This document shows positions 1 to 38,737 of a DNA stretch of 38,737 bases, piece by piece (within the stretch, counting starts at the first letter, position 1; the number at the start of each line of letters is the position of its first letter). The position numbers and the translations under genes are program-made. The stretch is taken from assembly GCA_020850015.1 (NCBI GenBank), contig JADZFF010000017.1:1-38737 (forward strand), in the 5' to 3' direction. The notes under the pieces are model-generated. The model did not search any database, was not told the origin of the DNA, and saw only the letters and a list, made by a program, of their open reading frames with translations. This DNA comes from Bdellovibrionales bacterium (lineage in GTDB: Bacteria > Bdellovibrionota > UBA1018 > JADZFF01).

Positions 1-20
1 AGCGACGCCGCTCCTTTCTA

Positions 21-98
21 AAGGGGTCGTAGCCCTTTCTGCCTAACGGCGCATCATGTTGATGATGCGCCGTTACGCAGAAAGGGCTCCGACCCCTT
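21..98. repeat. Long REP-like palindrome
   Basis: Two 37-base arms (21-57 and 62-98) are inverted copies that match at 35 of 37 positions and are separated by the 4-base loop gttg. The mismatches are at 30/89 and 43/76. The arm begins AAGGGGTCG and ends GGCGCATCAT. It is too long and lacks the T-run expected of an intrinsic terminator. It resembles the dispersed REP/BIME palindromes mobilised by Y1-type (RAYT) transposases; that assignment is an inference, and no second copy or transposase is visible in the window. It ends 27 bases before the reading frame of lepA. Confidence 0.8.
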
Positions 99-125
99 AT
101 TAAGGCGTGCTAGTCCCTTGGCTGA

Positions 126-1922
126 ATTGCCAAGCGGATTCGCAATTTCTGCATCATCGCGCACATCGATCACGGCAAGTCCACGCTGGCTGACCGCCTC
201 CTGGAAAAGACGGGCACCGTCACGACCCGCGAGATGGAAGCGCAGTACCTCGACAACATGGACATCGAGCGCGAGCGGGGCATCACCATCAAGGCCCAGA
301 GCGTGCGCCTGAACTACAAGGCGAAAGACGGGCAGGAGTACATCCTGAACCTGATCGATACGCCCGGGCACGTGGACTTCACCTACGAAGTGTCGCGCTC
401 GCTCTCCGCCTGCGAAGGCGCGATCCTCGTGGTCGACGCCGTTCAGGGCGTGGAGGCACAGACCGTCGCGAACGTCTTCATGGCTCTCGAGCAGGGTCTC
501 GAGATTTTCCCAGTCGTGAACAAAATGGACCTTCCCGCCGCTGACTTCGACGGCGCCGTGAAACAGATCGACGAGGCCATCGGGCTCGTGGACACCACGC
601 GCGCCGTTCCCTGCAGCGCGAAGATCGGCCAGGGCATCGAAGGTATCCTCGAGGGCGTGATCCAACACTTCCCGCCCCCGAAAGAGGCGGACGAGCTCCC
701 GCTTCGCGCGCTGATCTTCGACTCCTGGTTCGATCCTTACGTCGGAGTGGTGGCTCTCGTCCGCGTGATGGAGGGCGGCGTGAAGAAGGGCATGCGCATT
801 CGGCTGCATCACGCCGCCAAGGAGTTCGAGGTCCTGAAGACCTCGGTGTTCTCGCCGAAAATCACGGACGTGGAGCAGCTTGCGTCAGGCGAGGTGGGCG
901 CCATCATTTGCGGCATCAAGGATGTCCGCGACATGAAGGTGGGCGACACCATCATCGACGCCACCTTCCCCGACACCCCGGCGCTTGCGGGCTTCAAGGA
1001 AGTGAAGCCGATGGTGTTCTGCGGCGTGTATCCCATCGAGAACGACAAGTTTCACGACCTCAAGGAGGCCCTGGAGAAGCTCGCGCTCAACGACTCCTCC
1101 ATCACCTGGGAGCCCGAGACCTCAGCCGCCCTGGGCTTCGGCTTCCGCTGCGGCTTCCTGGGGCTGCTCCACATGGAAGTCGTGCAGGAGCGGCTGGAGC
1201 GCCACTACAACCTGGAGCTCATCACCACGGCGCCTTCGGTGGTTTACCGCGTGACGAAGACCAACGGCGAAGTGCTCATGGTGGACAACCCCGCCAAACT
1301 CCCCGACACCACCCTCATCGAGAAGATCGAGGAGCCTTTCATCAAACTCACGCTCCATACGCCCAACGAGTACGTGGGCGCCGTGATCGGCCTGTGCTCC
1401 GAGCGCCGGGGCATCCAGGAGAAGATGGATTACGTGACCAAGGACCGCGTCACCATCATCTACCAGATGCCGCTCTCGGAGATGGTGTTCGACTTCTACG
1501 ACAAGCTGAAGAGCTGCTCGCGGGGTTATGCCTCGATGGACTACGAGCTGAGCGATTACCGCGAGAGCGACATGGTGAAACTCGACGTGCTCGTGAACGG
1601 CGACCCTGTCGACGCGCTCTCGCTCATGTGCCACCGCGAGAAGGCCCATTACCGGGGCCGTGAGCTCGTGAAGAAGCTGAAAGAGCTTATCGATCGCCAG
1701 ATGTTCGCCATCGCCATCCAGGCCGCCATCGGCTCCAAGATCGTGGCGCGCGAGGATGTGTCGGCCATGCGCAAGGACGTCACGGCAAAGTGTTACGGCG
1801 GCGACATCACGCGCAAGCGCAAGCTCCTCGAGAAGCAGAAGGAGGGCAAGAAGCGCATGAAGCAGGTGGGCAGCGTGGAGATCCCTCAGGAGGCCTTCCT
1901 CGCCGTACTCAAGGTGGACTGA
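126..1922 (+). CDS. lepA: Elongation factor 4 (LepA), ribosomal back-translocase GTPase
   Basis: LepA is a translational GTPase that acts on stalled or mis-translocated ribosomes. The GTPase motifs are in order: AHIDHGKST (P-loop), [22 protein letters not shown] and SAK. The family-specific basic C-terminal region ([21 protein letters not shown]) follows. The first ATG in frame (234) would delete the P-loop, so it cannot be the true start. In-frame coding reaches back to an ATT at 126, directly after a TGA at 123-125, and gives 598 residues, close to the usual length. Either ATT is used as a rare initiation codon or an indel separates this frame from a TTG at 118 in another frame. The stop lies 3 bases before the lepB start, the usual lepA-lepB pairing. 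Confidence 0.95.
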
Positions 1923-1925
1923 CCC

Positions 1926-2642
1926 GTGAACGGCTCTCCGAACGATGGCCGCCACGGCCGATGGGCCACGATCGTTGAGTCGCTCCGCCCTCACTTCGCG
2001 CCGGCCCGACAGTATGGCCTGGTGCTTCTGGGGGCCGCGGCCGCAGCCTTCACTCTGCGCTCCTGCGCCGTCGAGAGCTTTCGGCTTCCCACGGACTCCA
2101 TGCGACCCACGCTTCTCCCGGGCGACCTGATCCTCGCGGACAAATGGAGCTTCGGCCTTCGGTTCCCTGGGGCTGACGAGCCTTTCTTCGGTGGGCGCAA
2201 GCCCCATCCCCCCGAGATCGTGGTCTACGAGGGCGACCAGGCGGGTCATTACGTCAAACGAGTGGTTGCCGGACCGGGCGATAGCGTCGGGCTCATCAAG
2301 GGCAGGCTCATCCTCAACGGCGTCACCCTTCCGTTCATCGACGATCCGGCCACAGGTGCCTGCGGCCGAGAGGAGCACCCCGGCGGTTCGTACTCGATCT
2401 GCCTGGACCCACCTCTCCTCCCCGACGAGGCACCCGCCCTGGTACCGGCTGGGCATGTCTACCTGCTTTCCGACCTTCGATCCGAGGGCGCGAGCCTCGA
2501 CCGGGGGGGGGCGCAGCGACTGGACCGAATTCGCGGTCGGGTTCGGCTGATCTGGCTGTCGATCGAGCCGCGTGGGCCCGATGACACTCTTGCGCGCACG
2601 CCCGGCTTCCGCCTCGACCGAATCCTGACCCTGGTCCGATAG
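1926..2642 (+). CDS. lepB: Signal peptidase I
   Basis: This membrane-anchored serine/lysine protease removes signal peptides on the periplasmic side of the inner membrane. A single N-terminal membrane segment lies around residues 31-46. The catalytic serine box reads DSMRPTLLPGD (Ser58), and the general-base lysine is Lys111 in YVKRVVAGPGD. The last conserved box, usually GDNRxxSxDSR, is eroded to SDLRSEGASLDRG (182-194), so the C-terminal catalytic-fold element is atypical. At 238 residues it has a normal length for a short signal peptidase. The start is GTG, with AAGGTGG upstream inside the end of lepA. Transcription is probably shared with lepA. Confidence 0.93.
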   Translation: MNGSPNDGRHGRWATIVESLRPHFAPARQYGLVLLGAAAAAFTLRSCAVESFRLPTDSMRPTLLPGDLILADKWSFGLRFPGADEPFFGGRKPHPPEIVVYEGDQAGHYVKRVVAGPGDSVGLIKGRLILNGVTLPFIDDPATGACGREEHPGGSYSICLDPPLLPDEAPALVPAGHVYLLSDLRSEGASLDRGGAQRLDRIRGRVRLIWLSIEPRGPDDTLARTPGFRLDRILTLVR

Positions 2643-2662
2643 CCGCGGCGGGTCTCCTACGT

Positions 2663-2668
2663 TATACT
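2663..2668 (+). promoter_or_regulatory. Possible -10 element for leaderless pyrB mRNA
   Basis: TATACT is a good match to the sigma-70 -10 consensus and lies so that transcription would begin at about 2675-2676, on or next to the pyrB GTG. No Shine-Dalgarno sequence lies between lepB and pyrB, which fits a leaderless transcript. No convincing -35 hexamer was seen, so the call is tentative. Confidence 0.35.
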
Positions 2669-2675
2669 GAGCCTC

Positions 2676-3626
2676 GTGACCCGCATTCCGCACCTGCTGG
2701 GACTGGAGGAGCTTTCTTCCGCTCAGATCCGCGGCCTACTTTCGGTGGCCCGGCGGTTCGCTGACTCGCCTTCCCTGGATCGGGCTCCGGATCTCCTTCA
2801 GGGCAAGACTGTCGGATTGGTCTTCTTTGAAGACTCCACGCGGACGAAAACCTCCTTCGAGACGGCGACGACGGCGCTCGGTGGCCGACCCATGGATTTT
2901 TCCGCTGCGACTTCGAGTCTCAAGAAGGGTGAGACCACCTACGACACCTTGATCACGCTCAAGAACGCGGGAGCGGACGGATTCGTGGTCCGCCACCCCT
3001 CGTCCGGCGGACCGGCCTACCTTGCCGCGAAGCTCGGTTTTCCTGTCGTGAACGCGGGGGACGGGCACCACGAGCACCCGACGCAGGGACTCCTCGATGC
3101 CCTGACGCTCGAGGAGGCGCTGGGATCCCTGAAGGGCAGGCGCGTGCTCATCGTGGGTGACATCATTCACTCCCGGGTGGCCCGCTCGAACGCACATTGC
3201 CTCACGAAACTCGGCGCTGATGTGGTGCTCTGCGGGCCGCCGACGCTTCTGCCCCCGGAAGGCGCGCTCCCGGGCCGCGTCACGCCGAGGCTCGACGAGG
3301 AGCTCGCCTCCGCCGACGCCGTGATGATGCTCCGGATCCAGTTCGAGCGACAGAGCTTCTTTCCGGTGCCGAGCTCCGGCGAATTCACGCGCTTCTGGGG
3401 CCTCACCGCGGAGCGCGCCGCCCTGCTCAAGCCTGAAGCATTTGTCATGCATCCGGGCCCGATGAATCGCGGGTTGGAGATCGACTCGTTGGTGGCCGAC
3501 TCTCCGCGCTCGCTCATCGCTCGTCAGGTGGCGATGGGAGTGCCCACTCGCATGGCCTGCCTGGCCGCGGTACTCGCGCCGGATCGGCTGGAGCAGTGGG
3601 CGAAGAAGGAAGGAGTCGTACCGTGA
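2676..3626 (+). CDS. pyrB: Aspartate carbamoyltransferase, catalytic chain
   Basis: The enzyme joins carbamoyl phosphate and L-aspartate to give N-carbamoyl-aspartate, the committed step of pyrimidine synthesis. The carbamoyl-phosphate loop FFEDSTRTKTSFE (STRTK at 54-58), HPTQ (134-137) and HPGPMNRG are all present. The length of 316 residues is typical of a catalytic chain; no pyrI-type regulatory subunit is next to it. The GTG start at 2676 is supported by the N-terminal alignment of the family and by the lepB stop 33 bases upstream. The stop overlaps the start of pyrC by 4 bases (GTGA), so the two are likely translationally coupled. Confidence 0.97.
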   Translation: MTRIPHLLGLEELSSAQIRGLLSVARRFADSPSLDRAPDLLQGKTVGLVFFEDSTRTKTSFETATTALGGRPMDFSAATSSLKKGETTYDTLITLKNAGADGFVVRHPSSGGPAYLAAKLGFPVVNAGDGHHEHPTQGLLDALTLEEALGSLKGRRVLIVGDIIHSRVARSNAHCLTKLGADVVLCGPPTLLPPEGALPGRVTPRLDEELASADAVMMLRIQFERQSFFPVPSSGEFTRFWGLTAERAALLKPEAFVMHPGPMNRGLEIDSLVADSPRSLIARQVAMGVPTRMACLAAVLAPDRLEQWAKKEGVVP

Positions 3627-4927
3627 GCGCGACTTCGCTCCTGATTAAAGGCGGCAGGGTCGTGGATCCGGCCTCGGGCGTGGAGCGCGACGCTGACGTG
3701 CTTCTGAGCGACGGAAAAGTGAAGGCCGTGGACAAGCCGGGCGCCGTCCCCGCGCCTGCGGGCGGGACGACTGTAAACGCCAGGGGAAATCTCGTGCTTC
3801 CTGGATTGATCGACCTTCACGTGCACCTGCGCGAGCCGGGTCTCACCCACAAGGAGACGGTGGAGAGCGGAACGCGCGCCGCCGCCGCCGGCGGATTCAC
3901 CTCGGTGGCCTGCATGGCCAACACTCTTCCCGTGAACGACTCGGGCATCGTCACAGCATTCATTCGCGAGCGCGCTCGCTCGCTCGGCCATTGCCGGGTT
4001 TTCGTCGTGGGCGCCGTAACCCAGGGGCTCGCTGGCGAGAAGCTCGCGGCGCTGGGGTCCATGGCCGCCGAAGGCGCGGTGGCCTTCAGCGACGACGGCA
4101 TGCCCGTGATGAATTCCCTCGTGATGAGAAGAGCCATGGAGTACGCGAAGTACCTGGGACTTCCCGTGATTTCGCACGCCGAGGACTCGAACCTCTCGGG
4201 AAAGGGGCTCGTCAACGAAGGCCTGGTGTCAGCCAGGCTCGGCCTTGAGGGAAATCCGGCCGCGAGCGAAGAGATCATGATCGCGCGCGAGATCGCGCTC
4301 TGCCGGCTCACGGGCGCGCGGCTTCACATCGCGCATCTCTCAACGAGACTCGGAGTGGAGCTTGTGAAGCGCGCGAAGGAGGAGGGGCTGCCGGTCACGG
4401 CCGAGGTTACGCCCCACCACCTCTCGCTCACGGATGAAGACGTGATTCCCTACCGCACCTGCTGCAAGATGGCGCCCCCCCTCCGCACAGCGGAAGACGT
4501 GGCCGCTGTGCGCGCGGCCCTTGCAAGCGGCGTAATCGACATGATCGCGACCGACCACGCTCCGCACTCGGAACTGGAGAAGGGCGTGGAGTATGACCGC
4601 GCGCCGAACGGGATCATCGGCGTGGAGACGGCGGTTCCGATCACCTACGAGCTCGTGCTCAAGGGCGAGCTGAAGCTCTCGCGCTGGGTGGAAGCACTCA
4701 CGCTTGCCCCGGCGAGATTGCTCTCGCCCGCGTCCGGAATCGACGGACTTGGGACTCTGAAGATCGGCGCGCCAGCCGACCTCACGGTGCTCGATCCCTC
4801 CGCAGAGTGGACCTATTCCGCGGGCTCGGTGCGCTCGAGAAGCCGCAACTCCCCCTGGCTTGGAGAGAAGCTCAAAGGCCGCGCCACGCTCACCGTGGTC
4901 GGTGGCGTGATCCGGCATCGGATCTGA
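3623..4927 (+). CDS. pyrC: Dihydroorotase, class I type
   Basis: This zinc amidohydrolase cyclises carbamoyl-aspartate to dihydroorotate. The metal motif DLHVHLREPG carries His66 and His68, TDHAPHS carries the catalytic Asp311, and the KETVESGTRAAAAGGFT stretch is typical of the long, class I dihydroorotases. The start is GTG at 3623, overlapping the pyrB TGA and preceded by GGAAGGAG at a good distance; an in-frame GTG at 3596 exists but has no such site. At 434 residues the length is normal. It sits convergent to the next gene with only 12 bases between the stops. Confidence 0.97.
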   Translation: MSATSLLIKGGRVVDPASGVERDADVLLSDGKVKAVDKPGAVPAPAGGTTVNARGNLVLPGLIDLHVHLREPGLTHKETVESGTRAAAAGGFTSVACMANTLPVNDSGIVTAFIRERARSLGHCRVFVVGAVTQGLAGEKLAALGSMAAEGAVAFSDDGMPVMNSLVMRRAMEYAKYLGLPVISHAEDSNLSGKGLVNEGLVSARLGLEGNPAASEEIMIAREIALCRLTGARLHIAHLSTRLGVELVKRAKEEGLPVTAEVTPHHLSLTDEDVIPYRTCCKMAPPLRTAEDVAAVRAALASGVIDMIATDHAPHSELEKGVEYDRAPNGIIGVETAVPITYELVLKGELKLSRWVEALTLAPARLLSPASGIDGLGTLKIGAPADLTVLDPSAEWTYSAGSVRSRSRNSPWLGEKLKGRATLTVVGGVIRHRI

Positions 4928-4939
4928 CGGGCCCCTTCC

Positions 4940-5662
4940 TCAGTTCGTGATCTTGATTTTCACGGCTTTCGAGAAGTAGGAGGTGTGATAGCGGCCGCCA
5001 GCGCTCGTGCTTTCGGTAAGCCTCCCGCCGGACGAGCGATGGAGCTCCAGTTGCGCCCTTCCGACCGGGAGCTTCGCGAGCTCCGTGGCGGGAATCGTCA
5101 CCACGCCATGCTCGTCAGAGGAGTCGACGCGCACCGAAAAGGAGGCATAAGCCCCACCCGATGCCGCGGTTTGGACGGTCGCGGTCAGCGCTTCGTCGGC
5201 GCCGAGTGCTTCTCCCCGCCACTGAAGGCGCAGATCCCGCGACCTGCGCACCGAACCCGCCGGCGCCAGAGGCGTCGCGGGGCGCACGAAGAGCACGTTC
5301 CGGTAGATTTTCCCGTCACCGGCGGTCCACTCCACGATTTTCTTCTGAACGAGCGCTCCCGTCTTATCGAGCTCGTAGTTGATGGTACCCCACCAGTTCT
5401 CATCGATCGGGATCGTGACCCCGTTGATCTTGAACTGGCTTGGGGCCACGAGCCGGAGCGTGGTGCCGAGGAGATGCCCTTCGCGGAAGGTGCCCTGAAG
5501 TGACTGTTTCCGCGAGCCCGCCACGTAGGAGATCTTGATCGACTGGTAGACCCGGTCGGCTCCCACCTGCGCCGTGGTGGGGATCGACAACCCGGGCTCT
5601 TCGGCCAGGGCGGGCACCGAGCACGCGAAGACACAGAAAAACAAGACCTTACGCAATCCCAT
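4940..5662 (-). CDS. Secreted protein of unknown function
   Basis: The 240-residue product begins with a signal peptide (MGLRKV, a hydrophobic core, then ALA before EEPG near residue 20), so it is probably periplasmic or surface-exposed. The remainder is mostly polar and beta-like, with no motif I recognise; the middle (DENWWGTINYELDK) and the lysine-rich end are its most distinctive parts. ATG at 5662 is chosen because GAGG lies 5 bases upstream; an in-frame GTG at 5668 falls inside that ribosome-binding site. It is the last gene of a leftward run behind carA, but a separate promoter may lie in the gap upstream. Function unknown. Confidence 0.8.
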   Translation of the reverse strand: MGLRKVLFFCVFACSVPALAEEPGLSIPTTAQVGADRVYQSIKISYVAGSRKQSLQGTFREGHLLGTTLRLVAPSQFKINGVTIPIDENWWGTINYELDKTGALVQKKIVEWTAGDGKIYRNVLFVRPATPLAPAGSVRRSRDLRLQWRGEALGADEALTATVQTAASGGAYASFSVRVDSSDEHGVVTIPATELAKLPVGRAQLELHRSSGGRLTESTSAGGRYHTSYFSKAVKIKITN

Positions 5663-5706
5663 AAGCACCTCATCCCGAGGGGTTAGGGTGCTCTATCTAT
5701 TAAATA

Positions 5707-5721
5707 TGACTCAATGAGTCA
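5707..5721. promoter_or_regulatory. Perfect 15-base palindrome, operator-like
   Basis: TGACTCA-A-TGAGTCA is a perfect inverted repeat in the 63-base gap before the secreted-protein gene (start 5662). On the minus strand it overlaps TTGACT (5717-5722), which can serve as a -35 with a weak TAGATA (5694-5699) 17 bases downstream. A dimeric repressor bound here would block that promoter. No regulator gene is adjacent, so the binding protein is unknown. Confidence 0.45.
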
Positions 5722-5725
5722 AGAG

Positions 5726-6145
5726 CTAGCGATTCACCTTGCCCCAGCCCAAGCCGAAGATCAGGCTCGTCAGCACATGCGCGGCGAGGAGTCCCCTGGC
5801 CCCTTCAGAGGTCAGTTGAAGGCCCGTGTCGCGCAGAAATGCGATGGTCAGCTGCGCATGCGGGAAACTCAGCCCAAGCGAAAGCAGCGCATAGCCCCAC
5901 ATCTGCGAACCTTTGGTAGGCAACGCCACCCGCAGGATAGCCATGATGGGAAGGTACACGGCCACGAATCCCAGCTGCGCGTAGAGAAATGAGACCCAGG
6001 CCCATTCCAGCTCTCGAGACCAGGGCTCAAGTCCGCCATGCCCTACGGCGTAATGCGCCCGCCAGACCATCCAACCCGCAAGCCAGCTCAGCATCATGAC
6101 CAGCACGACCCAGGTGGCTCGCCTGGAGGAATTCGCAGTTGCCAT
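5726..6145 (-). CDS. Small integral membrane protein, unknown
   Basis: The 139-residue protein has about four hydrophobic segments (near residues 10-28, 47-70, 77-96 and 113-134), which predicts an inner-membrane location. No catalytic or binding motif is visible. The ATG at 6145 is chosen; a TTG at 6151 in frame is possible and neither has a strong ribosome-binding site. It follows the 213-residue unknown gene by 23 bases and is probably co-transcribed with carA. The palindrome at 5707-5721 lies just after its stop codon. I do not recognise the family. Confidence 0.75.
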   Translation of the reverse strand: MATANSSRRATWVVLVMMLSWLAGWMVWRAHYAVGHGGLEPWSRELEWAWVSFLYAQLGFVAVYLPIMAILRVALPTKGSQMWGYALLSLGLSFPHAQLTIAFLRDTGLQLTSEGARGLLAAHVLTSLIFGLGWGKVNR

Positions 6146-6168
6146 GGCCAAAGACTATCCGAGTGCGC

Positions 6169-6810
6169 TCAGAACCGCGAGTCGAAGGTGTAGATGTGCC
6201 GAATGTCGATGTGATTGAAACGAAGGCTTTTCAGCTTCATCGCCGAGAGCTGCAGGATGAGCTTCGTCTGCCGCGGCTTCTCCTGGAAGCGCACCTTCTT
6301 GATCTCGCCGGTGATGAATCCCTCCATGTCCACGGGATGGATGCAGAAGCCGCGCGAAAATTCGTAGGCGCCCTTGAAGGGGATCAATCGAGCCTCGAAG
6401 ATATCGCCGCGGTTGAATCCCTTTTTCATCTCGGCGTCATTCACCTTGAAGGTTTTGTTGCTGAACAGATCCTCGATCACGAGCCCACCGCCCGTCCAGG
6501 CGAAGCGTTTGATCCGAAAAAGAGAGTGGATCGTGCTGCAGAGATCCTTGTAGATGTTCAGCTCCTCATCCGTGAGCTTGGCCTTGTTCTTTCGGAAGAA
6601 ATACCGAATCGGCGGCAAGTCGATCCCAGGGAGATCTCGATCGAACAGATACCAATCCGTGAAGATATTCATCCGAGCTTCGAACTCCGGATCGTCCTCG
6701 TAGACGACGCCGGCCTTGTCGAAGTACTCCTGCTTCGCGTTGTACACTTCCTGGTAGTATTCGCCGGTGGTGAACTCCTCGATCACGGGCTCTAGATATT
6801 TCTGATACAT
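6169..6810 (-). CDS. Conserved-looking protein of unknown function coupled to carA
   Basis: The 213-residue product is soluble, rich in charged and aromatic residues (EYYQEVYNAKQEYFDKAG near the N-terminus, NIFTDWYLFDRDLPG near residue 50) and has no signal peptide or membrane segment. The second half looks like a beta-rich domain (GDIFEARLIPFKGAYEFS). Its ATG overlaps the carA stop by one base (TGATG), which implies translation re-initiation from carA. That coupling is tighter than expected for an unrelated gene. I do not recognise a family; composition and codon use match its neighbours. Confidence 0.85.
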   Translation of the reverse strand: MYQKYLEPVIEEFTTGEYYQEVYNAKQEYFDKAGVVYEDDPEFEARMNIFTDWYLFDRDLPGIDLPPIRYFFRKNKAKLTDEELNIYKDLCSTIHSLFRIKRFAWTGGGLVIEDLFSNKTFKVNDAEMKKGFNRGDIFEARLIPFKGAYEFSRGFCIHPVDMEGFITGEIKKVRFQEKPRQTKLILQLSAMKLKSLRFNHIDIRHIYTFDSRF

Positions 6811-8006
6811 CACGGCGCCGCGCGCTCCTCCATCCGGGCAATGAACTGATCGAACAGGTAGTCCGAGTCCTGCGGACCCGGGCTCGCCTCCGGGTGATAT
6901 TGTACGGAAAAAGCCCGCAGATGGGGAGCCGAGAGGCCCTCGACGGTCCGATCGTTCAGATTGACGTGGGTAACTTCGACCTCCTTGGGCAGGCTGTGAG
7001 GATCGACCGCGTATCCGTGGTTCTGGGAGCTGATCTCGACCTTGCCGGTGCGCTTGTCGAGCACGGGCTGGTTGCCGCCGTGGTGGCCGAACTTCAGCTT
7101 GTAAGTCTTCCCCCCCAGCGCGAGCGAAAGGATCTGGTGACCCATGCACACTCCGAAGACCGGTACCTTTCCAAGTACGCCCCGCACCGCCTCGACGGCG
7201 TAGGTCGCGGCCGCAGGATCGCCCGGGCCGTTCGAGAGAAACACGCCGTCCGGCTTGCGCTTCAAGATGTCGGCGGCCGGGGTATCGGCCGGAACCACCT
7301 CAAGCTCGCAGCCTCTCGCCGCAAGCGAACGCAGCAGATTCCATTTCACCCCGTAGTCGACCGCCACCACCTTGAAAGCCCGCTTTCCCTTCACGGCCTT
7401 GGGCGCCAGGAAGGACTCGCCGTCGCCCTTCCAGGAGTAGGCCTCGCGAGTGGTCACTTCCCGCAGGAGGTCGCGACCCTCGAAGCTCGGGAGCAGCTTC
7501 AGGAGCTCCTCGACCCGTGCGCGGCCCTCGGCGGGAAGGATGATCCCACGCACCACCCCTTGCGAGCGAAGCGCCACGGTCAGCGCGCGCGTGTCCACCC
7601 CGTGGATCGCCGGGATGCGGTGCTTCTTGAGATAGGCATCGAGCTCGCCACCCGAGCGCCAGTTCGACGACTCGAAACAATTTGCGTGAACCACGAGCCC
7701 GGAGGCCCAGGGCCTGCCGCTCTCCACGTCCTCGGAGTTCACTCCGGTATTGCCGATGTGCGGCGCGGTCATCACCACCATCTGCCCGTAGTAGGAGGGG
7801 TCGGTGAGCACTTCCTGGTAGCCCGTCATGCAGGTGTTGAACACCACCTCGCCGTAGCCCTTGTCGCGCGTTTCGGCGTTCTTCCCCTTCATCGCCTGAA
7901 GCAGGCCGCCTGCCGTCACGGGCGCGCCGAAGAGCTTTCCTGAAAACACGAGTGGGGGCTGAGGGGTGGAACCTTCCAGAACGAGTAAACCGGAGGGGGA
8001 AGACAT
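6810..8006 (-). CDS. carA: Carbamoyl-phosphate synthase, small (glutaminase) subunit
   Basis: CarA hydrolyses glutamine and passes ammonia to CarB for carbamoyl phosphate synthesis, feeding pyrimidines and arginine. The N-terminal CarA domain (GYQEVLTDPSYYGQ, GNTGVN, HGVDTRAL) is followed by a class I amidotransferase domain with Cys287 in GVCMGHQ, His371 and Glu373 in YHPEASPGP. The length of 398 residues is normal. ATG at 8006 is the start; upstream in-frame sequence is not CarA-like. The ribosome-binding site (AGGGG) lies inside a small GAAA-loop hairpin. carB is not in the window. It shares a 69-base divergent region with the glycosyltransferase at 8076. Confidence 0.97.
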   Translation of the reverse strand: MSSPSGLLVLEGSTPQPPLVFSGKLFGAPVTAGGLLQAMKGKNAETRDKGYGEVVFNTCMTGYQEVLTDPSYYGQMVVMTAPHIGNTGVNSEDVESGRPWASGLVVHANCFESSNWRSGGELDAYLKKHRIPAIHGVDTRALTVALRSQGVVRGIILPAEGRARVEELLKLLPSFEGRDLLREVTTREAYSWKGDGESFLAPKAVKGKRAFKVVAVDYGVKWNLLRSLAARGCELEVVPADTPAADILKRKPDGVFLSNGPGDPAAATYAVEAVRGVLGKVPVFGVCMGHQILSLALGGKTYKLKFGHHGGNQPVLDKRTGKVEISSQNHGYAVDPHSLPKEVEVTHVNLNDRTVEGLSAPHLRAFSVQYHPEASPGPQDSDYLFDQFIARMEERAAP

Positions 8007-8015
8007 GGATTTTTG

Positions 8016-8032
8016 AACCCCTTTCGGGTGTT
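8016..8032 (-). promoter_or_regulatory. Hairpin covering the carA ribosome-binding site
   Basis: On the carA mRNA strand the sequence AAC-A-CCC-GAAA-GGG-GTT folds into a six-pair stem with one bulged A and a GNRA tetraloop. The GGGG that would act as the ribosome-binding site is in the 3' arm, and the ATG follows 9 bases later. It may lower carA translation; this is inference only. Confidence 0.3.
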
Positions 8033-8075
8033 TGATCCTACCACGCCCGCGGGGCCTTGAGCTAGGATTCCCCCC

Positions 8076-9209
8076 ATGACTCCCCGCCGGATTCTGGCCG
8101 TAAAGCTGCGCGCAATGGGCGATACGCTGCTCATGACGGCCGCCTTGGACGAACTGCGGCGCGCCTATCCCAGGGCTGAGATTCACGCGCTCGTGACCGA
8201 GGCCTGGGCGCCGCTGCTTTCGGGCCATCCGGCCGTGGATCGAGTCATCACCTATGTCCGACGGAAAAACCCCGCCGCCCGCGCGAAAACACTCGCCAAG
8301 CTCGCACTCGACCTCCGCAGGGGCGCGTATGATTGCGTGGTCTGCTTCCACGCCAGCCCCTCGAGCGCGGCCCTGGCCTTCGCCACTGGCGCCCGTCTTC
8401 GTGCCATTCACTTTCACGGACTCCGGGAAAAAAATCGCTATTCCACGGTTATCATTCCCGGGAAGGGCGTGGTGAAACCCGCCGTTGAGCGGGACATGGA
8501 TGCCGTGAGAGCCCTGGGTCTCGAGATCCCTGAAGGAAGGCTTCCCAGAATCGTCCTCACCGCGGCGGAACGCGATGCGGGGGCAGAGCGGCTCGAGCGC
8601 CTCGGACTGTCGGACCCGGTGATCGGGCTGTGTCTGGGCGCGAGCCGCCCCACCAAACGCTGGCCCCTGGAACGCTTCGCGGAGCTCGCGATCTCCTGGG
8701 CGCGAGAAACAGGCGGGAGCGCCCTCGCGATCGTATCGCCGGACGAGCTCGAGCTTTGGAGAAAACTCGAGAGCGCTGTGGTGGCGGCCACGAGCGGCCC
8801 CGACGCCGCCCTGAGAACCCAGGTGAATCTGCTAGAACCTCGACCCGTCCGCGAGCTCGCGGCGGTGCTGTCGCAGCTTGCCGTCGTGGTGGGGAACGAC
8901 TCCGGTCCCCGACACCTGGCCGTCTCAGTCGGCCGCCCCACGCTCACGCTCTTCGGACCCGAAGACCCGTTGGAGTGGCACCCCTATCCCCGCGACCAGC
9001 ACCCCCTCTTTCACGTACCCCACCTCACTTGCCGTCGCGACGCGCTTCCCGGCTTCCCCCCCTGGTGCGGGCTCGAAATCTGTACAGTGGAACAGCACCG
9101 ATGTATGAGACTGATCGACGTGGGGCCCGTGCTCGCCGAGGCGAAGCGTGTGGTCGGCCCTCTGGCTCGACCGCCCCTCCGCGTCAAGAAAGGATCGACG
9201 CATGCCTGA
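8076..9209 (+). CDS. Glycosyltransferase family 9 (heptosyltransferase-like)
   Basis: GT9 enzymes transfer heptose from ADP-heptose during LPS core assembly at the inner membrane. The N-terminus ILAVKLRAMGDTLLMTAAL is the family's first motif (usually RxxxxGDxLL), and the C-terminal GNDSGPRHLAVSVGRPTLTLFG (from about residue 273) is the donor-binding motif. At 377 residues it has the usual length. An unusual cysteine-containing tail (PWCGLEICT...CMRLIDV) matches the WaaF/RfaQ-like C-terminus. The ATG at 8076 opens directly on family sequence. The stop overlaps the next glycosyltransferase by 8 bases. Acceptor specificity cannot be read from sequence. Confidence 0.9.
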   Translation: MTPRRILAVKLRAMGDTLLMTAALDELRRAYPRAEIHALVTEAWAPLLSGHPAVDRVITYVRRKNPAARAKTLAKLALDLRRGAYDCVVCFHASPSSAALAFATGARLRAIHFHGLREKNRYSTVIIPGKGVVKPAVERDMDAVRALGLEIPEGRLPRIVLTAAERDAGAERLERLGLSDPVIGLCLGASRPTKRWPLERFAELAISWARETGGSALAIVSPDELELWRKLESAVVAATSGPDAALRTQVNLLEPRPVRELAAVLSQLAVVVGNDSGPRHLAVSVGRPTLTLFGPEDPLEWHPYPRDQHPLFHVPHLTCRRDALPGFPPWCGLEICTVEQHRCMRLIDVGPVLAEAKRVVGPLARPPLRVKKGSTHA

Positions 9210-11007
9210 GCCTGGCATCATGCCTCGCGTGAGCGGATTCACGCTCGTTCGCAACGGCGTCCAATTCGACTACCCCTTCGAAGAGTCGCTCCGGTCGCTC
9301 CTTCCCCTCGTGGACGAGCTCGTCATCAATGTTGACCCGGGCGACGACACGACGCTCGACCGAATCCGTTCCTTCGCCACTGAGGCCGGAAACAGCCCCG
9401 ACGGCGCGCCCCGCGTGAAGTGGTTCGAAAGCAAATGGCCCCTTCATGATCCCGAGAAGAAGAAGGGCGGACGGATCCTCGCCGAGCAGACCAATCTCGC
9501 GCTCGATCGCTGCACGGGGGAATGGTGCATCTACCTGCAGGCCGACGAGGTTTTCCATGAGCGCGATCGAGCCCTGATCCGCGAAGCGCTGCGCGAGTCG
9601 CACGGCCGACCGGCGATCGAGGGCCTGCTCTTCGAGTACGTGCATCTTTACGGTTCGTTCGACGTCGTGCAAAACTCGCGAAGCGCGTACAGGCGCGAGG
9701 TCCGTTGCATTCGCAGGAGCTCCGGAGCCCGCAGCGTGGGAGACGCTCAAAGCTTCAGGAAGGCGGATGGAACCAAGCTCCGAGTGGCCGCGTGCGGAGC
9801 CCGTGTTTTCCATTACGGCTGGGTCCGCACTCCGGAGGCCATGAAATCCAAGACCACCTTCATGGACACGCTTTACCACGGCGATTACGAGAATGGCGCC
9901 ACCGAGCCGCACACGGGCGACAACTACCGCTACAAGCGCTTCTGGGGGCTTGAGCCTTACGCGGGCGATCACCCTGCCATCATGGCCGACCGAATCCGCT
10001 CCAGAGGATGGAAGTGGGATCTGCGGGGATCACCCTTGGCCTGGGTCCCCTCCGACCTCGTGAAACGCGCGCTCGATCTCGTGGAACGCGCCACGGGTTG
10101 GCGGCCTTTCGAATACCGCAGCTACCGGCTCGCGGATCGAAGCAGGCTCGGACTCTGGGCCGCGCCCCGGGCGAAGTGCCCGAACCCAGACGCCCCCGCG
10201 GCCTCCATCATCGTCTGTACCTACGAGATGCCCTGGCACCTCGAGCGCGTTTTCGCCGGGCTCGAACGGCAGAGTACGGGCGACTTCGAAGTGGTGATCT
10301 GTGATGACGGCTCGGGTGCTCCGACGTCGAAGGTGATCGCGGAGTTCACGGAGCGTATGCGGGGTGAGCTCCGCGTGGAACGCTGCTGGCAGGTGAACCA
10401 GGGCTATCGGCGCGCGCGGATCCTGAACGAGGGCATGCGCCGCTCGCGGGGGCGCACGCTCGTCTTCATAGACGGCGACTGCGTTCCGCAACGGCATTTC
10501 GTTCGCGACCACATCGAACGGCAGGAGTCCGGGCGTTACCTGGCGGGGCGACGCGTGGAGTGCGGCCCGAGGTTCACGGACGCTCTCAGCGCCACCGAAA
10601 TCCGGAGCGGCATGCTCGACCGCCCCTCCCTTCGATTCCTCGCGAGCATCTGGCGCAAGGACAGCGAGTACCTCAACCGCACCATCCGGATAACCGGAGG
10701 CTGGCTCCGGAGAATCCTAGGCATGGAGCGCGTGGTGGACCTGAAGGGCTGCAATTTCTCCGCTTCGCGAGTCGATCTCTTCAAGATCAACGGTTATGAC
10801 GAGGCTTTCATTGGGTACGGCCGCGAGGACGGCGACGTCGAGCTCAGGATGAAAAACCTCGGGCTCCGGATCAAGTCGCTGAAGGGCCTCGCGCTGCAGT
10901 ACCACCTTTGGCATCCACGCCGCGCCTTCACCCCGGCGAACGACGCGCGCATGAGCGAAACCGAAAGCACGAAACGCGTGCGCTGCGAGCGAGGGGTTGA
11001 CGCCTAA
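9202..11007 (+). CDS. Two-domain GT2 glycosyltransferase
   Basis: The 601-residue product carries two family 2 glycosyltransferase modules. The first (about 1-260) has a GT2-like start (SGFTLVRNG), a VDELVINVDPGDD segment and QADE as the DxD-like site. The second (from about 330) has ASIIVCTYEMPWHLERV, ICDDGSGA, FIDGDC as the DxD site, and a galactosyltransferase-like C-terminal portion (NGYDEAFIGYGREDGDVELR). Two active centres suggest two consecutive sugar transfers by one polypeptide, probably in LPS core or a surface glycan. ATG at 9202 has AAAGGA upstream; an in-frame GTG at 9148 would overlap the preceding gene by 62 bases and is not favoured. Confidence 0.88.
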   Translation: MPEPGIMPRVSGFTLVRNGVQFDYPFEESLRSLLPLVDELVINVDPGDDTTLDRIRSFATEAGNSPDGAPRVKWFESKWPLHDPEKKKGGRILAEQTNLALDRCTGEWCIYLQADEVFHERDRALIREALRESHGRPAIEGLLFEYVHLYGSFDVVQNSRSAYRREVRCIRRSSGARSVGDAQSFRKADGTKLRVAACGARVFHYGWVRTPEAMKSKTTFMDTLYHGDYENGATEPHTGDNYRYKRFWGLEPYAGDHPAIMADRIRSRGWKWDLRGSPLAWVPSDLVKRALDLVERATGWRPFEYRSYRLADRSRLGLWAAPRAKCPNPDAPAASIIVCTYEMPWHLERVFAGLERQSTGDFEVVICDDGSGAPTSKVIAEFTERMRGELRVERCWQVNQGYRRARILNEGMRRSRGRTLVFIDGDCVPQRHFVRDHIERQESGRYLAGRRVECGPRFTDALSATEIRSGMLDRPSLRFLASIWRKDSEYLNRTIRITGGWLRRILGMERVVDLKGCNFSASRVDLFKINGYDEAFIGYGREDGDVELRMKNLGLRIKSLKGLALQYHLWHPRRAFTPANDARMSETESTKRVRCERGVDA

Positions 11008-11017
11008 CGCTTGCGCC

Positions 11018-11887
11018 CTAGGGCGCGAGACTGAGCACGTGCGACACGCTTCCTGCGCGTCCGTCTCGAACCACGGCCACGACCACCAGATTTCTGGTGG
11101 TCGATGGGCTCTTGGGAGGACTGTAGGCCGCCGGGGCGCTCCCCAACGTAACCGAGGGCGCCACCTCGCCCTCCGAGACGAACCATGCGATCTCGAGCGA
11201 CTCGGTCTTGTTCTCGCTTCCGCCAGAGGCCGTCTGGTCTGCGTAACTCTCCTTGGATCCGGCAGTCCAGGCCGCCGCGAAGTCGGCGTCATCCTCGGGT
11301 TTCGTGGCCACCACGGCGCCGTCCACGGTGATCTCCGAGCCCCCGGTCAGCGTAGGATTCTGATTTTTAGTGGCCCGCGACGACACCAGGATCCTGCGAA
11401 ACGCGCGAGACTCCGTGCCGTCCGCTGCCGCTACCGCAAAAGTCACCAGGTAGGGCACGCCATTGTTCTGCTCGGCGGCCGTGCGCCCCGCGAAAATCAC
11501 TCCGGCGATGGGTACGGTGGCTGTGAAAGTGGAGGTGAGGAGGCCGGTGTAATCCGGAGCTGCGAGCCCGGTAACCGCGGTCCCCGCCGCCGCTAGCTCA
11601 ACACGCGTGGCGGAACCCTCGCAGTTGGGTTCCGCTCCAAAACCCACACCGGGATCCAGGCAGCCGTCGGCCGAAAAGGTCAGCGCGCGCCCTTCGCCGT
11701 CGAAGTCGGATACCAGAGGAGTGAGGGTAACGGTGTCGCCTGGCGCAACCTCCGGAGCACTCGAGTGTAGGGCGAGCACCCGCAGGCCTCCGAGCTCGTA
11801 GCGCTTGGGGAGATTGTCGTCCCCACAGCCCGTAAGGACCGGCGCCAGGATAGCCAAGAGCGTTCCGCAAAGCGCAAACTTGCTCAT
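11018..11887 (-). CDS. Lipoprotein of unknown function at the end of the TonB locus
   Basis: The 289-residue product has a lipobox, LTGC, with Cys21 after a short hydrophobic signal, so it is expected to be lipidated, probably in the outer membrane. The mature part is Ala/Thr/Ser-rich and looks like repeated beta-sandwich (Ig-like) sequence (PEVAPGDTVTLTPLVSDFDGEGRALTFSADGC is the first such unit). Its ATG follows the receptor stop codon with no gap. The position suggests a surface partner of the TonB-dependent receptor, perhaps in ligand capture. No specific family is recognised. Confidence 0.85.
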   Translation of the reverse strand: MSKFALCGTLLAILAPVLTGCGDDNLPKRYELGGLRVLALHSSAPEVAPGDTVTLTPLVSDFDGEGRALTFSADGCLDPGVGFGAEPNCEGSATRVELAAAGTAVTGLAAPDYTGLLTSTFTATVPIAGVIFAGRTAAEQNNGVPYLVTFAVAAADGTESRAFRRILVSSRATKNQNPTLTGGSEITVDGAVVATKPEDDADFAAAWTAGSKESYADQTASGGSENKTESLEIAWFVSEGEVAPSVTLGSAPAAYSPPKSPSTTRNLVVVAVVRDGRAGSVSHVLSLAP

Positions 11888-14116
11888 CTAGAATTCCCCC
11901 TTGATCCCGAGAGTCGGCACCATCGGAAGGCCTTCAACCGCGGTGCGCTCCCTGTAATCGTATGAATAGCTCACGCTCTCAACGTTCCCCTGATTGGTCA
12001 CGTTCTGCACGTCCAGATAGGCCGAGAGAATCCAGGTGTCGAAGATCCACTTCTTGTCGATGCGGAGGTCCACCTGAAAGAAGGGATCCACTCGCTCCGA
12101 GAAGTAGGGGCCTCTCACTGGGATGTGCACGTCGTTGTCGGAGTCATAAATCGAATCCACGACCGGCGTCAGGGGATTTCCGGTAACGTAACGAACGCGC
12201 GCGCTGAATCGCCAGTTTCCCGGGAGGTCGAGCGCGCCCACGAGGTTCACGTTGTGGGTCTGGTCCGACTGCGCGAAAGACTCCGCTCGCTCCTCGCTCC
12301 ACCTCCTGCTCCGCGAGAGCGTATAGGCGAGCCAACCCGAAAAGCGGTCCTGACGATACCGAAGCCAGACTTCACCGCCGAAGGCTCGCCCCCGGCCGTC
12401 GTTCGCGAAGCGCTCAGTGACCGATTGCTCCACGAGCTCGTCGAAATACCGGTAGAACCCCGCGAGCGAAAGCGTCCAGCCGTCCGAAGCGCCCGCTCGG
12501 AAGTCCCGCTCCCATCCTCCCGTGAGGTGCCAGGAGCGCGGCGAGCTCAGATCGGGGTTCCCCGTCTCTTCGTCGGTCTGCTGCTCCTCGGGCGCCTGGA
12601 AGTAGAGGCCCCCCGCGAGCCTCACGGACTCGTGGGGATTGAACAGCCGCCGAACCTCCAGGCGAGGGGAGGCCAGCCACTCCTGGGTCGTAGTGAAATG
12701 GTCCACGCGGGCCGCGGGTACGAGCCTCCATCCCGGTCCCTCGCCCCATTGAAGCTGATTCCTCCAGTAGGCGCCGATCTGGTTGCTCTTGGCGTCCACC
12801 TCCCGTGTTTGCGTTTCCCCGGAACCGAGGGGATTCGACACACCCCCGGCGCTGTACACCACGGGCAGATCCAGCTGCACCTGAGCGCGCGCGTACCGAT
12901 TGTCGAAGCCCCAGGTGCTGGTCCAGGCCTTCGACATCTTTCTCTCCACCTCGCCCCGGGCGGTCATGACGGTGGTCTGAAGCGAAAAGTTGTTCTCCTC
13001 CGTCGAGAAACGGATCCAGTCCTTGCCAAGCCCCAGCGACCAGCGACTCACCGTGCGGCGGGAGTGACGATGCTCGAACTGCGGAATCAGGCGAAAAAAA
13101 CGCGTGCGAGTCACGAAGTCGCCCCGAATCGAGGGGTCTGCGTTGACCGGCGTTTTTAGTACGAACTCCAGGCTGTCGCTCGACCCGACACCCGTGAACC
13201 TGAACCGATCGCGTGAAGTGATCCGGGTGTCGTACACAAGTGTCAAGTCCGAATAGGTGGGGGCGACCGTGAGATCAAAGTCGTCGTTGTCTTCCGCCAC
13301 CAATGCCAGCACCTCACCGATGTAACTCTGGCGCGCCCCAACAAACAGCGAGGACTCCTTGCCCACGGGCCCCTCGATGAAGGCTCCGGCGTTGATGAGA
13401 TCCATGAAGGCCTGCCCGTGCCAGCGCTCGGACCGGGAAGCGCGCGTCCTTACGCCGATGAGTCCTCCCATTGCGCGCCCATACTCCGCGCCATACCCTG
13501 CAGAGAGATACTCCACTGAATCGAGCGACTCAGGAATCATCACCGAGGTGAGCCCACCGAAGTGGAAGATCAGCGGCACCTCGTGACCCTCGATCATGTA
13601 GTTGGTATCCTGCGGGTTGGATCCCTGGATCACCACGCGAGAGCTGAAACCCGAAGGTCGGTTCACCCCGGGCAGATTCTGGACAGCCTTCAGCGGATCA
13701 CCGCCCGAGCCGGGCAACGTGGAGAATTCCTGGTAGCTCAGGGCCTTTCTGGAACCGTCCCGTGTGTCCTGTTTGCCGTAGATGGTGGTCTCTAGCGCCT
13801 GGTAACTCTGCCGCTCCAGGTAAAGGGTGCGCGACCCGCGGCTGGCCTCGGCTTTGTCGGCTTCCTGCAGCCGCTCGTAGCCTGCTGCGTTCACCACCCA
13901 CTCAAACTCGCCCGCCGGAACCTCCGGAAGCCGAAAGGAGCCTGAGGCATCGGTCGTGGCCCGCAGCTTGTGGGGGAGCACGAAGACGTTCACGCCCTCC
14001 AGGGGCTTGCGGGTGCCACGCTCCAGAATCCGGCCCTCGATGGGCAGAGCCACCACCGCAAATAGCGCCCAGGCACCCGCCCCCCAGCTATTTCTCGAGG
14101 ATAAAGCGATATACAT
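11888..14116 (-). CDS. TonB-dependent outer-membrane receptor with regulatory-like N-terminal domain
   Basis: The 742-residue protein has a signal segment, a carboxypeptidase-regulatory-like beta-sandwich domain (about 27-105; GRILERGTRKPLEGVNVFV, AGYERL), a plug domain (about 120-230; LPGVNRPSGFSSRVVIQGSNP, GGLIGVRTR) and a 22-strand-type barrel ending in Phe. The ligand is unknown; nothing points to iron specifically. The ATG at 14116 overlaps the tonB end by 29 bases. It belongs to a leftward operon exbB-exbD-tonB-receptor-lipoprotein, so the receptor has its own energising complex. Confidence 0.93.
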   Translation of the reverse strand: MYIALSSRNSWGAGAWALFAVVALPIEGRILERGTRKPLEGVNVFVLPHKLRATTDASGSFRLPEVPAGEFEWVVNAAGYERLQEADKAEASRGSRTLYLERQSYQALETTIYGKQDTRDGSRKALSYQEFSTLPGSGGDPLKAVQNLPGVNRPSGFSSRVVIQGSNPQDTNYMIEGHEVPLIFHFGGLTSVMIPESLDSVEYLSAGYGAEYGRAMGGLIGVRTRASRSERWHGQAFMDLINAGAFIEGPVGKESSLFVGARQSYIGEVLALVAEDNDDFDLTVAPTYSDLTLVYDTRITSRDRFRFTGVGSSDSLEFVLKTPVNADPSIRGDFVTRTRFFRLIPQFEHRHSRRTVSRWSLGLGKDWIRFSTEENNFSLQTTVMTARGEVERKMSKAWTSTWGFDNRYARAQVQLDLPVVYSAGGVSNPLGSGETQTREVDAKSNQIGAYWRNQLQWGEGPGWRLVPAARVDHFTTTQEWLASPRLEVRRLFNPHESVRLAGGLYFQAPEEQQTDEETGNPDLSSPRSWHLTGGWERDFRAGASDGWTLSLAGFYRYFDELVEQSVTERFANDGRGRAFGGEVWLRYRQDRFSGWLAYTLSRSRRWSEERAESFAQSDQTHNVNLVGALDLPGNWRFSARVRYVTGNPLTPVVDSIYDSDNDVHIPVRGPYFSERVDPFFQVDLRIDKKWIFDTWILSAYLDVQNVTNQGNVESVSYSYDYRERTAVEGLPMVPTLGIKGEF

Positions 14117-14732
14117 ACCGAATCCTCACGGCCACGGGCCTTCCCTCCGCCTCAGCGGGGGCGAACTTGAACTTCAAGATAGCTTCCAAGGCCGCGCGGC
14201 TGAGCTCCTCCAGGGGCCCTTCCACGAGATCCGCCTTTCGTACCTCACCCTTCGCGTCGATGAGGATATCCATCACCACCGCGCCCTCGACGCCCTTCTT
14301 CTTCGCGCCAGGCGGGTAGGGAATCCGAAACTCCCGCAGGGGTCGCGGCATGCTCGAAACCAGGTACTCTTCCACCGGAATCGGCAGCTCCTCTGCATCG
14401 CCGGGTCGGAGCGCGCGATCGTCCTGGGCCTTGGCGAGCGTGTTCCCTTCCTTGATCGCCGCGGCAGACTCAGATTCCGACACCAACGACTTTCGGTTTC
14501 TCCCGAAAACGGCGCGTTTGCTCTCGGGGGTGGCGGGCTTGGGTCGGGCCGTCTCTACGGGGGTCGTAGGACGAGGAACCCCCGCAGGCGCAACGATCGG
14601 TTGCTCGAGAACCTCGAAATCGACTACCCGGCTCTGGCTTCCGAGGAAAAGGATAAGTCCCACCAGAGCCGCTCCGAGCCCGTGAGCAAGACCTGAGATG
14701 GCGAGTGGAGGCCAGGCGGGCCTAGCGCTCAC
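14088..14732 (-). CDS. tonB: TonB-family energy transducer
   Basis: TonB couples the inner-membrane proton gradient to outer-membrane receptors. A single N-terminal membrane anchor lies near residues 9-31, then a proline-rich linker (PRPTTPVETARPKPATPE) and a C-terminal TonB domain (FRIPYPPGAKKKGVEGAVVMDILID, FKFAPAEAEGRPV, VRIRYVYRF). The length of 214 residues is usual. The GTG at 14732 overlaps the exbD end by 11 bases, the same spacing as exbB/exbD; a TTG at 14750 is the alternative, and neither has a strong ribosome-binding site. Confidence 0.9.
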   Translation of the reverse strand: MSARPAWPPLAISGLAHGLGAALVGLILFLGSQSRVVDFEVLEQPIVAPAGVPRPTTPVETARPKPATPESKRAVFGRNRKSLVSESESAAAIKEGNTLAKAQDDRALRPGDAEELPIPVEEYLVSSMPRPLREFRIPYPPGAKKKGVEGAVVMDILIDAKGEVRKADLVEGPLEELSRAALEAILKFKFAPAEAEGRPVAVRIRYVYRFILEK

Positions 14733-15135
14733 GTTGGATCTGGAGTCCAAATCGTTTCATCCCGGCCTGCTGGACCCAATCGATGGCGCGAACGACGTCT
14801 TCGTGCCGAGCATCCCCATCCGCCGCGATCACCGCCTGAACCTCGGGGTCGAGCGCGAGGGTGTCCTTCGCCCTCCGGGTGAGCCCCTCCTGGTCTACGG
14901 GAATGCCGTCGAGCAAAATCTGGCCCGCGCGGTTCACGGCCACTCCGAAAGTGGTGGGCTTCTGCGCATCCGCGCTCACGGATTTCGGGAGGCGGATTCC
15001 CAGCACGTCCTTCATCAGCATCGGCGCCGTAACCATGAAGATCACGAGGAGCACGAGCACGACGTCCACGAAGGGCGTGACGTTGATGGAGGCTATCGGC
15101 CCCCCATGTTCGGCATCGGGAAGCTCAGCGGCCAC
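14722..15135 (-). CDS. exbD: ExbD-type proton-channel subunit
   Basis: ExbD forms the proton-conducting channel with ExbB. The signature SINVTPFVDVVLVLLVIFMVTAP, with the conserved membrane aspartate (VTPFVD), is near the N-terminus and a periplasmic domain follows. Starting at GTG 15135 gives 137 residues, the usual length, and overlaps exbB by 11 bases. A longer in-frame reading from 15225 would place an unrelated extension over exbB and is rejected. The short GGGG upstream is a weak ribosome-binding site, so translation is probably coupled to exbB. Confidence 0.92.
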   Translation of the reverse strand: MAAELPDAEHGGPIASINVTPFVDVVLVLLVIFMVTAPMLMKDVLGIRLPKSVSADAQKPTTFGVAVNRAGQILLDGIPVDQEGLTRRAKDTLALDPEVQAVIAADGDARHEDVVRAIDWVQQAGMKRFGLQIQRER

Positions 15136-15742
15136 GAGTGGCGTCCCCGGAGAAACGGGCCAGATAGAGATCACGAAGCGACTCGCAGTCCCCGAAAAGG
15201 GTCCGCAGGCGCTGGGAGTACACATTGTAGGCCACCACCGCCGGGATCGCCACGAAGAGGCCGGCGGCCGTTGCGATCAGCGCGCCCGAGATTCCGGCCA
15301 TCACCGTATTCATGTTCACCTGAGATTCCCCCAGCGCGGCGAAGGCGCGGATCACCCCGAGCACTGTACCGAACAGTCCGATGAACGGCGCGTTCGACCC
15401 CAGGGTCGCGAGCACGTTCAGCCCCTTCTCGTATCGGGCCCGTTCGCCATGAAGAGCCGCACGCACGCCTCGGTCCACGCGCAGCGGGTCGGCCCCCTCG
15501 ATCTCAAGAGCCGCCTGCACGACGATCGCGGCCGGGCTGGACTTGCCCTTTACCCATGCACGCAGGGAGGCCTGATCCTCGGCGCGGATCTTCTCTCTTG
15601 CCTCATCCAGCTCCGCCTTTGCTGGGCCGGCCGAGAATGCTCGGCGTCGGTCCACCACGATGGCCACTGACCAGACGGAGAGCCCCGCCAGCAGAAGCAG
15701 CATGATTCCTTCGACCCATCCCAAAAGTTGCACGAGCGTCAT
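15125..15742 (-). CDS. exbB: ExbB/MotA/TolQ-family proton-channel subunit
   Basis: ExbB is the pentameric scaffold of the TonB energiser. Three membrane segments are visible (about 6-29, 110-132 and 145-170), with the family region GSNAPFIGLFGTVLGVIRAF and AGISGALIATAAGLFVAIPAV. The length of 205 residues is normal. The ATG at 15742 is the only good start. It is the first gene of the operon; the upstream strand carries GCAGCGCTGC and GATAAT but no clear Fur box. Confidence 0.93.
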   Translation of the reverse strand: MTLVQLLGWVEGIMLLLLAGLSVWSVAIVVDRRRAFSAGPAKAELDEAREKIRAEDQASLRAWVKGKSSPAAIVVQAALEIEGADPLRVDRGVRAALHGERARYEKGLNVLATLGSNAPFIGLFGTVLGVIRAFAALGESQVNMNTVMAGISGALIATAAGLFVAIPAVVAYNVYSQRLRTLFGDCESLRDLYLARFSGDATRGR

Positions 15743-15969
15743 TTGAACGGGAAAGAATAGCGGGTGTTTCGCAGCGCTGCTGTGAAATTATCTTGGACAG
15801 AAGCTGGACGGCGCGCCTCCATCGGACGAATCTTCTCAACTCCCGAGACGCCGATGCTCGTCGGATTCGATGATTCCTCCGGAGCGGCGCGCTAGCGCCG
15901 TGCTCAGTCCTATCCTCGCTGGCACGCCCATTGTAATAACCCTTGGACACTCTTTGGAAAGGAGTCCCT
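15743..15969. other. Divergent intergenic region with short palindromes
   Basis: This 227-base gap separates exbB (left) from a secreted-protein gene (right). It holds GCAGCGCTGC (15771-15780) about 30 bases before the exbB start, flanked by TTTC and a nearby GAAA, and a stem-loop at 15882-15905 (GAGC-GGCGC, loop gcta, GCGCC-gt-GCTC). No consensus promoter pair or open reading frame stands out. These may be operator or mRNA-end structures. Confidence 0.35.
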
Positions 15970-16734
15970 ATGATCGACGCTTCGAAATGGAATTCATCCG
16001 CCCTTTGGTCCGCGATGGTGGCCTGCACTCTGATCGCGGCATCGGCATCCGCGGCGCCGTCTGAGCCCGTGGTGACCAGCCCTGGCCTCATCCCGATCAT
16101 CCCTGATCGGGTCTACGTGCCCAAGGGCTTCGACGACAACGACAACTCCCAGATCGTCCTCACAGGCGACCTGCCGAACACCTGCTACCGCGTGGGGCCG
16201 GAGCAGTTGAACGTCGACCACGAGCGCCGCGAGATCAGGATCACGGATCTTGCCTACTTCTACCCCTACGCTGTCTGCCTCCAGACTCTGGTTCCGTACT
16301 CCAAAGTCATCAACCTGGGGCCGATGCGCGCGGGATCTTACCGAGTGGTATTCGAGGGCGCCCACGGCGCGACTCAGGATTTCGAGGCCCTTCCCGTGGC
16401 TCGGGCCATCACGGCCGATCCGGACGACTTCCTTTACGCCTCGGTCGACGACGCGTTCATAGACTGGGATCCCTCGGGCGCGTCCTACATCGTGATCCGC
16501 GGAGACATCACGAGCACCTGCAATTCACTCAAGGAAGTGCGCGTGCTGCGTGAGCCGGGCGACGTGATCGTCGTTCTGCCCATCGCGCGCCTGGACCAGG
16601 GCCCCGAGTGCTCCGAGATTCATGAGGCCTTCGAGCGTCGGATTCCCCTGGTGGACCCGCCGGAGTCCCGCACCCTGCTGCACGTGCGCAGCCTGCACGG
16701 GCGTTCGATCAACAAGATCATCGGGGGCCGTTAG
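15970..16734 (+). CDS. Secreted cysteine-containing protein of unknown function
   Basis: The 254-residue product has an N-terminal signal peptide (hydrophobic stretch at about 11-26, ending ASASAA near residue 29). The mature part contains two similar blocks, each opening with a short beta-rich region and two cysteines (NTCYRV...YAVCLQ and STCNSL...PECSEI), which suggests a duplicated domain with a disulfide in each. ATG at 15970 has AAGGAG 6 bases upstream; an in-frame ATG at 15943 does not. Its TAG overlaps the stop of the convergent CBS gene. Function unknown. Confidence 0.85.
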   Translation: MIDASKWNSSALWSAMVACTLIAASASAAPSEPVVTSPGLIPIIPDRVYVPKGFDDNDNSQIVLTGDLPNTCYRVGPEQLNVDHERREIRITDLAYFYPYAVCLQTLVPYSKVINLGPMRAGSYRVVFEGAHGATQDFEALPVARAITADPDDFLYASVDDAFIDWDPSGASYIVIRGDITSTCNSLKEVRVLREPGDVIVVLPIARLDQGPECSEIHEAFERRIPLVDPPESRTLLHVRSLHGRSINKIIGGR

Positions 16735-17300
16735 ACCCAGAGCTCGATGGGCGCGTACTGCCAGAGCGCCCGAAGGATATCCGAGGTCGTGAGGATGCCG
16801 ATCATGTGACCGGCCCCGTTCACGGCGGGCAGCGAGTGAATTCGCTCAGTGAGCATGACGCCGGATGCCTCCCGCAAGGGGGTGTCCGGCGTTGCCACGA
16901 GTACGCGAGCAGTCATGTGAGTCTGGACGGGGTCGTATTCGTCGTGCCCCACCCGCGGGAGAAGATCCCGATCCGAGAGCATCCCGGCCAAGGCGCCGCG
17001 CGAGTCCACCACGGGCAGATGCCGGAATCGATGTTTGGCTAGCAATCGCAGCGCCTCTGCCACCGTGGTCTCCAGTTGTACGGTGTGTACGTCGCGGGTC
17101 ATGATATCGGCCACCGTCAGCGCGGGGCCCCGTTTTCGCGGCGAAAGGGCGGCCTTGGCGTACCCCGACTGCGCGGAGGGGGGCAAGGATGCCGAATCAG
17201 GCGCGCGAGCGGGCTGCCCCAACTCATCCTTCAAACGCTCACGAAGCGTCTCTTCGAAGCTGGTACCCAGCACCCCCTGAACGGACCAAATCAGCGGCAT
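16731..17300 (-). CDS. CBS-domain pair protein
   Basis: The 189-residue protein has a short amphipathic and linker N-terminus (1-60), then two CBS repeats: about 62-117 (VADIMTRDVHTV...LPVVD...GMLSDRDLL) and 127-182 (MTARVLVATPDTPL...LPAVN...GILTTSDILRAL). Such pairs bind adenine nucleotides and regulate a partner. The chosen start is ATG at 17300; upstream in-frame sequence overlaps ugd and lacks family character. It lies 13 bases after the ugd stop, so it may sense energy or nucleotide state for the sugar pathway; that link is inference. Confidence 0.85.
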   Translation of the reverse strand: MPLIWSVQGVLGTSFEETLRERLKDELGQPARAPDSASLPPSAQSGYAKAALSPRKRGPALTVADIMTRDVHTVQLETTVAEALRLLAKHRFRHLPVVDSRGALAGMLSDRDLLPRVGHDEYDPVQTHMTARVLVATPDTPLREASGVMLTERIHSLPAVNGAGHMIGILTTSDILRALWQYAPIELWV

Positions 17301-17313
17301 TGCCGATAGGATA

Positions 17314-18624
17314 CTACACGCTCGGCCTGCCCACCGAATGGTACTCGAATCCACGTTCCCGCATCTCCGTCGGCGAATAGACATTGCGACCGTCGAACAC
17401 GAGGGGCCGCTTGAGTTTGCGGCGGATGAGCTCCCAGTCCGGATGACGGAAGTCGTTCCATTCGGTGAGTATGAGAAGCGCATCGGCGCCCTCCAGCACC
17501 TCGTCGCGACGCGCGGCAATGAGCGCTACGACACCCCCGAGGGTGGCCGCGGCCGTTGCGCCCGCCGCAGGATCGAAGGCCTGGATGCGGGCGCCGGCTG
17601 CATGAAGATCCCTGAGGATATCGACCGAGGGTGCCTCACGCATGTCGTCAGTATTGGGTTTGAAGGCCAAACCCCAGACCGCAAGCGTCTTGCCCAAGAG
17701 ATCGGAGCCCAGGGCGGCGAACACCCGCTCCACGAAGTGTTTCCGCTGCCGAAGGTTCGCACGCTGAACGGACTGCACGATCTCCATCGGCACCTCGAGT
17801 GACCTCGCCGTATGGAGGAGCGCCTCGATGTCCTTCGGAAAGCAGGAGCCCCCGTACCCGACGCCGGCGTACAAGAAGTGCTTGCCGATCCGGAGGTCCG
17901 TGCTCATTCCCATGCGAACCGTTTCAACGTCGGCGCCCACGCGTTCGCACAGGAGCGAGAGCTCGTTCATGAATGAGATCCGCGCCGCCAGAAAGGCGTT
18001 GCAGGCGTACTTCGTGATCTCAGCGGAAACCGGATCCATGCGAAGGATCGGGTTCCCTTGCCGAACGAACGGAGCGTAGAGATCCTTCATCTTCCGAAAC
18101 GCCTGATCCTTGTCCGTGCCGATCACCACTCGGTCCGGCTTCAAGAAGTCCTGAACAGCGGCGCCTTCCTTAAGGAACTCCGGGTTCGAGACAACGTCGA
18201 ACTCATGTCGAGCGTGTTCCCGCATCCAGCCAGCAACCTGCGCATGCATCCCGATCGGGACGGTGCTCTTGTTCACGATCAGCTTGTATCCGTTCATGGC
18301 CTGCCCCACCTCGACGGATGCGGCCTTGAGCGCCGTGAGGTCCGGCGCGCCATCCGGCCCTGAGGGGGTACCGACGGCGAGGAAAACGACCTCCGCGTCC
18401 CGAACGGCGGCTGCCGTATCCGGCGTGAAACTGAGGCGGCCTTCCGCGACGCCCCGGCGAACCAACTCCTCGAGTCCCGGCTCGTAGAAAGGCACCTTTC
18501 CCATCCGGAGCGTGTCGATCTTCTTGTGGTCGCGGTCCACGCAGGCCACGGAATTTCCCGCATCCGCGAAACAGGCGCCTGCCACCAACCCGACGTAACC
18601 CGTCCCGATTACCGCGACTTTCAT
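17314..18624 (-). CDS. ugd: UDP-glucose 6-dehydrogenase
   Basis: The enzyme oxidises UDP-glucose to UDP-glucuronate, a precursor of capsule and LPS sugars. The NAD-binding motif GTGYVG is at 7-12, the TVPIG region is near 121, the conserved Lys205 lies in EITKYACNA, and the catalytic Cys261 lies in GGSCFPKD. The length of 436 residues is typical. AAGGAGGAG is a strong ribosome-binding site before the ATG at 18624. It is divergent from the GT2 gene at 18674, with about 50 bases between them. Confidence 0.96.
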   Translation of the reverse strand: MKVAVIGTGYVGLVAGACFADAGNSVACVDRDHKKIDTLRMGKVPFYEPGLEELVRRGVAEGRLSFTPDTAAAVRDAEVVFLAVGTPSGPDGAPDLTALKAASVEVGQAMNGYKLIVNKSTVPIGMHAQVAGWMREHARHEFDVVSNPEFLKEGAAVQDFLKPDRVVIGTDKDQAFRKMKDLYAPFVRQGNPILRMDPVSAEITKYACNAFLAARISFMNELSLLCERVGADVETVRMGMSTDLRIGKHFLYAGVGYGGSCFPKDIEALLHTARSLEVPMEIVQSVQRANLRQRKHFVERVFAALGSDLLGKTLAVWGLAFKPNTDDMREAPSVDILRDLHAAGARIQAFDPAAGATAAATLGGVVALIAARRDEVLEGADALLILTEWNDFRHPDWELIRRKLKRPLVFDGRNVYSPTEMRERGFEYHSVGRPSV

Positions 18625-18673
18625 GGCTCCTCCTTATCCCAATATCCCTAGAATCATGTTAGTTTTTTTTCTT

Positions 18674-19450
18674 GTGTCGCACCCCAGCATCTCCGTCACG
18701 ATCATCACATTGAACGAGGAACAGAATCTGCCCCGGGCGCTGGCGTCCGTGGCCTGGGCCGACGACGTCATCGTCGTGGACTCGGGAAGCACGGATCTCA
18801 CTCTTCAGATCGCCGAGAGATCCGGCGCGCGCGTGGAACGACGCACCTGGGAAGGCTTCGGCCAGCAAAAGAACTACGCCCGTTCGCTCGCTCGTAATCG
18901 TTGGGTGCTAAGCCTCGACGCCGACGAAGAGGTCCCGCCGGCCCTGGCCGCGGAGATTCAGGCGGCGGTGGCGCGCGCCGAGTCCTCGGGGACCCCGAAC
19001 GCGTTCCGCATTCCGCGGAAGAACCGATATCTGGGCCGCTGGATTCTCCACGGAGGCTGGTACCCCGATTACTCCGTTCGCCTGGCCCGGAAGGACAGCT
19101 CGGCGTGGACGACTCCCGCCGTGCACGAGCGGCTAGAGGTGCGGGGCCCCGTGGAATCGCTTCGCGAGCCTCTTCATCATTACAACTTCGCCGACATCTC
19201 AGAACAGGTCGCGACCAATCTCCGCTATTCGCGGCTGGGTCACGAGGAGCTGCGGAGAAAAGGAAAGCGCGCGAGCCTCATCAAGCTCGTAATCAAACCT
19301 GTCTGGAAGTTCATCGAGACCTATCTTCTCAAGCGCGGATTCCTGGATGGCGTCGCTGGGCTGATCATCTCGGCGAACGCCGCGCACAGCATTTTCCTGA
19401 AGTACGCCTATTACTACGAGGAATCAGCGCATGCGCGTCCTGATCGTTGA
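18674..19450 (+). CDS. GT2 glycosyltransferase (WaaE/KdtX-like)
   Basis: Family 2 enzymes of this type add a glucose or similar residue to the LPS inner core. The N-terminus reads SVTIITLNEEQNLPRAL, then VVDSGSTDLT and LSLDADEEV as the DxD metal site, WYPDYSVRLARK and a conserved C-terminal region with KYAYYYE. GTG at 18674 gives the usual N-terminus and 258 residues; ATG at 18656 would add six hydrophobic residues. TAGAAT (18649-18654) is a candidate -10 and would place transcription after the ATG, favouring the GTG. It overlaps the next gene by 20 bases. Confidence 0.85.
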   Translation: MSHPSISVTIITLNEEQNLPRALASVAWADDVIVVDSGSTDLTLQIAERSGARVERRTWEGFGQQKNYARSLARNRWVLSLDADEEVPPALAAEIQAAVARAESSGTPNAFRIPRKNRYLGRWILHGGWYPDYSVRLARKDSSAWTTPAVHERLEVRGPVESLREPLHHYNFADISEQVATNLRYSRLGHEELRRKGKRASLIKLVIKPVWKFIETYLLKRGFLDGVAGLIISANAAHSIFLKYAYYYEESAHARPDR

Positions 19451-20129
19451 CAACAACATTCGCCCGCGGCACTGGGGTTCGGCGGATCTGGTGAGAAGCG
19501 TGAATCAGGCATCGCCTGGTGCCGTGATCGCCGTGAGAAGAGGCCCACAGGGCGACCTTCCGCCCGAGCCCGCCGCTTTCGATCGCGTGGTACTTTCGGG
19601 CTCGATGACCTCATGCATGGACCTGGCGCCCTGGACCCTCCAACTCGAGGACTTCATCCGCCGGGCGCTCGACCGCGAGGTGCCCGTTCTTGGCGTTTGC
19701 TACGGCCATCAAATCCTCGCCCGCGCGCTCGGGGGCAGAGACGCCGTGGGGAAATCGGAGCGCAGCGAGCATGGCTGGACCCAAATCCGCCTGGACGGCC
19801 GCTGCGAGCTCACCCGGGGGCTCAAGGATCGTTTCTGGTCTTTTTCCGCGCACAACGAAGAGGTGAAGCGACTGCCCCCTGGCGCGGTCGCCCGCGGGAG
19901 CTCGGAGGCCTGCAAGCTCCAGGTGATCGAGTATCCAGGGAAGAGATCTTACGGCATCCAGTTTCATCCCGAGCGCGACGCGGGCGAAGCCGAAACCACT
20001 TTCGCGGAGATGAGGAAGGAAGGGCGGGGATCCGAGCTTCTGCGGGCCAGGGAGACCAAGAAGCTGCACGACCCAGCCGTTTGCACCACGATCTTCTCGA
20101 ACTTCCTCGGCCAGGGACCGGTATCGTGA
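19431..20129 (+). CDS. Class I glutamine amidotransferase-like protein
   Basis: The 232-residue single-domain protein has a complete class I triad: Cys90 in GVCYGHQ, His179 and Glu181 in FHPE. It resembles GuaA/TrpG-type glutaminase domains, although the usual SGGPxS oxyanion segment reads SGSMTS. No synthase domain is fused. It sits between a GT2 and a flippase-like gene, overlapping the GT2 by 20 bases and the next start by 4. It could supply ammonia for an amino sugar or hydrolyse a non-glutamine amide. The substrate cannot be read from sequence. Confidence 0.85.
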   Translation: MRVLIVDNNIRPRHWGSADLVRSVNQASPGAVIAVRRGPQGDLPPEPAAFDRVVLSGSMTSCMDLAPWTLQLEDFIRRALDREVPVLGVCYGHQILARALGGRDAVGKSERSEHGWTQIRLDGRCELTRGLKDRFWSFSAHNEEVKRLPPGAVARGSSEACKLQVIEYPGKRSYGIQFHPERDAGEAETTFAEMRKEGRGSELLRARETKKLHDPAVCTTIFSNFLGQGPVS

Positions 20130-21109
20130 TCCGGCGCATGCTCGCTTCGTCCCGCGTTCGGCTTCTGATGAAGCTCACCGTGGTCGGGGTTCTCCTGGTG
20201 GTTCTCGCCAGGAGGGGGTTTCTTTCCTTCGAGGCGACGGCAGGGGCCTTCAGGGAGCCCGGGCTCCTAGGCAGGGGCGTCGTCCTGTGCCTGATCGCCA
20301 CCGCGATCGCGATCGCACGCTGGCGATTCCTACTTCAGGCGCAGAAGATCGAGCTATCCACGCGCGAGGTGGTGGAGCTCGCGCTCGTCGGCAACTTCTT
20401 CAATCTCGCTCTGCCGGGCGCCGTCAGCGGCGACCTGGTCAAGGCCGTCTATATCGGACGAAGCGCCCGCTCTCGCCGCGCTCATGCGCTCTCGAGCATC
20501 CTCTTCGATCGCGTGGCGGGCCTGACGGGCCTTGTCCTGCTGGCTGGCGGCGCCCTGGCCTATGGCTATGACCTTCCGGGAGCCTCCGCGTTGGTGGAGG
20601 CTCTCGAGCTGCTCCTCCTGTCCTCCGGGATCGGCGCTCTCGTGGTTTTCTCGTATCTGATGTGGGTGAAGCCGGCCGCGGATCCCGTTTTGAAGATTCT
20701 CCGGCGGTTGGAGCGGCGCGGGCGCTGGATGGGCTCGATTCTCAGGGTGTATGAAGGCGTCTCCGCGTATGGGTCGCAACGCATGGTGCTGGCCTTGTCG
20801 ATCGGAGCCTCGATCCTGGTCCACGGATCCAACGTCCTGGCCTTCGCGTATTTCAACGAAGCCCTGGGCGTATCGGGGATAGATCCGATTTCGCTCCTGG
20901 TGGTCGTGCCCGCGGCGATGCTGGTGACGGCCATACCGATCCTGCCCGGTGGAATTGGAACCGGTCACTATTCCTTTGCGGCCTTCTATTCCGTACTGGG
21001 CTCCAGCAATGGCGCGGACGCCTTCAACCTGTTCCTCATGAGCCAGTTCTTGTTGGGAGCCTTCGGCGGACTCGTTTACCTTCGGGGCTCGTACAGCAAG
21101 ACTGGCTAG
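20126..21109 (+). CDS. UPF0104 / YbhN-family membrane protein
   Basis: The 327-residue protein has about seven to eight hydrophobic segments and the family pattern (IARWRFLLQAQ, NFFNLALPGAVSGDLVKAVYIGR, SILFDRVAGLTGL, PILPGGIGTGHYSFAAFY). This family includes the membrane part of lysylphosphatidylglycerol synthases and proteins thought to move lipids or lipid-linked sugars. The start is GTG at 20126, overlapping the amidotransferase stop (GTGA); ATG 20138 is the alternative. Its place after glycosyltransferases suggests glycolipid transport, which is inference. Confidence 0.85.
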   Translation: MIRRMLASSRVRLLMKLTVVGVLLVVLARRGFLSFEATAGAFREPGLLGRGVVLCLIATAIAIARWRFLLQAQKIELSTREVVELALVGNFFNLALPGAVSGDLVKAVYIGRSARSRRAHALSSILFDRVAGLTGLVLLAGGALAYGYDLPGASALVEALELLLLSSGIGALVVFSYLMWVKPAADPVLKILRRLERRGRWMGSILRVYEGVSAYGSQRMVLALSIGASILVHGSNVLAFAYFNEALGVSGIDPISLLVVVPAAMLVTAIPILPGGIGTGHYSFAAFYSVLGSSNGADAFNLFLMSQFLLGAFGGLVYLRGSYSKTG

Positions 21110-21149
21110 GCAGCGGGCAGAGGGCTCGCGGCTTGCACGTCCGACGCTG

Positions 21150-22262
21150 ATGCGGGACACCCTGACCCTTCGACCTTTTCAGGCCGAAGCGCTTCGCGCG
21201 CTTCAAACCCCTGGGCACCTGATCTGTGTCGCGCCCACCGGCAGCGGGAAGAGCCTGATTTTCGAGCGATACGCATCCTGGCCCGGCACACGAACCCTGC
21301 TCCTGACGCCGCTCGTCGCGCTCGCGCGTCAGCATTCGGACCGGCTCCGGGTGCTTGGCATTCCGGTGGCGCTTGCAGCAGGCGGCGCCCATGAGCCTCC
21401 ACCTTCGGATCGAGGCGTTTGGGTCAACAGCCCTGAAGCGCTTCTGCTCGGCGTCCAGAAAAGGGGAATCTCGCTTCTGCGCCTCTGGCGTCCCACCCTG
21501 TTGGTCGTTGATGAGTGCCACAGCCTTTGGGAATGGGGCGAACGATTCCGGCCCTGCCTCAACCGCATTCCCGATCTCCTGCGCGATCCCGGGATCCCGC
21601 GAAGCCTCTGGCTGACCGCGACTCTGCCCGAACCCGCGAGGAATGCGCTTCGGGCCAGCCTCCCTGAGCCCGTCCGGGAGATCGGCGAGTTCTCGCTGCC
21701 CGAAACCCTCCGGATCACGGTGTCGAGGGTGCCGCCCGAGGCCCGCGCCGATGCCGTGATGTCCACGCTGAGGGCTCTCCTTCCACGGCCCGGAATCCTC
21801 TTCACGCCCACTCGATCCCTGGCCGACCGCTGGGCGGCTCGACTGAGGGGCGCGGGCATCCGCGCGATCGCTTACCACGCTGGGATGAGCCGCGAGGAGC
21901 GCGCCTCCGCCGAAAGAATCGTGAGAACCGGGTGGGTACAGGCCGTCTGCGCCACTTCGGCTTTCGGGATGGGTATGGACTTTTCGCATCTTGAGTGGAT
22001 GATCTCCAGCCATGCGCCGCCTACCCTCCTGACCCTTGCCCAGGCGGCGGGTCGGGTCGGAAGGAATGGGCGGGCAGGGCAGGCCTTCATCTTCTGGGAT
22101 CCGACCGATTTCAGGATCTTCGAGAGGGATACGAACACCCAGCGGCAGCACCGGGAGATGACCCTGGCGCTCGAGGCCCTGGGTTCGGGGTCAGCCGCCA
22201 CCCGCGCGCTGAATAACTACTTCGGGCATACCTCCTCCGCTGACCCCTCAGGGATCCACTGA
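21150..22262 (+). CDS. Short RecQ-like DEAD/DEAH helicase
   Basis: This superfamily 2 helicase has all the main motifs: APTGSGKS (28-35), DECH (121-124), TATLP (156-160), ATSAFGMGMDF (268-278) and QAAGRVGRNGR (298-308). The DECHSLWEWGERFRP segment is the RecQ-type aromatic loop. At 370 residues it lacks the zinc, winged-helix and HRDC domains of RecQ. ATG at 21150 is chosen. The 3' end overlaps the convergent lipoprotein by 15 bases. It may be a trimmed repair or replication helicase; its partner is unknown. Confidence 0.88.
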   Translation: MRDTLTLRPFQAEALRALQTPGHLICVAPTGSGKSLIFERYASWPGTRTLLLTPLVALARQHSDRLRVLGIPVALAAGGAHEPPPSDRGVWVNSPEALLLGVQKRGISLLRLWRPTLLVVDECHSLWEWGERFRPCLNRIPDLLRDPGIPRSLWLTATLPEPARNALRASLPEPVREIGEFSLPETLRITVSRVPPEARADAVMSTLRALLPRPGILFTPTRSLADRWAARLRGAGIRAIAYHAGMSREERASAERIVRTGWVQAVCATSAFGMGMDFSHLEWMISSHAPPTLLTLAQAAGRVGRNGRAGQAFIFWDPTDFRIFERDTNTQRQHREMTLALEALGSGSAATRALNNYFGHTSSADPSGIH

Positions 22263-24467
22263 GCCCTGGGATGCGAGCGAGGAGAATACGTTGAAGATCG
22301 ACATGCGATCCGCGTCCGTCTTCCAGAACGGCCGCCCCGCCATCCATGCCACGAAATGCGCGTAGCCCCCGACTGTCTCACGGGGAGGGTGACCATAACG
22401 GATGAGGTAAGTGAAGACGGATTTCAGGATGAAGTCCTGGTTTTCGTCGATCTTCGTGTACTCGGCGAACATCTTCTTGAACTTCGGGTAGCCTGCCAAC
22501 ACCTCGTCGATGTCCATGCGCTGACTGCCATCGAGGTCGAACCTGAAAAACACGGCGTCGATGTAGTGGATCACTCCCGCGACGTTGTCGATGTCGATCT
22601 TGCCCCAAGGATTGTTGCTGTAACCCTTCGCTCGCGCCGCCATCTCGATCTTCAGGATGACTTCCTCGCGGCCCTGATCGGAAAGCGACTCAAAGAAGGT
22701 CACCATCTGCGGGAATTTCTCCCAGTATCGGTAGTAACGGCCGAAGTATTCCTTACGAACGCACTCGGCATCCATGTAGGGATGCTTGTACCTGTCGAGG
22801 CCACCCCCGGGGATCGCGCAGACGGGCTCGAGGTCCGTAAGTATCCTCTTCGAGAGATTCCCGATCGAGAACAGGAACGCCCCGTAATTCGTGAGCTCAT
22901 GGAGATCGACCTTGAAGTCGCCGTTGCTGCCGAACACGAAGTTGTCCGCCTCGAAGAATCGGCGCTGGTCGATGTTCTTTTCCGCGGGATCGAGGATCGC
23001 GAACTCCAGAAGCAGCCATCCGACATCGGAAATGAACTGGGTCATGTCCTGCTTGTAGATGAAATTCCGAGTGGAGTCGGAGCTGTAGGACTCCAGCAGG
23101 TGCTGCACCGCCAGATTCAGCCAGTGCAGCTTGCTGAGGTTCCCCTGCGAGTTCCGAATCCAGGGCACGAAGCTGATCTGAGTGTCATCGCCCACGAAAA
23201 TGGGGCGGAAATCCTGCGCAAGCCCGATGATCCGCCGCACATGGGTCAACTGGTCGGGCTCGACGGTGGTGAGGTAGCTGCTCGCGGAATTCACGAACTC
23301 CTGAGTCGTGACTCCCATCGGGTCGAGCTTGTAGCGCTCGAAGATGGTCTCGAGGTGGGTCTGACCCGTCCTCCAGAGATCCAGCTTCTTGTAGAGGAGA
23401 TCGAAGGTCTCCGGGCCGACTGAGAGCGGGTTGCGGCTCCATAAAATCCTGCGCAGAAGGGGCCGCAACGTGTCCTTGAGGACCTGTTTGTCGACCTTGT
23501 TGAGGTTCTCCAGCCACTCCTCGGGAATGGAGTCCACCAGCGTGTCGAAGTGGCTCAGCGCGACCCTGCCGCCGTGACGCTGCAGCGCCTGATCCAGCGA
23601 TTTCCGGATCTCGAGCGCGAGCCCGTAAATGAACTCGCCCATCTCGTTCGGGCCATCCATGAAGTCGTCGTCCATGGACATGCCCGCGGCGGCCGCTCCG
23701 CCAAAATGGCCGCCGACCTCGAAAAAGTCCGCCCACTGACCTGGGTCGATGCGGTCCGCGCTTCCTGCGATCAAGAGCGCCTTCGTCGCGAGGAGGGGTG
23801 GAATGATCTCGGGATCGAGTTCCCAGTCGAAGGTATCGCCCAGGGCGCTCATGAGCGTCTTCAGGTCCGACGCGAGCATCGGCGAGGTGTGGGGCGTGAG
23901 CGCCCGAAGCTTCGCGCCGATCACCCGGGAACCGCGCGCGACGGCCGACGCGAACGCGAGCAGAACCTGTGTGTCCGGCCGCTCGAGCCGGGCCTTGAGG
24001 TGGGGGATCAGGCTCATCGATACGAGCTTCCCGTCGCCCATGAGATCCTTGAAGATCTCGAGTTCCGCGTGGGTGACCTTCGTCGCGGGCCCGCCGAAGA
24101 TGGAGGCCTTGAGCTTGAAGGTGGCCTCCACGAGCGAACGCGGGATGGGCCGATCCGTGACCATGAAGGTCTTGAGGAAATCGTGGATATCCGAAACCGT
24201 GTAGCCGCCGGGAACCGACCCCTCGACGAAGTCCCGGAACGTATCGACCGCGCCCAGCGCGCAGTCCCAGGTATCCTCCCAGTCGGCGGGGTCGATATCG
24301 CCTTTGAGGTACTTCTCCACCTCGGGACCGAGGTTGTTCAAGCAGCCCGTCGCCGCGTCCGTGTATTTCAGGATCTTCGACCTATCGAGCTTGTCTCCGA
24401 ACTGGCCGCAGCCGGTGAGGAGCGCGATCGCGGCCAAGGCCGCCGCAAGGGACCTTCTAGAACGCAT
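22248..24467 (-). CDS. Large lipoprotein with EF-hand-like loops
   Basis: The 739-residue product has a lipobox ending LLTGC (Cys20), so it should be lipidated. Two 12-residue loops fit EF-hand spacing: residues 644-655 (DLDGSQRMDIDE) and, less well, 513-524 (GSNGDFKVDLHE). The remainder is mostly helical and polar with no recognised enzyme motif. Its ATG overlaps the barrel-gene stop by 11 bases, so the two are probably made together. A calcium-responsive surface or periplasmic partner of the barrel is a reasonable guess, not shown. Confidence 0.85.
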   Translation of the reverse strand: MRSRRSLAAALAAIALLTGCGQFGDKLDRSKILKYTDAATGCLNNLGPEVEKYLKGDIDPADWEDTWDCALGAVDTFRDFVEGSVPGGYTVSDIHDFLKTFMVTDRPIPRSLVEATFKLKASIFGGPATKVTHAELEIFKDLMGDGKLVSMSLIPHLKARLERPDTQVLLAFASAVARGSRVIGAKLRALTPHTSPMLASDLKTLMSALGDTFDWELDPEIIPPLLATKALLIAGSADRIDPGQWADFFEVGGHFGGAAAAGMSMDDDFMDGPNEMGEFIYGLALEIRKSLDQALQRHGGRVALSHFDTLVDSIPEEWLENLNKVDKQVLKDTLRPLLRRILWSRNPLSVGPETFDLLYKKLDLWRTGQTHLETIFERYKLDPMGVTTQEFVNSASSYLTTVEPDQLTHVRRIIGLAQDFRPIFVGDDTQISFVPWIRNSQGNLSKLHWLNLAVQHLLESYSSDSTRNFIYKQDMTQFISDVGWLLLEFAILDPAEKNIDQRRFFEADNFVFGSNGDFKVDLHELTNYGAFLFSIGNLSKRILTDLEPVCAIPGGGLDRYKHPYMDAECVRKEYFGRYYRYWEKFPQMVTFFESLSDQGREEVILKIEMAARAKGYSNNPWGKIDIDNVAGVIHYIDAVFFRFDLDGSQRMDIDEVLAGYPKFKKMFAEYTKIDENQDFILKSVFTYLIRYGHPPRETVGGYAHFVAWMAGRPFWKTDADRMSIFNVFSSLASQGSVDP

Positions 24468-25842
24468 AAGACACCTTTCCTCTCACGCGATCATTGCCCT
24501 GATACTGCCCGATCCAGCCGGTACCCGTTGCCGTCGAGATGAAATCGGCGCCGAACCCCACGGCCCAGCGCTGGCGCGATGGATCGATGCGCCCTGTTCC
24601 TGGGCTGTAACGCACGTCCAGGGAAACCAGGTTGCTGGAGTGATCGGCGTCGAAGATCCAGCCGAAGTCGTAGCTGATCGGCGAGCCTCCGCTCCAGCCG
24701 GCGCCCACTTTCCAGGCGCGGCGGTAGAGATAGCGCTCGGGGAGCACGATATCGATCGCGCCTTCTTCCGGGTCGGGCCGGTTCTCGTCCACCTGGAGAT
24801 AGGAGGCGCGCATGCTCAGCCCTTCCTGCCAGCGGAGCTCGCCGCCCCAGGAGGTGATCAAGGCGTCGCCCACCCGGTTCGTCAGCCACCCCTGCGGAGT
24901 ATCGAGCTTTTCGGGGAGCTCGCCGGTGACGGAGCCCCAGATCGACCAGTAAGGAGCGTCGTACCCCACCTCGGCGGTCGCGAGGTGGTGCATGGGGAAG
25001 CGCGGATGAAGATCCGTTCTGACCTCGCCCGCGTTCGCGTTCAAAGTGGCGTCAACCGCGATGTCGGGCTGGTGGATCGGTAGGTATCCGTAGCTCGCGC
25101 CGCCCCAGAAGCCGCTTTCATCTCTGTATTTTGCGGCCAGCGCACCGGCGGGCCTGAGCACGATGTCGCTGATAGGCGGAAACTTCAGACCGTAGCGAAT
25201 GTCCACGAGCTGGCCCATGACCTCTACCTTTTCCTGGAGCGGCACGGCCATGGGGCTAGCGTAGATGAGCTTCCCGTCGCTTTCGCTCAGCGGGATCCCC
25301 TGCTCAGGAACGGAAACAGGCGAGGCCATCGCGGTCAGCGTCCAGCTCTTCGAGCGGTAGCCGTAGAAGAATCCCGTCATCCCGATCGACTCCCACTGGA
25401 AGGGGTCGAGAGTGAAGCGCGGGCTCCAGGCTCCGATGTTCCAGTGCTTGTCGGCGACGCTCCAGTCGACCAGGCGGCGGCCCGCCGCGATCTCATGCAG
25501 GGGCGACCAGCGCGCGCTCGTGGAAACGTAAAGCTCGCGGGCATCGGCCGCGAAAGAGGGATTCTCTGAAATGAAGGTGGCTGCCTTGAGGTCGGCGACC
25601 CCACGCAGAAGCAGCCCTTCCCCGGCGAACCGAGGCTCCAGCAGCAGCATCGAACTGAACGACTCGCGATCCCGTGAGCTCTTGAAGAAGCTCAAGGAAT
25701 CCAGGCTGATCAACCCCGCCGCCAGCGCACACTGTTGGCCGGGCCCCCCGTAAAGAAAGCAGCCCGCGCTAAACGCGAGGCCGTATCCGCCGATGAGCCT
25801 TCCGAGGCGCCTCAACGCCCCGGGCTTGCTTTCGATCGCCAT
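24457..25842 (-). CDS. Predicted outer-membrane beta-barrel protein
   Basis: The 461-residue protein has an N-terminal signal-like segment, then alternating hydrophobic and polar strands rich in Trp/Tyr/Gly (for example GGASYGYLPIHQPDIAV and YWSIWGSVTG) and ends in Phe (KVSYAF), the usual end of an outer-membrane barrel. No plug domain is present, so it is more porin-like or structural than TonB-dependent. GGAGGGGA precedes the ATG at 25842 by a short gap. The upstream leader can fold into hairpins. It is coupled to the EF-hand lipoprotein. Ligand and family are not recognised. Confidence 0.8.
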   Translation of the reverse strand: MAIESKPGALRRLGRLIGGYGLAFSAGCFLYGGPGQQCALAAGLISLDSLSFFKSSRDRESFSSMLLLEPRFAGEGLLLRGVADLKAATFISENPSFAADARELYVSTSARWSPLHEIAAGRRLVDWSVADKHWNIGAWSPRFTLDPFQWESIGMTGFFYGYRSKSWTLTAMASPVSVPEQGIPLSESDGKLIYASPMAVPLQEKVEVMGQLVDIRYGLKFPPISDIVLRPAGALAAKYRDESGFWGGASYGYLPIHQPDIAVDATLNANAGEVRTDLHPRFPMHHLATAEVGYDAPYWSIWGSVTGELPEKLDTPQGWLTNRVGDALITSWGGELRWQEGLSMRASYLQVDENRPDPEEGAIDIVLPERYLYRRAWKVGAGWSGGSPISYDFGWIFDADHSSNLVSLDVRYSPGTGRIDPSRQRWAVGFGADFISTATGTGWIGQYQGNDRVRGKVSYAF

Positions 25843-25852
25843 TCCCCTCCAT

Positions 25853-25917
25853 GGGAACCAAAACCGTCATCCCCTGAGTTAAACGATAACAAACCTCAGA
25901 AAGACGGACAGGTTCCC
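25853..25917 (-). promoter_or_regulatory. Long stem-loop in the leader of the barrel gene
   Basis: In mRNA sense three nested stems form: GGGAACC (25911-25917) with GGTTCCC (25853-25859), CCGTC (25903-25907) with GACGG (25864-25868), and CTGAG (25895-25899) with CTCAG (25874-25878), around a 16-base apical loop. The hairpin ends about ten bases before the ATG, just ahead of the ribosome-binding site. The pairing is exact in each arm; the internal loops are uneven. A regulatory RNA role is inferred. Confidence 0.5.
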
Positions 25918-25960
25918 CACCCAACCTTGGGCAATCAACGCCCCAGGCCGAACTCATCTC

Positions 25961-25982
25961 AACCGTCAGGCGAGGGACGGTT
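25961..25982 (-). promoter_or_regulatory. Upstream hairpin that can compete with the leader stem
   Basis: AACCGTC (25961-25967) and GACGGTT (25976-25982) are perfect 7-base arms around an 8-base loop. AACCGTCA also occurs at 25862-25869, so in the mRNA the first arm can pair either with its neighbour or with the downstream copy used by the long stem at 25853-25917. That is the pattern of a switch or attenuator. Confidence 0.45.
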
Positions 25983-26042
25983 TCCATGAGCCCAGAACGT
26001 CGTAACCTATCGAATTCAAAGCTGCAACCCAACATAACGCGC

Positions 26043-26048
26043 AGTATA
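26043..26048 (-). promoter_or_regulatory. Possible -10 for the barrel operon
   Basis: On the minus strand TATACT matches the -10 consensus well and lies in the only AT-rich part of the 283-base gap between the barrel gene and the M48-like gene (25843-26125). Transcription from here would give a leader of roughly 195 bases. No good -35 hexamer was found. The rest of the gap has no convincing gene. Confidence 0.35.
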
Positions 26049-26125
26049 AATAATCAAACAATCCTGGGAGTTCGCCCAAGAAAAGGGCCAAATCCCTGAC
26101 GTTACGCGGCGTGTTTCATCGGGGG

Positions 26126-27532
26126 CTAGGCGACGTCGTCGTCGCGGTTCTGAACCTCGGTCTGGGCGGGATTCGCCTCCGGTTTCCAAAGTCCGCGGGA
26201 CTCCAGAGCCAGGCGCAGGCGTCCGATCCGGTGTGCCAGTGCGCCTGCGGACGCGACGGTCTCACGAGACTTGCGAACGGAATCGCCCGGCCCCGAGAGC
26301 CTTCCGCTGAGAATCTCGAGCTTTACCAGGAGTCCAACCAACGACTCCACGTCCGCACCAAGCTCCGCGACGGCATGGAGATCCGCGATCTCCTCCTGCC
26401 TTCTCACGAGAGCCCGCACCGAGAGGAAAGGCCCCGCCAAGGTAACGAGCACCGCCATGGCTCGCAGGAAGGAGGCCAGCGCGGGGTCGAGGGCCGGATC
26501 CTGAGCGCTCAGGATCATCACCCCCGCGATCGCGATGCAACCGGCACCCGCCAGGAACCCGACCCAGAGCCGGTTCCTGAAATGCTTGAGCCGGACATGC
26601 GCGGCCTCTCGAAGGAGCGCGGCGCGCAGCTCCTGCTCCCCCAGCTTTTCCGTCAACGGCTGCGAAAGGAAAACAGACGGCCGAAACGGCCCGCGGCCCG
26701 ATGGAAATCCCGAATAGAGAACCTGCGACCAGGCGGCAATCCGGGTATCGACCATCCAAAAGCTGGGCACGGGGACTTTCGCTTCACTGAAGCATTTTTC
26801 CAAGCGTTCCAGCAAAACTCCGGGTTCCAGCCTTTTGACCGGCAAGATTCTGCGGAGATAAAAGGGCGCGAGCGCGAAACTCAGCGCCAAGCCCGCGAAG
26901 ATGCCGAGCGCCAGCCCGGAGAGGGCCAGGAGATTGCCCGTGGATTCCTCGAGCCCGGTGGCCTTGGCTGCGGCCAGCGCGACCCTCACGAAAAGTTGGA
27001 TCACCCCGAGGTAAACGAGCACGCTCGTCAGCATCCAGCCCATGATCCGGAATCCCAGGCCCAGAAGCTGGGTCTCGCTCGGGCGATCAGGCGCGGGAAC
27101 GGAGCCCCCCTCGCTCTCGGACCGCGGCGAACCCCGAGGCGCCAGGCGATGGCTCCCGGGGCGGCTTCGGATCAGGGCTTCGAGCTTCGCGCAAAAAATG
27201 TTCTGTACCGTGAGCGCCGTGAGGAAAAGAGAGAAGGGGAGAAGGCGGTTCACGTCGGACAGACCGAAGCTCGCGACGTAGATCACCGCCTGAACGGCGA
27301 GCCCGAAGATTCCCATCACCCGGACTCTGCCCACCTCTCGGTCGGCATCCCAGTCCTGATCCTTGCCTTTGCGGATCTCAAGATCGCCCTGCGCGTATTG
27401 CGCCCAAAGTGCGAAAGCAACGACGGGTATCGCCACGATCGCCGCAAACGCAAGATGAGGGTGGGTGGCCCACTGAAGCTCAGGCAAGGGAGGAACGGGC
27501 GGTGCTGCAGCTTCTGTGGGTAGGGATGCCAT
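26126..27532 (-). CDS. M48-like membrane protein with altered zinc site
   Basis: The 468-residue protein has several membrane segments (about 28-46, 73-92, 98-112, 162-186, 202-224, 324-342 and 356-374) and the layout of M48/Ste24-type peptidases. The zinc motif, normally HExxH, reads RExxH (Arg308, Glu309, His312, in LLREAAHVRLKH), while the downstream glutamate site EEIADLHA (about 380-387) is kept. Loss of the first histidine suggests an inactive or altered enzyme. ATG at 27532 follows AAGAGAG. It is a single-gene unit; the opposite-strand open frame is a shadow. Confidence 0.8.
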   Translation of the reverse strand: MASLPTEAAAPPVPPLPELQWATHPHLAFAAIVAIPVVAFALWAQYAQGDLEIRKGKDQDWDADREVGRVRVMGIFGLAVQAVIYVASFGLSDVNRLLPFSLFLTALTVQNIFCAKLEALIRSRPGSHRLAPRGSPRSESEGGSVPAPDRPSETQLLGLGFRIMGWMLTSVLVYLGVIQLFVRVALAAAKATGLEESTGNLLALSGLALGIFAGLALSFALAPFYLRRILPVKRLEPGVLLERLEKCFSEAKVPVPSFWMVDTRIAAWSQVLYSGFPSGRGPFRPSVFLSQPLTEKLGEQELRAALLREAAHVRLKHFRNRLWVGFLAGAGCIAIAGVMILSAQDPALDPALASFLRAMAVLVTLAGPFLSVRALVRRQEEIADLHAVAELGADVESLVGLLVKLEILSGRLSGPGDSVRKSRETVASAGALAHRIGRLRLALESRGLWKPEANPAQTEVQNRDDDVA

Positions 27533-27689
27533 GCTCTCTTAATTGATCTTATCGGTCGGACTATGGGGCTCTCTTGAGGGTACCCCGTGATTCTTTAATG
27601 CCCCGTAATTACTAAGTTATCTTATCGACGCCCGCGAGCGGCCTTGGCGCTAGCGCACCCCGCCTAGAACGGGTAAACGAGTTCACATC
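27533..27689. other. Divergent intergenic region
   Basis: This 157-base gap separates the M48-like gene (left) from the RGG-tail gene (right). It contains the direct repeat TCTTATCG (27547-27554 and 27620-27627, 73 bases apart), the palindrome GGGTACCC (27578-27585) and GGGGC (27565-27569) that can pair with GCCCC (27600-27604). No promoter pair is convincing and no small gene is supported. Confidence 0.3.
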
Positions 27690-28568
27690 ATGAAAACTCT
27701 TACGGAATTCTCCGGCTTCTCCCTTCGGCCTGCTCTCGACATCAAGAACGAGCTTTTCACCGCGAAACGTAATGCGCCTCCGGCGCCGGTGGAAGCACCG
27801 CCAGCCGCAGTGACAGATGCGGCGTCGGCCGATGAAGCCCCGGCACCCGCAGAGACCGCTCCGAGCGAGTCGACTGAAGCGACGGAAGTTGCGCCTGGGG
27901 AGGCCGCGGCCCCAACGGAGCCGAACGCGTCCGACGCCGGTGCCGCTGAAGAGACCGTTAGCGCCGCTCAAGCCGAAAAGTCGGAAGCTCCGGCCGTGGA
28001 TGGGAAGGGCGAGCCGCGTGAGCCGCGCTCAGGTCGTGGGCGCCGCGGTAGAAGAGGCGGCGGTGGGGGCCCGCGCCCGCAGCAGGCTCAGCAACCTCGG
28101 GCGCCGCGGGTGGAAATCACCCGCGAAGAGCTTCAGCCAGTATTGGCCGAGCGCCTGAAGCTCGAGGGCGACAAGCTTGAAAACCTGTTGGACGCATTGG
28201 ACGTCGTCGACTTCCGCAGAATCCAGGATCTCCGTCGCGTGGTGGTGTACCAGCTCGCCGAAGGAGAAACGACGCCCCCGGGCGCCGTAAAGAAGGGCGA
28301 GAAAGCCTTCATTGCCGAGTACCTCCAGTCCTTGAACGCGCCTCGCCCTAGGGAGGGCCGAGATGACCCGCGCGGCGGACGTGACGGCCGCCGCGGAGGC
28401 CGTGACCGCAAGGGCGGCAGGTCCGCGCGTGATCGCGGCGGACCCGGAGGCGGTGGCCGTGGACCCGGAGGCGGTGGCCGTGGACCCGGAGGCGGTGGCC
28501 GTGGACCCGGAGGCGGTGGCCGCGGACCCGGAGGCGGTGGCCGCGGACCAAGCGGCCCGCGCGCGTAG
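27690..28568 (+). CDS. Disordered protein with a central domain and RGG-type tail
   Basis: The 292-residue protein has a short conserved-looking N-terminus (TEFSGFSLRPALDIKNELF), an acidic Ala/Pro/Glu-rich linker (about 30-110), an Arg/Gly cluster (115-127), a compact domain (about 141-217; LAERLKLEGDKLENLLDALD, DLRRVVVYQL) and a C-terminal Arg/Gly tail in which GPGGGGR recurs five times. Such tails usually bind RNA or nucleic acid. The tail DNA is five near-identical 21-base copies. ATG at 27690 has only a weak GAG upstream. The function is unknown. Confidence 0.8.
   Translation: MKTLTEFSGFSLRPALDIKNELFTAKRNAPPAPVEAPPAAVTDAASADEAPAPAETAPSESTEATEVAPGEAAAPTEPNASDAGAAEETVSAAQAEKSEAPAVDGKGEPREPRSGRGRRGRRGGGGGPRPQQAQQPRAPRVEITREELQPVLAERLKLEGDKLENLLDALDVVDFRRIQDLRRVVVYQLAEGETTPPGAVKKGEKAFIAEYLQSLNAPRPREGRDDPRGGRDGRRGGRDRKGGRSARDRGGPGGGGRGPGGGGRGPGGGGRGPGGGGRGPGGGGRGPSGPRA
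28440..28544 (+). repeat. Five tandem 21-base repeats
   Basis: Five consecutive copies of a 21-base unit (starting GGACCCGGAGGCGG and ending GGCCGT or GGCCGC) lie at 28440, 28461, 28482, 28503 and 28524. They are in frame inside the RGG-tail gene and encode GPGGGGR. The first three copies end in T and the last two in C, so the array has begun to diverge. Copy number probably varies by slippage. Confidence 0.9.
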
Positions 28569-28583
28569 TCCACGCAACCATTC

Positions 28584-29837
28584 TCAGGAAATCGCGAATC
28601 TCAGATCCATCACGTTCGTTTCGGTGCGTCCCCCCGGCAGTGCGTGTCCGATCGACTCCAGCCAGCCGCCGGAGTCCCGCGCGCCGAGCGCCTGATGAAC
28701 TGCGGCCCGCAACTGGCTGTCGTCTCGAATCTTGGGGGGCGCGAGCCAGCCCCCGGACAGCCCCGAGTTCCCGTCGTCGCCGTCGGTCGCGTAGGCGCCC
28801 ACCGCGCGTGGAACAGTCTGAAATCCGACGTTTTCAGCCAAATAATCCGCAAGCCTAAGCGTCCACTCGCTGCACCTCCCGCCGCGGCCCGGGCCCTCGG
28901 CCGACATCGGAAATGGCGCCTCTCCCACGCTGAACCAAAGCGTGGGGCAGCTCACTTTCGAAGCAATGATCGCCTCTGCGAACTGAGCCACGGCCTCGGC
29001 ACCGCCCCGCGAGTCGTTCACGGGAATGCGTACCGCGGCCATCCGTCGAGCAGCGGCCCAGGCCTGAACAGCGCCCTCCGCTTCCTCCACGCCGCTCAGG
29101 CGTACGAAATCGGCTTCCCGCGAAAGGAGCTCTCGCTTCACGCGCGCGCGGTGCGCGATAAGGTCAGCGCTTTCAGCGCGACCGCCCAGGGCCTCCCGCG
29201 CGCGCGCGCTCAGCAGACTCAGCGGCTCCCAGAACAGGGATGGGCCGGAACCCACCAAACGGGCATCGTTACCGGGCACATCGCAAGTCCAGAGCGTGAG
29301 CTGGCGCCGCGCCGGGCAATCCGCCGCGAGCCCACCGGCCTTGAGCGAAGAGAGAACGGCCCGCGCGGGGTTGGTTTCCTGGATGCTCCATCCTTCCATC
29401 TGTGCACGGCGATTGAGCTCGATGATGCGACTTTCGTCTCCTGGAACGAGCGGCAGCTCCGCGAGGGATGAAGCTCCGCCCGAGATCAGGAACACGGCGA
29501 TGTCTTCGGCGGCGAACGACCGCACTTGCTCCAAAAGCCAGGCGCCGGCGGCAAAGGAGGCCGGCCCAGGCGCCGGGTGGTCGCCATCATGGACTCCAGA
29601 ACCCTTTCCGACAGCGATGCGCTTTCCCTTGCGGTTGACATGAGGATCCACGACTCGAACCCAGGCTTCCATCTGCGCTGGCGCCGGCTTACCGATGGCG
29701 ACGACATGGGTGGCTCCCGCCGAATCAAGCACGCCCGACAACACTCCAGCCGATCGCAGCAGGCCCAGCGCTTGGGTGGGACTTAAGGCCCTCGCCACCG
29801 ACTGGAAAAGGTCCAGCACCTCGCTCCTCGGATCCAT
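28584..29837 (-). CDS. Glycerate 2-kinase family protein (DUF4147/MOFRL)
   Basis: Enzymes of this family phosphorylate glycerate to 2-phosphoglycerate. Motifs seen are AIGKPA, ISGGASSL, the CDVPGND region, GSGP, ATDGDDGNSG (usually GTDGxDG) and GRTETNVMDL (usually GPTGTNVNDL). The changes in the last two make this a divergent member. At 417 residues the length is normal. ATG 29837 is chosen over the adjacent GTG 29840. It is divergent from the next gene, with palindromes between. Confidence 0.82.
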   Translation of the reverse strand: MDPRSEVLDLFQSVARALSPTQALGLLRSAGVLSGVLDSAGATHVVAIGKPAPAQMEAWVRVVDPHVNRKGKRIAVGKGSGVHDGDHPAPGPASFAAGAWLLEQVRSFAAEDIAVFLISGGASSLAELPLVPGDESRIIELNRRAQMEGWSIQETNPARAVLSSLKAGGLAADCPARRQLTLWTCDVPGNDARLVGSGPSLFWEPLSLLSARAREALGGRAESADLIAHRARVKRELLSREADFVRLSGVEEAEGAVQAWAAARRMAAVRIPVNDSRGGAEAVAQFAEAIIASKVSCPTLWFSVGEAPFPMSAEGPGRGGRCSEWTLRLADYLAENVGFQTVPRAVGAYATDGDDGNSGLSGGWLAPPKIRDDSQLRAAVHQALGARDSGGWLESIGHALPGGRTETNVMDLRFAIS

Positions 29838-29852
29838 CACTGGAAGTTTACC

Positions 29853-29881
29853 TCGGATGTGTCATGCCCGACACATTCCGA
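29853..29881. promoter_or_regulatory. Hairpin-like inverted repeat in a divergent promoter region
   Basis: TCGGATGTGTC (29853-29863) and GACACA-T-TCCGA (29870-29881) pair over 11 bases with one bulged T and a 6-base loop. It lies 16 bases before the glycerate kinase start and upstream of the next gene, so it is more likely an operator or leader structure than a terminator. Confidence 0.4.
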
Positions 29882-29921
29882 CGAGCCCGACGCCCGACCA
29901 GCGCATGGACACCCGAGCCCG

Positions 29922-29949
29922 TGGAAACGTCCGAAGGTCCGCGTTTCCA
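29922..29949. promoter_or_regulatory. Perfect inverted repeat, operator-like
   Basis: TGGAAACG (29922-29929) and CGTTTCCA (29942-29949) form an exact 8-base inverted repeat with a 12-base spacer. A further half-copy, GTGTTTCC, follows at 29953-29960. The spacing suits a dimeric DNA-binding protein. It is in the 149-base gap between glycerate kinase and the gene at 29987. Confidence 0.4.
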
Positions 29950-29986
29950 TGCGTGTTTCCGATGACACCCTCTGGCACCGAACTTG

Positions 29987-30664
29987 ATGAACATGACTCT
30001 GATGAACCGCGCACACTTCCGTCGCCAGGGCATTTCGACTTTCCAACTCGGGCTGATCGCCTCAGGGGTGATCACCGCGGTGCTCGCGGGATCGCTGAGC
30101 TTCGGGCCCGAGGGGGCGCCGAAAGGAAGCGAATGGCGCGGGCCCGCCGCGACGAGCACCTTCGCCCCGGGCTCCCTGCTGCAGGAGGCACTCACGCTGG
30201 CGCAGTTCCATCGCGACCAGGAGCTCACGGCCACGCGCCAAGACTCGCGCGACCAGCTTTTCGCTACCGCTCGCGCACTGACTCGCACGGCGCTCTGGGT
30301 AGAGAAACGTGGCGCACTTCAGGGCCGCAATACCGAAGCTGGGCACGCTCGCAATCTGCTCCTCAATGCCCGCGATAAAATCCTCATGGCCGCCGGCGCG
30401 CTCGGCTCGCCCGCGCCTCAGGCGCTTCCCATGGCAGACGCCCGCCGCGTGGACCACGCCATCGCGCAGTTCGCCCTGCCTCTGGACGCCGCCCAGCAAC
30501 CTCGCGCTCTGCGCGGCATCGCCAACGAGGACCGCTCGCCGCCCCAGCCCCAGATGACCGACTCCGGCACCCGCGACGAGCTCATGGTCGACCACGTGGT
30601 GCGCTGGATGACCCGCCCGGGGCAGGAAGCCAACCCCACGGGCGGGATGCTGCGGACGTTCTAA
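29987..30664 (+). CDS. Unknown protein with a pilin-like N-terminus
   Basis: The 225-residue protein starts with a short basic leader, then RRQG|ISTFQLGLIASGVI, which resembles the cleavage site of type IV pilins and pseudopilins (Gly before a hydrophobic, mostly helical segment). The usual glutamate at +5 is Gln here. The rest is polar, Ala-rich and helical, with no known domain. The start is uncertain: ATG 29987, 29993 and 30002 are all in frame, and none has a strong ribosome-binding site. The function is unknown. Confidence 0.65.
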   Translation: MNMTLMNRAHFRRQGISTFQLGLIASGVITAVLAGSLSFGPEGAPKGSEWRGPAATSTFAPGSLLQEALTLAQFHRDQELTATRQDSRDQLFATARALTRTALWVEKRGALQGRNTEAGHARNLLLNARDKILMAAGALGSPAPQALPMADARRVDHAIAQFALPLDAAQQPRALRGIANEDRSPPQPQMTDSGTRDELMVDHVVRWMTRPGQEANPTGGMLRTF

Positions 30665-30713
30665 AGGAGCCGGCAGGCCCCTGGCGGCCTCTTGGCCAAT
30701 ACTCGTTCAGAGA

Positions 30714-31640
30714 CTATTTCGGATTTCTGCTGACGGTCTCGAAGGCGGCGGATCCAGACGCTCTGTACTCGTATGTCTTGCCCAGCAGCCGATCGAAGAG
30801 GCGGATTTTCAAGTTCGAGAGCTTCGAGTTGCGGCACCAGAGCTTGGATCCATCCGTATCTTCATACTCCACGAGCGCGGCTTTTTCCGGATTCGCGTTG
30901 GCTTCTCCTTCGAGGATCCAGCGCCAGCTCTTGGCCCGGAACGTCCAGAGCCCCTCCTTCCACTCGGACTTCGGGCGCATCATGCCTAGAGTCGAGGAGA
31001 ACGCGATCCGCCTGCCCTCGCGGAAAAGCACAAACGAGGATACTGGCGGGCTGGGGCGCCCAAGCAATGGGATCCGAGCTGAAAGCCCCTCGAACACCAA
31101 GCCGTCGGCGGCGGGACCTTCGAAAGTATTACAGTGAGCCCAGGCCCATTCGAGCGCTTGCCGGGTGCCATGAATGTGGCCAATCATTCCAGGTGCGGCC
31201 TGGAATTCAATCTCCCGGCCTCCCACCCTGACTGCTCCGTCGAACATCGCGTCCAGGGCAAAGCTGTTCAGCTCGCTCTTCGCGATGCCCAGGGTCCTGA
31301 CCAGGAACGGCACGTGCCGAAAGCGGAGGCCGCTGTTTTCGTATTCAAAACGCCATTCGATGTCGCCCGCCGTGCCTCGGCCCCGGACTGAGTCGATAAG
31401 GTCCTGATCGCGAGAGAAGGCCTGGCTACCCTCCCAATCCAAGGACTCCAGAGAGGTGGAGTTCTTTCCGATTGAGATTTCGTCGCCCCCACGGTCAAAA
31501 AAGATGGCCCAAGTGGCAGCCTCCCGGCTAACACCGTCCAAGAGAGAATACCGGAACCAAAGCGCCCGCCCCTCACCCAACCCGATCCTTCCGAACCAGA
31601 TCTCGTAGAACGGCCCTTTGCCACGGTATCTGCGATTCAT
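30714..31640 (-). CDS. Lipocalin/tocopherol-cyclase-like protein, unknown
   Basis: The 308-residue protein is beta-rich and contains RRYRGKGPFYEIWFGRIGL, ALWFRYSLLDG, AIFFDR and a later EWAWAHCNTF. This arrangement resembles uncharacterised proteins related to AttH and tocopherol-cyclase/CrtC-like barrels, a weak family call made from memory. No signal peptide is seen. Its ATG overlaps the preceding membrane-protein stop by 4 bases (ATGA), so it is the last gene of the decarboxylase operon. A role in binding or modifying a hydrophobic product is speculative. Confidence 0.75.
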   Translation of the reverse strand: MNRRYRGKGPFYEIWFGRIGLGEGRALWFRYSLLDGVSREAATWAIFFDRGGDEISIGKNSTSLESLDWEGSQAFSRDQDLIDSVRGRGTAGDIEWRFEYENSGLRFRHVPFLVRTLGIAKSELNSFALDAMFDGAVRVGGREIEFQAAPGMIGHIHGTRQALEWAWAHCNTFEGPAADGLVFEGLSARIPLLGRPSPPVSSFVLFREGRRIAFSSTLGMMRPKSEWKEGLWTFRAKSWRWILEGEANANPEKAALVEYEDTDGSKLWCRNSKLSNLKIRLFDRLLGKTYEYRASGSAAFETVSRNPK

Positions 31641-32071
31641 ACGCCGCGCGTTCCCGCCGACACGGGATCGATCGCGCGCGACGCGACCAGGGTCAGCGCC
31701 ACGAAACCATCCGCCACCGCGCAGAGGATCCACCCGCTGCCGAGCGTGAACGCTAGCCAAACAAACCCTGCAGTGCTCACGAGCTTGGACAGGATCATCA
31801 GAGAGGACAATCGCCGATCCGAGGGGTCGCGCGCCGACGCGGCGGCCAAGCCCACCAGCACGGCCATCAGGGAAATGGCCAGTACATGCCAGAGCTCTCC
31901 GCCCGTGCCCCGCATAGCAGGCGACAGCCCCAGGACTTCAGCCATCCCGTTCAAGCCTGTCGTGAGCTCCACTGGGACCAAGACGAAAAGAATACCAACC
32001 CCGAGAAACGCCACGGCCCAACCCGAAGATACGCGTCGATACAGTCCCGTCTTCCATCCTTCGATGCTCAT
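31637..32071 (-). CDS. Small membrane protein, unknown
   Basis: The 144-residue protein has about four hydrophobic segments (near residues 19-38, 62-78, 91-109 and 111-130) with short loops. GAGAGG precedes the ATG at 32071, which lies one base after the DGC-gene stop. It overlaps the next gene by 4 bases. I do not recognise the family; the context suggests a membrane step in the same pathway. Confidence 0.8.
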   Translation of the reverse strand: MSIEGWKTGLYRRVSSGWAVAFLGVGILFVLVPVELTTGLNGMAEVLGLSPAMRGTGGELWHVLAISLMAVLVGLAAASARDPSDRRLSSLMILSKLVSTAGFVWLAFTLGSGWILCAVADGFVALTLVASRAIDPVSAGTRGV

Positions 32072-32072
32072 C

Positions 32073-32447
32073 TCAACCTCTCTCTTTGATCGATTCGGCG
32101 ACGAGGTCATACACCTCGTCAGCCTGCTTGGGGTCAAAGTCCTCGTGAAGTTTCTTTCGAATTCCGAAATCCGACAGCACCTGGTGCACCGTAGGCTCCA
32201 CCCCGTGCCTCGCCAGGCAGCTTTTCACGCAAGCCAGCGGGCATCCATCGATGGCCGCGATCGCCCGTCCCGATTTCGCTACGCGGACTAGCGAAGCGAC
32301 GTCGCCGCCCACGCCCGCGATGCACGACATCTCCGCGACTCCGGCGCGATCGAGCCTAACCGCCAAGGCGTTCGCGAGCTGCGCGGCGCTCGAGCATCCC
32401 GAACATGAGTAGACGATCGGAATATTTTTAACCGACTTCTCCCGCAT
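32073..32447 (-). CDS. DGC-domain putative zinc-binding protein
   Basis: The 124-residue protein shows the family signature: YSCSGCSSAAQLAN near the N-terminus and DGCPLACVKSCL in the middle, with the Asp-Gly-Cys and further cysteines that could bind metal. Most DGC proteins have unknown roles; some accompany redox or metal genes. GGAGGG lies just upstream of ATG 32447. It sits 11 bases after the TPP-enzyme stop and one base before the membrane-protein start, so it belongs to the same operon. Confidence 0.85.
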   Translation of the reverse strand: MREKSVKNIPIVYSCSGCSSAAQLANALAVRLDRAGVAEMSCIAGVGGDVASLVRVAKSGRAIAAIDGCPLACVKSCLARHGVEPTVHQVLSDFGIRKKLHEDFDPKQADEVYDLVAESIKERG

Positions 32448-32458
32448 AAGCGTCCCTC

Positions 32459-34195
32459 CTATCTCGGTGCGCTGGTGATCTTCCGTCCCACCACTCTCGC
32501 CACCAGGCGCAGGCGGTCTTTCCACGGAAACCTGAGAAAGTTCGTCTTGAGCACGCCCTTCGAAAAGTAGGTCGGCATGGAGTAATCAACCGCGGCCTCG
32601 AGTAGAACCGGGCGCCCGCGCGCGGCCTCGGCGAGGCCCCATCGGATACCCGATTCCGGATCGCTGGGGTCAAGACGAAGAAAGGCAGCGCCAAGTCCCT
32701 CCGCGATCAGGTCGGCTCGGTAGGACGGCAACTCCGTGCAAGTCTCCCGCTGCAGAGCCGCCCGCTGAAACTGAGCGATCTGCGAAAGCTCGCCGTCACG
32801 GAGCAGGATCACCACCAGACCCACGCCCTGCGCGGAGGCCGTGGCAAGCTCGAACCCGGTCATCATGAAAGCGCCGTCTCCGGCGAAAGCAACGACGGGA
32901 CGTGCGGGTTCCGCGAGGCTCGCTCCGATCGCCGCTGGAACGCAGTAGCCCATGCAGGAGTAGTCCACGGGAGCAAGGAAGGATCGGGGCCGCGGGAGTC
33001 GCAGATGCTCCATGGCGAGAAAGGTTCCGTTGCCGCTGTCGGTGACGTAAATCGCCTCAGGACCCGCAGCTCTCTGCGCGGCCGAAAAGAGCGCCTCGGG
33101 AGCGATCCGGTCCTTGCTGAGGGGAGCGGCTTGCTCCTCTCGGATGCACGCATGCGCAGCTGCCAGGCGGTTGAGCCTTGCGGAATCGCACTGGCGTGCA
33201 GCCAGCGACGGCGTGGAGAGCAGCGCGCGGACAAATGCGCCAGCGTCCGCCTGAATAGTCACCTCGGCCGGGTAGTTGCGCCCCAATGCGGCGGCGTCGG
33301 CATCCACGTGTATGAGACGCGCCGGCGGCTCGACGCCATAGCTCCCGGTTGCGACCTCGCCGAAGCGGCAACCGATGGCGAGCAGGCAGTCCAGGCCGGA
33401 CTCTATCTGCCGGATCGAAGCGGGAGCCGTGCGCCCCATCTGATTCCACGTCCAGCGTGGATGATTTTCCGGGAAAACGCCCTTTCCAGAAATCGTCGTG
33501 AAGACCACGGCATCGAGGGCCTCTGCCAGCTCCATGAGGGCATTTCCTGCGCTCTGAGCCCCGAGTCCGAGGTAAAGTCCAATCGAACGCGAGCGATTCA
33601 GAGCGTCCGCAACACCCCCAAGCAGAGCTGGGTCCACAGGGTTCAACGAGGCGTCCGAGAGCGGCCGGTTCACCTCGGGGCCGGGATCGCCGGGGGAAAT
33701 ATAGAGCTCCGCGGGAACTTCGATCATCACCGGACCCGCCGGCGCGGTCACGGCAAGCCGACACGCGTCGCGAATCATGGGATCGAGGTCCGCATGAGTG
33801 CGTGCCTGAAAGACACGCTTGCAAACCGGTCGCGCAATCTCTGCCTGGTTGATGTCGTGCAGCTGGTAGGCACGACCCGTGTCGCCTCGAATTCCGCAGG
33901 CGATGACCAAGAGCGGGATCTGGTCCATCCAGCACTCCGCGATTCCTGAAAGCGCATGAGTAAGGCCGGCACCCGGCACGAGATTGAGCGCGGCAAGCCG
34001 ACCGGAAGCCCTGAAAGCCCCATCGGCCATGAACCCGGCCGCCTGCTCATCGCCCACCAGTATGGGGGTCAGCTTGGGTTCGTCCAGCATTGCGTCGTAG
34101 AGTTCAATGTTGTGCGTGCCTGGGATCCCGAAAACGAGATTCACCCCTTCTCGCACAAGCGCTCTGGCCACGGTTCTCCCGCCCAACTCCTTCAT
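32459..34195 (-). CDS. Thiamine pyrophosphate-dependent enzyme, acetolactate-synthase-like
   Basis: The 578-residue protein has the three-domain layout of the POX/acetolactate synthase group. The catalytic glutamate is Glu50 in VGDEQAAGF, the central domain is around 190-340, and the TPP/Mg motif starts GDGAF (439-441). The second half of that motif, usually ending NN, reads RDGELS (466-471), so substrate class differs from true acetolactate synthase. Strong GGAGGG precedes ATG 34195, which overlaps the decarboxylase stop by 4 bases. It likely acts on a 2-oxo acid linked to the amine made by its neighbour; inference. Confidence 0.88.
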   Translation of the reverse strand: MKELGGRTVARALVREGVNLVFGIPGTHNIELYDAMLDEPKLTPILVGDEQAAGFMADGAFRASGRLAALNLVPGAGLTHALSGIAECWMDQIPLLVIACGIRGDTGRAYQLHDINQAEIARPVCKRVFQARTHADLDPMIRDACRLAVTAPAGPVMIEVPAELYISPGDPGPEVNRPLSDASLNPVDPALLGGVADALNRSRSIGLYLGLGAQSAGNALMELAEALDAVVFTTISGKGVFPENHPRWTWNQMGRTAPASIRQIESGLDCLLAIGCRFGEVATGSYGVEPPARLIHVDADAAALGRNYPAEVTIQADAGAFVRALLSTPSLAARQCDSARLNRLAAAHACIREEQAAPLSKDRIAPEALFSAAQRAAGPEAIYVTDSGNGTFLAMEHLRLPRPRSFLAPVDYSCMGYCVPAAIGASLAEPARPVVAFAGDGAFMMTGFELATASAQGVGLVVILLRDGELSQIAQFQRAALQRETCTELPSYRADLIAEGLGAAFLRLDPSDPESGIRWGLAEAARGRPVLLEAAVDYSMPTYFSKGVLKTNFLRFPWKDRLRLVARVVGRKITSAPR

Positions 34196-35958
34196 GAAAC
34201 CCTCCCTAGGAACTCCTGCAGGCACTTCACCAACTCTTGCGGGTACGACACCCGGGTCTCCGAGGACCCAAAGAACGGGTTCATCAGGCAGAGCCGGGCA
34301 AGCACGATCTCGTCCTCGTCCAAAACGGCGTTCCAGGAAGGGATCCACTCGTCCATGAGTTTGGAGTAGGTGGGACGCCTGAGCGTGGTCCGAGAAAAGG
34401 TAAACGGACCGTCGGATTTCGGTGAGAAAGCCTCATAGAGTTGACGCATGCGTGCGTTGGACTTCGAGAGCGCCTCATGAGGGTGGGCAAGAGTAAAACA
34501 CAGAATATTGGACTCACCACCGGGCGCGACCCTGAGCGGAAGCCCAGAGGCCAGCAGCAACTCCTCGAGCGACTTCCGTGTCTCCACGCTGCGCCTCAGG
34601 ATTCGCCCATATCCGTCGCCCGAGAGCGCCATCGAGCGCGCGATCATCCAAGTAGCGGCCGCACCCGCGGCGGATCTCGAGCCCTCGAGAGTGAAGGGCC
34701 CCCGATCGTGCAAGGGATCAAACGCCACATACGGCGCATCGGTGCGGGTCACCAGATAGTCGCGTTGAATACGCGTGAGAAAGGCGCCAGACGCGTACGG
34801 CACATAGCCCAACTTGTGCGGGTCCAAGGTGATGGAATCCGAAAGGGAGAGCGCCTCGAGCGCTGCCGCGGCCGGATTCCCCATGAGCTCTCGGGCGCCA
34901 GGATCCATCGCTCGAAAGAACCCGCCGTAAGCGGCGTCGACGTGGTGCCAGATCTCCAAGCCCCGCTCCCTGCGCCAGGTTTCGAGAAGTTGGGTTACCT
35001 CGTGCACGGGGTCGAACCCCCCGAACTCCGTTGTTCCAGCCACCGAAACGACCATGAGGATGGGGCGGCCCTCACGTCTCGCGCGTTCCATCTGTTTCGC
35101 GAGATCGCTGGGGTCCAGCTTTCCCCGTCCATCTAGCTCTACTGGCCAAAAGGCCTCCGTGCCCAACCCGAGGAGCTCAACCCCTTTGGGCCAAGAATAG
35201 TGTTTGTTTCCAGGCACAAGCACTACGGGCCCACGGAACTCCTGTCCGAAGGCCTCAGAGATCGCGCGCGTGCGTTCCCAGGGATTGCCGGAAGTGAAGT
35301 TGAAACGTTCCTCCGGCGCCTTGCCAGAGGCGGAGGTCAGCGCGTCGAAGGACTGCCATCCGAGATGAGCGGACTCAAAGAGGGAACCCGAACGCGCCCC
35401 GGCCCCCGCCGCCGCTGAAAGCCACAGCGCGCAGCGGGCACGCGCCCGAGCCAGCGACTCGAAATTGGCAATCGTGCCACCTGAGGTAAAGTGACCAGCG
35501 GCCACTCCCGGCCGGTAACCTACCATCTGAGCGAGAAACCCGACGGCCTCGTGCTCGATGTGGACTCCTACGCGCGAAGATTCACCCGAGATGTTGTTGG
35601 GATTGTGGATGAGCGCCACGAGATGTCCGAAGAGCGCGGGAAGAGCCGTTTCCGAGAACATGTGGCCCACGTATCGCGGTGAGAACTTCGGGACCTCGTG
35701 TTCGAACCTGGTCATGAGCTCCGAGAGAGCGTCTGAAAACGCCGACCTCCGAACGTCGAACTCCTCCTGTGACTGGTCAGCGATCGAGATCGCGCACCCA
35801 TCCCCCGGGTGGATGCGCCTTCTCCAGTCGAACCACCGCTCAAAAAGAGAGGTAACGAGCGACAACACCCATCGCGCATTCTCGGCCCGAGGCCCCAGGA
35901 AGAAGATCTTGAGCGAACTTTCATTGGGATCGCAGGGCGGTCTCAGAGGCGCTGCCAT
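34192..35958 (-). CDS. PLP-dependent group II decarboxylase, TyrDC-like
   Basis: The 588-residue enzyme belongs to group II amino-acid decarboxylases. The PLP lysine is Lys382 in LDPHKLGYVPY, and HHVDAAYGG (338-346) carries the PLP-contacting aspartate 341. The N-terminal SPRYVGHM, NPNNISGESS, GHFTSGGTIAN and later KHYSWPKG resemble bacterial tyrosine decarboxylase (TyrDC), and the length fits. The exact amino acid cannot be assigned. ATG 35958 overlaps a short upstream open frame by 16 bases. It is the first well-supported gene of the leftward operon. Confidence 0.9.
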   Translation of the reverse strand: MAAPLRPPCDPNESSLKIFFLGPRAENARWVLSLVTSLFERWFDWRRRIHPGDGCAISIADQSQEEFDVRRSAFSDALSELMTRFEHEVPKFSPRYVGHMFSETALPALFGHLVALIHNPNNISGESSRVGVHIEHEAVGFLAQMVGYRPGVAAGHFTSGGTIANFESLARARARCALWLSAAAGAGARSGSLFESAHLGWQSFDALTSASGKAPEERFNFTSGNPWERTRAISEAFGQEFRGPVVLVPGNKHYSWPKGVELLGLGTEAFWPVELDGRGKLDPSDLAKQMERARREGRPILMVVSVAGTTEFGGFDPVHEVTQLLETWRRERGLEIWHHVDAAYGGFFRAMDPGARELMGNPAAAALEALSLSDSITLDPHKLGYVPYASGAFLTRIQRDYLVTRTDAPYVAFDPLHDRGPFTLEGSRSAAGAAATWMIARSMALSGDGYGRILRRSVETRKSLEELLLASGLPLRVAPGGESNILCFTLAHPHEALSKSNARMRQLYEAFSPKSDGPFTFSRTTLRRPTYSKLMDEWIPSWNAVLDEDEIVLARLCLMNPFFGSSETRVSYPQELVKCLQEFLGRVS

Positions 35959-36143
35959 AGCTGCCCCGATCCTCGCAAAGAATTCATGGATGGATAGACC
36001 TCTCCACCCGCGGTCATTTCGACTCTAGTGCCAACCGGTAGGCCCTCTAGCGTCCTGACTTGCTTGAGATTGTGATCCATCAAAGTTCGAGTCCGCCTGG
36101 CGTTGAGCGCTCCTGTCTCCGCCGTGACCCTTTCTGTACTCAT
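35943..36143 (-). CDS. Possible small protein upstream of the decarboxylase
   Basis: This frame encodes 66 residues from ATG 36143 (MSTERVTAETGALNARRT), with GGAAG 4 bases upstream; an in-frame ATG at 36152 also exists. It overlaps the decarboxylase start by 16 bases, as coupled genes often do, and follows the next small frame closely. No family is recognised and it could be chance. Confidence 0.3.
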   Translation of the reverse strand: MSTERVTAETGALNARRTRTLMDHNLKQVRTLEGLPVGTRVEMTAGGEVYPSMNSLRGSGQLWQRL

Positions 36144-36155
36144 GACTTCCATAGG

Positions 36156-36347
36156 TCAATCGTACAACATGGCGTCCTTGGCGATCAGCGGCACTGGCAC
36201 GAGACCTGCTAATTGTGTCTGAATCGAGGCCGTTGCGGTCGGACGCGTTCCCTTACCTCGGGCATGGGATGAATTCTCGCGCTCAGGAGACAGAACGACC
36301 CACCGCCAATCCTCGATACGCTCGAAATCTTCAACCTGCCACGACAT
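36156..36347 (-). CDS. Possible second small protein upstream
   Basis: This 63-residue frame (MSWQVEDFERIEDWRWVVLS...) ends 3 bases before ATG 36152. No ribosome-binding site is seen; the local purine-poor stretch is the complement of the cytochrome c site. With the frame at 35943-36143 it may be a leader region of the operon rather than protein. If neither is real, 35959-36365 is a 407-base non-coding stretch. Confidence 0.2.
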   Translation of the reverse strand: MSWQVEDFERIEDWRWVVLSPERENSSHARGKGTRPTATASIQTQLAGLVPVPLIAKDAMLYD

Positions 36348-36365
36348 GAAAGAGGAGAACTGTAG

Positions 36366-36737
36366 ATGAATCTGATCACTTTGCGCGTGTATCTTGCCGC
36401 TCTGGTGGTCTTCCCGCTTCTGGTTTCAATGGACGCATTGGCCGGGCCGCCCGCAAGCACCCCGGCGCTCGTAGAGCAAGGAAAGGCGGCCTACAAGATT
36501 CATTGCATTGCCTGCCATGGCGAGAAGCTGGACGGAAATGGAGTGGCTGGACAATACATGAACCCCAAGCCCCGCAATCTCACGGCCGACAAGTTCAAAG
36601 CGGGCTCTGGCGCGCAGGAGATCTTCAATACGACGAGCAAGGGCCTTCCGGGTACGACGATGGCCGCCTTCGGACACGTCAGCGAGCAGGATCGCTGGGG
36701 AATCGTTCACTACATCCTGAGTCTTAGAAAGAAGTGA
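36366..36737 (+). CDS. Class I cytochrome c, secreted
   Basis: The 123-residue protein has a signal peptide (hydrophobic 8-25, ALAG near 24-27), the haem motif CIACH (47-51) and a plausible axial Met99 in TTMAAFG. It should be periplasmic. AGAGGAG is the ribosome-binding site before ATG 36366. The stop overlaps the oxidoreductase GTG by 4 bases, so it is probably the electron acceptor of that enzyme. Confidence 0.92.
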   Translation: MNLITLRVYLAALVVFPLLVSMDALAGPPASTPALVEQGKAAYKIHCIACHGEKLDGNGVAGQYMNPKPRNLTADKFKAGSGAQEIFNTTSKGLPGTTMAAFGHVSEQDRWGIVHYILSLRKK

Positions 36738-38581
36738 CGCCGAGGTTTGCCTCGAAAGTGGTGCTCTTCGAGCACAGATGGCTTGCTCTTCACGGGGTGA
36801 GTGGCGAAAAGGCGCGGACGGTGATCCTGGCAGCTCAGGCGAGAGCCAGGCGCTATCCGGCGCCCATGGGCGCGCTCCATTGGGTCCTCAAGTGGGCGGC
36901 GGAACTTCTGCTGCCGCTGCTTACCGGACAAGGCCCCTTGCCCGTGAGCGGGCTTTCGCAAAAGCAGTTCGAGGAGATGGATCGACGGGCGCATGTTTCT
37001 CGGATTCCTCTGCTTCGCTCCCTCTACCTTCTGCTTCGACTGCCTCTCTGGGATGCGCTCTTCTCGGAAGCGGATCCCGTTCGGTTGCCCCACCCGCTCG
37101 CGGACCGCCTGGAGCGCCGCCCGCCGCCTCGGTCTGCGCCACCAGACGAAATCTACGATCTCGTCGTGATCGGATCAGGAGCCGGCGGTGCTCCTGTGGC
37201 GTGGGAACTCGCTCGTGCGGGAAAAAAAGTGGTTATTCTGGAGGAGGGCTCCCTCGTTCAGGCGGAGACCACGGCCGAGGCCCTACGCAAGAACTACCTC
37301 CGTCAAGCTTTTGTGGCCTCTTTGTCTGCCGGCCTGCTCCCCATTCTCGCTGGCAGGGGATTGGGGGGGACTACCGCCGTTAACATGGGCACGAGTCTCG
37401 CGCCTTCACCCGAGACCTTGCTGGCTTGGGAGAAGAAAACCCAGGGAGCGCTTCAGGCCACCGAACTCGGCCCCTATCTCGCCCGGGTACTGGAGCTGCT
37501 CCCCGTGCGAACTCCGTCACGCGAGCTGTTGTCTCGAGCCGGACTGATTTTCGAAGAGGGCCTTGAGGCACTCGGGCGAGGCGAGGCTTATGTACTCCCA
37601 AGGAATTCCGATAGCTGTCAGGGAATCGGGCGTTGCGCGTTCGGGTGTCCGGTGCACTCCAAGAGAAGCACGGACATTTCCTTCCTGCCCGAGGCCATGG
37701 ATGCTGGTTGCCTAGTTCTTCCTGGGCACGAGGCACTTTCAGTGCGCGACGAGGCTGGCGGAGCGAGCGTCTCCGCAAGAGCGCCCGACGGAAGCCGGTA
37801 CCGCCTCAATGCACGCCACGTGGTGATCAGCGCGGGAGCGCTTTCCACTCCCAAACTTCTGAGATCAAGCCGCCTGGGCACGCGGTGGCGAGCGGCGGGT
37901 AACGGGCTCCGCATCCACCCAGCCGCCAAGGTCTTCGCGCTGATGCCCGAAAAAGTCGACGGTGGAAGAGGGATTCCGCAGGGGCTGGGCTACCGACCAC
38001 CGGAGCTTCCTCGAATCGTGATGGAGGGTGTGTTTACGCCCTATCCGGCCGTGGCCCCCGTTTTCCCCGTGGCGGGCATGTCGTTCCGCAGCTGGATGGC
38101 GTCCTACGATCATGTCGCCACCTTCGGAATGATGCTGATTGAACGCGCGGAGGGCCGTGTGCGGTGGGCAGCGGGCTGGCCGCTCATCAGCTATCGGCTG
38201 CAGGCCGAGGACGTATTGGACCTTGCGCGTGGACTCAAGGTGGCTGGCGAGGCCTACTTCGCCGCGGGTGCCACAAAGATTCTTCTTCCTTTTGTGGGAG
38301 CCCGCGCCGAGTACAGCTCCAAGGAGGAGCTCTCACACTTCCGGCCCGAGAGCCTCCGTTCGGAGGATCTCGTCTGCAGCGGCTTTCATCCGCAGGGCAC
38401 GGCGAGTATCGGGCGGGTGGTGGACGGAAACTTGAGAGTCATCGGATCAAGAAACGTCTCTGTGTGCGATGCCTCCGTCCTTCCTCTGTCGCCCGGCGTG
38501 AACCCTCAGGTGACGATCATGGCGTTGTCGTTGCGACTGGCGGACCACCTTCGTGGCGCCGGCCCATCAGTCAGCGCTTAG
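36734..38581 (+). CDS. GMC-family FAD oxidoreductase
   Basis: The 615-residue flavoenzyme oxidises an alcohol or sterol-like substrate. The FAD motif is GSGAGG (147-152), a cysteine cluster CQGIGRCAFGC (295-305) follows, and the C-terminus has GFHPQGTASIG and NPQVTIMALSLRLADHL. A 140-residue helical N-terminal extension precedes the FAD domain. GTG at 36734 overlaps the cytochrome c stop (GTGA), so electrons likely pass to that haem. The cysteine cluster could hold a metal. Substrate unknown. Confidence 0.9.
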   Translation: MTPRFASKVVLFEHRWLALHGVSGEKARTVILAAQARARRYPAPMGALHWVLKWAAELLLPLLTGQGPLPVSGLSQKQFEEMDRRAHVSRIPLLRSLYLLLRLPLWDALFSEADPVRLPHPLADRLERRPPPRSAPPDEIYDLVVIGSGAGGAPVAWELARAGKKVVILEEGSLVQAETTAEALRKNYLRQAFVASLSAGLLPILAGRGLGGTTAVNMGTSLAPSPETLLAWEKKTQGALQATELGPYLARVLELLPVRTPSRELLSRAGLIFEEGLEALGRGEAYVLPRNSDSCQGIGRCAFGCPVHSKRSTDISFLPEAMDAGCLVLPGHEALSVRDEAGGASVSARAPDGSRYRLNARHVVISAGALSTPKLLRSSRLGTRWRAAGNGLRIHPAAKVFALMPEKVDGGRGIPQGLGYRPPELPRIVMEGVFTPYPAVAPVFPVAGMSFRSWMASYDHVATFGMMLIERAEGRVRWAAGWPLISYRLQAEDVLDLARGLKVAGEAYFAAGATKILLPFVGARAEYSSKEELSHFRPESLRSEDLVCSGFHPQGTASIGRVVDGNLRVIGSRNVSVCDASVLPLSPGVNPQVTIMALSLRLADHLRGAGPSVSA

Positions 38582-38737
38582 CGCCTCCACGAGAACGCTC
38601 GTTGGCTCCGAGGTGCCAATGCGTTGTTTCCGAATCACGCCGCCTTCGTCGAGCAGGGTGATCATGTAGGAGTGCGAAAAATCCACTCCATTGCTTTCCT
38701 TGCGGTACTTCACCCCCAGGAGCGCGGACACCTCCTG
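38567..38737 (-). CDS. SCO1/SenC copper chaperone, C-terminal fragment
   Basis: Only the last 56 residues are in the window; the gene starts beyond the right edge. The sequence contains LLGVKYRKESNGVDFSHSY, with the copper-ligand histidine in DFSHS, then ITLLDEGGVIRKQRIG. These match the end of SCO proteins, which load copper into cytochrome oxidase. Its stop overlaps the convergent oxidoreductase end by 15 bases. Confidence 0.8.
   Translation of the reverse strand, partial: QEVSALLGVKYRKESNGVDFSHSYMITLLDEGGVIRKQRIGTSEPTSVLVEALSAD

Follow-up and report, generated by a model that had tools for sequence, protein, structure and literature searches.

A candidate CsrA operator at the ribosome-binding site of an outer-membrane barrel operon in a Bdellovibrionales bacterium, with a competing leader stem

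Introduction

What controls an operon whose leader RNA can fold in more than one way around its own ribosome-binding site? The question is raised by a stretch of 38,737 nucleotides from a Bdellovibrionales bacterium (contig JADZFF010000017.1, hereafter the window), in which a gene for an outer-membrane β-barrel protein is preceded by a leader carrying several stems. A preliminary description, made from the letters of the sequence, had likened this leader to riboswitches or attenuators, in which two arms sharing one repeat exchange partners. Here, we combined folding calculations, shuffled controls, comparison with homologous loci and covariance searches, and conclude that the barrel operon probably adds a target to an established control system, that of the RNA-binding protein CsrA (RsmA family), rather than representing a new kind of riboswitch.

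Results

The barrel operon and its leader

The features discussed below are collected in Table 1. The structure of the barrel protein was predicted by AlphaFold with good confidence (pLDDT 80, pTM 0.78), and its best Foldseek matches were OprD-type and other porins together with AlgE, at E values of ~1e-8 to 1e-9; as the TM-scores of these matches reach only ~0.45-0.5, the assignment is limited to the general fold. Homologues of the barrel were found in 45 of 58 genomes, and the barrel and lipoprotein genes are neighbours in all 29 homologous loci examined. No promoter in the leader passes a consensus scan, and the candidate -10 box has no good -35 element.

Table 1. Features of the barrel locus and of the flagellar operon of the same genome. 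Loop residues are bracketed.
Feature	Positions	Strand	Description
SD hairpin UUCCC[AUGGAG]GGGAA	25857-25842	minus	ANGGAN hexaloop on a 5-bp stem; proposed CsrA site
Three-part stem H3	25917-25853	minus	GGGAACC/GGUUCCC, CCGUC/GACGG and UUUCUGAG/CUCAGGGG
Small middle hairpin H2	25947-25925	minus	CCU.GGGCG/UGCCC.AGG; seen in the fold only
Upstream hairpin H1	25995-25948	minus	10 outer bp, GGA/GAG internal loop, 7 inner bp
AACCGTC	25982-25976	minus	Pairs with GACGGTT at 25967-25961
GACGGTT (GACGGUU), third copy of the repeat	25868-25862	minus	Lies in the 3' arm of H3; could pair instead with 25982-25976
TATACT	26048-26043	minus	Candidate -10 box from sequence reading; leader would be ~190 nt
88-aa ORF	26035-25769	minus	Begins 7 nt past TATACT; crosses the barrel start in another frame
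Preceding gene	ends 26126	minus	M48 peptidase-like; 283 nt intergenic before the barrel gene
Barrel gene	25842-24457	minus	Encodes an outer-membrane beta-barrel protein of 461 aa with a porin/AlgE-like fold; opens the operon
Lipoprotein gene	24467-22248	minus	739 aa, predicted; overlaps the end of the barrel gene
Flagellar operon flgI-flgJ-flgM/N-like-flgK-flgL-csrA-fliW	L083:13710-19831 (own contig C12, ~33709-39830)		Gene names assigned by reading the proteins

The upstream hairpin H1 consists of an outer helix (CUGGGCUCAU), a GGA-GAG internal loop, an inner AACCGUC-GACGGUU helix and a loop (CCUCGCCU), and is thus bigger than the 7-base hairpin originally noted. The observation that this hairpin and the three-part stem ending near the ribosome-binding site share the sequence AACCGTC/GACGGTT was confirmed; when the 218-nt leader was dinucleotide-shuffled 3000 times, a 7-bp hairpin one of whose arms recurs arose in 0.27% of cases. 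The 80-nt region ending at the 3' foot of H3, which stops 2 nt short of the GGAGG, folds better than its shuffles (z -3.9, 0/300); an 83-nt piece comprising H3 and its flanks reaches only z -1.9 (9/200 shuffles), and the full leader departs only slightly from its shuffles (z -1.5 for 218 nt, z -2.3 for 292 nt). Separately, CCCUC in the H1 loop region (25976-25972, minus strand) and GAGGG in the Shine-Dalgarno (SD) site are complementary, so that a pseudoknot is possible, chance being the alternative.

A CsrA-type hairpin on the Shine-Dalgarno sequence

The hairpin at the ribosome-binding site covers not only the SD sequence GGAGG (25850-25846), which lies within its loop and 3' stem, but also the first base, A, of the barrel start codon. 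The structurally defined target of RsmE/CsrA is a short stem capped by an ANGGAN hexaloop (reviewed in PMC7652899). Such a hexaloop with a 5-bp stem at the SD was found in two of 495 predicted genes, namely the barrel gene and one doubtful ORF, against a background that is only approximate, the gene starts used for this control having been predicted with a simple caller; it arose in 0.1% of shuffles of the region. A second CAUGGA (25988-25983), considered as a further GGA site that a CsrA dimer might bridge to, is located at the internal loop of H1 and not in a hairpin loop, and no clear second CsrA hairpin was seen upstream in the barrel leader, whereas many flagellin leaders have one. On the balance of these features and the comparisons below, the SD hairpin is, in our judgement, probably a CsrA site.

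Two mutually exclusive structures

The sequence UUCCC (25857-25853) is at once the 5' arm of the SD hairpin and part of the 3' foot of H3 (GGUUCCC), which makes the two structures mutually exclusive: when H3 is formed the SD is open, and when the SD hairpin is formed the foot is lost. Their balance was computed at 37 °C for 24 hypothetical transcripts. The H3 foot was paired with a probability of 0.62-0.88 in 22 of them, the SD hairpin state lying ~2-4 kcal/mol above the H3 state in most transcripts tried. In the remaining two, running from 26000 and from 25990 to 25733, the probability of the foot was 0.09-0.16 and the SD hairpin wins even without CsrA.

This competition for UUCCC is better supported than the exchange of AACCGTC/GACGGTT arms originally proposed. 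Alternative pairings of these arms do exist: when forced, the exchanged helix equals the native fold, at -88.7 kcal/mol, for the transcript from 26036 to 25813. Except for transcripts ending at 25813, the exchange is ~2-10 kcal/mol worse, and its equilibrium probability at 37 °C does not exceed 0.07. The exchanged fold also contains the SD hairpin, so that the proposed swap could feed into it.

csrA, fliW and flagellin control in the same genome

A csrA gene is present in 56 of the 58 genomes. In the genome of the window, csrA follows flgK and flgL and precedes fliW, and the encoded protein (MLVLTRKL...KIHREE) retains the RNA-binding residues L4 and R44. The flagellin leader of this genome carries ACCUUC[AUGGAG]GAAGGU on the SD and GGCC[AAGGAUA]GGCC upstream. 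The flagellin SD hairpin is present in nearly all relatives and shows compensatory changes, four of its six pairs varying on both sides, a level equalled by none of 500 shuffles.

A covariance model, R1, was built from 15 flagellin-leader hairpins, with no barrel site included. Searched over both strands of the window, it ranked the barrel SD first (16.6 bits, E 0.044; runner-up 14.3 bits); genome-wide, 16.6 bits is near background, other sites listed scoring 17.4, 16.2, 15.5 and down to 15.3, and flagellin 31.8. Over the ortholog loci, R1 found one (L005) weakly because the model leans on the flagellin stem sequence, and it thus says little on the other orthologs.

Several further sites were observed in passing. 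The FlgN-like gene of the flagellar operon (L083:15914) has an SD hairpin AUC[AUGGAG]GAU, and second flagellin copies in several genomes (among L112-L141) have AUGGAG ~40 nt before the start with a separate SD. A cold-shock protein gene (L043, minus strand, ~1500; genome G030) carries CCCATGGAGGGGAATCGATG at its start, and GGGCG(UCCUGCUG)CGCCC directly upstream shares CCC with it, which is the layout of the barrel leader. A predicted exported protein (MKKSRFLFAMVVGSAFLLATTLFAAG...; L147:11-26, own contig C26) has ACUUC[AAGGAG]GAAGU at its SD and is a candidate CsrA target.

The leaders of relatives

A DNA search of the genome with the leader found only the leader itself, and a first scan of the genome collection found no relative of it. 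A profile scan identified only relatives with protein identities of up to 43-44%, whose leaders do not align with that of the window; H1 and H3 are absent from the nearest of them. At four loci (L005, L007, L010 and L016; proteins 34-38% identical, the majority belonging to different families within the order), CCCAUGGA(R)..GGG is kept at the same place as in the window, the motif at the ribosome-binding site being CCCATGGA(A/G)(N)GGG; the resulting hairpins include UCCC[AUGGAG]GGGA in L005 and CCC[AUGGAA]GGG in L010. Overall, an AUGGA-loop hairpin at the SD occurs in 5 of 30 barrel homologues (window included), whereas of 494 other genes one has it, an enrichment (Fisher p 2.5e-6, uncorrected for phylogeny) that falls short of a general feature. 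Across the 58 genomes there are 15 exact copies of CCCATGGARGGGRA (two for the reversed control); four of the 15 are on barrel starts, and the single copy in the genome of the window is that of the barrel leader. The nearest homologue (G002, 44% identity) is without an SD hairpin in this form. The inner stem of the hairpin is CCC/GGG in all five barrel carriers, which leaves the barrel homologues without a compensatory change among them.

A stem competing for the C-rich arm is suggested in two relatives, as AUGGGA/UCCCAU around CUACUU/AAGUAG in L005 and as GGGG-ACCA/UGGU-G-CCCC in L012, the shuffle test being no more than suggestive (1-5% at favourable lengths, otherwise not significant). Folding tests revealed no competing upstream stem in L007, L010 and L016. 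With such stems suggested only in L005 and L012, H3 is not a conserved part. L010 and L012 instead show a hairpin upstream whose loop is AGGAU (stems GGAUC/GGUCC and AGAUC/GAUCU), as flagellin leaders do.

Alternative explanations

The simplest alternative keeps CsrA and discards the rest: CsrA would repress at the SD hairpin, and the big stems would be incidental folding of a G+C-rich leader. It agrees with the retention of the SD motif, and not of the big stems, in some orthologs, and with a whole-leader fold only slightly better than its shuffles; we nevertheless regard it as somewhat unlikely, given that the foot of H3 falls exactly on UUCCC, that the 80-nt H3 region departs so clearly from its shuffles and that helices sharing a repeat are rare by chance. 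At the other extreme, the leader could be a protein-gated RNA switch in which H3 and the CsrA hairpin share one arm, formation of H3 confers CsrA resistance and CsrA binding unfolds H3, the same layout recurring with different sequences in relatives (L005, L012); this appears more doubtful still. A regulatory role for H3 can reasonably be inferred, although we hold its part in a switch to be somewhat less likely than not.

The other explanations do without CsrA. A riboswitch or attenuator working by AACCGTC/GACGGTT exchange, and sensing a small molecule or a tRNA, could draw on the 7-bp exchange helix, its tie with the native fold for the transcript end at 25813 and the coincidence of the exchange with SD hairpin formation. 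Against it stand the energies for other transcript ends, an Rfam scan of the leader that returned no match, the absence of a terminator or U-run after H1 or H3 and the lack of a conserved aptamer in orthologs, and it is highly improbable; the likeness first drawn to riboswitches and attenuators is accordingly not upheld. Only one site within the leader resembles a terminator, and it is weak, with four G-C pairs. Transcription attenuation was rejected in that no terminator hairpin with a U-run occurs among the alternative folds; a metabolite riboswitch is not supported, in that the ortholog leaders do not share the fold and the leader itself matches no Rfam family. The repeat might act in DNA, with AACCGTC-N8-GACGGTT as the binding site of a transcription factor and the third copy as a weaker half-site. 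The perfect 7-bp dyad and its spacing, like that of many operators, are in favour of this reading, which is very unlikely all the same, since the dyad is unique in the 3.4-Mb assembly, lies downstream of the likely promoter and is not seen in ortholog leaders; its uniqueness also dismisses the palindrome of the inner H1 helix as a repeated genomic element. There is likewise hardly any room for translation of the 88-aa ORF as a leaderless gene, whose ribosomes would gate the barrel start and whose coding sequence would account for the stems. Its ATG lies close past TATACT, its 88 codons are open and its codon score is intermediate between coding and non-coding; that score is nonetheless ambiguous, with a negative mean, the ORF has no Pfam family and homologues no better than chance, and the barrel gene has its own SD. 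The ORF is probably not a gene.

Discussion

The interpretation that we favour is that of a probable CsrA operator, which is well supported by the sequence, by conservation of the SD motif in some orthologs and by the flagellin control of the same genome. CsrA would bind the AUGGAG loop of the SD hairpin and, once bound, hold the hairpin shut and block ribosome entry, so that free CsrA would repress the barrel and lipoprotein genes, while removal of CsrA by FliW or another antagonist would release them. H3 would compete through its GGUUCCC foot and keep the ribosome site open; the gap of ~2-4 kcal/mol in its favour without CsrA is one that CsrA binding could plausibly pay. Sequence and computation show the two structures and their exclusivity, the SD motif in part of the orthologs, csrA and fliW in the genome and an identical loop on the flagellin SD; from these, we infer the binding of CsrA, the direction of control and the role of H3 as a working rather than an incidental part. 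Taken as a whole, the model of repression by CsrA at the SD hairpin, with H3 keeping the site open, is moderately probable on evidence that is computational throughout.

The results suggest that the CsrA-FliW control of flagellin may extend to an outer-membrane barrel operon in an uncultured Bdellovibrionota-like order, which would link the motility state of the cell to its surface. The flagellin leaders also provide a ready template for the prediction of CsrA regulons in this group. Of the 10 library papers found to contain both CsrA and Bdellovibrio, none has either word in its title or abstract.

Translational riboswitches operate by mutually exclusive pairings around the SD, and the barrel leader too has mutually exclusive SD pairings; it differs from them in being without an aptamer, a conserved ligand pocket and an Rfam match. 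Closer parallels come from CsrA-family regulation. CsrA activates ymdA in E. coli by opening the SD (PMC7492729); in both cases CsrA would alter which leader structure exposes the SD, with the difference that in the barrel leader it is expected to close it. For psl of Pseudomonas aeruginosa, the published model is that RsmA keeps an SD stem-loop shut (PMC2984543). The likeness lies in a CsrA-family protein proposed to close an SD stem-loop with GG(A) in its loop; in the barrel leader, where CsrA binding is predicted, it is the GGA of the SD that occupies the hexaloop, and the anti-SD arm is contested by a stem further upstream. Finally, the control of flagellin (hag) by CsrA and FliW has been described in Bacillus subtilis and Campylobacter jejuni (PMC7652899, PMC4894983), and the genome studied here has the corresponding parts, with adjacent csrA and fliW and a flagellin leader bearing two GGA hairpins, one of them on the SD. 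What would set the barrel leader apart from hag is its target, an outer-membrane barrel operon, and its single canonical hairpin.
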